Below are positions 1 through 64,000 of a stretch of 64,000 nt of DNA, one piece after another; within the stretch, counting starts at the first letter, position 1, and the number at the start of each line of letters is the position of its first letter. Location of the stretch: positions 1,674,001 to 1,738,000 of the forward strand of contig NZ_CP156989.1 in NCBI RefSeq assembly GCF_039880525.1. Reading direction: 5' to 3'. Source of the DNA: Agrococcus sp. ProA11. Its GTDB lineage: Bacteria; Actinomycetota; Actinomycetes; Actinomycetales; Microbacteriaceae. A program made the translations under genes and the position numbers. The notes under the pieces were generated by a model that saw only the letters and a program-made list of their open reading frames with translations, searched no databases and had not been told where the DNA came from.

Positions 1-1756
1 CGACGGCGACCGGCGTCTCGCCCTCCACCCGCACGGTGGCGCTCGTGACCCGATCGAACCGACCATCGGCGAGCGTGCGCAGCACGAGCTGCCGCTCGTA
101 GCCCGTGCCGACGTGCGGCAGCAGCTGCTCGAACGGCGTCACCACCTGCACGGCAGCGCCGGAGGCGACCAGGCGCAGCAGCACGCCAGAGGCATACGCC
201 GTGCCGTCGTCGTCGACCACCAGCACGTGATCGCCCAGGCTCGCCGGGTCGTCCATGGCCGTGAACGCATCGACGGTCGCGGGCCGCCGGCCCGAGAACG
301 CGCCGTCGATCGCGAGCGCGCTCGTCGCCGGCGCGACGGCACCGGTCGCCAGCAGCACCCCGGCCGGCTCGGTCGCGGCGATCGTCTCGACCGTTGCGGC
401 GGTGCCGAGCCGCAGCTCGACGCCGGCGGCGCGTGCATCGCGCTCGAGATCGGCGACCAGCAGCGACACCGATCCGCGCCCCGGCACCCGGGCGGCGCGC
501 AGCAGCTGCCCTCCCAGGTGCTCCTCGCGCTCCAGCAGCGTCACCGTGTGCCCGAGCCCGGCGAGGTCGATCGCCGCGCGCAGCCCGGCGGGCCCTCCGC
601 CGACGACCGTCCAGCGAGCCGGCGCCGCCGCGCGCTCCGGTCGCTGCTCAAGCTCGCGACCGGCGGCGGGGTTGACCGTGCACGAGACCGCCAGGCCCTG
701 GCTGCCCCGGCCCAGGCATCCCTGGTTCAAGCGGATGCAGTGGCGGATGCCCTCGGTCGCTCCGGTGAGCAGCCTGCTCGCCAGATCCGGGTCGGCGAGC
801 TGCCCGCGCGTGAGCGCCACCATGTCGGCGATGCCGCTCGCGAGCACTTCCTCGGCCTCCTCGACGCTCGTCGCGCTGCCCACCCCGAAGACCGGGATAT
901 CCGGGTTCGCCTGCTTGAGCGCGGCGACGTCGTCGCGCAGCCACGCGGCCGGCATCGCCGACGACGGGAAGACCCAGTGCACGTCGTGATAGCCGCCGGC
1001 CGCGGTGTCGAGGAAGTCGATGCTCGCCTCTGCCCGCAGCGCCTGGACGATCTCGCGGCAGGCCGCGGCGTCGAGGCCAGCGTCGTTGTGCTCGTTCACC
1101 ACGATGCGGATGCCGACGGTGAAGTCCTCGCCGACGCGGTCGCGCACGGCCCGCAGCACCTCGCGCGGGAACCGCGTGCGCCCCTCGACGTCGCCGCCGT
1201 AGGCGTCGGTGCGCCGGTTGTAGAGCGGGCTGAGGAACTGGTGCAGCAGGTAGCCGTGCGCGAGGTGGATCTCCACACCGTCGAACCCGCCCAGCCGCGA
1301 TCGCTCCGCGGCATCCGCCCACGCCTCCACGAAGCCGGCGATGTCGCGCGCGCTGGCAGCTCGGGTCGCGACGCCCGTGGAGGGAGAAAGGATGCGGCTC
1401 GGCGCGAAGACCGGTCGCGGCCCGTCCGGTCCCTCCGGAGCGGCCTGCGCGCCGTGGTGGTTGAGCTGCACGACGACGCGGGCGCCCGCCTCGTGGATCG
1501 CATCGGTCATGCGCCGGTTGGCGTCGACCGCCTCGGGTCGCCAGGCGTCCTCGAACCCGCGCGTCGACGCCGTGGGATGCACGAGGTGGTTGCCCGCGAC
1601 GAAGAGCCCGCAGCCGCCCTGCGCGCGGCGCACGAAGTAGGCGGTCTCGCGATCGGATTCGACCCGGTCGGAGAACTGCTTCGAGTGCGCGGCCTGCATG
1701 ATGCGGTTCGGTGCCTGGAAGCTGCCGATGCGCAGCGGCTGAGCGAGGAGGTTCAC
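1..1756 (-). CDS. NADH:flavin oxidoreductase / 2,4-dienoyl-CoA reductase-type protein (3' end cut)
   Basis: The protein is an Old Yellow Enzyme-type FMN barrel followed by an FAD/NAD(P)-binding half. The gene runs off the left edge, so the C-terminus is missing. The barrel signature IHLAHGYLLHQFLSP is present, and a dinucleotide-binding VVGGGPAG lies near residue 380. Between them is the iron-sulfur segment of the family. It reads CIRLNQGC at residues 340-347, with a further Cys at 359. The family normally has CxxCxxxC followed by Cys, so the second ligand is Leu343 here. I chose GTG at 1756 because translation in this frame begins NLLAQPLRIGSF, as expected for the barrel start. The family reduces C=C bonds of enones or dienoyl-CoAs. 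The substrate cannot be read from the sequence. Confidence 0.88.
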   Translation of the reverse strand, partial: MNLLAQPLRIGSFQAPNRIMQAAHSKQFSDRVESDRETAYFVRRAQGGCGLFVAGNHLVHPTASTRGFEDAWRPEAVDANRRMTDAIHEAGARVVVQLNHHGAQAAPEGPDGPRPVFAPSRILSPSTGVATRAASARDIAGFVEAWADAAERSRLGGFDGVEIHLAHGYLLHQFLSPLYNRRTDAYGGDVEGRTRFPREVLRAVRDRVGEDFTVGIRIVVNEHNDAGLDAAACREIVQALRAEASIDFLDTAAGGYHDVHWVFPSSAMPAAWLRDDVAALKQANPDIPVFGVGSATSVEEAEEVLASGIADMVALTRGQLADPDLASRLLTGATEGIRHCIRLNQGCLGRGSQGLAVSCTVNPAAGRELEQRPERAAAPARWTVVGGGPAGLRAAIDLAGLGHTVTLLEREEHLGGQLLRAARVPGRGSVSLLVADLERDARAAGVELRLGTAATVETIAATEPAGVLLATGAVAPATSALAIDGAFSGRRPATVDAFTAMDDPASLGDHVLVVDDDGTAYASGVLLRLVASGAAVQVVTPFEQLLPHVGTGYERQLVLRTLADGRFDRVTSATVRVEGETPVAV

Positions 1757-1879
1757 CCCTCGATCCAAGCACCCACCCCCCAGCGCGCGGCTCCGCACCC
1801 GCGCGCATGTACCCCGGCACCGGTCATCGCTCCCGTATCATGGAGGTGCACATCCAGCACGAACGCGAGGTCTTCACGG

Positions 1880-3124
1880 GTGGACGAGCAACCGGAGCGC
1901 GGGCCGTCGGGTTCTGCGGAGGCCGAGGCACGACGTCGCGTCGCGACGCTCGCCGAGCTGCATCGTCGCCGGCGCCACCGGCGCTGGACGGTCGGCATCG
2001 CCGCTGCCGCCGCATCGGCGGTCATCATCGCCGGCTCCGTCGTCGCCTGGAGTGCGCAGGCGCGCGCGGGCGACATCGCCGACCGGATCGAGGCCTGGCA
2101 CCTGGAGCACGAGCTCGCCGGCTGCGAGCTCGCCGACCGCATCGTGCGGACCGTGGCGCTCGAGCGCCGGGCTCAGGACGTGCTCACGGCTGCGCAGCAC
2201 GTCGCCGGTGCCGAGTGGGTGCTCCCGTCCTCCGACCGGTCGGCGTTCGAGCAGGACCGCCAGAGCATCCTGACGTCCATCGAGGCGGACGGGTTCGTCT
2301 CGGAGGACGACCGGGAGCTGGCCGATGCCTGGCAGTCGCGCGCGGCCGCATCCGACGACCCCTCGCGGTTCGACCTCGTGGAGGAGTGCGTCACCGCCGC
2401 CGCCGCCCAGCGCGAGCCGATCACGGGGGTGACGGCCGAGCGTGCCGACGCGCTCGCGCAGCAGCTGCGTGCGCTCGGCGACCCCAGGGATTTCGACGAC
2501 GCCCGCATCGACCGGTTCGAGGCCGCGATCGCCAGCCTCGAGCGCTCGGCCGTGGCCCTGGCGCAGCGCCGCACCGAGCTGCCCGCGCTGCAGTCGTCGC
2601 TCCCACTCGCCCCCGAGCACGCGAAGGCGAGCCTGCGAGACGCCGACCGGCACCTGACGGCGCTGCTCGCGATCGTCGCCGGAGAGCCCTCTCCCTCGGC
2701 GGTGCTCGATCTCGTGGAGGGCATCACCCTGCACGTCGCTGCCGTCTGGATGACCGAGGCCTGGCAGCTCGAGGCGGAGGGCGACGTCGAGGCGTCCGCT
2801 GCGCTGGCGGCGCAGTCGCAGCAGGCACGGGAGGCGGTCGCGACCGGCAGCTCCCGACCGGTCGCGCTGCCGAAGTCGCCGACCCCCGCGCCGGCCGCTC
2901 CGCCGTCCGGCTCCGCACTCGACCCGCAGCCGAGTCCGACGGCGGTCGCGCCGGCACCGCCGACCGCATCGCCCGGCGCGCCCCCGGAGGAGACCGCCGG
3001 GTCGACCCCGACCCCGACGCCGCCTCCGGAGCCGGAGCCGGAGCCATCGATGGAACCGGCGCCTTCGGGCGAGCCCGAGCCGCTCCCCCCGCTGCCCGAC
3101 CCGCCGACCGCACCGACGCCCTAG
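1880..3124 (+). CDS. Membrane-anchored protein with Pro-rich C-terminal tail
   Basis: This is a 414-residue protein with no recognised family. A basic, Arg-rich stretch at residues 18-35 precedes one hydrophobic segment at about 36-57, so it is probably a single-pass protein with most of its mass outside the cell. The middle is helical and Glu/Ala-rich, with two Cys in the first part of the extracytoplasmic region. The last ~90 residues are Pro/Glu/Ser-rich, which suggests a wall-spanning or disordered tail. The GTG start at 1880 has a GCGAGG upstream. The open frame continues much further upstream, but that part lies antisense to the flavin oxidoreductase and does not look like protein. It is divergent from that gene. 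Confidence 0.75.
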   Translation: MDEQPERGPSGSAEAEARRRVATLAELHRRRRHRRWTVGIAAAAASAVIIAGSVVAWSAQARAGDIADRIEAWHLEHELAGCELADRIVRTVALERRAQDVLTAAQHVAGAEWVLPSSDRSAFEQDRQSILTSIEADGFVSEDDRELADAWQSRAAASDDPSRFDLVEECVTAAAAQREPITGVTAERADALAQQLRALGDPRDFDDARIDRFEAAIASLERSAVALAQRRTELPALQSSLPLAPEHAKASLRDADRHLTALLAIVAGEPSPSAVLDLVEGITLHVAAVWMTEAWQLEAEGDVEASAALAAQSQQAREAVATGSSRPVALPKSPTPAPAAPPSGSALDPQPSPTAVAPAPPTASPGAPPEETAGSTPTPTPPPEPEPEPSMEPAPSGEPEPLPPLPDPPTAPTP

Positions 3125-3176
3125 CGCGACCGGGCAACGCACCGGGTGCCGTCGACCAACAGCCGAGGTTTGCGGC

Positions 3177-4376
3177 ATGATCGAAGGCATGACGACGAGC
3201 AATGACGCTCGCCTCCGACTCGACTCGCTCGCGGTGCATGCCGGCCGCGAGGACTTCCAGTCGCTGGGCGTGCACGCAACCCCGATCGACTTCTCCACCA
3301 CGAACCCCCTCCCGGGCGTCGACTCCGGTGGAGACGCGTACGAGATCGGCGCCACCGGCGGCGACCCGTCGGACTCCAGCGCCGTCTACCAGCGGCTCTG
3401 GAACCCGACCGTGGCGCGCTTCGAGCGCGCCTTCGCCGCGCTCGAGGGCGCAGAGGCCGCGGTCGCCTTCGCGACCGGCATGGCGACCACGACCGCGGTG
3501 CTCACCGCGGCGAAGCAGCGTCGCGGCAACCACGTAGTGGCCGTGCGTCCGCTCTACGGCGGCACCGACCATCTGCTCGCTACCGGCCTGCTCGGCACCG
3601 AGACGACGTTCGTGGATTCGCTGGAGCAGGTGGAGCGCGCGGTGCGCGCCGATACGGGCCTCGTGGTGGCCGAGACGCCGGCGAACCCCACGCTGGAGCT
3701 CGTCGACCTGGCGGCGCTCGTCGCCGCGGCCGGTGACGCCCCGGTCCTGGTCGACAACACGTTCGCCACCCCGGTCCTGCAGCGCCCGCTCGAGCACGGG
3801 GTCGCGCTCTCGCTCCACTCGGCGACCAAGTACATCGGCGGCCACGGCGACGTCATGGGCGGTGTCGTCGCCTGCGACGAGCAGTGGGCGCAGGCGATCC
3901 GGCCCGTCCGCGCCATCACCGGCGCCATCGCGCATCCGTTCAGCGCGTATCTGATGCATCGCGGCCTGCAGACGCTGCCGCTGCGCGTGCGGGCCCAGCA
4001 GGCGAACGCCCAGCGGGTCGCCGAAGCGCTCGCCGCCATGGCGGGCGTGCGCGAGGTGCGCTACCCGGGCTTCGCCGCCAGCGACCCCGCAGGGTTGGTC
4101 GGCGAGGGCCGGCAGATGTCCGGTCCGGGCTCGATGCTGTCGATCGACGTCGGCTCCCCGGGGCGCGCCGCCGCCGTGGCCGAGGGCGTGCGGCTGTTCA
4201 CGCACGCGGTCTCGCTCGGCAGCGTCGACTCGCTCATCCAGCACCCCGCCTCGCTCACGCACCGACCGGTCGCCGCGGAGGCGAAGCCGAACGCGAGCGT
4301 GCTGCGGCTCTCGATCGGGCTGGAGGATCCGCTGGATCTGATCGCCGACCTCGAGCAGGCGCTCGCGAGCGCCTAG
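3177..4376 (+). CDS. Cys/Met-metabolism PLP-dependent enzyme
   Basis: This 399-residue protein belongs to the cystathionine gamma-synthase/methionine gamma-lyase fold family. The PLP lysine is Lys218 in SATKYIGGH, and the cofactor-binding Asp is in VDNTFATP around residue 193. Tyr71 in VYQRLWNPT matches the active-site Tyr of the family. It is close to the usual length of about 390. The start at 3177 is preceded by CGAGG at good spacing, whereas the ATG at 3189 has its GAAGG too close. Members make or break C-S bonds of cystathionine, homocysteine or methionine. The exact reaction cannot be assigned. It has no obvious operon partner. Confidence 0.88.
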   Translation: MIEGMTTSNDARLRLDSLAVHAGREDFQSLGVHATPIDFSTTNPLPGVDSGGDAYEIGATGGDPSDSSAVYQRLWNPTVARFERAFAALEGAEAAVAFATGMATTTAVLTAAKQRRGNHVVAVRPLYGGTDHLLATGLLGTETTFVDSLEQVERAVRADTGLVVAETPANPTLELVDLAALVAAAGDAPVLVDNTFATPVLQRPLEHGVALSLHSATKYIGGHGDVMGGVVACDEQWAQAIRPVRAITGAIAHPFSAYLMHRGLQTLPLRVRAQQANAQRVAEALAAMAGVREVRYPGFAASDPAGLVGEGRQMSGPGSMLSIDVGSPGRAAAVAEGVRLFTHAVSLGSVDSLIQHPASLTHRPVAAEAKPNASVLRLSIGLEDPLDLIADLEQALASA

Positions 4377-4379
4377 CCG

Positions 4380-6350
4380 TCAGAGCGCCGCGGGCAGCAG
4401 CAGCTCGGCGGTGAGACCGCCGCTGTCCCCCGCCCGCAGGCGCACCGATCCGCTGTTGCGGCGCGCGAGCTCCGAGACGATCGCCAGACCGAGGCCCGTG
4501 CCCTCGACGTTGTCGCGCTCGGCGCTCGGCGCTCGGTAGAAGCGCTCGAAGGCGTGCTCGATCTCCTCGTCGCGCATGCCCGGCCCACTGTCAGCGACCA
4601 CCATGCGCACCGCGTCGCCCTCCTGGTGCGCGGTCAGGTCGATGCGCCCGCCCTCGGGGGTGAACTTGCACGCGTTCACGAGCAGGTTGGAGAGCATGCG
4701 GCTGGCATCGTGGCGGGCCGCGAAGACGACGTGGTCGCCCGGCGCCATGCGCACGGCGATGCGCTTCCGCTCGCTCACCACCTGCAGGTTCGCCGCGACC
4801 TCGCTGAACAGCTCGTCCGTGCGCACGCGCTCCGGGTGCACCTGTGCCGCGCCGCCGGAGAGCCGGCTGAAGGTCAGCAGATCCTCGACGAGCTCCGACA
4901 GGCGCTCCGCGTTCCGCGCGATCACCTGCACCCAGCCGCGCTCGAGATCGCTCAGCTCGGCGCCATCGGAGAGCAGGCCCGCGTAGCCGACGATGCTGGT
5001 GATCGGGGTGCGCAGCTCGTGGCTGGTGGTGATGAGGAAGTCGTCCCGCTGCCGCTCCAGCTCTGCGCGGATCGACTTCGCGGCCTCGCGCTCGACCTCG
5101 GCCTCGATCTGCATCTGACGCGCGCGCAGGATCGTCGTGACGTCGAGCATCTGCACGGTGATCCGGTGGTCGCCGCCGACCACGGCGTTGGCCGCGACGG
5201 TGATCGTGCGGCCCCGGTCGGTGGTGACGGTCACCTGCTCGCCCGACCGCAGTGCCGCCGCCGCGGCGGTGCGCAGCGGCCCGTTCCAGACCCCGTCGCT
5301 CAGCTCGGCAGCCAGCATCGCGCTGCCGGTGCGGTTCACCCAGCGCACCCGCGTCGCATCGTCGGCGCGCTCGGCGATGACGAGACCGATGCTGGCGTCG
5401 ATCACGCCGCCCGTCAGCAGCCGGTTGGCGGCCTCCACCTGCCGCGCGAGCGCGCGCAGCTCGTACTGCGCCGACGAGAGCACCACCACGGTGGCGGCCA
5501 CAGTGACGAGCAGCAGCTCGAACATCGCGACGCGGCCCGTCAGGTCGAGCACCAGCTGACGGAAGGGCCCGCCGCTGTCGAGCGTGAGCACGAGCATCAG
5601 CAGCGAGGCCGCGATGGTCTGGATGAGCACGAAGCGGATCGGGAACCGCAGCGCTGCCCACGCGAGGATCGGGAATGGCGCGAACGCGAACGGCAGGGTC
5701 GCCTCTGGCTGGAAGACCAGCACGACGACCGCTGCGAGGATCGCGCTCTGCACCACCATCTCGATCCGGCCCGCCTGCACCGGGATCGGACGAGGCAGCG
5801 CCCCGATGGGCGCGAGCAGGCTCACGGCTGCCGCGTGCGAGGCGGCGACCAGCGGCAGCGTGGGCCAGAAGGCCCTGCCGTCCAGCGCCGCGAGGCCCGC
5901 GGCCGCGAGCAGGCCGACCACCGCGGCCCCGGCTGCGACGGCAACGACGAATCGCAGACCGGCGCGCAGCGACGACAGCTCGAATCGCCCAGCGCGCCCG
6001 AAGAGGATCGCGCCGATCACCGCGACCTCCGCCGCGTTCGCGAAGCCGAACACCACCGATACATCCCACGGTCTGCCGCTCGCCGCATTCGCCAGGATCG
6101 TGACGCCGAGCACCAGCAGCACCACGTGCGGCAGCCGAGCCGGAGGCTGCAGCAGCGCGAGCAGCACCGAGAGTCCCGCGGCCGGCCACCACACGGCGAC
6201 CGTCGTGCCCGCCGGCGCGAAGACGACGCCGAACACCGCGGTCAAGAAGATGGCGAGCGCCGCCACGAGCCACGACCACCAGGACAGCGTCGGGCGCGGT
6301 GCAGCCTGACGGTCGGCGTAGGGCGCCTGTCCATCGTCAGCGATGCTCAC
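4380..6350 (-). CDS. MASE1-type sensor histidine kinase (orphan)
   Basis: The product is 656 residues. The first ~300 form a multi-pass membrane region of about eight segments that resembles a MASE1 sensor. A short coiled linker and PAS-like stretch follow. The HisKA box TTSHELRTP carries the phospho-acceptor His444, and the ATPase domain has NLLVNACKF, DSGPGMRD and GTGLGLAIV. No response regulator lies next to it, so it must signal to a regulator elsewhere. The GTG at 6350 has GGGGGC just upstream. The frame stays open to 6584 through a tandem repeat, but that stretch looks non-coding. The stop lies 3 bases from the stop of the convergent PLP-enzyme gene. Confidence 0.87.
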   Translation of the reverse strand: MSIADDGQAPYADRQAAPRPTLSWWSWLVAALAIFLTAVFGVVFAPAGTTVAVWWPAAGLSVLLALLQPPARLPHVVLLVLGVTILANAASGRPWDVSVVFGFANAAEVAVIGAILFGRAGRFELSSLRAGLRFVVAVAAGAAVVGLLAAAGLAALDGRAFWPTLPLVAASHAAAVSLLAPIGALPRPIPVQAGRIEMVVQSAILAAVVVLVFQPEATLPFAFAPFPILAWAALRFPIRFVLIQTIAASLLMLVLTLDSGGPFRQLVLDLTGRVAMFELLLVTVAATVVVLSSAQYELRALARQVEAANRLLTGGVIDASIGLVIAERADDATRVRWVNRTGSAMLAAELSDGVWNGPLRTAAAAALRSGEQVTVTTDRGRTITVAANAVVGGDHRITVQMLDVTTILRARQMQIEAEVEREAAKSIRAELERQRDDFLITTSHELRTPITSIVGYAGLLSDGAELSDLERGWVQVIARNAERLSELVEDLLTFSRLSGGAAQVHPERVRTDELFSEVAANLQVVSERKRIAVRMAPGDHVVFAARHDASRMLSNLLVNACKFTPEGGRIDLTAHQEGDAVRMVVADSGPGMRDEEIEHAFERFYRAPSAERDNVEGTGLGLAIVSELARRNSGSVRLRAGDSGGLTAELLLPAAL

Positions 6351-6402
6351 GCCCCCAACGTACGCACCGAAGTGCGATCTGCCCAGCAGCGCCGCCCGGC
6401 GA

Positions 6403-6456
6403 CGCCCGCTCGCCCGCTCGCCCGCTCGCCCGCTCGCCCGCTCGCCCGCTCGCCCG
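6403..6456. repeat. Octanucleotide tandem repeat
   Basis: Six full copies of CGCCCGCT plus a partial copy run head to tail from 6403 to 6456. They sit 53-106 bases upstream of the histidine kinase GTG, in the gap shared with the divergent DUF3054 gene. An 8-base unit is prone to slippage and would change promoter spacing or reading frame. Confidence 0.95.
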
Positions 6457-6460
6457 AGCC

Positions 6461-6530
6461 GAGGACGGATCGGCCACATGTCCCCAGCGGAGGACAGATC
6501 GGCCACATGTCCCCAGCGGAGGACAGATCG
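6461..6530. repeat. 29-bp direct repeats with GTCCCCAGC core
   Basis: Two adjacent 29-bp copies (6461-6489 and 6490-6518) differ at one base, and a third partial copy begins at 6519. Each starts GAGGACRGATC and ends GTCCCCAGCG. A related sequence occurs at 35745-35780 in another intergenic gap, so this is a dispersed element rather than a local accident. Function unknown. Confidence 0.9.
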
Positions 6531-6618
6531 TCCTCGCCCCGCGACATCTCCTCCGTTCGCGACGCGCAGCCGCGGCCGCGGCAACCGGGGCCCACCGCAC
6601 CGCCACTACGGTCGGGGC

Positions 6619-7032
6619 ATGCGAACGACTCGACCCACGACATCCGCCACCTCGATCCTGCTCGCGCTGGCGCTCGACGCGGCGCTCGTGCTCGGCTTCG
6701 CCGCCGCGGGGCTCGCGAGCCACGGCAGCGGGGTGCTCTCCGCCGGCGGCATGGCCATCGCCACCACCGCCATGCCGTTCCTGGTCGCGCTGATGCTCGG
6801 CTGGCTGGTCGGTCGGCTCTGGCGGGCGCCGCTCGCGCCGATCCGCACCGGACTGCCGATCTGGCTGGTAACCCTGACGGGCGGCATGCTGCTGCGCTTC
6901 GCGACCGGGCAGGGCACCGCGCTCCCGTTCGTGATCGTCGCGGCGCTGACCCTGCTGGTGCTGCTGGTCGGATGGCGCGCGGCTGCGAGCTCGCTCGCGC
7001 GGCGGCATGCTCGCGGGCGCACCGAGGCGTAG
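6619..7032 (+). CDS. DUF3054 family membrane protein
   Basis: This 137-residue protein is almost entirely membrane-embedded, with four hydrophobic segments separated by short loops and a basic Arg-rich C-terminus. Length, topology and motifs such as GWLVGRLWRAP fit the actinobacterial DUF3054 family, whose function is unknown. The ATG at 6619 is only a few bases after TACGGT, so the message may be nearly leaderless. It is divergent from the histidine kinase and convergent with the PAP2 gene. Confidence 0.75.
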   Translation: MRTTRPTTSATSILLALALDAALVLGFAAAGLASHGSGVLSAGGMAIATTAMPFLVALMLGWLVGRLWRAPLAPIRTGLPIWLVTLTGGMLLRFATGQGTALPFVIVAALTLLVLLVGWRAAASSLARRHARGRTEA

Positions 7033-7052
7033 CAGCACGCCTCGCCGAGCCG

Positions 7053-7814
7053 TCAGGCGTCGGGCACGATCGTCGTCTCCTCCAGCTCCTCCGGCGGCAC
7101 CCTGACCGTGCGCCGCGTATCGATCGCGATCACGCAGCCGAGGATGATCATGGCGAGCGTGACCGACGCCATGGTGTCGCTGATGTAGTGGTAGCCGAGG
7201 TAGATGCGCCCGGCTGCCTGCGTGACGACCATGACGATCGCGACGGTCACCGCGAGCGCCGTGAACCACGTCTTCTGCAACCGGCTCGCGAGCAGGAACG
7301 CCAGCAGCAGGAAGAAGTTGGAGGCGCCCAGCACGTGCCCGGAGGGGAACGAGAAGGAGTGGTCGGGCCCGAACAGCATGTCCTCGACCGGAGGGCGCGG
7401 ATGCTGCACGATCGGCGCGATCACCTGCGCCAGCACCACGCCGGTCAGCATGCCGCCGGCGAGCAGGATGGGACGCCAGAGATGCTTGGCGACGATGGAC
7501 CAGGTCACCGTGACGGCCAGCACGATGATGGGCAGCGCGACGGGGCCGAAGATCACCGCCAGCGCGATCATGAACGGCGTCGTCGACGGTGAGCGCAGGC
7601 TGTCGAAGTAGGTGTTCACCGGCTGGTCCAGCCGCTCCACCCCGGTCTGCGTGACGACGCCGACCAGCAGCACGATGAAGCCGACGAGACCCACCGTCGT
7701 GAGCACGCCGGCGGTCACGTAGAGCCGCCTGCGCGCGGCGGCATCCAGATGGCGCTCCTCCACGAGGAACTTCGTGTGCAGTTCCCGCAGACGTTCGCGT
7801 CGCGTGAGTGTCAT
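7053..7814 (-). CDS. PAP2-family membrane phosphatase
   Basis: This is a 253-residue integral membrane protein with six hydrophobic segments. The acid-phosphatase motifs of the PAP2 superfamily are in order: QHPRPP, SFPSGHV with the catalytic His, and GRIYLGYHYISD with the second His and Asp. It probably removes phosphate from a lipid phosphate or an undecaprenyl-type pyrophosphate at the outer face of the membrane; the substrate is not determinable. An acidic tail follows the last membrane segment. It is a single gene between the DUF3054 gene and the quinone reductase. Confidence 0.88.
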   Translation of the reverse strand: MTLTRRERLRELHTKFLVEERHLDAAARRRLYVTAGVLTTVGLVGFIVLLVGVVTQTGVERLDQPVNTYFDSLRSPSTTPFMIALAVIFGPVALPIIVLAVTVTWSIVAKHLWRPILLAGGMLTGVVLAQVIAPIVQHPRPPVEDMLFGPDHSFSFPSGHVLGASNFFLLLAFLLASRLQKTWFTALAVTVAIVMVVTQAAGRIYLGYHYISDTMASVTLAMIILGCVIAIDTRRTVRVPPEELEETTIVPDA

Positions 7815-7890
7815 GCTGGCACCATCCGGGGTCGTCGTCGATCGGCGCCCGATCGTCTCACGGCCGATCCCCGGAACGCCGAGAGCGCGA

Positions 7891-8868
7891 TCAGGGGCGC
7901 AGCAGCACCTTGCCGACCCGGCCGGGCGTCAGGCTCGCGAGCACTGCCTCACGCACGTCGTCGAAGCCATGGATGCTCGAGACGGGCAGCGTGAGGTCGC
8001 CCGCGGCGAGTCGTTCCGAGAGCTCGGCGAACAGCGCGCCGCGCACGGCCGGATCCATGTCGCGGCTCACGGCGCTGCCCCAGAATCCGCGCACCGTGGC
8101 CTGCTTGAAAATCACGTCGCTGACCGCGAGCTCGAGCGTCGATGCGCCCATGGCCCCGAACGCGACGAGCGTGCCGCCGGTGCCGAGCACCGAGAGCATC
8201 TCGCCCGCTGCCGCGCCGCCGACCGAATCGACGCCCGCAGCGATCTCCGCGCCGTCGGTGATGGCCGCCACCCGGTCGCGCCATCCCTCCTCGGAGGTCG
8301 CGACGATGTCTCCGATGCCCGCCGCTCGCAGCTCGTCGATCGCCTCGGCCCTTCGGACGAGGCCGACGACACGGATGCCGCGCCCACGGGCGAGCTGCGC
8401 GACCATGCGACCGACGGCGCCGTTCGCGGCGTTCTGCACCAGCCACTGCCCCGGCTCGAGCGCGAGGCTGTGCAGCAGGCTCACGGCACTGAACGGCATC
8501 GCCACCAGCTGCGCGGCGGCCTCATCCGGCAGACCCTCGGGCGCGGGGATGAGCGCGGTGGCCTTCGCCACGAACTGCTCGGCCCACACGCCGAAGATGC
8601 CGCCGGCGATCACGCGATCGCCGGCCGCGAGGGTGTCGACGCCCTCGCCGAGCGCCTCCACAACACCGGCTGCCTCGGTGCCGCTCGGCGCGGGCAGCGC
8701 TGGCACGAAGCCGTAGGTGCCGCGCACCGTCCAGAGGTCGTGGTTGTGGATGCTGGCGAGGGTGGTGCGCACGCGAACCTCCCCCGGGCCGGGCTCGGGC
8801 ACGGGCCGGTCTGCGACGCGCAGCACGTCCTCCGGCTCGCCGAACTGGTCATGGACGATGGCACGCAT
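7891..8868 (-). CDS. Zinc-independent quinone reductase-like alcohol dehydrogenase superfamily protein
   Basis: This 325-residue medium-chain dehydrogenase/reductase has an N-terminal GroES-like fold (PGPGEVRVR, SGTEAAGVVEALGEGVD) and a Rossmann half with ANGAVGRMVAQLARGRG binding NADPH. The Cys/His ligands of the zinc-containing branch are absent, so it is closest to NADPH:quinone or enone reductases. The ATG at 8868 follows AGGAG at ideal spacing, which rules out the longer frame to 9069. It is followed by the PAP2 gene and preceded by the DoxX gene, both on the same strand. Confidence 0.87.
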   Translation of the reverse strand: MRAIVHDQFGEPEDVLRVADRPVPEPGPGEVRVRTTLASIHNHDLWTVRGTYGFVPALPAPSGTEAAGVVEALGEGVDTLAAGDRVIAGGIFGVWAEQFVAKATALIPAPEGLPDEAAAQLVAMPFSAVSLLHSLALEPGQWLVQNAANGAVGRMVAQLARGRGIRVVGLVRRAEAIDELRAAGIGDIVATSEEGWRDRVAAITDGAEIAAGVDSVGGAAAGEMLSVLGTGGTLVAFGAMGASTLELAVSDVIFKQATVRGFWGSAVSRDMDPAVRGALFAELSERLAAGDLTLPVSSIHGFDDVREAVLASLTPGRVGKVLLRP

Positions 8869-8909
8869 GCGTGCTCCTCTCGATCTGGGCGGATGGGCGA
8901 ACGCAGCAC

Positions 8910-9350
8910 TCACTGCTCGCGGCGCGTGCGTGCCCGCCAGCGGCGTCGCAGCGCATCCCAGGCGCCGGTCGACCAGAGGGCGAGCGCGATGAGCACGGGC
9001 TGAAAGAAGAGCCGACCGAAGCGGGCCGCGTCGCTGTCGAGACCGAAGCCGTCGCGCTCCTGCAGCCACTGCGACACGTTGCCGGGGAACACCGCGACGA
9101 AGAAGGCCGCGACGATGAGCCCGACCACGACGCGGTACCGCAGCAGCGCGATCAGCGCGAGCCCGAGCGCGATCTCCACCACGCCGGAGGCGACCACGAC
9201 GAAGTCAGGGTCGAGCGGCAGCCACGGGGGCACCTGCGCCTGGAACTCCTGGCGAGCGAAGGTGAGGTGTCCGACCCCGGCGAAGACGAGCGACAGCCCG
9301 AGCAGCACGCGCACGATGTGCTGCGCGAGCGAAACGGGCTGATGGGTCAT
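8910..9350 (-). CDS. DoxX-like small membrane protein
   Basis: This 146-residue protein has four predicted membrane helices. The motif VFAGVGHLTF in the first half is typical of DoxX and related families, which are often tied to redox or sulfur chemistry and have no firm molecular function. The ATG at 9350 opens directly onto the first hydrophobic segment. The longer open frame to 9716 would run antisense through the mycoredoxin gene and is not protein-like. It lies 41 bases upstream of the quinone reductase and could share its transcript. Confidence 0.8.
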   Translation of the reverse strand: MTHQPVSLAQHIVRVLLGLSLVFAGVGHLTFARQEFQAQVPPWLPLDPDFVVVASGVVEIALGLALIALLRYRVVVGLIVAAFFVAVFPGNVSQWLQERDGFGLDSDAARFGRLFFQPVLIALALWSTGAWDALRRRWRARTRREQ

Positions 9351-9425
9351 CTCCACCAGGTTACGGCCGCATGCGCTCGGCGCGCCAACGTGCGGCAGCA
9401 CTCGCCGCTGGCTTACGGTGGATGG

Positions 9426-9680
9426 ATGCAGAACGAGAAGATCCGCGTCTTCGGCGCCGACTGGTGCCGCGACTGCCGCCGCACGAAGCAGCAGTTCGAT
9501 GGCCTCGAGCTGGACTACGAGTACATCGACCTGGAGCTGGACGAGGCTGCCGCCGCCGAAGCGCAGCGCATCTCGGGCCGCATGAACATCCCCGTCGTGG
9601 TCTTCCCCGACGGCACGCACCATGTCGAGCCGTCGAACGCCGACGTCGAGGCGAAGCTGCGGGAGCTCGCGCTCCTCTGA
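9426..9680 (+). CDS. Mycoredoxin/glutaredoxin-like protein
   Basis: This 84-residue thioredoxin-fold protein has the redox motif WCRDC (Cys14, Cys17) after the first strand and a cis-Pro loop in NIPVVVF. Length and motif match the NrdH/mycoredoxin group that reduces mixed disulfides with mycothiol in actinomycetes. The start at 9426 is the second of two close ATGs; the first is in another frame. It is divergent from the DoxX gene, sharing a 75-base gap. Confidence 0.88.
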   Translation: MQNEKIRVFGADWCRDCRRTKQQFDGLELDYEYIDLELDEAAAAEAQRISGRMNIPVVVFPDGTHHVEPSNADVEAKLRELALL

Positions 9681-9716
9681 CCGGTCGCGGCGCTCGTCAG
9701 AAGCGTCGCGCAGCAT

Positions 9717-10562
9717 TCACGCCGCGTCGTCCTCTGACCGCTCGTTGCGCCGGCGGTACTTGAACAGCTCGCCCGTCCGCACGATGCGCAGCGCCGTCAC
9801 GAGCAGCACGCCGCCCAAGAGGTTGAGCAGCAGCACCGGGAAGAACCACAGCAGCCAGTCGAGGTAGGTAATGTCGGCGCCGCTCAGGATCGCCGCGAAG
9901 GCGAAGAGCGTGTCGAGGATCGAGTGGAAGAGCTGGAACCCGGCGAGGATGAACCCGCCTGCGACGGCCGCGACGATCTTCGCCGGCTCCGACTCGGTGC
10001 CCTCCTGCATCCTGGTCATCAGCGTGATGACGGCGCCGCCCAGCAGCGACAGGGCGACGAACTCGCCGTCGATCGGGGCATCGAGGAAGTGCATGGCGGT
10101 CTCGCCCAGCAGCGCGTGCCAGTCCGGGAATGCGAGCGCGACGAGGCCCATCATCATCCAGCCGCCGACCAGGTTGCCCAAGAGCGTTCCTGCCCACAGC
10201 TTGGCGAGCTGACCGGGCGTGCCGTCGCGAGCCACGAGCGCGGCGATCGGCATGAGGAAGTTCTCGGTGAACAGCTCGCTGTGGGCCATGAGGAGCGCGA
10301 TCAGGCCGATGCTGAAGGCGAGCCCGGCGAGCAGCTCGTCACCGGTGGCGTGGAGCGTGCCCAGGTAGGCGATCACGCCGACCCCGACCTCGATGCCGCC
10401 GAGCAGCCCGGTGATCGCGGTCGCGCGGAACGTCCGGTGCAGGCGCTCCGCGCCTTCGCCGACGACGTCCTCGAACTCCGCCTCGAGCGTCTCCTCGACC
10501 GGGCCGTCGTTGGCACCGTCCTCTCGCCGCTGCTGCGCGCGCCGCTCGTGGTCGTCCCTCAC
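9717..10562 (-). CDS. Formate/nitrite transporter (FNT) family channel
   Basis: The 281-residue protein begins with a charged cytoplasmic N-terminus of about 45 residues. Six membrane segments follow, with FNT features such as SELFTENFLMP and LLGNLVGGWMMMG. Members carry small monovalent anions such as formate, nitrite or hydrosulfide; the long charged N-terminus and the motif details do not fix which. GTG at 10562 is the first start after an in-frame stop. It is 130 bases downstream of the ArsA-like ATPase on the same strand, so a shared transcript is possible. Confidence 0.85.
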   Translation of the reverse strand: MRDDHERRAQQRREDGANDGPVEETLEAEFEDVVGEGAERLHRTFRATAITGLLGGIEVGVGVIAYLGTLHATGDELLAGLAFSIGLIALLMAHSELFTENFLMPIAALVARDGTPGQLAKLWAGTLLGNLVGGWMMMGLVALAFPDWHALLGETAMHFLDAPIDGEFVALSLLGGAVITLMTRMQEGTESEPAKIVAAVAGGFILAGFQLFHSILDTLFAFAAILSGADITYLDWLLWFFPVLLLNLLGGVLLVTALRIVRTGELFKYRRRNERSEDDAA

Positions 10563-10692
10563 GGCCGCACCGCCGCGCGTCCCGCGTCTCGCACGGGCAT
10601 CCGATCGCCCGCCACCGTGTCATCCCTCATGCTGGTTCCCCGTTCGCCGAGCCAAGGCTAGCGAGCATCAGCGCGCCGAAGATGGGAGCGGC

Positions 10693-11667
10693 TCACACTG
10701 CCGACTCGACGAGGTGGTCCGCCAGCAGCCCGAGCGCCTCGGCGCCGGCGAGGTCGCCAGGCAGCAGCGGCGTCTGCACGATCGGGATGCCGTCGACCGC
10801 CTCGCGCAGGCGCTCCAGGTGGCGCTCCTCCTGCTCGCGGCGCTCGGCGAGCAGCGCGCCCGCATCCGCGGGCGACCGGCGATTCACCACGATCGCCGCG
10901 GGGTCGATGGCGAGCGCCGTGAGCTGTCGGACGACGTCGATGGACTCCGCGACCGGCAGTCGTTCCGCCACGCTCACCACGATGAACGAGGTCTGCGCCG
11001 GGTCGGTCACGAGGCGGCCCATGAGCGAGAAGCGATCGCGGCGCGCCAGGAGCGTGCGCCGCAGCTCGGCATCTGCGCTCGGCGCCTCGTCACCCCTGCC
11101 GACGACGCTGCGCGCGGCGGCGGCGAAGCGCTCCGACCGGTCGCGGCTCGCGAGCAGCGTCTCCATCCAGGTCGTCAGCTGCGCGGGCAGCGCGAGCAGC
11201 CGCAGCGTGTGCCCGGAGGGTGCGGTGTCGAAGAGCACCAGGTCGTGGCTGTCGCGGCTGGAATCGATCAGCTCCGCGATGCGCTCGAGCACCGCAGACT
11301 CGTGGCTGCCCGGGGCCGCCTTCGCCTGCTCGAGGTGCTGCCGCGCCTGCGCGTGCAGCCGATCGGGCAGCAGCCGCCGCATCGTGTCGGCGACGTTCGC
11401 GAAATGACGCTCGATGGTGGCGTGCGGGTCGATCTCGACGGCATCGACGTAGCCGGCACCATGGGTGCACACGCGCGTCGGCGCATCCGACAGCACCCGA
11501 TCCCACACCTGGCCGAGGTTGTGCGCCGGGTCGGTCGAGACCAGCAAGACCCGGCCGCCGTCGCGGGCACGCGCCAGGGCGAGCGCAGCCGAGACCGACG
11601 TCTTGCCGACCCCGCCCTTGCCGCCGACGAAGAGGATGCGGCGCGAGCGCGCGAGGTTCAGCAGCAT
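10693..11667 (-). CDS. ArsA/Get3-like ATPase
   Basis: This 324-residue ATPase belongs to the deviant Walker A class. GGKGGVGKT lies at residues 15-23, STDPAHN at 44-50 and the switch II motif DTAPSGHT at 147-154, all as in ArsA and Get3. It is a single-domain version, half the length of the duplicated arsenite pump ATPase. No arsB or arsR is nearby. Its start overlaps the end of the small Cys-Cys gene by 10 bases, and that gene follows cstA, so the three are very likely translated together. A role with the CstA transporter rather than arsenic is suggested by context only. Confidence 0.87.
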   Translation of the reverse strand: MLLNLARSRRILFVGGKGGVGKTSVSAALALARARDGGRVLLVSTDPAHNLGQVWDRVLSDAPTRVCTHGAGYVDAVEIDPHATIERHFANVADTMRRLLPDRLHAQARQHLEQAKAAPGSHESAVLERIAELIDSSRDSHDLVLFDTAPSGHTLRLLALPAQLTTWMETLLASRDRSERFAAAARSVVGRGDEAPSADAELRRTLLARRDRFSLMGRLVTDPAQTSFIVVSVAERLPVAESIDVVRQLTALAIDPAAIVVNRRSPADAGALLAERREQEERHLERLREAVDGIPIVQTPLLPGDLAGAEALGLLADHLVESAV

Positions 11668-11954
11668 GCGACGTGGTCCAAGGGCGACGACGGGATCCCG
11701 ATGCGGCGATGCCAGGCATGGAAGTCGCCCCAGACCGCCGGTGCGAGCTCTGCCGAGTAGTAGGCGGCCGGGTCGGGAACGCCCAGCGCCTCCCCCAGCA
11801 CCACGATCATGAACAGGTCGTCCTCGTCGCGCTGCTCGCGCAGCAGCGTCTGCCGGTAGGGGCCGACGTAGAACTCGTGGAGGCCGTCGCGGAACGCGGC
11901 CCAGCGCCGAGAGCGGTGCTCCCGGCGCTGGGCTCGGTCGTCCGTCGAGGCCAT
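11658..11954 (-). CDS. Small protein with C-terminal Cys-Cys (cory-CC-star type)
   Basis: This 98-residue soluble protein has a basic start, a conserved-looking core with YVGPYRQTLLREQ and the acidic DEDDLF, and ends exactly in Cys97-Cys98 before the stop. I recognise it as the kind of protein annotated as cory-CC-star in actinomycetes; the function is unknown. It starts 4 bases after cstA and overlaps the ArsA-like gene by 10 bases. It occupies the slot where many bacteria have the small CstA partner YbdD, but its sequence does not resemble YbdD. A terminal Cys pair could bind metal or form a thiol switch; that is inference. Confidence 0.8.
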   Translation of the reverse strand: MASTDDRAQRREHRSRRWAAFRDGLHEFYVGPYRQTLLREQRDEDDLFMIVVLGEALGVPDPAAYYSAELAPAVWGDFHAWHRRIGIPSSPLDHVACC

Positions 11955-11958
11955 GCGA

Positions 11959-13686
11959 TCAGACGCGCTCGCGCGCTGTCTCGAGCTCGGCGTCCTCGTG
12001 CTCGAGCTCCGCGGGCGCCTTCGCTGCCCGGCGCATTGCCATGACCGCCTCGACCGCCACCCACACGCTCGCCACGATGATGACGACGTCGAGCGCGAAC
12101 AGCAGCCAGTCCTCGTTGCCGGGCGCCGTGAAGCTGAAGAGCTGCTCGATCGCGGCCCAGAACGACATCGCGAAGACGAGCACGAGCGGGATGAGCGCCG
12201 GCAGCGGGTTGCGTCGCTTGCGAATGAGCATCACGGCGATGATCGACAGCGAGAGCGAGGCCATCAGCTGGTTCGTGGTGCCGAACAGCGGCCAGATGCG
12301 CAGGCCGCCCTCGCCGCCCAGCCCCTGCGAGAACGTCAGCCCGAGGCCGACGACCACGACGACGAGGGTCGCGGGGATCTTCCCGATCTTGACCTTCACC
12401 GCGTCGCCGATCTCCTGCACGATGAATCGCAGCAGTCGCATGCCGGTGTCCATCGTGGTGGCGGCGAACAGCACCGCCATCGTGGCGAGCACGGTGGCGC
12501 TCAGCGCGGCGGGCAGCCCGAGACCGTTCTCCATGAGCGCGCCACCACCCTGCACGAAGGCGTTGACGCCGCCGGCACCGAAGGAGCTGTAGATCTCCTC
12601 CCAGGCAGCGGTCGACTGGATGCCGCCGACCACCGCGAGGATCGTGCCGAGCGAGAGCAGTCCCTCGCCGACGGCGCCGAAGTAGCCGACGAACCGAGCA
12701 TCCGTCTCCTTGTCGATCTGCTTCGACGTCGTGCCGGAGGAGACCATGCCGTGGAAGCCGGAGATGGCGCCGCACGCGATGGTGACGAAGAGCAGCGGGA
12801 TCATGCTGGGCGTGCCCTCTGGCAGGTTCATGTTGATCATCGGGGCGACGATGTCGGGCTTGATATCGCCGAACAGCGTGGCGATCACGACCGAACCGAA
12901 GAGCAGGATGAGCCCGACGAAGAGCTGCACGCCATTGATGTAGTCGCGCGGCTGCAGCAGCACCCAGACGGGCAGCAGCGACGCGATCGCGCCGTAGACG
13001 AACAGCGCCAGGATCCAGAACGTCGCCGGCGTCATGCCGAGGAACGACTCGGGCAGCACGACGGGGTTGGCGCTGCCGATCACGATCAGCCCGTACAGCG
13101 CCACCACGCCCACGACCGTGACGGGGATGAGCGGCCAGCGCATGCGGTAGACGGCGACGCCGACGAGCAGTGCGACGATGATCGCGCCCCAGGTCGGGAT
13201 GACGGCGGTCGGCGTGCCGATGAGCAGGTTCTTGATCACCACGGCGAAGGCGGCGATGACCATCAGCAGCAGCAGGAAGATAACGATCAGGAACAGGTTG
13301 GCGCCGCGCTTGCCGATGTAGCGGCCCGAGAGCGCGCCGATCGAGCGGCCCTTGTTGCGCATGGACGCCCACAGCGTGCCGAGGTCGTGCATGCCGGCGA
13401 AGAAGACCGTGCCGATCGTCACCCACAGCAGTGCCGGCAGCCAACCCCAGATGACGGCGATTGCGGGGCCGACGATCGGGGCTGCGCCCGCGACCGACGT
13501 GAAGTGATGGCCCCAGAGGATGAACTTGTTCGTCGGCATGTAGTCGACGCCATCGCGCAGCTCGTGAGCCGGCGTCCGGAATGCCGGGTCGAGCCGGTAC
13601 ACCCGATTCGCGAGGTACTTGGAGTAGATGAAGTAGCCGGCGGCGAACATCGCCAGGCCGATGAGCATGAGCACCAGGGAACCCAT
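11959..13686 (-). CDS. cstA: CstA carbon starvation protein, pyruvate/peptide transporter
   Basis: This 575-residue polytopic membrane protein has the CstA pattern throughout, including WGHHFTSVAGAAPIVGPAIA, SMRNKGRSIG, GFHGMVSSGTTSKQ and PLFGTTNQLMA. CstA proteins import pyruvate and possibly peptides when carbon is scarce. The start is set by GGGGAG seven bases before the ATG at 13686; the frame upstream is not conserved-looking. It ends with an acidic C-terminal tail. It leads the operon with the Cys-Cys protein and the ArsA-like ATPase. Confidence 0.93.
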   Translation of the reverse strand: MGSLVLMLIGLAMFAAGYFIYSKYLANRVYRLDPAFRTPAHELRDGVDYMPTNKFILWGHHFTSVAGAAPIVGPAIAVIWGWLPALLWVTIGTVFFAGMHDLGTLWASMRNKGRSIGALSGRYIGKRGANLFLIVIFLLLLMVIAAFAVVIKNLLIGTPTAVIPTWGAIIVALLVGVAVYRMRWPLIPVTVVGVVALYGLIVIGSANPVVLPESFLGMTPATFWILALFVYGAIASLLPVWVLLQPRDYINGVQLFVGLILLFGSVVIATLFGDIKPDIVAPMINMNLPEGTPSMIPLLFVTIACGAISGFHGMVSSGTTSKQIDKETDARFVGYFGAVGEGLLSLGTILAVVGGIQSTAAWEEIYSSFGAGGVNAFVQGGGALMENGLGLPAALSATVLATMAVLFAATTMDTGMRLLRFIVQEIGDAVKVKIGKIPATLVVVVVGLGLTFSQGLGGEGGLRIWPLFGTTNQLMASLSLSIIAVMLIRKRRNPLPALIPLVLVFAMSFWAAIEQLFSFTAPGNEDWLLFALDVVIIVASVWVAVEAVMAMRRAAKAPAELEHEDAELETARERV

Positions 13687-13777
13687 CGAGTTCTCCCCTT
13701 CTGTCGCCGCACCGTCGCGGAACCGATCCGGCACCCTCGTGCCTTGCACACGACCCTAGTGGAAACTGCGGATCTGC

Positions 13778-14737
13778 TCAGGATCGACGCAGGCGCGCGC
13801 TCTGCCGCGACAGCAGCGTCACCAGTTCATAGATCGCGTGGCTCGCGGCGATGCCGGTCATCTGCGCGTGATCATAGGCCGGCGAGACCTCCACCACGTC
13901 GGCGCCGACGATCGCCTTGTCGGCGAGGCTGCGCAGCATCCGCAGCAGCTCGCGGCTCGTCATGCCGCCTGCCTCCGGCGTCCCCGTCCCCGGCGCGTGC
14001 GCTGGGTCCAGCACGTCGATGTCGATCGAGATGTAGAGCGGCTTGTCACCGACCCGCTCGCGCATCCGCTCGATCGCCGCGGCCACGCCGTGCTCCTCCA
14101 GGTACTCGCTGGTGATGATCGAGAAGCCGAGCCGCGCGTCGTCCTCGAGATCCTGCTTCGAGTAGAGCGGGCCGCGGGTGCCGACGTGGCAGGAGGCCGT
14201 CAGGTCGATCAGGCCCTCCTCGCTCGCGCGACGGAAGGGCGTGCCGTGCGTGATGGGGGCGCCGAAGTAGGTGTCCCAGGTGTCGAGGTGCGCGTCGAAG
14301 TGCAGCACCGCGACCGGTCCGTGCTGCTTCGCGACCGCCCGCAGGAGCGGCAGGGCCATGGTGTGGTCGCCGCCGATCGCGACGATCCGGTCAGCCCGCT
14401 CCCCCAGCTCGGTCGCGGCGCGCTCGACCTCGGTGACCGCCTCGGCGATGTCGAAGGGGTTCACCGGGATGTCCCCGGCGTCGACGACCTGCGCGTCCGC
14501 GAACGGCGAGGCATCCTGCGCCGGGTTGTAGGGGCGCAGCAGGCGCGACGACTCCCGCACATGCGATGGCCCGAACCGCGTGCCGGGGCGGTAGCTCACC
14601 CCGGTGTCGAACGGGATGCCGACGATGGCGATGTCCGCGCGCGGCACCTCCTCGATGCGCGGCAGGCGCGCGAAGGTGGCGATCCCGGAGTAGCGGGGGT
14701 TGACGGATGCGTCGACGGGGCCGATGGGCTCGGTCAT
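13778..14737 (-). CDS. Agmatinase/guanidinobutyrase-type ureohydrolase
   Basis: This 319-residue ureohydrolase carries the full binuclear manganese set: His125 in GGDHT, Asp148/His150/Asp152 in HFDAHLD and the Asp pair in [11 protein letters not shown]. It hydrolyses a guanidino group to urea plus an amine. Agmatine, 4-guanidinobutyrate or a related acid are candidates, and the neighbouring ThDP enzyme favours a guanidino acid. AAGGAGG sits 8 bases before the ATG at 14737. It is 50 bases downstream of the ThDP enzyme and probably in the same operon. Confidence 0.9.
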
Positions 14738-14787
14738 GGGTTGGTCCTCCTTGGTGGGTGCGGGCGCGGCGGGCGTCGCCGGGCCGC

Positions 14788-16404
14788 TCAGAGCTGCCGC
14801 TGCGGGATGTGGATGAGCTGCACGCCGCCGGCGGCGACCGCGGCTCGGATCGCATCCGGGATGTCGGCGGCGGTCGCGACCCGCGTGCCCGTCGCACCGA
14901 AGGCGGTCGCGAGCGCCGCCCAGTCGGGCTGCACGAGGTCGACGCCGATGGGGGCGATGCCCCGATCGAGCTCGTTCTGCTTGATCTCGGCGTAGCCACC
15001 GTTGTCGACGCAGACGATCGTGAGGTCGAGTCGCTGCTCGATGGCGGTCGCGAGCTCGTTGACGCAGAACATCAGCGCGCCGTCGCCGATGACCGTGACC
15101 ACGGGACGCTGCGTCTGCGCCACGCGGGCACCGATCGCCGCGGGAAGGCCGTAGCCGAGGGTCGCGTAGGTCGGCGTGTAGAGCAGCGAGTGCGGGCGCG
15201 ACTGGCGCAGCACGTTTGCCAGCGCCAGGTAGACGATCTGCGAGGAGTCGCCGGCGACGATCGCGTCCTCCGGCAGCGCCGAGGCGATCACCTTCGCGAG
15301 CGCCACCGTCTCCGGCAGCGCTTGGCGCACCTCCGCCTCGATCGCCTCGCGCACCGCGGTGAGGCCAGGAGCCGCCGCGCCCGAGTCGGGCAGCGCGTCG
15401 AGGATCGCCGCGAGCACGGCGCTCGCGTCGCCGACGATGCCGACCGTGGCCGCCAGGTTCTTGTGCAGCTGCGTCGCCTCGATGTCGATGCGGATGACCC
15501 GACCGCGCGCCTCGAGCGACGGGGCCCACAGCTCGGCCTCGCCCAGCTTCGAACCCACCACCACCAGCACATCCGCCGCCTCCGCGACCAAGCGCGCGGC
15601 CTCGAGGCGCAGGTTCGAGCCGAGCGAGAGCGGGTGGTGCTCGTCGAGGGTGCCCTTGCCGTTCAGGGTGGTGAGCACCGGAGCGCCGAGGCGCTCCGCG
15701 AGCGAGGTCACTGCTCGCGCAGCGCTCGTCGCGCCGCCGCCCGCGATGATGACGGGGGCTGCGGCGTGCTCCAGCAGCGAGGCGGCTTCGAGCACCGCGC
15801 TGCGCTCGCCCGCCGCTGCCTCGGGTGCGGGCCGTGCCGCACGCGCTGCGCTCGGCACGTCGGCCGCTGCCTCGAGCACGTCGAGCGGGATCTCGATGTG
15901 CACGGGGCGCGGACGGCCGCTGCGGAACAGCGCGAATGCGTCGTGCACGGCGTCGACCGCCTCCGCCGCGGTCGTGACGCGGCGCGACCATGCCGCGACC
16001 GCGTCGGCCATGGCCGAGGCGTCCTTCGTCTCGTGCAGCGTCCCGACGTCGGCGAACTCGGCTCCGAGCGCGACGCCCGGCGACAGCACGATCATGGGCC
16101 GCGACTCGCAGAACGCGGTGCCGACGGCGCTCATCGCATTCTGCAGGCCGGGGCCGGAGGTGGTGATGACGACGCCCGGTAGCCCGGTCTGCTGCGCCCA
16201 TCCGTCGGCCCCGTAGCCCGAACCCTGCTCGTGCCGATTGGTGACCGCGCGCATGCCCAGCGCCTGCAGCGGACGGTAGAGCTCGAGATTGTGGGTGCCG
16301 GGGATGCCGAACACGGCCGTCACCCCGTAGGCGCGGATCGTCTCGAGCACCGCGCGGGCCGTGGTGTCCGTGTAGCGGTCGTCGGTTGCGGCTGCTCCCG
16401 TCAC
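14788..16404 (-). CDS. ThDP-dependent enzyme, candidate 5-guanidino-2-oxopentanoate decarboxylase
   Basis: The 538-residue protein has the acetolactate synthase/benzoylformate decarboxylase architecture. The N-terminal PYR domain carries the catalytic Glu59 in NRHEQGSG, a central domain has IIAGGGA, and the C-terminal PP domain has GDGALMF and VDNGGY for ThDP and Mg. The GTG start overlaps the MFS stop as GTGA, so the two are coupled. Standing next to a ureohydrolase, it could decarboxylate 2-ketoarginine in the arginine transaminase route, as AruI does. That substrate is inferred from context; an acetolactate synthase-like activity remains possible. Confidence 0.82.
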
Positions 16405-17738
16405 GGCAGCGGGTTCGCGGTCGTGTCGGTGCGAGGCGTGAACGACTCGGTCACGGGCGCCTCGTCGGAGTGCTGCGGCGCGAACCACGTGCAGGCGAAG
16501 GCGATGGCCGCCATGCCGGCGAACATCACGATCACCGACCAGATCGATCCGGTCCACTGCACGAGCATGGTCGCGAACCAGGGCGAGAAGCCCGCCCAGA
16601 TGGCGGCACCCAAGCCGTACGACAGCGAGATCGAGGTGTACCTCGCCTGCGGGCGGAACATCTGGGCGAGGATCGCGGCGATCGGCGCGTACGTGGCACT
16701 CATCACGATGCGCACCAGCGAGGCGAAGAGGAAGATGAGCGGCTCGATCTGGCCCGGCATGATCAGCAGGAACGGCGCGAAGGTGAGCAGCGACGTGACG
16801 AGGCCGATGTACATGATGTTCTTGCGGCCCCACTTGTCGCCGAGCCAGGCGATCGGCAGCGTCACCAGGAACTCGACGAACGATGCGACGGTCATGGCGT
16901 CGAGGATGACCCGCTCGTCCAGCAGGATCGGCTCGTTCGTGGCGTACGCGGTCGCGAAGGTGGTGGCGAGGTAGTAGCCGCCGGTGGAGATCGGCAGGAT
17001 GCCGATGCCCAGCAGGATCGGCTTCCAGTTGCGACGAAGTGCGAAGGCGAGCGGCATGGACTGCTTGCGGCCCTCGACCTTGCTGGCGAAGACGGGCGAC
17101 TCCTCAACCCGATAGCGCACCCAGAAGCCGACGCCGATCAGCACGATCGAGGCCAGGAACGGGATCCGCCAGCCGCCGTCGATGATGAAGTCATCGCCCA
17201 TGCGCGCCATGATCGCGAAGATGCCGGATGCCAGCAGGGCGCCTGCCGGGTTGCCGAGCTGCGTGAAGCCGCCGTAGAAGGTCTTCGACTTCTCGGGTGC
17301 GTGCTCGACGCTCATGAGCACGGCCCCGCCCCACTCCCCGCCGACGGCCAGGCCCTGCAGCGCTCGCAGCGCGATGAGCAGGATGGGTGCGAGGATGCCG
17401 ACGTCGCTGTGGGTCGGCAGGCAGCCGACCAGCACCGTCGCGACGCCCATCAGGAGCAGGGTCATCACGAGCGAGACTCGGCGCCCGAACTTGTCGCCGA
17501 TGTGCCCGAACAGGATGCCGCCGATGGGACGCACGAGGAACGCGACCGCGAAGGTGGCGAATGCCGAAGCCGTCTCGGCGAGCGGATCGTCGCTGGGGAA
17601 GAAGATCGGTCCGAACACGAGCGCCGCAGCGGTCGCGTAGACGTAGAAGTCGTACCACTCGATGGTGGTGCCGACGAAGGCCGCGATGCCGGCCCTGCGG
17701 GCCCTGCTGGTCGTGGACCGCGTGTCGTTCGAAGTCAT
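16401..17738 (-). CDS. MHS-family metabolite:H+ symporter
   Basis: This 445-residue MFS protein has 12 predicted membrane segments. The N-terminal motif [17 protein letters not shown], the loop [10 protein letters not shown] and [11 protein letters not shown] are hallmarks of the metabolite:H+ symporter family (ProP/ShiA/KgtP-like), which imports carboxylates, betaines or amino acid derivatives. AAAGGAG lies 6 bases before the ATG at 17738. It is the first gene of the operon with the ThDP enzyme and the ureohydrolase and is divergent from the Lrp-type regulator, so its substrate is probably what that pathway degrades. Confidence 0.9.
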
Positions 17739-17851
17739 GGCCGCTCCTTTGCGGATGGGGATCTGCGTTGGAGCGTACGAGTCTCGCGACGGCCTGCCAA
17801 GCACTGATCGTTCGTCCATGGGCGGCTAGACTGGTGTTCTGCGCGTCTGTG

Positions 17852-17876
17852 GCATCGAACCTCTGCAATGTGATGC
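17852..17876. promoter_or_regulatory. Possible operator between MHS transporter and Lrp-type regulator
   Basis: In the 209-base divergent gap, GCATC (17852-17856) and GATGC (17872-17876) form a spaced inverted repeat about 70 bases before the regulator ATG. A TAGACT at 17826-17831 could be a -10 box for the regulator. Lrp/AsnC proteins commonly bind such divergent gaps. The match is short and weak. Confidence 0.25.
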
Positions 17877-17947
17877 TGTGGGACGCCTGCTACCGGGGAT
17901 CTGCGCGCTCGGCAGTGCGATCCCGGGAATTCCGAGGAGGTGGAGAG

Positions 17948-18841
17948 ATGGACCTCGACGCGGCACTCGTGCGCGCCCTGCAGGACGACGGGCGGGCGAG
18001 CATCAGCGAACTCGCGACTCGTCTCGGTCATCCTCGCGCGGTCGTCTCGGCTCGCGTGCGCCGTCTGCTCGCGGAGGGCGAGGTGCGCGTCATCGCGGCC
18101 GTCGATCCGTCGTTCCTCAGGCAGCACGTGCTCGCGCACCTGTCGGTGCAGACCGACGGCGCGGTCGGTCCGGTCGGCGCGCAGCTGCGCAGCATGCCCG
18201 ACACGGTGCTGGTCTCGGCGGTCGGGGGCACCTTCGACATCGTCGCCGAGCTGCGCGTGGGGTCGATGCCAGAGCTGCAGGACCGCCTCGGTCAGATTCG
18301 CGACCTGCCCGGTGTCGCCTCGGTCAGCACGCTCGTCTACACGACGGTCATCAAGGGCTTCTTCGTGTCGGAGTACCGCGGCGCGGTGACGCTGGACGAC
18401 ACCGATGTCTCGCTCATCGAGCTGCTGCAGCGCGATGGGCGGATGAGCTATCGAGCCCTGGGCGACGCCGTGCGGCTCTCCGCATCGGCGGTCACGACGC
18501 GCGTGCATCGGCTCATCAGCCGCGGGGTGATCAAGATCAGCGCCGTCGAAACCCGCGGTCTCGCGCACCGGCAGCTGTCGATGGGCGTCGGCCTCAGCAT
18601 GCGTGGCAACGACGAGCGGATGATCGAGGCCCTGCGCGAGTCGCGCGGCGTCGACTTCGCCACCCGCACGGTCGGCAGGTTCGATCTCGTCGCAACCCTG
18701 GTCCAGCCCTCGGCGGGAGACCTCTACGCGAGCCTCGAGCGCATCCGTGCTGACCCCGGCGTGGAGCGCATCGAGTCCTGGCTGCACCTGGCGGTGCTGA
18801 AGGAGGACTACACGCGCAGCCTGCGGCCCGCGCGGTCGTAG
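17948..18841 (+). CDS. Double-length Lrp/AsnC-family transcriptional regulator
   Basis: This 297-residue protein contains two Lrp/AsnC units in tandem. The first helix-turn-helix spans residues 1-50 with an effector-type domain to about 140. The second helix-turn-helix is at 148-200, with another effector domain to the end. Typical Lrp proteins are about 150 residues, so it is a duplicated, fused form. GGAGG upstream of the ATG supports the start. It is divergent from the transporter-ThDP-ureohydrolase operon and is its likely local regulator, sensing an amino acid or derivative. Confidence 0.9.
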   Translation: MDLDAALVRALQDDGRASISELATRLGHPRAVVSARVRRLLAEGEVRVIAAVDPSFLRQHVLAHLSVQTDGAVGPVGAQLRSMPDTVLVSAVGGTFDIVAELRVGSMPELQDRLGQIRDLPGVASVSTLVYTTVIKGFFVSEYRGAVTLDDTDVSLIELLQRDGRMSYRALGDAVRLSASAVTTRVHRLISRGVIKISAVETRGLAHRQLSMGVGLSMRGNDERMIEALRESRGVDFATRTVGRFDLVATLVQPSAGDLYASLERIRADPGVERIESWLHLAVLKEDYTRSLRPARS

Positions 18842-19024
18842 TCCCTTGACCGGGCCCGCGGCGAGCAACATGCTCGTCTGCGCCGTCACTCGAAGAGCCA
18901 CGGACTCGGCAAGCGCAAGGCTGGCAGCGCCACGATCAACGACCGACGATGCTTCCGCTCCACCATCCCGTCGCAAGCGTCGGCGTGATGCTTGCGGCTC
19001 AGTGAAGGCTGACGGCAGTGGGCG

Positions 19025-19756
19025 TCACATCGCTGATCTCGCCTCAGGCACGCGGTACTCGGCATACGCACCCAGATGAATCGCGTGTAGACCACCTACA
19101 GCGGCAATCGGGATTTCGTAGTAGCGGAGTTCTCCGTCAATCACGAAGAACGCGTCGATCTCGTCCGGATCGTATGCCTGGCGCTCGCGTCCGCTCGTAG
19201 ACAAATAGACCTTCCACTGTTTGCCTGTTCGCGTGGTCGTTGTTTTCACCTGCACGCGGCGAGTGCCCGACGCTCCAGAAACGAGCAAGTCGTAGCACGT
19301 GGGTTCGAGTGGCCACGACACGTCGAATCCACAGAGCGTGTACCAAGCAGCGGCGAGAAGTGATCCGGCGCGAGGTAGACGATTCACGTCCGGTTGCGGA
19401 GGAGCAACCGGAGTCTTCCCTTGAGGCGAGAGATGCACGACGTCGAGGCCGAGCCGTGCTGCATGGCCCTTGACCGCGGCAACGGACGACGTACCGCCGA
19501 GGTTGAGCTGTACAGCTACATCACTCCAAGTTGCGGAGGCGGCTACGGCGGCACGGAGACCGTCGTCCGTCCAACGACGTTGCCCCCGAAAATGGAGATA
19601 GTCGATAGCGAGCTGATCGGCACGCGAGCGAAGTGATCTCATCGCGCCCGACGACGTCGCTACAAGACCGAGTTCGCGCAGGCATCCCCGCCATGATTCG
19701 GAAGCCGCAATCGCGTCCGCGAGCTGTTCGTCGGTGTACGTCCGTCGCCGCGCCAT
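19025..19756 (-). CDS. Putative PD-(D/E)XK nuclease with tandem DNA-binding modules
   Basis: The protein is 243 residues. Two ~45-residue helical modules (about 6-50 and 61-105) share a T-D-x-L-x-x-A-(V/I)-A-A-S-x-(S/T)-W pattern seen at the N-termini of actinobacterial HNH and homing endonucleases. The C-terminal half looks like a PD-(D/E)XK fold: Asp156 in CYDLLVS, then Gln169-Val-Lys171 in RVQVKTT. This resembles group I intron-type PD-(D/E)XK enzymes. Base composition is lower in GC than its neighbours and it lies near tRNA-Pro, which hints at transfer. ATG at 19756 is preferred over GTG at 19783; neither has a clear ribosome site. No partner methylase is present. Confidence 0.65.
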   Translation of the reverse strand: MARRRTYTDEQLADAIAASESWRGCLRELGLVATSSGAMRSLRSRADQLAIDYLHFRGQRRWTDDGLRAAVAASATWSDVAVQLNLGGTSSVAAVKGHAARLGLDVVHLSPQGKTPVAPPQPDVNRLPRAGSLLAAAWYTLCGFDVSWPLEPTCYDLLVSGASGTRRVQVKTTTTRTGKQWKVYLSTSGRERQAYDPDEIDAFFVIDGELRYYEIPIAAVGGLHAIHLGAYAEYRVPEARSAM

Positions 19757-19882
19757 GGGCGGACCATAGTTCCGGCTACCCACATCGCGCCGTTAGGCGG
19801 TTCTGCCAGCGTCCGACTCGACAAACCGGAGCATCGTCGTCGAAGCGATGAATTTTCGGTGGCCGATCACGTCTTACCCACC

Positions 19883-19915
19883 AGAAAGTCCCGGAAACCT
19901 TTCAGCTTCCGGGAC
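19883..19915 (-). terminator. Terminator of tRNA-Pro
   Basis: A 9-base-pair stem (19888-19896 with 19907-19915, GTCCCGGAA/TTCCGGGAC) is followed on the minus strand by TTTCT. It begins 8 bases after the tRNA 3' end. Confidence 0.75.
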
Positions 19916-19922
19916 CTCTCAG

Positions 19923-19996
19923 TCGGGCTGACAGGATTTGAACCTGCGACCCCCTGACCCCCAGTCAGGTGCGCTACCAAGCTGCGCCACAGCCCG
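19923..19996 (-). tRNA. tRNA-Pro (anticodon GGG)
   Basis: The minus strand folds as a tRNA of 74 nucleotides. Acceptor CGGGCTG pairs with CAGCCCG, the anticodon stem is CCTGA/TCAGG around a loop CTGGGGG giving anticodon GGG, and the T arm contains GGTTCAAATCC. The discriminator is A and CCA is not encoded. It reads proline CCC and CCU codons. Confidence 0.95.
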
Positions 19997-20068
19997 TCGA
20001 TCTTGCGATCGAGGTGCCCGAAGGCAACCAACACAGACTAGCGCATCCGAGCACCGCCAGGCGCCGCC

Positions 20069-21556
20069 TCAGCGACCAGAGCGGCGTCGCACGAAGTCGG
20101 CGAGATCCGCCGACTGCGCGAGGCGCGAGGGCTCGTGCACGTACATCATGTGGCCGGCCTCGTAGTAACGGTGCTCGATGTTCTCGCGCAGCGATTCGGG
20201 GATCTGCAGGTGCGCGACCGAGTCCTCGGCGGCCGAGAACGGCGTGGCGCCGTCGAACCAGCCGTAGGCGAAGTGCACGGCGAGGTGCGGGTTCTGCCGC
20301 ATCGCGCGCGAGAGTTTGTCGATCACGTAGACCGGCGCGTTCTCGAACTCCTTGTAGCTCCACTGCTCGTTGACGTTCTTGCCGAACACGTGGAACGGTC
20401 CCGTGTCGCGCACGCCCAGATCGTGGTGCAGCGAGTGCTGGTACGCGGCGGCGTACGGGCCGAGGATGGCGTCCATCGACGGGTCGGCGTCCATGTGCTC
20501 GGCGATGCCGCTCGCCGCCGGCCCCGTGAAGCGCGAGTCGAGCCGGCCGACGCTCAGCCCGCGGTCGCGCAGCAGCTCGCCGAAGTAGCGCCAGTGCTCG
20601 ATGCGCAGGTTCGCCCGGTCCACGTACGACGCCGATAGCCCCGTGAGGCGCGCGATCGTCGCCACGGCATCCGCGCGCTCCTCCTGCGTGAGCCGCGAGC
20701 CGCGCCCCAGCACGTACGGGTAGTCGCGAGCGGCGTAGGTGCGTGCCTCGTCAACGACATCCTCGAGTTCGCGACCCTCGTGGAAGCCGTGCTGCCATGC
20801 GGTCGCGGCGTAGAACGGCAGGTAGAGCGCGTGTGCGCGGTCGCCGCCCTGCGCGAAGTTGGCGGTGGAGAAGTCGAGCACGCTCGAGATCAGCAGCAGC
20901 CCGTTGAGGTACATCCCGAGCCCCTCCTGCAGGTGCTGGGCGAGGCCGGCGGCACGCGTGGTGCCATAGGACTCCCCCGCCAGGAACTTCGGGCTCAGCC
21001 AGCGCCCCTCGGCGGTGACCCACTGGCGGATGATCTCGGCGACCGACTCGATGTCGGCGGTGAAGCCGTGGAAGTCCTTCGCCTTCTGCCCCTCGACCGG
21101 CCGCGAGCGCCCCGTCGACACCGGGTCGATGAACACCAGGTCGCTCACCGTCAGCAGCGACTCCGGGTTGTCGATCACCGCGTAGGGCGGCGGCGCGAGC
21201 TCACCCGCATCGCCCATGACCACGCGCCGCGGTCCCAGGACGCCCATGTGCAGCCACACGCTCGCCGAGCCCGGCCCGCCGTTGAAGGCGAAGGTCACCG
21301 GCCGCGTCGTGGGATCGGCGCCGTCGAGCGTGTACGACGCGATGGCGACCTGCGCGCGGGCCTTGCGGCCGCGGAAGACGTCGTCCTCGACCTTCTCCTC
21401 CCACAGCACCACGCGGCCGGCGCGCGCCGTGTAGGCCAGCTCGCCATCGGGTGTCGACAGCGTGTGCTGCGTGGTCACGAGCTCGTCGGTGACCGACGGC
21501 TCGGCATCAATGGTCGCGGGCTTGGCGGTCTCGGTCGTCGCGGCGTCATCACTCAC
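20069..21556 (-). CDS. S10-family serine carboxypeptidase-like protein
   Basis: This 495-residue alpha/beta-hydrolase has the S10 peptidase landmarks: the oxyanion motif NGGPGSAS, catalytic Ser196 in GESYGT and catalytic His469 in YEAGHMMY. No signal peptide is visible, as is common in actinobacterial S10-like proteins, so it is probably cytoplasmic. Members remove C-terminal residues from peptides or act as acyltransferases. The GTG at 21556 starts a charged N-terminus of about 25 residues with no strong ribosome site. It stands 22 bases downstream of the thiolase gene. Confidence 0.88.
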   Translation of the reverse strand: MSDDAATTETAKPATIDAEPSVTDELVTTQHTLSTPDGELAYTARAGRVVLWEEKVEDDVFRGRKARAQVAIASYTLDGADPTTRPVTFAFNGGPGSASVWLHMGVLGPRRVVMGDAGELAPPPYAVIDNPESLLTVSDLVFIDPVSTGRSRPVEGQKAKDFHGFTADIESVAEIIRQWVTAEGRWLSPKFLAGESYGTTRAAGLAQHLQEGLGMYLNGLLLISSVLDFSTANFAQGGDRAHALYLPFYAATAWQHGFHEGRELEDVVDEARTYAARDYPYVLGRGSRLTQEERADAVATIARLTGLSASYVDRANLRIEHWRYFGELLRDRGLSVGRLDSRFTGPAASGIAEHMDADPSMDAILGPYAAAYQHSLHHDLGVRDTGPFHVFGKNVNEQWSYKEFENAPVYVIDKLSRAMRQNPHLAVHFAYGWFDGATPFSAAEDSVAHLQIPESLRENIEHRYYEAGHMMYVHEPSRLAQSADLADFVRRRSGR

Positions 21557-21578
21557 CCGAGCGACCCTACCCGAGGGC

Positions 21579-22775
21579 TCAGACGCGCTCGATGATCATC
21601 GCCGAGGCCATGCCGCCGCCGACGCAGAGCGAGACGAGCGCCCGCTGCTGGTCACGCCGCTCGAGCTCGTCGAGCGCCGTGCCGATGAGCATCGCGCCCG
21701 TGGCACCCAGCGGGTGCCCCATGGCGATCGCGCCACCCGAGACGTTCGTGCGAGCCGGGTCGACGCCCGTCTCGCGCAGCCAGTGGAGCACGACGGATGC
21801 GAAGGCCTCGTTGATCTCGTACAGGTCGATGTCGTCGTGGGTGAGCCCGGCACGCGCGAGCACCTTCCCGGTGGCGGCGACCGGCCCGGTGAGCATCAGC
21901 GTCGGGTCGGACCCCACCGACGTGGCCGCCACGATGCGGGCGCGCGGCGCCATCCCGAGCGACGACGCGGAGGCCTCGCTGCCGACCACGACCAGACCCG
22001 CGCCATCGACGATGCCGGAGGAGTTGCCGGCCGTGTGCACGTGCTCGATGCGGGTGATCTCCGGGTGCGCGCGCCGCACGACGGCGTCGAAGCCCGCCGT
22101 GCCGAAGGTCGCGAACGCGGGTGCCAGGCCGGCCAGCGCCCCCGCCGTCGTGTCGGGCCGCGGGTGCTCGTCACGATCCAGCAGCAGCATGCCGTCAGGC
22201 GTCGAGACGGGAACGATCGAGCGCGAGAAGCGGCCTTCGTCCCAGGCGTCCGCGGCACGCTGCTGCGACTGCAGCGCGTAAGCGTCGACCTCGGCGCGCG
22301 AGACGCCGTCCTTCGTCGCGATCGCGTCGGCGCTCACACCCTGCGGGATGAGACTCCACGGCACCAGGTTGCCGGGATCGACCGCGTAGGGGCCCCCGTC
22401 GGAGCCGAGCGGCACGCGCGACATCGACTCGACACCACCGGCGACGATGAGCTCGTCGAAGCCCGCGGCCACGCGACCGGCGGCGGCCGTAACCGCTTCG
22501 AGACCGGAGGCGCAGTAGCGGTTGACCTGCATGCCCGGCACCGAGTCGGGCAGCCCGGCGGCGTGCACGGCGGAGCGCGCGAGCACGCCGCCCTGCTCGC
22601 CGACCGCCGAGACCGTGCCGAGCACGACGTCGTCGATGCGGTCGGCGGCGACGCCGCGGCCTTCGAGCGCACCGAGCAGACCGCCCGCGAGCTGCACGGG
22701 ATGCACCTCGGCGAGCGCACCGCGGCGACGGCCGCGGGGCGTGCGCAGGGCGTCCAGGATGAAGGCGTCAGCCAT
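21579..22775 (-). CDS. Acetyl-CoA C-acetyltransferase (thiolase)
   Basis: This 398-residue thiolase has all three active-site motifs: acyl-accepting Cys88 in NRYCASGLEA, the His in GGAIAMGHPLGATGA and the C-terminal Cys in CVGGGMASA. It condenses or cleaves acyl-CoAs. Whether it serves fatty-acid breakdown or acetoacetyl-CoA synthesis is unclear, because no other beta-oxidation gene is nearby. Length is normal for the family. It lies between the FBP-domain gene and the S10 peptidase, all on the minus strand. Confidence 0.92.
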   Translation of the reverse strand: MADAFILDALRTPRGRRRGALAEVHPVQLAGGLLGALEGRGVAADRIDDVVLGTVSAVGEQGGVLARSAVHAAGLPDSVPGMQVNRYCASGLEAVTAAAGRVAAGFDELIVAGGVESMSRVPLGSDGGPYAVDPGNLVPWSLIPQGVSADAIATKDGVSRAEVDAYALQSQQRAADAWDEGRFSRSIVPVSTPDGMLLLDRDEHPRPDTTAGALAGLAPAFATFGTAGFDAVVRRAHPEITRIEHVHTAGNSSGIVDGAGLVVVGSEASASSLGMAPRARIVAATSVGSDPTLMLTGPVAATGKVLARAGLTHDDIDLYEINEAFASVVLHWLRETGVDPARTNVSGGAIAMGHPLGATGAMLIGTALDELERRDQQRALVSLCVGGGMASAMIIERV

Positions 22776-22841
22776 GGTGACCTCCGGGGTCTGTCGTCGG
22801 TGCTTGGTGCAGCGGTCGTCCGCCGCCGAGCCTGCGCACCG

Positions 22842-23333
22842 TCAGCGCTCCCGGATGGCGCGCTCGATGCGGCCCGTGAAGCTGACGACCCGCTCGAGCA
22901 GGGCCTCCGACCTGGAGGCGAGGCGCTCCGCGGTCAGCAGATGCGGCGGACCGGTGCGGATGATGTGCGAGCAGTCGAGTGCCTCGCAGATGTAGGTGCC
23001 CACCGAGCTGCCGGTGTGGCCGTCGAGGTCGGCGAGCCGGGCGCTGAACATGCGCACCTGCGTCGCGGGCTGCGTGGAGTGGCACATCGAGCACATCGCG
23101 GCGATGCCGGCGCGCAGCCCGCCGGGGGCACCGCGCAGCACGACGCCGATGAGCTGATCCCCGCGCCAGTGCACGAGGTAGCCCAGCCGCCGGAACCGCG
23201 GGTCGCGCCAGCCGAGGAACTCGCGCTCACCCCAGATGGTCTCGTGCAGACCGGGGATCGGCAGCTGCTCGAGCTCGCCTCGCGTCGCGTTCACGAAGCA
23301 CTCCCGCAGCTCGGTCTCTGTCACCTCGCGCAT
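22842..23333 (-). CDS. FBP-domain (EF-G-binding C-terminal) zinc-finger protein
   Basis: The 163-residue protein has a treble-clef-like zinc site made of Cys81-x2-Cys84 (CSMC) and Cys116-x4-Cys121 (CEALDC). This matches the C-terminal domain of FusB-type proteins that bind elongation factor G. In actinomycetes the domain stands alone, as here. The ATG at 23333 gives the usual N-terminus MREVTETEL; an upstream extension in the same frame is not conserved-looking. Whether it affects ribosome release or fusidic acid tolerance is unknown. Confidence 0.82.
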   Translation of the reverse strand: MREVTETELRECFVNATRGELEQLPIPGLHETIWGEREFLGWRDPRFRRLGYLVHWRGDQLIGVVLRGAPGGLRAGIAAMCSMCHSTQPATQVRMFSARLADLDGHTGSSVGTYICEALDCSHIIRTGPPHLLTAERLASRSEALLERVVSFTGRIERAIRER

Positions 23334-23421
23334 GCTTCGACGGTATCGGATGCGCGCGTGCGAACGCTCGGAGGCAGGGCACGCACGTCCGCACATGCGT
23401 GCGTGCACGAACGCGAAGGGG

Positions 23422-23467
23422 TTTGCCGCCGCCGGGCTTCCACCCAGGAGAGTCCCGACGGCGGCAA
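23422..23467 (-). terminator. Candidate hairpin after GAPDH
   Basis: TTGCCGCCGCCGGG (23422-23435) pairs with CCCGACGGCGGCAA (23454-23467) with one bulge, 8 bases after the GAPDH stop. No U-run follows on the minus strand, so termination may need help from Rho. Confidence 0.5.
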
Positions 23468-23474
23468 GTCTGTG

Positions 23475-24917
23475 TCAGGCCGGCTGCAGCTGCCGGGCCT
23501 TGGCCATCTGGTCGGCCATGTGCTCGATGACGCGGATGACCTGCGAGGAGTAGCCGTACTCGTTGTCGTACCAGACGTAGAGCACCAGGTGCTTGCCGGT
23601 GGCGATGGTCGCGAGGCCGTCGACGATGCCGGCGCGGTTGTTGCCGACGAAGTCGGTCGAGACCACCTCCGCGGAGTCGGTGAAGTCGAGCTGCGCCCGC
23701 AGCGCACCGGTGAGCGAGGTCTGGCGCAGCAGCTCGTTGACCGCGTCGCGGTCGACCGGCTGCTCGAGGTTGAGGTTCAGGATCGCCATCGACACGTTGG
23801 GCGTCGGCACGCGGATCGCGTTGCCCGTCAGCTTGCCCTCGAGCTCGGGCAGCGCCTTCGCGACGGCCTTCGCGGCACCGGTCTCGGTGAGCACCATGTT
23901 GAGCGCCGCAGAGCGGCCGCGACGGGCGCCCTTGTGGAAGTTGTCGATGAGGTTCTGGTCGTTCGTGTACGAGTGCACGGTCTCGACGTGGCCGTGCTCG
24001 ATGCCGTAGGCGTCGTTGATGATCTGCAGCACGGGCGTGATGGCGTTGGTGGTGCAGGAAGCGGCCGTGACGATGGCGTCGTCCGTGCCGATCGTCTCGT
24101 GGTTGACGCCGAAGACGATGTTCTTCAGCGGGCTCTTGCCGGGCGCGGTCAGCACGACCCGCTCGACGCCCGGACGGGCCAGGTGCTGCGCGAGCCCATC
24201 CTCATCGCGCCAGCGACCCGTGTTGTCGACGACGATCGCGCGCTGGATGCCGTACTCGGTGTAGTCGACCGCCGTGGGGTCATCCGAGTAGATGACCTGG
24301 ATGAGGGTGCCGTTCGCGAGGATCGTGTTCTGCTCGCGGTCGACGTCGATGGTGCCGAGGAAGGCGCCGTGGACGGAGTCGCGGCGCAGCAGGCTGGCGC
24401 GCTTCTCGAGGTCGTCGTCACCGCTCCTGCGCACGACGATGGCCCGCAGGCGCAGGCCGAGGCCGCTGCCGGCATGGCCGATGAGGATGCGCGCGAGCAG
24501 CCGACCGATGCGGCCGAAGCCGTAGAGCACGACGTCGGTCGGCTCGTCCTGCGACCACGAGGGCAGGTCGGCGAGCTGCTGCCGCACCCAGTCCTCGAAG
24601 CCGTCCGCGGGCGCGTCGACCAGCAGCCTGCCGAGATCGAGCGAGACGCCGCGCAGCTCGATCTCATCGGCGATGCGCAGCACCGCCATCGAGTCCTCGA
24701 CGTCGAGCACGCGCTCGCCCACGCGGCGCGCCCACTTGTGTGCCTTCAGGATGTCGATCGGCGACTGATTCACCAGCTTCTTGCCATGCACGTGCGTGAC
24801 GACGTCACGCTCGCGGTAGAGGCGACCGAGGATCGGCACGGCCTGCTCGGCAAGGGCGACGCGGTCGAGCCACGCCTGGTGGGCGCTGTCGACGGGCAGG
24901 GGTTCAGCGGTTGGCAC
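23475..24917 (-). CDS. gap: Glyceraldehyde-3-phosphate dehydrogenase, long form
   Basis: This 480-residue GAPDH carries an N-terminal extension of about 130 residues before the NAD domain (VVLYGFGRIGR). The catalytic Cys288 is in AASCTTNAITP, and the C-terminal WYDNEYGYS is intact. The long class of about 480 residues is known in actinomycetes beside the standard 335-residue enzyme, and some members work mainly in the gluconeogenic direction. GTG at 24917 gives the usual family length; TTG or GTG codons further upstream would add an atypical leader. Transcription probably starts between it and the siderophore-interacting gene. Confidence 0.9.
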   Translation of the reverse strand: MPTAEPLPVDSAHQAWLDRVALAEQAVPILGRLYRERDVVTHVHGKKLVNQSPIDILKAHKWARRVGERVLDVEDSMAVLRIADEIELRGVSLDLGRLLVDAPADGFEDWVRQQLADLPSWSQDEPTDVVLYGFGRIGRLLARILIGHAGSGLGLRLRAIVVRRSGDDDLEKRASLLRRDSVHGAFLGTIDVDREQNTILANGTLIQVIYSDDPTAVDYTEYGIQRAIVVDNTGRWRDEDGLAQHLARPGVERVVLTAPGKSPLKNIVFGVNHETIGTDDAIVTAASCTTNAITPVLQIINDAYGIEHGHVETVHSYTNDQNLIDNFHKGARRGRSAALNMVLTETGAAKAVAKALPELEGKLTGNAIRVPTPNVSMAILNLNLEQPVDRDAVNELLRQTSLTGALRAQLDFTDSAEVVSTDFVGNNRAGIVDGLATIATGKHLVLYVWYDNEYGYSSQVIRVIEHMADQMAKARQLQPA

Positions 24918-24982
24918 ATCTTCACGATAGGCAAGCGAGTGGGCGCCACTCGGCCAGATCGCGCGTGAGGTTGCCACCAACG

Positions 24983-25023
24983 TGACAGAGGTGAAAATTC
25001 AGCGGAACTTTCGCCCTCTGTCA
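24983..25023 (-). terminator. Hairpin overlapping the end of the siderophore-interacting gene
   Basis: TGACAGAGGTGAAA (24983-24996) pairs with TTTCGCCCTCTGTCA (25009-25023) with one bulge. The stop codon of the siderophore-interacting gene is inside the stem. It most likely ends that transcript ahead of GAPDH, but it has no U-run. Confidence 0.5.
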
Positions 25024-25818
25024 GGACACGTAGGCCTTGCCGAGCTTCCAGTAGCCGGTGAAGGTGATGCGCTGCTTGTCCATCCCGCGGTCGCGCACGA
25101 GGTGGCGCCGCGTGCCCGTGGCGAGCAACTGCTCTCCCGCGGAGTACGCATAGCCGAGGTCGCCGGAGAGCCGGAGCCCGCGCAGCTCCTCGAGCCCCGC
25201 CTCCCCCGCTCGGGCGCTGCCGCGCTCGATCCAGCGCACGTCGACGCCAGCGGGACGATGGAAGGGCTGGATGTCGTCGTGGTGGCCCACCTCGATGACG
25301 GCGACGCCGCGCACCGAGCGCTCGAGTGAGCCGCAGATCCCGGCGATCGCCGGCATCGCCGACTCGTCACCGACCAGCAGCACGTCACCGGGCAGTCCGT
25401 CGTCGTTGTACAGCAGGCCCTCGTCGAGCAGCACGGCGCGCTCGCCGCGCTCGGCTCGACCCGCCCACGCGGCGCCCGGGCCCGGATCCTCGTGGCAGAC
25501 GAAATCGATGTCGAGCTCGCCCGCCTCCAGCCGGATGTCGCGCACCGTGTAGTTGCGCACCCAGGGCCGGCTCGACGCCTGCATCGCCAGGTACTGCGGG
25601 AACCACGTGCTCGGGCTCGTCGGCAAGCACAGCTCCTGCTGCCCCTCCCGGCGCATGAAGAAGCGGAACCACTGGTCGAAGCCCTGCGGTGTCATCGCGG
25701 AGACCTCGTCGCCGCCCAGCGTCACGCGGCGGATGTGCGGCGACAGCTGCTGGTTCGTCAGCACCTCGAGCTCGATGAACCTGGGTGCGACCGCTGCCAC
25801 GCGCTCCGGTCCCGCCAT
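25021..25818 (-). CDS. Siderophore-interacting protein (FAD ferric reductase type)
   Basis: This 265-residue flavoreductase is related to ViuB/YqjH. The FAD-binding half contains RNYTVRDIR, and the pyridine-nucleotide half contains LLVGDESAMPAIAGI. It reduces ferric siderophores in the cytoplasm to release iron. GGAGGA stands just ahead of the ATG at 25818. A DtxR/IdeR-like palindrome lies 44 bases upstream, so expression is expected to rise when iron is low. It is divergent from the MFS gene at 25933. Confidence 0.92.
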   Translation of the reverse strand: MAGPERVAAVAPRFIELEVLTNQQLSPHIRRVTLGGDEVSAMTPQGFDQWFRFFMRREGQQELCLPTSPSTWFPQYLAMQASSRPWVRNYTVRDIRLEAGELDIDFVCHEDPGPGAAWAGRAERGERAVLLDEGLLYNDDGLPGDVLLVGDESAMPAIAGICGSLERSVRGVAVIEVGHHDDIQPFHRPAGVDVRWIERGSARAGEAGLEELRGLRLSGDLGYAYSAGEQLLATGTRRHLVRDRGMDKQRITFTGYWKLGKAYVS

Positions 25819-25861
25819 CCGCTTCCTCCGATGCGCCTTCGATCCGCCGCCGACCTCGAGG

Positions 25862-25880
25862 TGAGGCAAGCCTTACCTGA
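25862..25880 (-). promoter_or_regulatory. DtxR/IdeR-type iron box
   Basis: The 19-base site reads TCAGGTAAGGCTTGCCTCA on the minus strand. It agrees at 14 of 19 positions with the DtxR consensus TTAGGTTAGGCTAACCTAA. A -10-like TACATT (25883-25888 on the minus strand) lies 2 bases upstream, so the box would cover the transcription start and repress the siderophore-interacting gene in iron-replete cells. It could also affect the divergent MFS gene. Confidence 0.82.
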
Positions 25881-25932
25881 CCAATGTAGCAACGTCTCCG
25901 CAGCGGTGCACCCGCGTAGCATCGTCAGCAGC

Positions 25933-27207
25933 ATGCAACTCTCTCCCGCGCGCAGGCTCCTGGCGCTCTTCACCCTGGCCCTCGGCGGCTTCGGCATCGG
26001 CACGACCGAGTTCGCCACCATGGGGATCCTGCCGCTGGCTGCGACCGAGCTCGTGCCCGGCTTCGAGGCCGACCCGGCCACCGGTATCGCACAGGCGGGC
26101 TGGATGATCTCGGCGTATGCGCTCGGCGTCGTGGTGGGCGCGCCGCTGGTCTCGGTCTTGGCGGCGCGGATGTCGCAGCGCACGCTCGTGCTGCTGCTGG
26201 TCGCCGGCTTCACCGTCGCCAACCTCGCGAGCGGCCTGATGCCGAGCTTCGAGCTCACGATGCTGGCCCGCTTCGTCTCCGGACTCCCGCACGGCGCCTA
26301 CTTCGGCGTCGCGTCGCTGCTGGCGGCGCGCATCATGGGCCCTGGCAGGCAGGGCGCGGGCGTGGCGCTGGCCCTCTCCGGCCTCACGATCGCGAACATC
26401 ATCGGTGTGCCGCTGGGCACCTGGCTCGGCCAGGCAGCGGGCTGGCGCTGGACCTACGTCGCCGTCGCGATCATCTTCCTGACGACGCTGGCCCTCGCCT
26501 GGCTGGTGCTGCCGCACGTGCCGGGCGATCCGAACCGCAGCGCCAAGCGCGAGCTGAGCGCCTTCCGCAGCCCGCGGCTGTGGCTCATGGTGGCGGTCGG
26601 CTGCATCGGCTTCGGCGGCTTCTTCGCCGTCTACTCCTATGCGGCAGAGATCGTGACGCGCGTCGCCGAGCTGCCGCAGTCGGCGATCGCCTGGCTGCTC
26701 GCGACCATCGGCGTCGGCATGACCGTCGGCAATGTGATCGGCGGCTGGGCGGCCGATCGGAGCCTGCGGCGCACGATCACGATCGCGTTCCCGCTCTACA
26801 TCGTCTCGCTCGCGCTGTTCGCGCTGCTGGGCTCGCATCCGGTGGCCATGTTCGCCATCGCGTTCCTGATCGGCGGCACCGGATCGGTGCTCAACCCCGC
26901 CATCCAGGCACGGATCATGCGCATCGCGGGCGATGCCGAGCTGCTGGGCGCCGCCACCAACCATGCGGCGTTCAACGTCGGCAACGCGCTCGGCGCTGCG
27001 CTCGGCGGCGCCGTGATCGCGGCCGGCTTCGGCTACCTGGCGCCCGCCTGGATCGGCGTCGCGCTCGCGAGCGCGGGCTTCCTGCTGGCGCTGTGGAGCC
27101 TCGCCATCGACCGCGGTGGCCCCGACACGGCCGCGCACTCCATCATCGCGACCGTGCTGGGCCCCACCACCGCCGGCATCGAGGTGGTCGACCATGCACG
27201 CGACTGA
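25933..27207 (+). CDS. MFS transporter, DHA1-like exporter
   Basis: This 424-residue protein has 12 hydrophobic segments. Its first segment, GGFGIGTTEFATMGILP, is typical of the AraJ/NepI/CmlA-like arabinose- or drug-efflux branch of the major facilitator superfamily. Its substrate is unknown. A TAGCAT -10-like element lies just upstream of the ATG at 25933. It shares the divergent gap with the iron-box-controlled gene, so it may export or import a siderophore-related compound, but that is speculative. The 3' end overlaps clpS by 14 bases. Confidence 0.87.
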   Translation: MQLSPARRLLALFTLALGGFGIGTTEFATMGILPLAATELVPGFEADPATGIAQAGWMISAYALGVVVGAPLVSVLAARMSQRTLVLLLVAGFTVANLASGLMPSFELTMLARFVSGLPHGAYFGVASLLAARIMGPGRQGAGVALALSGLTIANIIGVPLGTWLGQAAGWRWTYVAVAIIFLTTLALAWLVLPHVPGDPNRSAKRELSAFRSPRLWLMVAVGCIGFGGFFAVYSYAAEIVTRVAELPQSAIAWLLATIGVGMTVGNVIGGWAADRSLRRTITIAFPLYIVSLALFALLGSHPVAMFAIAFLIGGTGSVLNPAIQARIMRIAGDAELLGAATNHAAFNVGNALGAALGGAVIAAGFGYLAPAWIGVALASAGFLLALWSLAIDRGGPDTAAHSIIATVLGPTTAGIEVVDHARD

Positions 27208-27517
27208 GGGGCAGCCGCACGCCGGCGCCACCGCGCAGCCGCACGTCGATGCCACCGCGGAGCCGGACGATGCAACGCTCGGCGCCGAGTGGGCGACGAT
27301 GCTCTGGGACGATCCGATCACCCTGCAGCCGTACGTCGTGCGGGTGCTCATGCGTCGATTCGGCTACAGCCGTGCGCGTGCGCACGAGCTCATGGTGCTG
27401 GCCGAGCGCGACGGTCGCACGGCCGTCGCCCACGGTGCGCGCGAGGAGCAGGAGATGCACGTCGTCGGGCTGCATGCCGACGGGCTGATCGCGACGCTCG
27501 AGCGGGTCTCCGCGTGA
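27194..27517 (+). CDS. clpS: ATP-dependent Clp protease adaptor ClpS
   Basis: This 107-residue protein carries the ClpS core after an N-terminal His/Ala-rich tail of about 35 residues. WDDPITLQPYVVRVLMRRFG forms the N-degron pocket, followed by HELMVLAERDGRTAVAHG and the C-terminal EQEMHVVGLHADGL. It delivers N-end-rule substrates to ClpC or ClpA. It overlaps the MFS gene upstream and its TGA overlaps the GTG of the DUF2017 gene as GTGA, a pairing typical of actinomycetes. Confidence 0.93.
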   Translation: MHATEGQPHAGATAQPHVDATAEPDDATLGAEWATMLWDDPITLQPYVVRVLMRRFGYSRARAHELMVLAERDGRTAVAHGAREEQEMHVVGLHADGLIATLERVSA

Positions 27518-28026
27518 AGGCCTGGCGACGGGATGGCGAAGGCGTGATGTGCGCGATGCTGCCCGATGAGGCCGACATGCTCGCGAACCTCGGCCGCCAG
27601 GTGGTCGGGCTGCACCGCGCGGTCATCGATCGGCAGGCGGCGCTCGAGGATCCCGTGATGGAGCGCCTCTACCCCAGCGCCTACGGCAGCATCGAGGATG
27701 CCGCGGAGTTCCGCAGGCTCGCGGCCCCCGATATCGCGACCGACCGCATCCAGTCGATGATGCGCATGGTCGTCGACCTGGAGACGGCGCTGCCCGCGGA
27801 GGACGACGACCGCGTCGACGCGGACCTGCGGATCACCGTCGACGAGGAGGGCGCGGAGGCGTGGCTGCGGTCGCTCGGCGAGGTGCGGCTGGTGCTCCAC
27901 GTGCGCACCACCCAGCACCGGTCGGCGCTCGCGCCCGACGTCACCGATGAGGACATCGCGCAGCTGCGCGATGTGGTCGACTGGTTGGGCTTCGCGCAGT
28001 CGACGCTGCTGGAGGCGCTCGAGTAG
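27514..28026 (+). CDS. DUF2017 family protein
   Basis: This 170-residue acidic protein follows ClpS with a GTGA overlap, which sets the start. Its content of acidic and helical stretches (LPDEADMLANLGRQ, WLGFAQSTLLEALE) matches the actinobacterial DUF2017 family, regularly encoded downstream of clpS. Its function is unknown; the pairing suggests a link to regulated proteolysis. Confidence 0.85.
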   Translation: MKAWRRDGEGVMCAMLPDEADMLANLGRQVVGLHRAVIDRQAALEDPVMERLYPSAYGSIEDAAEFRRLAAPDIATDRIQSMMRMVVDLETALPAEDDDRVDADLRITVDEEGAEAWLRSLGEVRLVLHVRTTQHRSALAPDVTDEDIAQLRDVVDWLGFAQSTLLEALE

Positions 28027-28081
28027 CCGGCACCGCTCCGGCACCCAGCGCAGGAGCAGTCGAGAGTGGAAGAATCGAAGG

Positions 28082-28948
28082 ATGAGGTTCCTGTCGATCC
28101 AGTCGCACGTCGCCTACGGGCACGTCGGCAACTCCGCCGCCGTCTTCCCGCTGCAGCGCATCGGCCACGAGGTGTGGCCGGTGCTCACCGTCAACTTCTC
28201 GAACCACACCGGCTACGGCGCGTGGGGCGGCCCCGCGATCCCGGCCGCCGACGTGCGCGCCGTCGTGAACGGCATCGCCGATCGCGGCGTGCTCGGCAGC
28301 GTCGACGGCGTGCTGTCCGGCTATCTGGGCGGCGAGGACATCGTCGACGTGGTCGTGGATGCCGTGGCGCGCGTGAAGGCGCAGAACCCCGGGGCGACCT
28401 TCACCTGCGACCCGGTGATGGGCAACGCGACCTCCGGCTGCTTCGTGGCCCCGACCATCCCGCCGCTCATCCGCGAGCGCGTCGTGCCGCACGCCGACAT
28501 CATCACGCCGAACCAGTTCGAGCTCGGCTACATGACCCACACCGAGCCCGAGACGCTCGACGCGACGCTCGCGTCGGCGGACCGCGCACGAGACCTGGGC
28601 CCCCGCACCGTGCTCGTCACGAGCGTGCTGCGCCCCGACCGCGAGACGCTCGAGGACGGCACCGACACCATCGAGATGCTCGCGGTCGACGACGCCGGCG
28701 CTTGGATCGTGCAGACGCCCCGGCTGCCGATCAAGGCGAACGGCTCCGGCGATGCCACGAGCGCGCTCTTCACGGCGCACTATGGCGAGACGGGCTCAGC
28801 AGCGACGGCGCTCGAGCGCACGGCGTCGAGCGTGTTCGACCTGCTGCAGGCGACGATCGACTCGGGCGAGCGGGAGCTGCGCATCGTGCAGGCGCAGGAC
28901 GCCTTCGCGAACCCGCGCATGCAGTTCAGCGCCCGCCAGGTGCGCTGA
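28082..28948 (+). CDS. pdxY: Pyridoxal kinase PdxY
   Basis: The 288-residue ribokinase-fold protein has the pyridoxal kinase N-terminus SIQSHVAYGHVGNSAA, the ATP-site TCDPVMGN and the catalytic loop KANGSGDATSAL, where Asp acts as base. It phosphorylates pyridoxal (and pyridoxine) in B6 salvage. The start at 28082 opens directly on the first strand. It is convergent with der; a long imperfect palindrome separates the two. Confidence 0.93.
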   Translation: MRFLSIQSHVAYGHVGNSAAVFPLQRIGHEVWPVLTVNFSNHTGYGAWGGPAIPAADVRAVVNGIADRGVLGSVDGVLSGYLGGEDIVDVVVDAVARVKAQNPGATFTCDPVMGNATSGCFVAPTIPPLIRERVVPHADIITPNQFELGYMTHTEPETLDATLASADRARDLGPRTVLVTSVLRPDRETLEDGTDTIEMLAVDDAGAWIVQTPRLPIKANGSGDATSALFTAHYGETGSAATALERTASSVFDLLQATIDSGERELRIVQAQDAFANPRMQFSARQVR

Positions 28949-28960
28949 CGCTCATCACGT

Positions 28961-29055
28961 GATCTCGTGACGCGCGCGGCTCCGCCGCCCACTCCTCGAT
29001 CAACGATCTCCGTAGGTCGAGGAGGATGCGGCGCAGCCGCATCCGTCACGAGACC
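28961..29055. repeat. Long imperfect palindrome between pdxY and der
   Basis: Arms of 41 bases (28961-29001 and 29015-29055) pair at about 80% of positions around a 13-base loop. Each arm contains TCTCGTGACG, CGGCT-CGCCGC and CTCCTCGA. It lies between two convergent genes and could end transcription from both sides. A sequence related to the right arm recurs at 35695-35733, suggesting a dispersed REP-like element. Confidence 0.8.
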
Positions 29056-29073
29056 GGAGGCAGCGAGCAGCCC

Positions 29074-30636
29074 CTACGTGCGGCGGGTGCGCTTCTCGCG
29101 CACGCGCATGTTCACGACGATCGGCGTGCCCGTGAAGCCGTAGTCCTCGCGCAGACGGCGCTGGATGAAGCGGCGGTACTGCGGGTCGAGGAAGCCGGTC
29201 GTGAACAGCACGAAGGTCGGCGGCCTGGTCGACGCCTGCGTCGCGAACAGGATGCGCGGCTGCTTGCCACCGCGCAGCGGGTGCGGGTGGGCGGCCGTCA
29301 GCTCGGCGATGAAGCCGTTGAGCTTGCCGGTCGGGATGCGCGTGTCCCACGCGTCGAGCGCGGTCTCGAGCGCCGGCACCAGCTTCTCGAGGTGCCGACC
29401 GGTGCGTGCCGAGATGTTGACGCGCGGCGCCCAGTCGACGTGGGCCAGATCCTTCTCGATCTCGCGCTCGAGATAGCGGCGGCGCTCGTCGTCGAGCTGA
29501 TCCCACTTGTTGAACGCCAGCACGAGCGCACGGCCCGACTCGAGCACGAGGTCGATGATGCGCACATCCTGCTCGCTGAGCGGCTCGGTGACGTCGAGCA
29601 GCACGACGGCCACCTCGGCCTTCTCGAGCGCCGCCTGGGTGCGGAGCGTGGCATAGAAGTCGGCGCCCTGCTGCAGGTGGACACGGCGACGGATGCCGGC
29701 GGTGTCGACGAAGCGCCACACCCTGCCGCCGAGCTCGATCTGCTCGTCGATGGGGTCGCGCGTGGTGCCGGCGACCTCGTTGACGACCACGCGCTCCTCG
29801 CCGGCCGCCTTATTCAGCAGGCTCGACTTGCCCACGTTCGGGCGTCCCAGCAGCGCGACGCGGCGGGGCCCGCCGAGCTCCTCCTTGGCCACGGCCGAGA
29901 CCTCGGGCAGCTTCTCCATGGCGATGTCGAGCATGTCGGCGACGCCGCGGCCGTGCGCGGCGGAGACGGGCAGCGGCTCGCCGAGCCCGAGGCTCCAGAG
30001 CGACGATGCCTCCAGGTCGCGGCGCGCGTCGTCGGCCTTGTTCGCGACCAGGATGACGGGACGGTTCGACTGCCGCAGCATCCGCACGACGTGCTCGTCG
30101 GTCGAGGTCGGGCCGACGTTGACGTCGACGACGAACAGCACGGCGTCGGCGAGCTCGATGGCGATCTCCGCCTGCTGCGCGACCGAGCGGTCGATGCCGC
30201 GCGCGTCGGGCTCCCAGCCGCCGGTGTCGACGATCGTGAACCGGCGGCCGTTCCACTCCGCCTTGTACGAGACCCGGTCGCGCGTGACGCCGGGCGTGTC
30301 CTCGACGACGGCCTCGCGGCGGCCCAGGATGCGGTTCACGAGCGCCGACTTGCCCACGTTCGGGCGCCCGACGATGGCGAGCACCGGCAGCGCCGGCAGC
30401 ACACGGATGGCGTCAGGGTCGAACTCCGCGAGCTCGAGCAGCGCGGCGTCCTCCTCGTCGAGCTCGTAGCCCTCGAGTCCTGCGCGCAGCGCGTTGACGC
30501 GCGCCTCGTCGGTCTCGAAGTCGAGCTGCTCGACCTCGACGTCGTCGCCGGCGTCCGGCTCGAAGCCCGTCTCGGCGGTGTCCGGCTCGAAGCCGTCGTC
30601 GGTGGTGTCCGGCTCGAAGCCGCTCTGGTCAGTCAT
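29074..30636 (-). CDS. der: Ribosome-assembly GTPase Der (EngA)
   Basis: The 520-residue protein has two consecutive GTPase domains, each with GRPNVGKS, plus DTGGWE and DTAGIRR switch regions, and a KH-like C-terminal domain. It acts in 50S ribosome assembly. Unusually, it starts with a leader of about 80 acidic residues containing three copies of GFEPDT/A. The start overlaps the end of cmk by 8 bases. It is the last gene of the parA-scpA-scpB-tyrA-cmk-der run. Confidence 0.95.
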
Positions 30637-31315
30637 GGTGCTCCTTGGTCGCGAGACGGACGATCGCGTCGACCGTCTCGTCGAAGGTCAGGTCGGTGGA
30701 ATCGACGACCGTCACGCCGTCTGCGGCGTTGAGGAAGTCGACCACCCGGGAATCGGAGGCGTCGCGAGCCGCGAGGCTCGCACCCACCTGGTACTGGTCG
30801 CCGCCGACGTCGCCGAAGCGGCGCCGGATGCGCACGGATTCGTCGGCCGTCAGCAGCACGCGCACGTCGGCGTCGGGCGCGACGACGGTCGTGATGTCTC
30901 GTCCCTCGGCGACGATGCCGGGCGCCGCGTCGGCGATGATCTCGCGGAAGCGCACATTGACGGCCTCGCGTGCGGCGATCGTGCGCGCGACGCCCGAGAC
31001 CGCGCCGGAGATGCGCTCGCTGCGGATCGCTTCGGTGACGTCGGCGCCCTCGATGGCGACGTGCTGGCCACCGGCGTCGACCGTGAGCTCGAGCGAGTCG
31101 AGCGCGCCCAGGCTGCCGACCACAGTCGCCTCATCGTCGGTGTCGCCACCGCGCTCGAGGATGAGCCAGGTGAGCGCCCGGTAGGCGGCACCGGTGTCGA
31201 GGAACTGGAAGCCGAGCGCTCGCGCGACGGCGCGCGCGACCGACGACTTCCCGCTGCCGGCGGGTCCGTCGATCGCGATCACGATGCCGCGGCCGGTCGA
31301 GGTGTCGATGCTCAT
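30629..31315 (-). CDS. cmk: Cytidylate kinase
   Basis: The 228-residue protein has the P-loop [10 protein letters not shown] near residue 17, [10 protein letters not shown] and the GRDITTVV motif typical of CMP/dCMP kinases. It makes CDP for nucleic-acid and lipid synthesis. The start is fixed by an ATGA overlap with tyrA, and the 3' end overlaps der by 8 bases. The longer open frame to 31978 is antisense-like translation of tyrA in another frame. Confidence 0.94.
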
Positions 31316-32391
31316 GCGACCACCTGCCATCCGAGCCGCTCGAGCGTCTCGTGCAGGTGGACGACGGCCTCCGGCAGCAGCGTGATCTCGGCGACGCCGA
31401 ACTGCGCGCCCTCGGCGTGCTCGAGCCGCAGATCCTCGAGGTTGACGCCCGCGTCGCCGATGTCGGCGAGCAGCCGGGCGAGCTGCCCGGGGCGGTCGTC
31501 GACGCGCACCTGCACGGGCGTGAAGCGCGTGTGCGTGCCGTGCTTGCCCGGCAGTCGGGAGACGCCCTCGTTGCCGGCGCGCAGCGCATCCGCGACCGTC
31601 TTCCGGTTGCCGGGCGCGTCGGGCGCGTCGAGCGCGGCGACGAGCGTCTGCAGGTCGACCTGCAGGGCGCGCAGCTGCTCGACCACCGCTGGCGCGTTGG
31701 CGCCCAGGATCTGGATCCAGAGCGCCGGGTCGCTGGCCGCGACGCGCGTCACGTCGCGCACCCCGCCGCCGGCGAGGCGCAGCGCCTCGTCGGGCGCGTC
31801 GGCCAGGCGCGCGGCCATGAGCGAGGAGACGAGCTGCGGCACGTGGCTGACGATCGCGACGGCGCGATCGTGCTCGTCCGGCGTCGACTCGATCGGCACG
31901 CCGCCGAGATCCAGGATCAGGTCGTCGATGAGGCTGCCGCGCTCGTACGAGATGCCGTCGTGGCCGGCGATCACCCACGGTCGGCCGACGAACAGGTCGC
32001 CGGCGCCGGCGATGGCGCCGCTCTTCTCGCGCCCCGCCATCGGGTGCGTGCCGAGGTAGCGGCTGATGTCGGCGCCCAGCTCGCGCAGCTGCGCGAGCGG
32101 CACGGCCTTGACGGATGCGACGTCGGTCACCACCGCATCCGGGAACGCCTGCAGCTGCGCGGCGACGACCTGCGCGGTGACATCCGGCGGCACGGCCACC
32201 ACGATGAGCTCCGGGGCGTCGCCGGGCGCGGCCAGTCGGCCCGCGCCGTAGTCGGCGGCGAGCCGCATCGCGGTCGGCGAGGCGTCGTCGAGCTGCACCT
32301 CGACGCCGCGGGCGACGAGCCCGAGGCCGATGGAGGTGCCGAGCAGGCCCGTGCCGACGATGCGGACAGGCCCGCGCAGTCGGTGAGTCAC
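31312..32391 (-). CDS. tyrA: Prephenate dehydrogenase with C-terminal ACT domain
   Basis: The 359-residue protein begins with the NAD-binding VGTGLLGTSIGLGL, followed by the substrate motif GTHPMAGREKSG. The C-terminal ~80 residues form an ACT domain with VDDRPGQLARLLADIGDAG, expected to bind tyrosine for feedback inhibition. It oxidatively decarboxylates prephenate to 4-hydroxyphenylpyruvate in tyrosine synthesis. AAGGAG lies 6 bases before the GTG at 32391. It is coupled to cmk by ATGA. Confidence 0.93.
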   Translation of the reverse strand: MTHRLRGPVRIVGTGLLGTSIGLGLVARGVEVQLDDASPTAMRLAADYGAGRLAAPGDAPELIVVAVPPDVTAQVVAAQLQAFPDAVVTDVASVKAVPLAQLRELGADISRYLGTHPMAGREKSGAIAGAGDLFVGRPWVIAGHDGISYERGSLIDDLILDLGGVPIESTPDEHDRAVAIVSHVPQLVSSLMAARLADAPDEALRLAGGGVRDVTRVAASDPALWIQILGANAPAVVEQLRALQVDLQTLVAALDAPDAPGNRKTVADALRAGNEGVSRLPGKHGTHTRFTPVQVRVDDRPGQLARLLADIGDAGVNLEDLRLEHAEGAQFGVAEITLLPEAVVHLHETLERLGWQVVA

Positions 32392-32405
32392 GAGCGCTCC
32401 TTCAG

Positions 32406-33152
32406 CTACGGCGCCGGCCTCGAGAGCGTGAGGATGGCACCGCGCTCCATCGTACTGAGTTCGCGCACCCGGCCCGACCGGAGCGTGCCGAGGTGCAGGG
32501 GCCCGAACGAGCGGCGCACGAGCTCGACCACCGGGTGGCCGGCGTGCTCGAGCATCCGCCGCACGATGCGATTGCGGCCCGAGTGCAGCGTGAGCTCGAC
32601 CATCGAGTAGTTCCCCGACGGGGTGCCGATGATGCGGGCGGCATCCGCGTGGATCTCGCCGTCCTCGAGCTCGATGCCGGCGAGCAGGCTGCGGATGACG
32701 CGCTGGTCGACGCGCCCGCGCACCTTCGCGACGTACGTCTTCTCGACGCCGAAGGACGGATGCGCGAGCACGTGCGCGAGATCGCCATCGTTCGTCAGGA
32801 TCAGCAGGCCGGAGGTGTCGGCGTCGAGACGGCCGACGTTGTAGACGCGCTCGGGGATCTCGGCGACGAACTCCCGCAGGTCGGGGCGGCCGCGCTCATC
32901 GGACATGGTCGAGACCACGCCGGTCGGCTTGTTGAGCATCAGGTAGCGCTTGGAGGTGTCGAGCTGCACCGCCGTGCCGTCGACCGTCACCATCGCGTCG
33001 GGCTGGATGCGCGTGCCGAGCTCCGTGACGACTCGGCCGTCGACCGTGATGCGGCCCGCGACGATCATGTCCTCGACCACGCGGCGACTGGCGACGCCTG
33101 CCGCGGCGAGCACCTTCTGGAGCCGCTCCCCCTCGCTGCTTGCGTCACTCAT
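32406..33152 (-). CDS. RsuA/RluB-family 23S pseudouridine synthase
   Basis: This 248-residue protein begins with an S4 RNA-binding domain (RLQKVLAAAGVASRR) followed by the pseudouridine synthase core. The catalytic Asp lies in GRLDADTSGLLI, and GRNRIVRRM is the family C-terminal signature. Members modify a helix in the 23S peptidyl-transferase region. Its start overlaps the end of scpB by 4 bases, and tyrA starts 14 bases after it. Confidence 0.92.
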   Translation of the reverse strand: MSDASSEGERLQKVLAAAGVASRRVVEDMIVAGRITVDGRVVTELGTRIQPDAMVTVDGTAVQLDTSKRYLMLNKPTGVVSTMSDERGRPDLREFVAEIPERVYNVGRLDADTSGLLILTNDGDLAHVLAHPSFGVEKTYVAKVRGRVDQRVIRSLLAGIELEDGEIHADAARIIGTPSGNYSMVELTLHSGRNRIVRRMLEHAGHPVVELVRRSFGPLHLGTLRSGRVRELSTMERGAILTLSRPAP

Positions 33153-33793
33153 GCGAATACATCCTCTTCCCCATCGGGCAGCAGCGGCGAGATCGGCGGC
33201 AGCTCGTCGAGCGAGTTGAGGCCGAGCTGGGTGAGCAGCAGCTCCGTGGTCTCGTAGTTGATGGCGCCGGTCTCGGAGTCGGCGAAGGCCTCGCGGATGA
33301 GTCCGCGGCTGAGCAGCGTGCGCACCACCGAGTCGACGTTGACGGCACGGATGGCCGCCACCGCGCCGCGCGTGATGGGCTGCTTGTAGGCGATCACGGC
33401 GAGCGTCTCGAGCGCGGCCTGCGACAGCTTCGTGGGCGTCTGGGTGAGCACGAAGTCGGCGGCGTCGGTGTCGTAGGCGGCGCGCACGTAGATGCGCCAG
33501 CCGCCCCCGACCTCGCGCAGCTCGAAGCCGCGCTCCGGGCCCGCGGGCCGATCCCCCACCGCGTTGCCGTCGTAGTCGTCGCGGAGCGTCTCGATGGCGG
33601 CCTTGACGGCCTTGACGGGCGTGCGCAGCGCTGTCGCGAGGTGCACGGCCCCCTGCGGCTCGTCGGCGACCATCAGGATCGCCTCGATGCGGCGCTCGAG
33701 CGGCAGGTGCGAGCGATCCTCGGGTGCGGCCGGGTCGACGGTCGTGGGCTCGCGCGCCTCGGCCCCCGCCGCATCCGTCTCATGCATGGTCAT
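33149..33793 (-). CDS. scpB: Segregation and condensation protein B
   Basis: The 214-residue protein is two winged helices in tandem, with the ScpB signature KAAIETLRDDYD, LSQAALETLAVIAYKQPITR and RGLIREAFADSETGA. It forms the SMC-ScpA-ScpB condensin complex that compacts and separates chromosomes. The start overlaps scpA by 14 bases and the end overlaps the pseudouridine synthase gene by 4 bases. Confidence 0.94.
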   Translation of the reverse strand: MTMHETDAAGAEAREPTTVDPAAPEDRSHLPLERRIEAILMVADEPQGAVHLATALRTPVKAVKAAIETLRDDYDGNAVGDRPAGPERGFELREVGGGWRIYVRAAYDTDAADFVLTQTPTKLSQAALETLAVIAYKQPITRGAVAAIRAVNVDSVVRTLLSRGLIREAFADSETGAINYETTELLLTQLGLNSLDELPPISPLLPDGEEDVFA

Positions 33794-34676
33794 AGTCTGC
33801 CCCCAAGCTCACGAGATCCTCGTCGCGGAAGTCGTGGCCGGTCCAGCTGATGGAGAGCTCGCCGAGCGGTTCGAGCTGCTCGAAGGTGATGGCGGCGTGG
33901 CGGTAGAGCTCGAGCACGGCGAGGAACCGCGCCACGATCACGCCCCGCGTCGCCTCGCCCGCGATCAGCTCGCGGAACGTGGTGGTGCCCGTCGACCGCA
34001 GCGACGCGACGATGTGCGCCGCCTGCTCGCGGATCGACACGAGCGGTGCGTGCAGGTGCGTGAGCCCGACGGTCGGCACCTCCTTGGGCGTCATCGCGAG
34101 CAGCGCGAGCGCGGCGAAGTCCTCGGGCGACAGCGTCCACTTGAGCTCGGGCGTGCGCTGCCGGAACCGATCCTCGAGCCGCACCGAGCGCGCGTGGCGG
34201 CGCGACTCCTCGCCGATGCGCTCGGCGGCCCACAGCGCCGCCTGCTTGAACGCGCGGTACTGGAGCAGTCGGGCGAAGAGCAGGTCGCGCGCTTCCAGCA
34301 GCGCGACGTCCTCGCTGTCGACCACGTCGCCGGCGGGCAGCAGCGAGGCGATCTTCAGGTCGAGCAGCGTCGCGGCGACCACGATGAACTCGCTCGCCTG
34401 CTCGAGCTCCTCCTGGGTGTCGAGCGTGCGCACGTAGGCGATGAACTCGTTCGTGACGCGCGAGAGGGCGATCTCGGTGACATCCATCGACCGGTTGCCG
34501 ATGAGCGTCAGCAGCAGGTCGAATGGGCCGTCGAAGTTGTCGAGCGCGAGGCGGAATCCGCTCTGGTCGTCTGCTTCGGCCGGCGCGGCGTCAGACGGTG
34601 CCACGCCGCCGGGCGGTGGCGCGGCGCCGGACGGTGCAACGCCGCCGGGCGATGGCGCGGCGTCAGACGGTGCCAC
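33780..34676 (-). CDS. scpA: Segregation and condensation protein A
   Basis: The 298-residue kleisin begins its conserved part with FDGPFDLLLTLIGNRSMDVTEI and ends in a winged-helix region, as in ScpA. It bridges SMC heads together with ScpB. Ahead of the core is an unusual tail of about 35 residues built from near-repeats of VAPSDAAPSPGG. The tail is encoded by ~36-bp direct repeats, so its length may vary between strains. The start GTG lies 8 bases after the ParA gene stop, with no strong ribosome site. Confidence 0.93.
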   Translation of the reverse strand: MAPSDAAPSPGGVAPSGAAPPPGGVAPSDAAPAEADDQSGFRLALDNFDGPFDLLLTLIGNRSMDVTEIALSRVTNEFIAYVRTLDTQEELEQASEFIVVAATLLDLKIASLLPAGDVVDSEDVALLEARDLLFARLLQYRAFKQAALWAAERIGEESRRHARSVRLEDRFRQRTPELKWTLSPEDFAALALLAMTPKEVPTVGLTHLHAPLVSIREQAAHIVASLRSTGTTTFRELIAGEATRGVIVARFLAVLELYRHAAITFEQLEPLGELSISWTGHDFRDEDLVSLGADYDHA

Positions 34677-34684
34677 GGTGCCGA

Positions 34685-35563
34685 TCAGGCGATCGCGCCG
34701 CGCGCGATCAGCTCGCGCGCGAGCTGGCGGTGCACCTCGGCCGCCGCGTGCTCGGGGGCGAACTGCGTCACGGGCACACCGGCGACGGATGCGTCGGGGA
34801 ACTTCACCGTGCGGCGCACGACGGTGTGCAGCACGGTGTCGCCGAAGGCCTGCACGACGCGATCCATGACCTCGCGGGCGTGCAGGGTGCGGGAGTCGAA
34901 CATCGTCACGAGGATGCCGTCGAGCTCGAGCGCCGGGTTCAGGCGGTCCTGCACCTTCTCGATCGTCTCCTTGAGGAGCGCGACGCCGCGGAGCGCGAAG
35001 AACTCGCTCTCGAGCGGGATGAGCACGCCGTGCGCGGCCGTGAGCGCGTTGACGGTCAGTAGGCCGAGGGAGGGCTGGCAGTCGATGAGGATGAGGTCGT
35101 AGTCGTCGGAGACCCGGCGCAGCACGCGGGCGAGGATCTGCTCACGCGCGACCTCGTTGACGAGGTGCACCTCGGCGGCCGAGAGGTCGATGTTCGCGGG
35201 GATGACGTCGAGCCCCTCGACGCTCGTGGTCTGGATGGCCTCGCGCGGGTCGAGCTTCGGGTTGAGGAGCAGGTCGTAGATCGTCGTGGCGTCGTGGTTG
35301 TCGACGCCGAGGCCAGCGCTCAGCGCGCCCTGCGGGTCGAAGTCGATGGCCAGCACACGGCGGCCGTACTCGGCCACGGCGGCGCCCAGGTTGATCGACG
35401 TGGTGGTCTTGCCCACGCCGCCCTTCTGGTTGCACATCGTGATGATGCGCGCGGGGCCGTGGCTCTTGAGCGGCTCGGGCACGGCGAAGTCCCGCTCGGG
35501 GCGCCCGGTCGGCCCGAGCGTGGGCGTCTCCATGCCGGCCAGGGTCTCGGTGCTGTTGCTCAC
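34685..35563 (-). CDS. ParA/Soj-family chromosome-partition ATPase
   Basis: The 292-residue ATPase has the deviant Walker A CNQKGGVGKTTT about 45 residues in, FDPQGALSAGLG and LIDCQPSLG. It resembles the ParA-like protein encoded with scpAB in actinomycetes, not necessarily the oriC-linked ParA, since no parB is adjacent. A TAGACT -10-like element lies a few bases before the GTG at 35563, so the message may be leaderless. It is the first gene of the ParA-scpAB-tyrA-cmk-der run. Confidence 0.92.
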   Translation of the reverse strand: MSNSTETLAGMETPTLGPTGRPERDFAVPEPLKSHGPARIITMCNQKGGVGKTTTSINLGAAVAEYGRRVLAIDFDPQGALSAGLGVDNHDATTIYDLLLNPKLDPREAIQTTSVEGLDVIPANIDLSAAEVHLVNEVAREQILARVLRRVSDDYDLILIDCQPSLGLLTVNALTAAHGVLIPLESEFFALRGVALLKETIEKVQDRLNPALELDGILVTMFDSRTLHAREVMDRVVQAFGDTVLHTVVRRTVKFPDASVAGVPVTQFAPEHAAAEVHRQLARELIARGAIA

Positions 35564-35618
35564 GCCCCGAGTCTAGGAACCCGCGCCGACTTCTCCGGTA
35601 GCCGGGTGCGGCGTGTAT

Positions 35619-35635
35619 CTCAACCTCTGGTTGAG
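35619..35635. promoter_or_regulatory. Palindrome upstream of ParA gene
   Basis: CTCAACC-TCT-GGTTGAG is a perfect 7-base inverted repeat with a 3-base centre, 56 bases before the ParA GTG. The size and spacing fit a dimeric operator, for example of a MerR-like protein. The binding protein is unknown. Confidence 0.45.
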
Positions 35636-35658
35636 GCTCCGCGCCCGTCCCGCGCCGC

Positions 35659-35780
35659 CCGAGGAGCCCATCCGCCGCCCAGGAGCCCATCCGCCCGTCG
35701 AGGAGCCGCGCAGCGCGTCACGAACCGAAGCCCGGTCACGAACAGAGGACGATCTGGCGATCCGTCCCCAGCAGAGGATC
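35659..35780. repeat. Repeat-rich gap between ParA and VOC genes
   Basis: The 277-base gap holds three near copies of an AGGAGCC-containing unit (starting 35662, 35681, 35701). A sequence similar to the right arm of the palindrome at 28961-29055 spans 35695-35733, and a copy of the GAGGAC...GTCCCCAGC element of 6461-6530 spans 35745-35780. No coding frame in it looks real. Confidence 0.75.
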
Positions 35781-35840
35781 AACTCGACATTCTGAGCCGA
35801 ATCTCCTCGTTCCGGAACAAGCCCTCACGCGAACGGCAGC

Positions 35841-36236
35841 TCAGGCGGCCCCGTCGAGCGCGGCGTAGATGTCGACGCTGTAGCCGTCCGGGTCCTGCAC
35901 GGTCGCGTAGCGCTGCCCCCATGCCGCGTTCCAGGGCTCCCGCACCACGCGATGGCCGAGCCCCGCGAGCCGCTCGACCGTCGCGTCGACCTCCGCGGGC
36001 GAGTCGCAGCGGGCCGCAAGCGTGTGGCTCTGGCCCGGCGCTCGCTGGTAGTCGGGATCGAAGGAGCGGATGGTCTCCTCGGTGTCCCACATGAGCCGCA
36101 TCCCGCCGGGCAGCACGGCCTCGGCGTGCGGAGCCGCATCCGCCTCCGCCGGGATCTCGAGCCCGAGCGCGCGGTAGAAGGGGAGCGTGCTGGCCATGTC
36201 GCGCACGACCGTGCCGATGGCGTCGAAGGTGATCAT
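35841..36236 (-). CDS. VOC/glyoxalase-family protein
   Basis: This 131-residue protein has two beta-alpha-beta-beta-beta modules. It begins MITFDAIGTVVRDM and ends with the conserved VQDPDGYSVDIYAAL. The fold covers glyoxalases, dioxygenases and antibiotic-binding proteins, and the metal ligands are not clear enough to choose. ATG at 36236 starts right at the first strand, so the longer frame to 36272 is not used. It is a single gene downstream of xerD. Confidence 0.87.
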   Translation of the reverse strand: MITFDAIGTVVRDMASTLPFYRALGLEIPAEADAAPHAEAVLPGGMRLMWDTEETIRSFDPDYQRAPGQSHTLAARCDSPAEVDATVERLAGLGHRVVREPWNAAWGQRYATVQDPDGYSVDIYAALDGAA

Positions 36237-36290
36237 GGGCGCCACGGTACGCCCGCCGGCCACCATCGGCACCCTGCCGCCGGAAAGCGC

Positions 36291-37223
36291 TCAGCGCGCC
36301 CGCGGATGCGCGGTCGTGTACATGTCGCGCAGCGTGTCGGCGGTGACGTGGGTGTAGATCTGCGTGGTCGCCACCGAGGCGTGCCCGAGCAGCTCCTGCA
36401 CCACCCGCACATCCGCGCCGCCCTCGAGCAGGTGGGTCGCGAACGAGTGGCGGAAGGTGTGCGGCGAGACGTGCGGGATGCCCGCCTCCTCGGCAACCCG
36501 CTGGATGATCTCCCACGCCGCCTGGCGGCTCAGCCGCCCGCCGCGAGCGCCGAGCAGCAGTGCGGGGCTCCCGCGCCCCTTCGCCGCGAGCGCCGCCCTC
36601 CCGCGCACGAGCCACGCATCCACCGCCGTCCTGGCGTAGGAGCCGACCGGCACGAGCCGCTGCTTCGCGCCCTTGCCCGTCACGCGCATGAGCCCGTGCT
36701 CCTCGAGCGACGACAGGTCGTCGACGTCGAGCGCGATGAGCTCCGAGATGCGCGCGCCGGTGGCGTACAGCAGCTCCAGCAGCGCCCGGTCGCGCAGGTT
36801 GGCCGGGTCGGTCGCGGCGCCGCCGGCGTCATCGGCGGCCGCGCCTCCCACGGTCTCGAGCAGCCGCTGCATCTGCGACACCGAGATCGCCTTCGGCAGG
36901 CGCTGCGGCAGCTTCGGCGGCCGCTGGTCCTTCGCGACGTCTTCGGCCGCGACCAGCTCGTCGACGAGCCACCGGTGCAGTGCCTTCACTGCGGAGAGGT
37001 GCCGTGCCACGGAGGAGGCGGCGAGCCCGCGGTCGGCGAGCGCGCCGCGGAATGCCGCGACATCCTCGCCGGTGATGGCAGACGCATCGGTGACGCCCCG
37101 CGCCTCGAGCACCGACAGGTATCCCGTCAGGTCGCGCCGGTAGGCGGCGACGGTGTGCTTCGACAGACCGCGCTCGATCGCGAGCTGCCGCAGCAGTCGA
37201 TCGACGGCCTGCTGCGGGGTCAC
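36291..37223 (-). CDS. xerD: Tyrosine recombinase XerD
   Basis: This 310-residue recombinase has the whole catalytic set: Arg in GARISEL, Lys in [31 protein letters not shown] and the nucleophile Tyr in that last motif. With the N-terminal SAM-like domain it matches XerD, which resolves chromosome dimers at dif with XerC. It is not a phage integrase: it sits in the core run nudix-xerD with a 4-base overlap, as in most actinomycetes. Confidence 0.93.
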
Positions 37224-37858
37224 GCTCCGGAATTCGGCTCGGTCCGCGCCCGCGAGGCCGGATGCCAGTCGAACGGCGTCTCCGCCGGATGCGCCGTCGC
37301 GCCCGCCGCCCGCAGCTGCGTGAGCGCGAGCATCGCCGACAGCAGCGTCGCGTTGTGCAGCCGCATGCTCGCGGCAGCGCCGAGCACCTCGGCGAGCGGC
37401 ACCCAGCGGCGCTCCATCTCGGCCTCCTCAGCCTCACGCTCGAAGGCGTCCGGGAGCTCCCGCACGCCGGTGGCGAGATAGACGCGGATCCACTCGGTCG
37501 ACCCGCCGCCGCTGGTGGAGACGTCGATGAGCGTCTGCCAGGTGTCGGCCTCGAGATCGACCTCCTCGGCGAGCTCGCGCTGCGCGCCGACGAGCGGGCT
37601 CTCCCCCTCGATGTCGAGCAGTCCGGCAGGCAGCTCCCACAGCGTGCCGCCCGCGGGGTGCCGGTACTGGTGGACGAGCATGACCTCGTCGGCGTCGTTC
37701 AGCGCCACCACCGCGACGGCGCCCGGGTGCACGATGACCTCGCGGCGGATGCGCGCGCCACCGAGCTCGAACTCCTCGGCATCGACATCCCAGACGCGCC
37801 CGTCGAACAGCCGCTCGCGAGCGAGCACCGGCTGCGCGCCGAGCGCGTCCGCGATCAT
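37220..37858 (-). CDS. Nudix hydrolase, ADP-ribose pyrophosphatase type
   Basis: The 212-residue protein has the Nudix helix from residue 78 or so, with [11 protein letters not shown] and [11 protein letters not shown] giving the catalytic Glu residues. The N-terminal half with [16 protein letters not shown] is typical of ADP-ribose pyrophosphatases. It hydrolyses ADP-ribose to AMP and ribose phosphate, a clean-up step for NAD metabolism. It starts 10 bases after pyrG and overlaps xerD by 4 bases. Confidence 0.9.
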
Positions 37859-37868
37859 CGGGGCGCCG

Positions 37869-39647
37869 TCACTCGGTCGAGACCGCGTCGGTGGTCTCGT
37901 CGGTCTCGTCGAAGAGCTTCGACGCGCGCTGCCGGTCGAGCGACGCCTCGACCAGGCCGCGGAAGAGCGGATGCGCGCGGTTGGGCCGGCTGCGCAGCTC
38001 CGGGTGGGCCTGCGTGGCGATGTAGAAGGGGTGGTCGGGCAGCTCGACGTACTCGACGAGCTTCCCGTCGGGCGAGAGGCCAGAGAAGGCGAGCCCGGCC
38101 TCGGCGATCTGGTCGCGGTAGGCGTTGTTGACCTCGTAGCGGTGCCGGTGGCGCTCGTGCGAGACCGTCTCGCCGTAGAGCCGCGCGGCGAGCGAGCCCT
38201 CGTCGAGCCGCGCCTCGTACAGGCCCAGGCGCATCGTGCCGCCCAGGTCGCCGCCGTGGATGTGCTGCTGCTGCTCGGCCATGGTCGCGATCACGGGCGC
38301 GGGCGCCGCCTCGTCGAACTCGGTCGAGGATGCGCCCTCGATGCCAGCCAGGTTGCGCGCGGCCTCGATCACCATGCACTGCAGGCCGAGGCAGATGCCG
38401 AGCGTCGGGATCTCGTTCTCGCGCGTGAACTTCAGCGCGCCGAGCTTGCCCTCGATGCCGCGGATGCCGAACCCGCCGGGCACCACGATGCCGTCGAGCT
38501 CGCCGAGCTGCGCAGCGGCGCCTTCGGGCGTCTGGCAGGCGTCCGAAGGGATCCAGCGCAGGTTGACCTTGGTCTGGTTCGCGAATCCGCCGGCCTTGAC
38601 CGCCTCGGTCACCGACAGGTACGCATCCGGCAGGTCGATGTACTTGCCGACCAGGCCGATCGTCACCTCGTGCTTGGGCTTGTGCACGGCGTCGAGCACC
38701 GGCTGCCAGCGCGACCAGTCGACCTCGCCCGCGGTGAGGCCGAGCTGGCCGATGAGGTAGGAGTCGAGCCCCTGCTCGGTGAGCATGGTGGGGATGTCGT
38801 AGATGGAGGGCATGTCGACCGCGTTGACGACCGCCTCCTCCTCGACGTCGCACATGAGCGCGATCTTCTTGCGGTTCGAGTCCGAGACCGGACGGTCGCT
38901 GCGCAGCACGAGCGCGTCGGGCTGGATGCCGATGGAGCGGAGCGTCGCGACCGAGTGCTGCGTCGGCTTGGTCTTCTGCTCGCCGGAGGCGCCCAGGAAC
39001 GGCACGAGCGACACGTGCACGAAGAAGACGTTGCCGCGGCCGAGCTCGTGGCGCAGCTGCCGGGCCGACTCGATGAACGGCTGTGACTCGATATCGCCGA
39101 CCGTGCCGCCGATCTCGGTGATGATGACGTCGGGCTGCGGATCCTGCTCTGCCTGCAGTCGCATGCGGCGCTTGATCTCATCGGAGATGTGCGGGATGAC
39201 CTGCACCGTGTCGCCCAGGTACTCACCGCGGCGCTCGCGCTCGATGACGCGCGAGTAGATCTGGCCGGTCGTGACGTTGGCAGCCTGCGAGAGGTTCACG
39301 TCGAGGAAGCGCTCGTAGTGGCCGATGTCCAGGTCGGTCTCGGCGCCGTCGTCGGTGACGAACACCTCGCCGTGCTGGAACGGGTTCATGGTGCCCGGAT
39401 CCACGTTGAGGTACGGATCGAGCTTCTGCATCACCACGTGCAGTCCGCGCGCGGTGAGCAGGTTGCCGAGCGAGGCGGCGGTCAGGCCCTTGCCGAGCGA
39501 CGAGACGACCCCGCCGGTGACGAAGATCTGCTTGGTCACCTTGGCCGCGACATCGGCCGCGACATCGGCGGTGACCGGAGCGGTCTCCGAGGCGGAAGCC
39601 GTGGTTTCCGTGGGCTGCTGGTCGGCGTCTTGCGCAACGAGGTTCAC
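37869..39647 (-). CDS. pyrG: CTP synthase
   Basis: The 592-residue protein starts its synthetase domain with [17 protein letters not shown] after a 35-residue Ala/Thr-rich leader. The C-terminal glutaminase has [21 protein letters not shown] with the nucleophile Cys, and HPELRSRP with the catalytic His. It aminates UTP to CTP with glutamine. It is about 40 residues longer than the E. coli enzyme because of the leader and a short C-terminal tail. It starts 11 bases after recN. Confidence 0.96.
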
Positions 39648-39658
39648 GGGCTTCGAGC

Positions 39659-41380
39659 CTATCCCACCACGCGCGCATCTTCGAGCAACTCGCGGGCATG
39701 GGCGAGTGCGGTCTCGGATGCGGTGCCCGAGAGCATGCGGGCGAGCTCGGCGAGCCGCGCGTCGCCATCGACCCGGGTGACCTGCGATGCGGTGATGCGG
39801 CCGTCGGTGCCCTTCTCGACGCGCACGTGCTGCTGGGCGAAGGCCGCGACCTGCGCGAGGTGCGTGACGACGACGACCTGGCAGTGCTCGGCCAGCCGCG
39901 CGAGGCGCCGACCGATCTCGATCGCCGCGGCGCCGCCGACGCCGGCGTCGACCTCGTCGAAGACCATGGTCGGCACGCTCTCGTCGGCGAGCGCCACCTC
40001 GAGCGCGAGCATGATGCGGCTCAGCTCGCCGCCCGAAGCGCCCTTCTGCACCGGGCGCGGGGTCGCGCCCGGGTGGGGTGCGAGCAGCATCGTCACGCGA
40101 TCGCGACCGTTGGCGCCGAGCGTGTCGCTCTGCTCGATCTCGACCACCAGCCTGGCGTTCGGCATCGCGAGCGCCTGCAGCTCGGCCCCGACCGCGTCCT
40201 CGAGCGCGCGGGCCGCTGCCCGGCGCAGCTCGGTCAGGCGATCGGCGATCGTCGTCGCCGTGTCGAGGTGCCGCTGCTCCTCGTCGGCGAGGCGCGCGAG
40301 CTCCTGGTCGTCGCCTTCGAGCTCCACGAGCCGCAGCGCGGCCTGCGGCGCCTGCTCGAGCGCCACATCGAGCGGGCGCCCGAGCCTGCGCTCGAGACCG
40401 GAGAGGTCTGCGCGCCGGTCCTGCACCTCGTCGAGGCTGCGCTCCGGGCGCTCGAGGTCATCCAGCGCCTTGACGATCGATGCGGATGCCTCCTGCAGCA
40501 GCGCATCCGCCTGCACGAGCAGCTCCAGCGACTCCGCGAGCGCCGCATCGTCGCCGGCGGCGCGCTCGACGAGCCGCCGGGCGACGCCGGCCTGCGTGAT
40601 GGCGCCCTGCGCGATGCCACCCGGGGTCACGGCCTCGAGCGCATCGTCGCCCGCGAGCGCCGCGTGCGCCTCCGCGAGCTCAGCACGCAGACCCTCCGAG
40701 TGCTCCAGTCGGTTCGCGATCGCGGCGAGCTCCTGCTGCTCCCCCGGCTGCGGGTCGAAGGCCTCGAGCTCCTCGAGGTCGGCGCGGATCGCGGCAGCCT
40801 CCTCGGCTCGGGCGTCGTGCTGGGTGCGGATGCGCTCGGCCGCTTCGCGCGCCTCGAGCCACGCCGCGTGCTCCTGCCGATACTCCGCCAGCAGCGACTG
40901 CAGGGCGGGCCCGGCGGCGCGATCGAGCGCTGCCGCCTGCGCATCCGCCGACCGCAGCCGCTGCTGATCGGCCTGGCCGTGCACAGCCACCAGCCGGTCG
41001 GCGAGCTCACGCAGCAGCCCGGCGGGCACCGCGGCTCCCCCGGCCTGGGCGCGAGAGCGAGCGGCGCCGTCCTGCCCGCGCGAGAGCGCACGGCCGAGGA
41101 TCAGCTCGTCCTCGTCGAGGCTGCCACCGGCGTCCTCGACGAGCGTGACGGCGTCCGCATCGTCGACCACCCACACGCCCTGCACGGCGGCGCGGTCCTC
41201 ACCGGCGCGGATCACACCGGCATCGGCGCGCTCCCCGCGCAGCAGCGCGAGCGCCTGCACGACCATCGTCTTGCCCGCGCCGGTCTCGCCGGTGATCGCG
41301 GTGAAGCCCGGGCCGAAGGGCACCCGTGCCTCGTCGATCACGCCCAGCGAGCGGATCGTGAGCTCGTCGAGTCGCGTCAT
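39659..41380 (-). CDS. recN: DNA repair protein RecN
   Basis: The 573-residue SMC-like ATPase has Walker [15 protein letters not shown] in the first 40 residues, a long coiled-coil middle rich in Ala/Glu/Leu, the signature [16 protein letters not shown] and Walker [12 protein letters not shown]. It acts in double-strand break repair. The ATG at 41380 overlaps the nadK stop as ATGA, so it is translated with nadK. The longer open frame to 41677 is not real. Confidence 0.94.
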
Positions 41381-42279
41381 GCGCGCTTCCGCCGGAAGCC
41401 CTCGACGGGCAGGTGGAACTTGGCGACCAATCGGTCGGCGAAGGGCGCGCGAGACAGGCGCGCGAGGCGCAGCGGGCGCTCGTCGCGCGTGCCCTCGATG
41501 CGCGAGCCCTGCGGCAGGCCGAACGAGCGCCGCGAGTCGCACCACAGCATCGCGGGGCTCGAGGAGTCGTCGGCGATCGTGACCGACATCGTCGAGGTCG
41601 GCGCGACCACCAGGGGCCGCGTGAAGAGCGCGTGTGCGCCCAGCGGCACCATCAGCAGCACCTCGGCGGTCGGCCACACGATCGGGCCGCCGGCGGAGAA
41701 GGAGTAGGCGGTGGAGCCGGTGGGCGTCGCCAGCAGCACCGCATCGGTGCCGTACGACGAGATCGGGCGCCCGTCGATCTCCAGCAGGGTCGAGATCATG
41801 CGGCCGGACCCGGCCTTCTCGATCGAGGCCTCGTTGATCGCCCAGGTCTCGTGCATGAGCGTGTCGCCCTGGAACACCCGCACGCGCAGCACGAGCCGGT
41901 GCTCGACCTCGTAGTCGCGGCGCAGTGCGCGCTCCACGACCTCTGCGGTGTCGGCGACCTCGGCCTCGGCGAGGAAGCCCACGTGCCCGAGGTTGATGCC
42001 CAGCAGGGGCGCGTCGATGGCGCGCTGCAGCTCGGCGGCGCGCAGGATCGTGCCGTCGCCGCCCAGCGTCATGATCAGCTCGATCTCCGGCAGGTGCGGC
42101 TCGCCATAGGGCTCGACCGCGTCCAGCCCGTCACGGACCTCGAGCAGCACCGCGCGATCCTCCGCGAGCACCACCGGCGTCACCGACTCCGCGAGCAGTC
42201 GCCGTGCGATCGTGGCGGCTGCCTCGACGGCCGCCGCGCGTCCGGGGTGGAACGCGAGCAGGAACCTGCGATCGCTCAC
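41377..42279 (-). CDS. nadK: NAD kinase
   Basis: The 300-residue protein has the NAD kinase motifs LGGDGTILRAA, NLGHVGFLAEA, TPTGSTAYSFSAGGP and the Asn/Glu of NEASIEK. It makes NADP. Two GTG codons stand side by side at 42282 and 42279; AAGGAGG is 4 bases from the second, which I chose. That GTG overlaps the tlyA stop as GTGA. The longer open frame to 42888 runs antisense-like through tlyA. Confidence 0.94.
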   Translation of the reverse strand: MSDRRFLLAFHPGRAAAVEAAATIARRLLAESVTPVVLAEDRAVLLEVRDGLDAVEPYGEPHLPEIELIMTLGGDGTILRAAELQRAIDAPLLGINLGHVGFLAEAEVADTAEVVERALRRDYEVEHRLVLRVRVFQGDTLMHETWAINEASIEKAGSGRMISTLLEIDGRPISSYGTDAVLLATPTGSTAYSFSAGGPIVWPTAEVLLMVPLGAHALFTRPLVVAPTSTMSVTIADDSSSPAMLWCDSRRSFGLPQGSRIEGTRDERPLRLARLSRAPFADRLVAKFHLPVEGFRRKRA

Positions 42280-43073
42280 CACGCCTCCTTCGACAGCCTG
42301 ACGGACTCCTCCAGCCATTCTGTCGGATTCGTCCCGGTGCTCGCCGAGAGGTGGGCGAGGTACTCGATGTTGCCGCGGCCGCCGACGATCGGGCTGCCCA
42401 TGAGGCCCGCGGTGCCGAGGCCCGCATCCCACGCGGCCCAGAGCACCTGCTCGATGGCCTGCGCGCGCAGCGTCGGGTCGAGCACGATGCCCTCTCGCAC
42501 GCCTGTGCGACCGACCTCGAACTGGGGCTTGATCAGCACGATCCAGTCGGCATCCGCCGCAGCGACGCCGGCCAGCGGGCCGATCGCGAGCGAGAGCGAG
42601 ATGAACGAGAGGTCGGCGGTGACGATCGACGGTGCAGGGTCCAGCGAGCCGGGTTGGAGATCGCGCACGTTCTGCCCCTCGATGAGGGTGACGGGATGCG
42701 CGTCGACATCGAGCTGGAACTGGCCGTGGCCGACATCCAGCGCGGTCACGTGCGCGGCGCCGCGCGCGAGCAGCACCTGCGTGAAGCCGCCCGTGGAGGC
42801 GCCGGCATCGAGCGCGACGCGACCTGCCGGGTCGACCTGGAACGTGTCGAGCGCGGCGAGCAGCTTGTGCGCGGCGCGCGAGACCCACGGGTCGCCGCCC
42901 TCGATCGAGAGCTCGGTGTCCGGTCCGACCCTGTGGCTGGGCTTGAGGACGCCGCGACCGTCGACCGAGACGAGCCCGGCCGCGATGTGCTGCTGCGCCT
43001 GCGTGCGGCTGCGGGCGAGGCCGCGCTCGACCAGCGCCTGGTCGAGTCGGATCGGCAGCGGGCCGTCCGTCAC
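42276..43073 (-). CDS. tlyA: TlyA-family 16S/23S rRNA 2'-O-methyltransferase
   Basis: The 265-residue protein has an N-terminal S4 RNA-binding domain (RLDQALVERGLARSRTQA) and an FtsJ-type methyltransferase half with DAGASTGGFTQVLL binding SAM and the catalytic lysine in IKPQFEVGR. TlyA methylates ribose in 16S and 23S rRNA and affects capreomycin response. The GTG start overlaps the preceding 50-residue gene by GTGA. Confidence 0.93.
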   Translation of the reverse strand: MTDGPLPIRLDQALVERGLARSRTQAQQHIAAGLVSVDGRGVLKPSHRVGPDTELSIEGGDPWVSRAAHKLLAALDTFQVDPAGRVALDAGASTGGFTQVLLARGAAHVTALDVGHGQFQLDVDAHPVTLIEGQNVRDLQPGSLDPAPSIVTADLSFISLSLAIGPLAGVAAADADWIVLIKPQFEVGRTGVREGIVLDPTLRAQAIEQVLWAAWDAGLGTAGLMGSPIVGGRGNIEYLAHLSASTGTNPTEWLEESVRLSKEAW

Positions 43074-43222
43074 GCTCGGACCGCGCCGAGCTCGGACTGC
43101 AGCCGATCGTGGATGCGGGCGAGCTGACCGGCGCGCTCGTCGAGCGGCTGCTGCTCCAGCAGCTCGAGCTCGTCGACGAGCCCGTCGGTGGCGTCGTCCA
43201 CGGAGTCCTGCGCTTCGGTCAT
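43070..43222 (-). CDS. Conserved small protein upstream of tlyA (50 residues)
   Basis: This short acidic helical protein has the core LELLEQQPLDERAGQLARIHDRLQ. Similar small proteins lie just before tlyA in many actinomycetes, so it is a real gene even though it is short and has no clear ribosome site. It overlaps tlyA by 4 bases (GTGA). Function unknown. It is too short for most gene finders. Confidence 0.7.
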   Translation of the reverse strand: MTEAQDSVDDATDGLVDELELLEQQPLDERAGQLARIHDRLQSELGAVRA

Positions 43223-43251
43223 AGGAGCGAGGCTAGCGAATCGAAGCCCGC

Positions 43252-43593
43252 TCAGGCGTCGCTGTCGACGAAGCCCTCTCCGACCGACTCGGTCGAGGTG
43301 CTGAATCCCACGAATCGGATCGCGGGCGACCCGGTCTCGTAGGCAGTGAAGTACACGGGATTCTCGGTCTGCAGCATGTGATAGATCTCGTCGAACTTGT
43401 GCGAGGCCAGCTGCACCTGATGGAAGCTGCTGCCGATCGAGACGTAGTCGCTGGGTGGCGAGCCCGGGAAGCTGACCGCGACCGTGTCGCCATCGACCAG
43501 CTCCAGCCTGATGCTCCGGTCGTAGCTGAGCGTGCTGGCGGCGAAGACATCCACCTTGTAGGACGTGACTTCTTTGTTCCAGACGAAGGGCAT
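43252..43593 (-). CDS. Hypothetical protein, 113 residues
   Basis: No family is recognised. The protein starts MPFVWNKEVTSYKV, has alternating beta-like strands (IRLELVDGDTVAVSFPG) and an acidic C-terminus. It shows no signal peptide or membrane segment. The start is decided by GGGAG: it touches the ATG at 43602 directly but is 8 bases from the ATG at 43593. It lies between the HAD gene and the tlyA group, on the same strand, with 233 bases of non-coding sequence to the HAD gene. Confidence 0.6.
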   Translation of the reverse strand: MPFVWNKEVTSYKVDVFAASTLSYDRSIRLELVDGDTVAVSFPGSPPSDYVSIGSSFHQVQLASHKFDEIYHMLQTENPVYFTAYETGSPAIRFVGFSTSTESVGEGFVDSDA

Positions 43594-43826
43594 CAGGATC
43601 ATCTCCCGTTCGGAGACCCGGCTGGATCCCCGGTCGATCGAGGCTTCGGCCCGATCTCATCTCCCGACCTGATGCCGAGCTCCCTGCGGACGCCAGGCCG
43701 GATGGTCCGGGCGTAGCCGCACAGTACCGACGCCCGATGGGCGCATCAAGACCCCGGTTTCAGGGAGGCGCAAGGCAGGCTCTGCGGCCGCGGCTCAGAG
43801 GGCCGACTGCTCGGAGGGCCGACTGC

Positions 43827-44849
43827 TCAGAGCGCCAGCAGCTCGTCGGCGATGCGCAGCCCCAGCACGGGCCGGTCGGCGCTCCACACGGCGGCGCAGG
43901 CTGCACGGATCGTGTCGACGGGCCGCTCGCCGGCGCGCACCAGCGTGATGTCGATGCCGCTGCGGCGCACGGCCGCCCTGCCGACCTCGAAGTAGGTGTC
44001 GCGCGTCGACGTCTCGAGCGTCTCGCGCAGCGGCGCGATCGGCTCCGCGAGGCCGCGCAGGTCCTCGATGATGTGGTCGGGGCGCATCGACGCGTCGGCA
44101 CCGATGAGGCTGGCGCCGCGGTCGACGCCCGTGAGCACCATGGCAGAGGTGATGCCTGCACGGCGCGCGCCCAGGATGTCGGTGTCGAGTCGGTCGCCCA
44201 CCATCAGGGGCGCTGCGGCGCCATAGCGCTCGGTCGCCACGTCGTACATGTGGCGCTCGGGCTTGCCCGCGAACTCCGCCAGGCGTCCCACGGCGGTGTG
44301 GACGGCAGACACCAGGGTGCCGTTGCCCGGCGCGATACCGCCGGCGACCGGAATCGTCCAGTCGCCGTTGGTGGCGACCCAGGGGATGCCCGTATGCAGC
44401 GCGAACGAGGCTTCGGCGAGCTCGCGCCAGCCCACCGAGGGGTGGAAGCCCTGCACGACCGCCTTCGGCTGCTCCGCGGCGGTGCGCACGACCTGCCAGC
44501 CGCACGCCTCGACCTCCACGACGATGCCGGCGCCGCCGACCACGAGCACGGGGTCGCCGGGTTCCAGGTGCGCTGCCAGCAGCCGCATCGCGGCCTGCGG
44601 ACTCGTCACGACGTCATCCGCACCGACCTCGAGCCCGAAGGACGACAGGTGCTCCGCGACTTCGGCATCGGTGCGAGAGGCGTTGTTCGTCAGGTAGACC
44701 GACCGCACACCGACGCTGCGGATGCTCTCGACGGCATGCGGGATCGCGTCCGGGCCCTTGTACACGACGCCGTCCAGATCGAGGTACAGGCAGTCGACGC
44801 CGTCGATCGGCGTGGGCTCCTGCTGCGGCGTCCTGCGGAACAGCCCCAT
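43827..44849 (-). CDS. HAD-IIA family sugar-phosphatase
   Basis: The 340-residue protein has the HAD motif I CLYLDLDGVVYKG near residue 20, motif II VYLTNNAS and motif III/IV GDRLDTDILGARRAG. The domain order is that of the NagD/phosphoglycolate phosphatase group. It likely removes phosphate from a small sugar or nucleotide phosphate. Its ATG overlaps the stop of the repeat-rich gene by one base (TGATG), so the two are co-translated. The C-terminal ~80 residues differ from NagD and have no obvious fold. Confidence 0.9.
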   Translation of the reverse strand: MGLFRRTPQQEPTPIDGVDCLYLDLDGVVYKGPDAIPHAVESIRSVGVRSVYLTNNASRTDAEVAEHLSSFGLEVGADDVVTSPQAAMRLLAAHLEPGDPVLVVGGAGIVVEVEACGWQVVRTAAEQPKAVVQGFHPSVGWRELAEASFALHTGIPWVATNGDWTIPVAGGIAPGNGTLVSAVHTAVGRLAEFAGKPERHMYDVATERYGAAAPLMVGDRLDTDILGARRAGITSAMVLTGVDRGASLIGADASMRPDHIIEDLRGLAEPIAPLRETLETSTRDTYFEVGRAAVRRSGIDITLVRAGERPVDTIRAACAAVWSADRPVLGLRIADELLAL

Positions 44850-46864
44850 CAGCGATCGTCGCCGTCGCGCTGCGCGGGGTCGGCCTCCCCCGCCGTGTCG
44901 TCTGCGACCAGGTCGTCACCGAAGAGCGCGTCGCCGAACAGGGCGTCGGCCTCGTCGAACGCCACGGCATCCGGGGCGCCGGCGTCCGGCGTGGACGCAG
45001 CCTCGGGCGTGGACGCAGCCTCGGGCGTGGACGCAGCGCTCTCCGCCGACGCAGCCGACTCCGACGCAGCGGCCTCGACCGTCGCATCCGGCTCCGGCAC
45101 GGCTGCTGCTTCGACCGCGGCGCCCTGGACGGCGCTCGCGTCCTCGACGCCCTCGAGCGAGCCGTCGAACTCGACGCCCTCGTCCTCTTCGGCGTCGTCG
45201 GTCTCCAGCCGCTCGGTGACGATGCCCATCGATTCGAGCTCGCCGGGAGCCATCGCTGCCTCCAGTGCCTCGATCGCACGGTCGGCGAGCGCGAACCATT
45301 CCGCCGCCTCGTCGTCACGCCCAAGCTCCTCGAGCACGCCGGCGAAGCTCGCGAACAGCGCCGGGCTGTACTCGAAGGCCTTGTCGCGCCGCAGCTCAGG
45401 GATCCGCAGCTCCTCGAGCGCGGCATCCTTCTGGCCGAGGTCGAGGCGCGCGCCGGACTTGACGATCGCGAGCTCGACGCGCACCGCTGCCTCCAGCGTG
45501 GACGCGTCGACGGAGCGCGCCAGCTCGAGCGCCTTCTCGGGACGGCCCAGGCCGCGCTCGCAGTCGGCCATCAGCGGCACCTGGTCGTCACGACCCGTGA
45601 TGCGTCGATACGTGCGCAGCTCGCGGAGCGCGAGCGTGAAGTCGCCCAGCTGGTAGGCGGTGATCGCGAGCGTCTCGCGCACCACGCCGATGCGGCCGGC
45701 GCGTCGGGCCGCGGCCAGCGCGTGCTGGTGCGCCAGCTCAGGATTCTCGTCGATCAGCTCGGATGCCCGGGCCATGTGCTTCGCAACGTAATCGGCGTTG
45801 TCCTTCGTGAGCGTCTTCAGCTGCGCGCGGGCGCCGATGTCGAGATCTTCGGCCTGGATGTCTTCGGGCAGGTCGGGCGCGATGAAGTCGTCATCGCGCA
45901 CCTGCTTGAAGCTCTCGCCTGAGCCGTCGCCTCGATGCTCGAAGTCGCGTCCCGGACGCGCGGCGTCGCGCTGCGGACCCTGGTTGCGCTCGCGCTGATC
46001 GTCGCGACGACGCTGATCGCCGCGGCCGAAGCCTTCGCCATCACGCTGGGGGCGTCGGTCACGGTCGCTGGAGCGGCGCTCGCCATCGCGCTGGGGCTTC
46101 CGGTCGCTGAACTTCCGGTCGCCGTCACGCTGCGGACGCTGGTCGCGGTCGCCGAAGCGACGCTCGCCATCGCGCTGCGGGCGCTGATCGCGGTCACCGA
46201 AACGACGCTCACCATCACGCTGCGGCTTCCGGTCGCCGAACTTCCGGTCGCCGTCACGCTGCGGACGCTGGTCGCGGTCGCCGAAGCGACGCTCGCCGTC
46301 GCGCTGCGGGCGCTGATCGCGGTCACCGAAACGACGCTCACCATCACGCTGCGGCTTCCGGTCGCCGAACTTCCGGTCGCCGTCACGCTGCGGACGCTGG
46401 TCGCGGTCACCGAAGCGACGCTCACCATCACGCTGGGGCTTCCGGTCGCCGAACTTCCGGTCGCCGTCACGCTGTGGACGCTGGTCGCGGTCGCCGAAGC
46501 GACGGTCGCCATCACGCGCTGGACGACGATCGCCATCGCGCTGCGGGCGGCGGTCACCATCGCGCTGCGGGCGACGATCGCCCTCGCTCGAGGGCCGAGC
46601 ACCGTCGGGCCGATAGCCGCGGTCACCGGGGCGGAGCTTGCGCTCGCTGTCGCCGGCGGGACGACGATCGCCATCGCGCTGCGGACGCGAGTCACGGTCG
46701 CCAAAGCGACGCTCGCCGTCACGAGGAGGCCGGCGGTCGCCGTCGCGCGGAGGCTTGCGATCGCCGAATCGGCGATCCCCGTCCCCGGGTGGTCGACCTG
46801 CGTCACCGGATGTGCGGCGGCGGTCGTGGTCCCGACCGGAGTTGCGGTCTGCCTCGTCGTTCAT
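44849..46864 (-). CDS. Repeat-rich Arg/Asp protein with TPR-like middle and acidic tail
   Basis: The 671-residue protein has three parts. Residues 1 to about 310 are a disordered region made mainly of 14-15-residue repeats such as RPQRDGERRFGDRDQ and RPQRDGDRKFGDRK. Residues about 325-550 are TPR-like helices (AAARRAGRIGVVRETLAITA, YRRITGRDDQVPLMADCERGLG). The last ~120 residues are acidic with a run of AASTPE repeats. The Arg/Gly/Asp-rich repeats resemble RNA-binding disordered regions. The TPR part matches proteins found before the HAD phosphatase in related actinomycetes, function unknown. DNA repeat periods are 129, 129 and 84 bases. Confidence 0.8.
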   Translation of the reverse strand: MNDEADRNSGRDHDRRRTSGDAGRPPGDGDRRFGDRKPPRDGDRRPPRDGERRFGDRDSRPQRDGDRRPAGDSERKLRPGDRGYRPDGARPSSEGDRRPQRDGDRRPQRDGDRRPARDGDRRFGDRDQRPQRDGDRKFGDRKPQRDGERRFGDRDQRPQRDGDRKFGDRKPQRDGERRFGDRDQRPQRDGERRFGDRDQRPQRDGDRKFGDRKPQRDGERRFGDRDQRPQRDGERRFGDRDQRPQRDGDRKFSDRKPQRDGERRSSDRDRRPQRDGEGFGRGDQRRRDDQRERNQGPQRDAARPGRDFEHRGDGSGESFKQVRDDDFIAPDLPEDIQAEDLDIGARAQLKTLTKDNADYVAKHMARASELIDENPELAHQHALAAARRAGRIGVVRETLAITAYQLGDFTLALRELRTYRRITGRDDQVPLMADCERGLGRPEKALELARSVDASTLEAAVRVELAIVKSGARLDLGQKDAALEELRIPELRRDKAFEYSPALFASFAGVLEELGRDDEAAEWFALADRAIEALEAAMAPGELESMGIVTERLETDDAEEDEGVEFDGSLEGVEDASAVQGAAVEAAAVPEPDATVEAAASESAASAESAASTPEAASTPEAASTPDAGAPDAVAFDEADALFGDALFGDDLVADDTAGEADPAQRDGDDR
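46060..46560. repeat. In-frame tandem repeats encoding Arg/Asp-rich units
   Basis: On the plus strand CTTCCGGTCGC recurs at 46097, 46226, 46355 and 46439, spaced 129, 129 and 84 bases. All distances are multiples of three, so the repeats stay in frame. They are highly similar to each other, which points to recent expansion and possible length variation. Confidence 0.92.
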
Positions 46865-46894
46865 GGCTCCATGCTCTCATTGGTGGGGACAAAT

Positions 46895-46926
46895 GAAAAA
46901 AGGGGCCCCAGACGAATCTGGGGCCC
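46895..46926 (-). terminator. rRNA operon terminator
   Basis: A perfect 10-base-pair stem (GGGGCCCCAG/CTGGGGCCCC) with a 6-base loop is followed on the minus strand by six T residues. It is 14 bases after the 5S gene and 30 bases before the start of the repeat-rich gene. Confidence 0.93.
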
Positions 46927-46940
46927 CTTTCCAAAAGAAG

Positions 46941-47057
46941 TCCGGCGGTGTCCTACTCTCCCACAGGGTCCCCCCTGCAGTACCATCGGCGCTGAGAGCC
47001 TTAGCTTCCGGGTTCGGAATGTGACCGGGCGTTTCCCTCTCGCTATGGCCGCCGAAA
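46941..47057 (-). rRNA. rrf: 5S ribosomal RNA
   Basis: The minus strand shows the full 5S sequence. It contains CGGCGGCCATAGCGAGAGGG near the 5' end, CCCGAACCCGGAAGCTAAG-like central elements and GTGGGAGAGTAGGACACCGCC near the 3' end. The terminal helix pairs TTCGGCGG with CCGCCGGA. Ends are good to a few bases. Confidence 0.9.
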
Positions 47058-47170
47058 CACTATTGATGTTTCGATCTGCACAGCTCTTCGCATTGCAGCG
47101 AAGGGCTGCGGTTCTCGACCGTACATCGAGAACCACAAAGTGGACGCGAGCAGCAAGCTCATATATATGT
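47058..47170 (-). other. 23S-5S spacer with processing stem half
   Basis: The spacer has no tRNA. Plus-strand bases 47128-47152 match, at 23 of 25 positions, the reverse complement of 50376-50400 in the 16S-23S spacer. In the transcript the two would pair and enclose 23S rRNA, which is the expected RNase III processing stem. Confidence 0.75.
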
Positions 47171-52202
<5,032 letters not shown>

Positions 52203-52347
52203 AAGAAAAGTTGCGTACCAACCGGGGAAAACCGGATGGCAGCGAGTTTGATGCTGACAAAATAGACTGTCTACTGACAATCTGTCTTATCCAAAGGAAT
52301 CGTTCTGTCCGAAGACAGGACGAGTTAATAATTTGGCATTTGACATT

Positions 52348-52370
52348 GTGCACGCTGTTGAGTTCTCAAG
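52348..52370 (-). other. 16S leader processing/antitermination element
   Basis: On the minus strand this is CTTGAGAACTCAACAGCGTG followed by CAC. The TTGAGAACTCAA core is conserved in actinobacterial rRNA leaders, and the rest pairs with the 16S-23S spacer near 50496-50518 as a 16S processing stem. Confidence 0.65.
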
Positions 52371-52423
52371 GATCGGACGCTCTCGTGCTTTCCCTTCCGG
52401 GTCAGCGCCGAGGCAACTTCTCT

Positions 52424-52451
52424 ATCGTAACCACTTCCTGGCGAGTGTCAA
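52424..52451 (-). promoter_or_regulatory. rRNA promoter P3
   Basis: TTGACA (52446-52451) and TACGAT (52424-52429) on the minus strand are 16 bases apart, about 220 bases before the 16S 5' end. Both boxes are close to the sigma-70-type consensus. Confidence 0.75.
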
Positions 52452-52516
52452 TTCGACACGCCGTGCGGAGCTTGACTCCCACCGGATCTTCAGTCCCGGT
52501 TCGTGGCAACCTGTCT

Positions 52517-52544
52517 AGGTTACACGATCCGGAGTGACTGTCAA
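52517..52544 (-). promoter_or_regulatory. rRNA promoter P2
   Basis: TTGACA (52539-52544) and TAACCT (52517-52522) are 16 bases apart on the minus strand. The promoter lies in a 48-base block (52503-52550) repeated at 52582-52629. Confidence 0.8.
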
Positions 52545-52595
52545 GTCGGCTTCTGCCTGGCTTTCGAGTTCGTTCCGGGTTGTGGCAACCTGTCT

Positions 52596-52623
52596 AGGTT
52601 ACGCGATCCGGAGCGACTGTCAA
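52596..52623 (-). promoter_or_regulatory. rRNA promoter P1
   Basis: TTGACA (52618-52623) and TAACCT (52596-52601) are 16 bases apart on the minus strand. The block 52582-52629 differs from the P2 block at only two of 48 positions. Confidence 0.8.
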
Positions 52624-52629
52624 GTCGGC

Positions 52630-52882
52630 GTGTCGCGCTGCCGGCTGCTGTTGCTGCCGACGTGCGCTCCGCACTTTCACCATTGAAGTGGATTGTCACC
52701 ATACTCGCTGTCCGGCTCAGCACGCAAACTGCGCGGTGCCTTGCGGCGAGGAGGTGGTCCCTCTTGATCCGCTGGCCTCTCGGCTCTGCGTCTTTGGGGT
52801 GACAGGTAGAAACATTACAGGCAGGCAGCCCGTGGTGCGCAAAACGCCTGCATCCCGGGCGTGTCTCGCCGTCTTTCTGCGT
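52630..52882. other. Non-coding gap between tyrS terminator and rRNA promoters
   Basis: About 250 bases with no convincing gene, tRNA or further promoter. The part next to P1 could hold upstream activating sequence for the rRNA promoters, but no defined site was recognised. Confidence 0.5.
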
Positions 52883-52915
52883 AAAACGGCGACGGGGGCC
52901 CTCAGGCCCCCGTCG
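52883..52915 (-). terminator. tyrS terminator overlapping the stop codon
   Basis: Eleven-base-pair stem 52890-52900/52905-52915 (CGACGGGGGCC with GGCCCCCGTCG) with a 4-base loop, then CCGTTTT on the minus strand. The tyrS TGA stop (52902-52904) is in the loop. Confidence 0.9.
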
Positions 52916-54224
52916 TGGTGTTCGCGTCGATCGCGGTGTCGACACCTGCGAGTGTCTTCTTGCCGCGTCGCAGGATCGCGAATCTGGTGTGCAGCAGTCG
53001 CCCCTCCAGGGTGGCCGCGGCGTCGTCGATGCGCTCGTTGTTGACGCTGACCCCGCCCTGCGCGATCGCGCGCCGGCCGTCCGAGAGCGTGTCGACCAGC
53101 CCTGTCTCCAGCAGCAGCTGCAGCACCGGCGCATCAGGGGTGGCGGTCGCGTGCTTGTCGAGCGAAGCCACCGCGGCAGCCAGCGTCGGCTCGTCGAGAG
53201 CACCGAGATCGCCCGATCCGAACAGTGCCTGCGAAGCATCGATCGCCTGCTGCGTCGCCTCGGGGCCGTGGATGAACGTCGTCGCCTGGATCGCCAGCTC
53301 GCGCTGCGCCTCGCGCCGGAACGGCGCATCGGCAGTCACCTGCGCCAGCTGCTCGATGCGGGACGAGGGCAGGAACGTGAACGACTTCAGCAGCTGCACC
53401 ACGATCGCGTCGTCCTGGTTGAGCCAGAACTGGTACATCGCATACGGCGTCGTGAGCTTCGGATCGAGCCAGACAGCATTGCCCTCGCTCTTGCCGAACT
53501 TCTTCCCGTCGGCGTCGGTGATGAGGGGCGAGCCGAACGCGTGCGCGTGCGCGCCCTCCGCCTTGCGGATCAGCTCGGTGCCGGCGGTGAGGTTGCCCCA
53601 CTGATCGCTGCCGCCGAGCTGCATCGTGCATCCGTAGCGCAGGTAGAGCTCCCGGAAGTCGAGCCCTTGCAGCACCTGGTAGCTGAACTCGGCGTAGGAG
53701 ATGCCCTCGTCGGATTCCATGCGCGAGGCGACGGCGTCCTTCTTCAGCATCGTGCCGACGCGGAAGTGCTTGCCGATCTCGCGGAGGAAGTCGACGGTCG
53801 ACATCGGCGCCGTCCAGTCGAGGTTGTTCACGAGCCGCACCGCGTTGTCGCCCTCGGCGGAGAGGAAGCGCATCGTCTGCTCGCCCAGGTAGGTGACCCA
53901 CTCGGCGACGGTCTCTCGCTCGTTCAGCTGGCGCTCGCTCGTCGGCTTCGGGTCGCCGATCAGCCCGGTCGAACCGCCGACGAGCGCGAGCGGCCGGTGC
54001 CCCGCGAGCTGCAGGCGCCGCATGATGATCAGCTGTGCCAGGTTGCCGAGGTGCAGGCTCGGCGCGCTCGGGTCGAAGCCGCAGTAGAAGGTGATCGGCT
54101 CGCCCGCGAGGGCCTCAGCGAGTGCCTCGGGATCGGTGGAGACATGCACGCTGCCGCGATACTGCAGCTCGTCCCAGACACTGTCGAATGCTGGGTCGAG
54201 TTGGATGGCGGCGGGTTCGATCAC
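52902..54224 (-). CDS. tyrS: Tyrosyl-tRNA synthetase
   Basis: The 440-residue class I synthetase has HLGN in APSLHLGNLAQL as the HIGH motif and KFGKSEGNAVWLD as the KMSKS motif, plus a C-terminal S4 RNA-binding domain (GGVSVNNERIDD). It charges tRNA-Tyr. GTG at 54224 stands 9 bases after the argH stop, so it may be co-transcribed with the arginine genes. Its end lies within its own terminator hairpin, separating it from the rRNA operon. Confidence 0.95.
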   Translation of the reverse strand: MIEPAAIQLDPAFDSVWDELQYRGSVHVSTDPEALAEALAGEPITFYCGFDPSAPSLHLGNLAQLIIMRRLQLAGHRPLALVGGSTGLIGDPKPTSERQLNERETVAEWVTYLGEQTMRFLSAEGDNAVRLVNNLDWTAPMSTVDFLREIGKHFRVGTMLKKDAVASRMESDEGISYAEFSYQVLQGLDFRELYLRYGCTMQLGGSDQWGNLTAGTELIRKAEGAHAHAFGSPLITDADGKKFGKSEGNAVWLDPKLTTPYAMYQFWLNQDDAIVVQLLKSFTFLPSSRIEQLAQVTADAPFRREAQRELAIQATTFIHGPEATQQAIDASQALFGSGDLGALDEPTLAAAVASLDKHATATPDAPVLQLLLETGLVDTLSDGRRAIAQGGVSVNNERIDDAAATLEGRLLHTRFAILRRGKKTLAGVDTAIDANTTTGA

Positions 54225-54233
54225 TCGACAAAT

Positions 54234-57559
<3,326 letters not shown>

Positions 57560-57570
<11 letters not shown>

Positions 57571-58723
57571 AGGCCGAGTTCTCGTGCACGTAGTCGTGGG
57601 TGAGGTCGTTGGTGCGGATGCTGGCGGTCGCCTCTCCCGCGAAAAGGTCGATGCCGATATGGGTCGCGCGCGGCGTCAGATCCACCTCGTCGCGGGGCCG
57701 ATCGGGCGTGCCGGCGTGACACATGCGCACACCGTTGAAGGTGACGTCGACGACGTACGGGTCGAAGGCCGCATCGGTGGTGCCCATCGCGGCCAGCACG
57801 CGCCCCCAGTTCGGGTCGTTGCCGAAGATCGCCGCCTTGAACAGGTTGGAGCGGGCGACCGAGCGGGCAACCGTCACGGCGTCGTCCTCGGTGGCGGCGG
57901 AGCGCACCTCGATGGTGATGTCGTGGCTCGCGCCCTCGGCGTCGAGCTGCAGCTGCTGCGCGAGGTCGTCGCACACGGCCGCCACCGTGGCGGTGAGCTC
58001 GGCCTCGTCGGCCGCGGTGCCGGAGGCGCCGGAGGCGAGCAGCAGCACGGTGTCGTTCGTCGACATGCAGCCGTCGGAGTCGAGGCGGTCGAAGGTGACG
58101 CGCGTCGCCGCGCGCAGCGCGCGATCGAGCACGTCGGGCTCGGCGACTGCGTCGGTGGTGATGACGACGAGCATGGTCGCAAGGCCCGGCGCGAGCATGC
58201 CGGCGCCCTTCGCCATGCCGCCGACCGTGAATCCGGCGCCAGTGGCGACCGCCTGCTTCGGCACCGAATCGGTGGTCATGATCGCCTGGGCCGCGCGCAG
58301 ACCCGCCGCCTCGTCGTCGGCGAGCGCCGCCGCGGCCGCGTCGACCCCCGCCAGCACGCCCTGGCGGAACGTCTCGTCACCGATGCCGATCAGCCCGGTC
58401 GAGCAGACCTGCACGTCGATGGCGCCGATCGCCAACCGCTCGGCGACGCGCTCCGCGGTCTGGTGCGTGGTCTGGAAGCCGAAGGATCCGGTGAAGCAGT
58501 TGGCGCCGCCGGAGTTGAGGATCACCGCGCGAGCGCTGCCGGACCGCAGCGCCTGCTCGCTCCACAGCACGGGGTTCGCCTTGGCGCGGTTGGCCGTGAA
58601 GACGCCCGCGGCGGCCGAGAGCGGGCCGTCGTTGACGACCAGCGCCACGTCGAGGGCGCCGGTCGACTTCAACCCGGCTGCGACGCCTGCGGCGCGGAAT
58701 CCGGCGGCAGCGGTCACGCTCAC
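57560..58723 (-). CDS. argJ: Glutamate N-acetyltransferase / ornithine acetyltransferase
   Basis: The 387-residue protein is made as a precursor that cleaves itself at Ala182-Thr183 in APGLATMLV; Thr183 then becomes the nucleophile. Family motifs GGMAKGAGM and FGNDPNWGR are present. It moves the acetyl group from acetylornithine to glutamate, making the arginine pathway cyclic. This activity removes the need for argE. The start GTG overlaps the argC stop as GTGA. Confidence 0.95.
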
Positions 58724-59766
58724 GGCGCGACTCCGTCGATGGAGAGCCCGAGATCCTCGTTGAAGCCGAGTGCGATGTTCGCCGACTGGATCGCCGCGCC
58801 GGCGGTGCCCTTGCCGAGGTTGTCGATCGCGGCGATCACCACGACGCGGCCGGCGGCCTCGTCCAGGCCGATGCCCAGGTGCACCGAGTTCGATCCCACG
58901 ACATCCGCCGTGCGCGGGTAGTGGCCCGCATCCGTGACGTGGATGAACGTCTCGTCGCCGTAGGCGGTCAGCCATGCGGAGCGCACCTGCTCGGCCGTGG
59001 CATCGCCGACGAGCGGCGCGGTCACGGTCGCGAGGATGCCGCGCGCCATCGGCACGAGCACGGGGGTGAACGAGTGGCGGATGTCGCCGCCGCCGGCGGC
59101 TCGCAGGTTCTGCGCGATCTCCGGCAGGTGGCGGTGCGTGCCGCCGACCCCGTAGGGCGTGGCCGATCCGGTGAGCTCGGCAGCCAGCAGGTGGGTCTTC
59201 GCGGCGCGACCGGCGCCGGACGATCCGACAGCGAGCACCGAGGTGATCTCGGTGGTGTCGACGATGCCGGCGGCGACGCCGGGCGCGAGCGCGAGGGTGA
59301 CGGCCGTGGCGTTGCAGCCGGGCACCGCGATTCGCCGCGCGGCTCGGAGCTCACGGCGCTGGCGTCCACCATCGGCCAGGATCAGCTCCGGCATGCCGTA
59401 GGGCCAGGTGCCCGAGTGCTCGGAGCCGTAGAAGGCCTGCCACTGATCGGCGCTCTCCAGCCGGTGGTCGGCGCCCGCATCGACCACGAGCGTCGACTCC
59501 GGCAGCCGGGCAGCGAGCGCGCCGGAGTGCCCGTGCGGCAGCGCGAGGAAGACGACGTCGTGGCCTGCGAGGACCTCCGGCGTGGTCTCCTGGAAGGTCA
59601 GGGAGGCGAGGGATCGCAGGTTGGGGTGCACGGAGACGAGGGGCTGCCCGGCATTGGAGTGCGCGGTGACCGTGCGCACCTCCAGCTCGGGGTGCTGCGC
59701 GAGCAGCCGCAGCAGCTCGCCACCTGCGTATCCGCTCGCGCCTGCGACGGCGACGGAGAGGCTCAT
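58720..59766 (-). CDS. argC: N-acetyl-gamma-glutamyl-phosphate reductase
   Basis: The 348-residue protein starts with the NADPH-binding [16 protein letters not shown] and has the catalytic Cys in VPGCNATAV and the His in THRHLPEI. It makes acetylglutamate semialdehyde. ATG at 59766 is preceded by GGAG; the frame continuing to 59844 is antisense-like to the SIMPL gene. Only 10 bases separate it from the SIMPL gene upstream, so the arginine operon promoter lies within or before that gene. No ARG box was recognised. Confidence 0.94.
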
Positions 59767-59776
59767 GCTCTCCAGG

Positions 59777-60463
59777 CTACTGGGCTGTCGATCCCTGCAT
59801 GTGCCGCAGCGGCTCTGCCACGAACCGCACCTCCACTGCCGCATGCACCTCGATCACGCCCGCCTCGAACGAGATGGCGGGCGCGGCGCCGGGTGCACCG
59901 GCGAGCGCCATCGCCTCCATGCGGACGCCGCGCGCGAGCGGAACCGGGGGTGTCGTGCCGGGCTCCTGGATGCTGTCGACCACCGGCGCGCCCAGGGCCG
60001 CGGCCGCCGCGTAGTCCGCGGCGCGCTCGACCGCATCGGCGACCGCGCGCGTTCGGGCGGCGCGAGCGCGATCGCGCTCGGTCTGCTCCGACAGCGACCA
60101 CTGGATGCCGCCCACCTCGTGCACGTCGTGCATCCCGACCCGGCCGATCCACATGCCGAGCGCCTCGAAGTCGATGAAGCGCACGGTCACGGAGGCGGAG
60201 GCGGTGTAGACGGATCGGCGGGGCTCGCCCTCGCCCACCCATTCCTGGCTGTGCGAGATGCCGACGCGGTCGGCCTGCCAGGACTCGGCCGCACCGGCGT
60301 CGACGTGCGAGGTCGCCTCCGCCACCAGGCGCTCGTGCGCGTCGGCCACCACCCGCATTGCGGCTTCGGCGCTCGAGGCGCCCCAGCGCGAGTGCACCGT
60401 GACCGTGGCGCGCTCTGCGCTCGCGCGCTCGACCGCCTCGCCGCAGACCGTGATCTCCACCAT
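59777..60463 (-). CDS. SIMPL-domain (DUF541) protein
   Basis: The 228-residue protein fits the SIMPL/DUF541 family: an N-terminal [21 protein letters not shown], a central [11 protein letters not shown] strand and a C-terminal [17 protein letters not shown]. Members are usually periplasmic; no signal peptide is visible, so this one is probably cytoplasmic. The function is unknown. It lies 10 bases before argC and 34 bases after pheT, probably on a transcript shared with both. Confidence 0.8.
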
Positions 60464-60497
60464 GCTGCGGATGCTACCCCGGCCGGCTGGCGCGGGC

Positions 60498-62984
60498 CTA
60501 CTCGCGCAGCCGGGCGCCGAACCGCTCGGTCGCGACGGCGAGCCCGGCGAGCTTCGCCTCCGAGGCCTCGGCCGCCGTGAGCGTCCTGTCGGTCGCGCGG
60601 AAGCGCAGCGCGAAGGTGAGCGACTTCTCGCCCTCCGTCAGCCCGGCACCGCGGTAGTCGTCGACGAGCACGATGTGCTCCAGCAGCACACCCGCGCCCT
60701 CGCGCACGGCCCGGCGCACGTCGGCGGCGGGCACGTCGACCGGCACGACCGTGGAGAGATCCTGCGTCGCCGCCGGCACCGGAGCGATCACTCGCGTCTC
60801 GAGCGTGACTCGGGCGCGCGCGATGAGTGCGCTGAGGTCCAGCTCGGCGACCGCGACCACGCGGGGCAGGTCGGTCGCTGCGGCGATCGCCGGCAGCAGT
60901 TCGCCGGCGACGCCGACGACCGCATCTCCGACCAGCAGCTCGGCGGCCCGGCCAGGGTGCAGCCAGTCGCGCTGCGCCTGCCGCACGTCGAGCTCCAGCC
61001 CGAGCGTGCGGGCGACGCGCTCGGCGGCCTCGATCGCGTCGGCGATGCCATAGCGCTCCGCGGCGCGACCCGGCTGCTTGCCGACGCGCTCCCCGACCAG
61101 CAGCACACCCGCGTGGTCCGGCTGCTCGGGCAGGCGGTCGAGGCTCTCGAGCACGTCGTCGGCGGGACGCGCCTCGGCGGTCGGCAGCGCATCCGTGCCC
61201 TGGCCGTCGACGGCGTGGAAGACGCGGCCGAGCTCGAACATCGCGAGATCCGTCAGCCCACGGCCGAGGTTGCGGTGGGCGGTGTCGAGCATCGCCGGCA
61301 CCAGCGCGGTGCGCAGCCAGGGGCGCTCGCCATCGAGCGGGTTCTCGAGCCGCAGCGGCTCCTCTCCCGTCATGCGCGCCTGCGCCTCGGTGACGAACGG
61401 CGCGACCAGCACCTCGGTCAGGCCGGCTGCGGCGAGACCATTGGCCACGCTGCGGCGCAGGCGCTGGGCGCGTGTGAAGCCGCGGCCAGGAGGGGCGACC
61501 GGCAGCGCCGAGGGGATGCGGTCGAAGCCGACGATGCGCGCGACCTCCTCCACCAGGCTCTCCCGGTCGACGATGTCGGGCCGCCATGTGGGTGGCGTCA
61601 CCGTCCAGGCATCCGGCGCCTCGTCGATGACGGCGCCGATCGAGACGAGCGCGTCGCGCGCCTCGTCGGTCGTGTAGTCGGCGCCCGTGAGCGTGCTCCA
61701 GAAGCCGACCGGGATAGCGATGGGCTGCATCTCGGGCACGCCGCCGACCTCTGCGCCCAGCTCGGTGTCGATGGTGCCGCCGGCCAGCTCGACCAGCAGT
61801 TGCGCCACGCGTGCGGCTGCGGCGTCCGCGACGGCCGGGTCGACGCCGCGCTCGAAGCGCTTCGATGCCTCGGAGATCAGCCGGTGCCTGCGGGAGGCGC
61901 GACCGATCGACACGGCGTCGAACGTGGCGGCCTCGATGAGCACCTCGGTGGTCGAGGCATCCATCTCGGTCTCGGCGCCGCCCATGACGCCAGCGATGCC
62001 GATGGCGCCGCGGTCGTCGGTGATGAGCAGATCCTCCGGGTGCAGCGCACGATCGACGTCGTCGAGCGTCGTGAGGCGCTCGTCAGGGTGCGCACGCCGG
62101 ACGGTGATGCCGCCCTGCAGCTTGCCGAGGTCGTAGGCGTGCGTCGGCTGACCGAGCTCGAGCATCACGTAGTTGGTGATGTCGACGCCGATCGAGACCG
62201 AGCGCATGCCCGCCAGCCGCAGGCGCGAGACCATCCACGCCGGAGTCTGGCGCGACTGGTCGATGCCGCGCACGATGCGTGCGATGAAGCGCGAGCAGCC
62301 GATGCGGCCGCGGATCGGCGCCTCGTCCGCGATCGCGAGCGGGAAGCCGGTGGGCGTGCCGACGTCGACCGCGGCTCGCGCGGTCGCGGCCGGGTCGGTG
62401 AAGGGCGCCCCGACGGAGGAGGCGAGCTCGCGGGCCACGCCGCGGATCGAGAGCGCGTAGCCGCGGTCGGGCGTGACGTTGATCTCGACCGCCTGGTCGT
62501 CCAGGCCCAGGATCCGCAGCGCGTCCTCGCCCACCTCGCCGGGGATGCCGAGCTCGTCGAGCCGCATGATGCCGTCGTGGTCATCGCCGAGGCCGAGCTC
62601 GCGCTCGGAGGCGATCATGCCGTCGGAGACGTGGCCGTAGGTCTTGCGCGCGGCGATCTCGAAGCCGCCCGGCAGCGCGGACCCCGGCAGCGTCACGACG
62701 ACCCGGTCGCCGACGACGAAGTTGAGCGCGCCGCACACGATGCCGCGCACGCCACCGTTGGCCTCGCCGACGTCGACCTGCGCGTAGCGGATGGTCTTGC
62801 CGTTCTTCTGCGGCTCCGAGGCGATTTCGAGCACCCGGCCGACGACGATCGGACCGCGCAGCTCGCCGCCGTGCACCATCTCCTCCTCGAAGCCGACGCG
62901 CACGAGCTGCGCGTGCAGCCAGTCGGCGGTGTCCTCCTTGGGGAGGTCGACGTGCTCTGCGAGCCATGACAGCGGAATCCGCAT
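60498..62984 (-). CDS. pheT: Phenylalanyl-tRNA synthetase beta subunit
   Basis: The 828-residue protein has the N-terminal tRNA-binding OB domain (VGRVLEIASEPQKNGKTIRY), the B3/B4 editing and B5 domains, a catalytic-like core and the C-terminal anticodon-binding ferredoxin fold (ending LAGLAVATERFGARLRE). It pairs with PheS as an alpha2-beta2 enzyme. The ATG at 62984 overlaps the pheS stop by one base (TGATG), so the two subunits are co-translated. Confidence 0.95.
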   Translation of the reverse strand: MRIPLSWLAEHVDLPKEDTADWLHAQLVRVGFEEEMVHGGELRGPIVVGRVLEIASEPQKNGKTIRYAQVDVGEANGGVRGIVCGALNFVVGDRVVVTLPGSALPGGFEIAARKTYGHVSDGMIASERELGLGDDHDGIMRLDELGIPGEVGEDALRILGLDDQAVEINVTPDRGYALSIRGVARELASSVGAPFTDPAATARAAVDVGTPTGFPLAIADEAPIRGRIGCSRFIARIVRGIDQSRQTPAWMVSRLRLAGMRSVSIGVDITNYVMLELGQPTHAYDLGKLQGGITVRRAHPDERLTTLDDVDRALHPEDLLITDDRGAIGIAGVMGGAETEMDASTTEVLIEAATFDAVSIGRASRRHRLISEASKRFERGVDPAVADAAAARVAQLLVELAGGTIDTELGAEVGGVPEMQPIAIPVGFWSTLTGADYTTDEARDALVSIGAVIDEAPDAWTVTPPTWRPDIVDRESLVEEVARIVGFDRIPSALPVAPPGRGFTRAQRLRRSVANGLAAAGLTEVLVAPFVTEAQARMTGEEPLRLENPLDGERPWLRTALVPAMLDTAHRNLGRGLTDLAMFELGRVFHAVDGQGTDALPTAEARPADDVLESLDRLPEQPDHAGVLLVGERVGKQPGRAAERYGIADAIEAAERVARTLGLELDVRQAQRDWLHPGRAAELLVGDAVVGVAGELLPAIAAATDLPRVVAVAELDLSALIARARVTLETRVIAPVPAATQDLSTVVPVDVPAADVRRAVREGAGVLLEHIVLVDDYRGAGLTEGEKSLTFALRFRATDRTLTAAEASEAKLAGLAVATERFGARLRE

Positions 62985-64000
62985 CAGATCACCATCCCGA
63001 ACTGCTCCGTGAAGCGCACATCGCCCTCGATCATGTCGCGCATGTCGTCGAGCTGGTAGCGGAACTGCAGCGTGCGCTCGATGCCCATGCCGAACGCGAA
63101 GCCGGAGTAGACGTCCGGGTCGATCCCTGCTGCGCGCAGCACATTGGGGTTGACCATGCCGCAGCCGCCCCACTCGACCCAGCGCGGGCCGCCGCGCATG
63201 CCGGGGTGCCAGACATCCATCTCGGCGCTCGGCTCGGTGAAGGGGAAGTAGTTGGGGCGCAGGCGGATTTTCGCCTCGTCGCCGAACATCACGCGGGCGA
63301 GGTGCTCGAGCGTGCCGCGCAGGTTCGCCATGGTGATGCCCTTGTCGACCGCCAGTCCCTCGATCTGGGTGAAGACCGGCAGGTGCGTGGCGTCGATGTC
63401 GTCAGTGCGGTAGACGCGGCCGGGGGCGACGATGTAGATCGGGAGGTCGCGCGTGAGCATCGACCGCATCTGCACGGGGCTGGTCTGCGTGCGCAGCACC
63501 ATGTGCCGGTCGGCGGGCGCGATGTAGAAGGTGTCGGATTCGCCGCGCGCTGGGTGGTCGGGGTCGACGTTCAGCGCGTCGAAGTTGTACCACTCGTGCT
63601 CGAGCTCGGGACCCTCGGCGACCTCCCACCCCATGCCGACGAAGACGTCGCTCATCTCATCGATGAGCATGGTGAGCGGGTGCCTGCCACCGGCCGTGCG
63701 GATGCGCGGCAGTGCGGTCACGTCGACGCGCTCGGCCTCGAGCTGCGCGCGCTCCTCCGCCTCGGCGAGCTCGCGCTGGCGCGCGGCGATCGCTTCTGCG
63801 ACCCGGCCGCGGCCCGCGCCGATCAGCTGGCCCGCGGCTTTGCGATCCTCGGGTGGGACGTCGCGCAGCCCGCCGTTCAGGGCGGCGAGCTCGCTCCCCT
63901 GCCCGTTGTGCGCGGCCTTCGCGGCCTGCAGCTCAGACGTGGTCGTGGCGGCATCGATGGCGGCGAGCGCCGCGGCTACCGCGGCGTCGACGCGCGCGCC
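62984..64000 (-). CDS. pheS: Phenylalanyl-tRNA synthetase alpha subunit (5' end cut)
   Basis: The first residues lie beyond the right edge. The visible part starts in the N-terminal coiled coil (LAAIDAATTTSELQAAK) and continues through class II motif 2 (GRVYRTDDIDATHLPVF) and motif 3 (GFAFGMGIERTLQFRY). It charges tRNA-Phe with PheT. The full reading frame on this strand reaches the edge; the ATG-started frame from 63721 would drop the coiled coil that binds tRNA and is not the true start. Confidence 0.95.
   Translation of the reverse strand, partial: GARVDAAVAAALAAIDAATTTSELQAAKAAHNGQGSELAALNGGLRDVPPEDRKAAGQLIGAGRGRVAEAIAARQRELAEAEERAQLEAERVDVTALPRIRTAGGRHPLTMLIDEMSDVFVGMGWEVAEGPELEHEWYNFDALNVDPDHPARGESDTFYIAPADRHMVLRTQTSPVQMRSMLTRDLPIYIVAPGRVYRTDDIDATHLPVFTQIEGLAVDKGITMANLRGTLEHLARVMFGDEAKIRLRPNYFPFTEPSAEMDVWHPGMRGGPRWVEWGGCGMVNPNVLRAAGIDPDVYSGFAFGMGIERTLQFRYQLDDMRDMIEGDVRFTEQFGMVI

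Follow-up and report, generated by a model that had tools for sequence, protein, structure and literature searches.

A conserved three-gene unit encoding CstA, a Cys-Cys-ended small protein and an ArsA/Get3-type ATPase is a candidate transport system

In Escherichia coli, BtsT is paired with YjiX, and CstA has beside it the small protein YbdD, which ends in Cys-Cys and whose gene has no adjoining ATPase gene. Published reports tie CstA and YbdD to carbon starvation, with deletion of ybdD bringing pyruvate uptake down to 20% (PMC5847655), and describe pyruvate transport by CstA as protonophore-inhibited and run by the proton gradient (PMC7730263). The YbdD family (DUF466) also includes members that end in Cys-Sec, for which a redox activity is proposed in another report (PMC4607533). 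Operons of the cstA-cstX-arsA type were reported in 2010 by Castillo and Saier, whose proposal was that CstA is energized by ArsA (PMC2963123). They listed 26 instances of CstA with ArsA, 24 of which also include CstX, and noted that carbon-starvation operons carry no arsenic resistance genes. A word search of their text returns neither YbdD nor DUF466, and its passages on cysteine concern only arsenic and ArsA. The three-gene kind considered herein is therefore already known, and NCBI model NF041419 covers its small protein; our literature search found no published experiment on any member of this kind.

The window, the entire 64,000-nucleotide stretch of Agrococcus sp. ProA11 DNA that was analyzed, carries such a unit on the minus strand, at the positions given by a first-pass annotation made from the sequence alone. 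The cstA gene (13686-11959) encodes carbon starvation protein A, a CstA/BtsT-family transporter of 575 amino acids that matches PF02554 with 432.4 bits (cut-off 27), and its ATG is preceded by GGGGAG, which reads like a ribosome-binding site. A gap of 4 bases (11955-11958) separates it from the gene (11954-11658) for a 98-amino-acid protein that ends in Cys97-Cys98 and matches the cory-CC-star model NF041419 with 111.4 bits (cut-off 80; model positions 2-80 of 80). This gene overlaps by 10 bases (11658-11667, ATGCTGCTGA) the third gene (11667-10693), which encodes a single-domain ArsA/Get3-type P-loop ATPase of 324 amino acids. Read in the frame of the small protein, the overlap gives Cys-Cys-stop, and in that of the ATPase it gives Met-Leu-Leu: the TGC TGC codons (11661-11666, minus strand) precede the stop codon TGA and overlap the ATPase ATG (11667-11665). 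The three genes, the gap and the overlap, all described by the first-pass annotation, are confirmed from the sequence, as is its remark on the lack of arsenic genes nearby, with none among the flanking ORFs scanned (4380-18841).

This locus resembles the operons of Castillo and Saier in its CstA, a protein of ~90 amino acids, a single-domain ArsA homolog of ~330 amino acids, and no ars genes. Judging from size and position, the small protein (hereafter CC-star) is probably their CstX. However, CstX was described as a single-TMS protein, whereas none of 106 CC-star rows (97 distinct sequences) appears TM-like in our rough hydropathy test, made with a different program than theirs. The best 19-residue hydropathy values range from 0.87 to 1.39 (1.38 for the window protein), the maximum within the last 30 residues is 0.03, and none of the 106 rows reaches the value of 1.6 used to indicate a hydrophobic tail anchor; one relative lacking the Cys-Cys end reaches 1.60, 31 residues before its terminus. 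At E <= 1, NF041419 is the sole NCBIfam match of CC-star, with no match to the KCU-star model NF033934, and there is no Pfam match, so that the cut-off of PF04328 (YbdD/YjiX) is not reached. The NF041419 entry gives a family name without a function, and we found no use of the name cory-CC-star in a literature search. The structure predicted for CC-star has low confidence (pLDDT 68.9), and neither CC-star nor CstA matched a solved structure in a sequence search at E <= 0.1.

The survey of other genomes suggested by the first-pass annotation was conducted, and the three genes are conserved together, contrary to the outcome that it named as refuting. Among 246 genomes of the phylum, 20 have a CC-star match at E <= 0.001 (17 above the curated cut-off), and all 20 also have CstA and the ATPase. 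CstA adjoins CC-star in 19 of these, with one contig break, and an ATPase from among the 150 matches listed (down to ~101 bits) likewise adjoins it in 19, the ATPase of genome G153 lying at a contig end. Listed ATPases are found beside 0 of 26 YbdD genes and beside 0 of 49 CstA genes that do not adjoin CC-star, and these adjacency figures are the same with all 150 listed matches as with part of them. An ATPase gene also follows CC-star at each of the 83 loci taken from Bacilli and Alphaproteobacteria, and CstA is present in 81, the other two stopping at a contig end; 80 of the loci are the best 80 of at least 590 and are all from Bacilli by their titles, owing to a query whose first row was from Bacilli. 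The unit is present in Bacillota, Pseudomonadota and Actinomycetota, and the arrangement is far beyond chance expectation. This conservation supports the view that cstA, CC-star and the ATPase probably constitute a functional unit.

CstA and the ATPase of this unit each belong to a specific clade. In a CstA tree of 68 rows (one gene present twice, most Bacilli rows left out), the CC-star-linked CstAs, the window protein included, form one branch together with three partnerless CstAs (100/99). YbdD-linked CstAs form a separate branch that holds two partnerless CstAs (100/100), and the placement of long branches, including the pair associated with proteins lacking Cys-Cys, is uncertain. A quick, midpoint-rooted FastTree analysis (supports not shown) separates the 40 linked ATPases from 19 further ArsA/Get3 rows belonging to the phylum, for which 20 non-linked regions were taken and one (L171) gave no row; non-linked row L172 groups with the ATPases of the loci that lack Cys-Cys. 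CstA occurs in 67 of the 246 genomes, with YbdD in 26, CC-star in 20, both in one, and neither in 22, so the earlier statement that CstA normally pairs with YbdD is too strong for this phylum. At 20 loci, representing 20 of the 22 partnerless genomes (the remaining two have CstA fragments), the search for another Cys-Cys-tailed small protein beside CstA yielded only ORFs judged to be chance. CstAs that can serve as natural controls thus exist with YbdD, with CC-star plus the ATPase, with duplicated partners lacking Cys-Cys, and without a partner.

We tentatively prefer, as a plausible though not yet probable reading, that the CstA transporter, a YbdD-like thiol-tailed subunit and an energizing or gating ATPase form one transport system. 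CstA would be the membrane carrier; we infer its substrate, a small carboxylate and most likely pyruvate by analogy with the E. coli relatives, as well as the direction of transport. CC-star may be a cytosolic accessory subunit whose role for its CstA clade is like that of YbdD for E. coli CstA, and its thiol C-terminal tail would act at or on CstA. The ATPase would be a cytosolic, probably dimeric P-loop enzyme bound to the CstA/CC-star complex. Much as ArsA serves the ArsB carrier, it might use ATP binding and hydrolysis to energize or gate transport, rather than act in assembly.

The ATPase has the motifs expected for such a role. It matches TIGR00345 (GET3/ArsA) with 208.5 bits (cut-off 135) and PF02374 with 201.7 bits, and its score of 136.7 bits against the double-domain ArsA model TIGR04291 is below the cut-off of 650. 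The GGKGGVGK P-loop, STDPAH and DTAP[T/S]GHT motifs are complete and at least 90% conserved among 109 linked ATPase rows (106 distinct, three from loci lacking Cys-Cys). As in the ArsA-ArsB pump, an ArsA-family ATPase is proposed to serve a non-ABC carrier, and the energy coupling suggested by the first-pass annotation agrees with the inference published in 2010 (PMC2963123). However, E. coli ArsA is a double-domain protein with three important cysteines that are not conserved in single-domain homologs, as stated in the same article (PMC2963123), whereas the window ATPase is single-domain and has one cysteine (C67). Because these cysteines are not conserved and most linked ATPases are free of cysteine (70 of 109 rows, with no cysteine conserved), the coupling cannot copy ArsA in detail. 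Moreover, an energizer is not needed in principle, since E. coli CstA uses the proton gradient and ybdD lacks an adjoining ATPase. The survey sharpens the 2010 proposal, in which an ATPase is joined to a carrier family that in E. coli is run by the proton gradient.

The Cys-Cys end is common to all 83 loci from Bacilli and Alphaproteobacteria, none of which has a Sec end, and to 23 of 23 further loci (L003-L025); in 93 of the 106 CC-star rows these two are the only cysteines. We considered whether this tail is a by-product of the 10-base overlap and rejected this explanation, because the tail is kept in loci without overlap, such as those of Cytobacillus (22-base gap) and Tenuibacillus (L062). 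Among YbdD relatives at the best 20 of 26 loci, 13 end in Cys-Cys and 7 in Cys-Pro. The first-pass annotation regarded CC-star as unlike YbdD, which holds for the body of the protein but not for its tail. Homology between the two is not supported by hhalign, which gives a probability of 9% and a likeness limited to the last 17 columns. The E. coli pair thus resembles this unit in having a CstA-family carrier with a small Cys-Cys-ended partner beside it, and differs in the absence of an ATPase beside ybdD, in its CstA branch, and in the dissimilar body of the small protein. KCU-star and DUF466 selenoproteins are alike in their C-terminal Cys-Cys or Cys-Sec, whereas CC-star has neither a match to NF033934 nor a Sec end.

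The first-pass annotation further proposed the Cys-Cys tail, or CstA itself, as a possible target of the ATPase. We reject the tail as the target in general because tail and ATPase dissociate both ways: YbdD carries the tail without an adjoining ATPase, and the ATPases of two genomes (G153 and G156, two of the three below the curated cut-off) accompany small proteins that lack Cys-Cys. The tail tracks CstA rather than the ATPase, since YbdD also ends in Cys-Cys and has selenocysteine-ended relatives. Distance correlations favor CstA as the common partner, with the lowest partial value for CC-star and the ATPase (0.29-0.32, versus 0.44-0.66 for the other pairs), although these are weak evidence of contact for genes that are inherited together. 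The common tail, Sec-ended in some YbdD relatives, points to a possible thiol function in CstA transport. We speculate, while considering it unlikely, that YbdD and CC-star, though otherwise dissimilar, have a working part in common in their thiol tail (Cys-Cys, Cys-Sec or Cys-Pro), and that the added ATPase makes a proton-driven CstA ATP-driven or ATP-gated through the thiol-tailed subunit.

The strongest alternative, to which we assign an appreciable but minor probability, is that the ATPase is a dedicated factor for assembly or targeting: it would act as a bacterial Get3-like chaperone in the delivery or maturation of CC-star or CstA and would have no role in transport itself. The conserved operon fits an assembly factor equally well. 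The predicted fold of the ATPase (pLDDT 87.9) is closest to archaeal and eukaryotic Get3 structures, foremost archaeal TRC40/Get3 (3zq6 chain A; TM 0.83/0.89), with which it also has nucleotide-site motifs in common; by sequence, green-algal ArsA1 is among the closest as well. In addition, CC-star and the ATPase are missing together beside the three partnerless CstAs of the CC-star-linked branch, where CstA is kept, and both are doubled in G153 and G156, in which the ATPases are kept and the small proteins lack Cys-Cys. Such joint loss and doubling is expected if CC-star is a client. However, CC-star is not tail-anchored, and a CxxC motif is present in the archaeal Get3s 3zq6 and 3ug6 but in 0 of the 109 linked ATPase rows. 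In Get3, CxxC binds zinc. Furthermore, linked ATPases have on average 1.8 Met in the segment that follows switch II, compared with 5 and 7 in the two archaeal Get3s, even though its hydrophobic fraction is about equal (0.288 versus 0.288 and 0.344). The Get3-style tail handling invoked by the first-pass annotation is therefore unlikely, given the lack of both a tail anchor and CxxC.

Another alternative is a redox or metal-binding switch formed by the terminal cysteines on CstA, with the ATPase recycling or loading the tail, which has a low probability in our estimation. The proposal of redox activity for Cys-Sec-ended DUF466 members (PMC4607533) argues for it, as do two YbdD proteins whose matches to KCU-star NF033934 (4e-9 and 2.2e-9) fall short of its cut-off. 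The invariance of the tail and the scarcity of other cysteines in CC-star also fit, as does an oxidoreductase ORF whose start, in 23 of 83 loci, lies close to where the ATPase gene ends (in L062, PIG3-like by its best model, below cut-off). All 131 CstA rows share one invariant cysteine, but CstAs that lack a Cys-Cys partner have it too, and no class-specific CstA cysteine that could be a thiol partner was found in classes with more than a few rows. No cysteine is conserved among the ATPases, YbdD may end in Cys-Pro, and small proteins lacking Cys-Cys are found with ATPases. The redox coupling suggested earlier thus survives, indirectly through the Sec-ended YbdD relatives, as a property of CstA partners and not of the ATPase.

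It is doubtful that the ATPase is instead a regulatory subunit that senses ATP/ADP and gates CstA by energy state without hydrolysis powering transport. Its full nucleotide-site motifs and the link of E. coli CstA and YbdD to carbon starvation, noted in PMC5847655, would suit such a sensor, but sequence cannot separate sensing from energization. An arsenical-resistance ATPase that is a chance neighbor, as membership in the ArsA family might suggest, is extremely improbable given the conserved adjacency with CstA, the single domain, the many cysteine-free rows, the absence of ars genes from three annotated plasmid loci, and the same absence from the carbon-starvation operons of Castillo and Saier (PMC2963123).

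A few observations concern the surroundings and the outer range of the unit. Among the archaeal sequences covered, one plasmid-borne haloarchaeal CstA has neither CC-star nor the ATPase within 6 kb, and the control genome Haloferax volcanii gives only a match below cut-off. Rfam has no match at the gathering threshold between positions 9000 and 17000. In favor of the preferred reading, the FNT, arginase, TPP enzyme, AsnC, DoxX and ADH genes that flank the unit in the window were not found in six related loci (~11-13 kb), and an MFS match is present in one of the six.

The operon comprises cstA (window positions 13686-11959, minus strand; CstA family, PF02554), a gene for a 98-residue protein ending Cys97-Cys98 (11954-11658, minus strand; NF041419 cory-CC-star, 111.4 bits, cut-off 80; hereafter CC-star) and an ArsA/Get3-type ATPase gene (11667-10693, minus strand; TIGR00345 TRC40/GET3/ArsA family ATPase, 208.5 bits, cut-off 135). 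It is a real, widespread and previously described kind of system. The coordinates bear out the packing claimed in the first-pass annotation, with a 4-base gap after cstA and a 10-base overlap between the other two genes. This overlap, ATGCTGCTGA, encodes Cys-Cys-stop when read in the CC-star frame and Met-Leu-Leu in that of the ATPase, and an overlap of the same length occurs in the Paracoccus and Pseudochrobactrum plasmid copies. The Cys-Cys tail is independent of the overlap, because the Cytobacillus plasmid copy has a 22-base gap instead and still ends in Cys-Cys.

Profile matches for CstA, CC-star, YbdD (DUF466, PF04328; the small CstA partner in E. coli) and the ATPase were surveyed in 246 genomes of the phylum, with ATPase neighbors counted among the matches listed. 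CstA is present in 67 genomes. CC-star matches occur in 20 (17 over cut-off), all of which carry CstA; CC-star adjoins CstA in 19, the exception being a contig break, and adjoins a listed ATPase match in 19, the exception having its ATPase at a contig end. YbdD occurs in 26 genomes, all with CstA and 24 with the two genes adjoining, and no listed ATPase match lies beside any of the 26 YbdD genes. One genome has both small proteins, each adjoining its own CstA, and 22 of the 67 CstA genomes have neither. Counted per CstA gene, a listed ATPase match accompanies 18/19 beside CC-star versus 0/49 others. A further 83 loci, made up of 80 from Bacilli genomes (the best 80 of at least 590) and three plasmids, all have the Cys-Cys ending and the ATPase, and CstA lies upstream in 81, the other two ending at a contig end. 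The predicted conservation of the three genes together was found both in the phylum and beyond it. Flanking genes of the window tested at five same-family loci and one same-class locus were not shared, except for one MFS match, and the conserved unit is these three genes.

An arsA homologue was reported with cstA in 26 cases, 24 of which included an approximately 90-residue protein called CstX, and it was proposed that CstA is energized by ArsA, CstX possibly serving as a linker (Castillo & Saier 2010, PMC2963123). The central idea of the first-pass annotation is therefore a published proposal. No later test of it was found in a search limited to open-licence papers, most of them unopened. CstX was described as having a "single TMS" (PMC2963123), whereas CC-star proteins show no transmembrane-like segment by hydropathy.

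In a 68-row tree, one CstA branch (100/99) holds the CC-star-linked CstAs and three CstAs lacking CC-star, YbdD and the ATPase; YbdD-linked CstAs form a separate branch (100/100). Joint loss of CC-star and the ATPase most simply accounts for these three, and CstA can persist without them. The 40 linked ATPases group away from 19 other ArsA/Get3 proteins of the phylum and four from loci with Cys-Cys-less CC-star relatives.

The most interesting addition to the original finding is a thiol tail common to YbdD and CC-star, for which a limited literature search, with most papers unopened, returned no earlier mention. The Cys-Cys protein had been described as unlike YbdD. This holds for the body, where relatedness is undetectable (hhalign probability 9%, 17 columns), but not for the tail, because E. 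coli YbdD also ends in Cys-Cys. Among the best 20 of the 26 YbdD proteins of the phylum, 13 end in Cys-Cys and seven in Cys-Pro (loci L036, L041-L043, L045, L047 and L048), so that only the penultimate cysteine is constant. Two of these YbdD proteins have sub-cut-off matches to the KCU-star selenoprotein model. DUF466 proteins with Cys-Sec ends have been reported, with a redox role proposed (PMC4607533), and also appear in tables of PMC9312934 and PMC13188914. One genome (G156) carries a CstA followed by two Cys-Cys-less CC-star relatives and two ATPases in a row, an order repeated on two contig ends in another (G153; loci L134-L136 cover both). Both switch-II motifs of the tandem G156 ATPases are altered (DLVPLGHALYYL and DTAPTANARRLL in place of DTAPTGHTLRLL). 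Because Cys-Cys-ended YbdD occurs with no listed ATPase match beside it and Cys-Cys-less relatives occur with ATPases, tail and ATPase are separable both ways; the Cys-Cys tail accompanies CstA-partner status.

The ATPase is confidently predicted to adopt a GET3/ArsA fold (AlphaFold pLDDT 87.9, pTM 0.86), the closest solved structure being archaeal TRC40 (3zq6, TM 0.83/0.89). The P-loop, STDPAH and DTAP[T/S]GHT motifs are kept at 90% or more in 109 linked ATPases, and the window protein is likely an active ATPase. Unlike ArsA, it has no cysteine site, and unlike Get3 it has no CxxC, a motif found in none of the 109, 70 of which are cysteine-free.

Everything beyond the co-conservation of the three genes we infer. 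E. coli CstA retains 20% of pyruvate uptake without YbdD (PMC5847655) and depends on the proton gradient (PMC7730263). By analogy, CC-star may be the small subunit of its CstA clade, and the ATPase would most likely act on the CstA/CC-star complex to energize or gate transport. Partial distance correlations, computed for 90 loci and for 14 non-Bacilli loci, are 0.29-0.32 for CC-star and ATPase versus 0.44-0.66 for the remaining pairs, faintly suggesting CstA as the center of the set. The main rival, nearly as likely, is that the ATPase serves as a Get3-like assembly factor. Hydropathy reveals no transmembrane-like segment in 106 CC-star proteins, whose C-termini are hydrophilic, and they are accordingly predicted not to be tail-anchored clients; one Cys-Cys-less relative attains the 1.60 hydropathy level, farther from the C-terminus. 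The earlier suggestion that the ATPase handles the Cys-Cys tail is unsupported, given the separability of the two, the absence of a tail anchor and the lack of CxxC in all 109 ATPases.

In 21 of 81 Bacilli loci, cstA and the CC-star gene are separated by a fourth gene, roughly 95 codons long (for example, L053:4633-4920 on the Cytobacillus plasmid, L054:4654-4971 and L062:4687-4974), with no NCBIfam match at 1e-5; at locus L069 it shares an open frame with the CC-star gene. An ADH/quinone-oxidoreductase-type reading frame starts near the ATPase gene end in 23 of the 83 loci, as at L062:6221-7213, where the two genes share 4 bases and the best-scoring model for the reading frame, below cut-off, is PIG3-like.

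Beside cstA in the window, an agmatinase gene (TIGR01230, over cut-off) and an adjoining TPP enzyme gene (together 13778-16476, minus strand), the latter nearest to 5-guanidino-2-oxopentanoate decarboxylase (471.7 bits, cut-off 500), are a possible arginine-catabolic pair. In six relatives, this pair did not turn up beside cstA. The formate/nitrite-family channel gene that follows the ATPase gene on the same strand in the window (9717-10562, minus strand; PF01226, 121 bits) was likewise not found close to the operon in six relatives. About 1 kb past the ATPase gene, on the opposite strand, lies a gene for an 84-residue glutaredoxin-like protein (9426-9680, plus strand; PF00462, 47 bits, WCRDC motif). 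A repeat-like stretch at 6337-6790, upstream of a histidine kinase gene, yields GRAGERAS and CGRSVLRWGHVADPSS repeats in translation. On the Cytobacillus plasmid (L053:7783-10201), the operon is followed by a metallopeptidase gene and then by genes for a metal-sensitive regulator, TusA, DsrE-like proteins and an MBL-fold protein.
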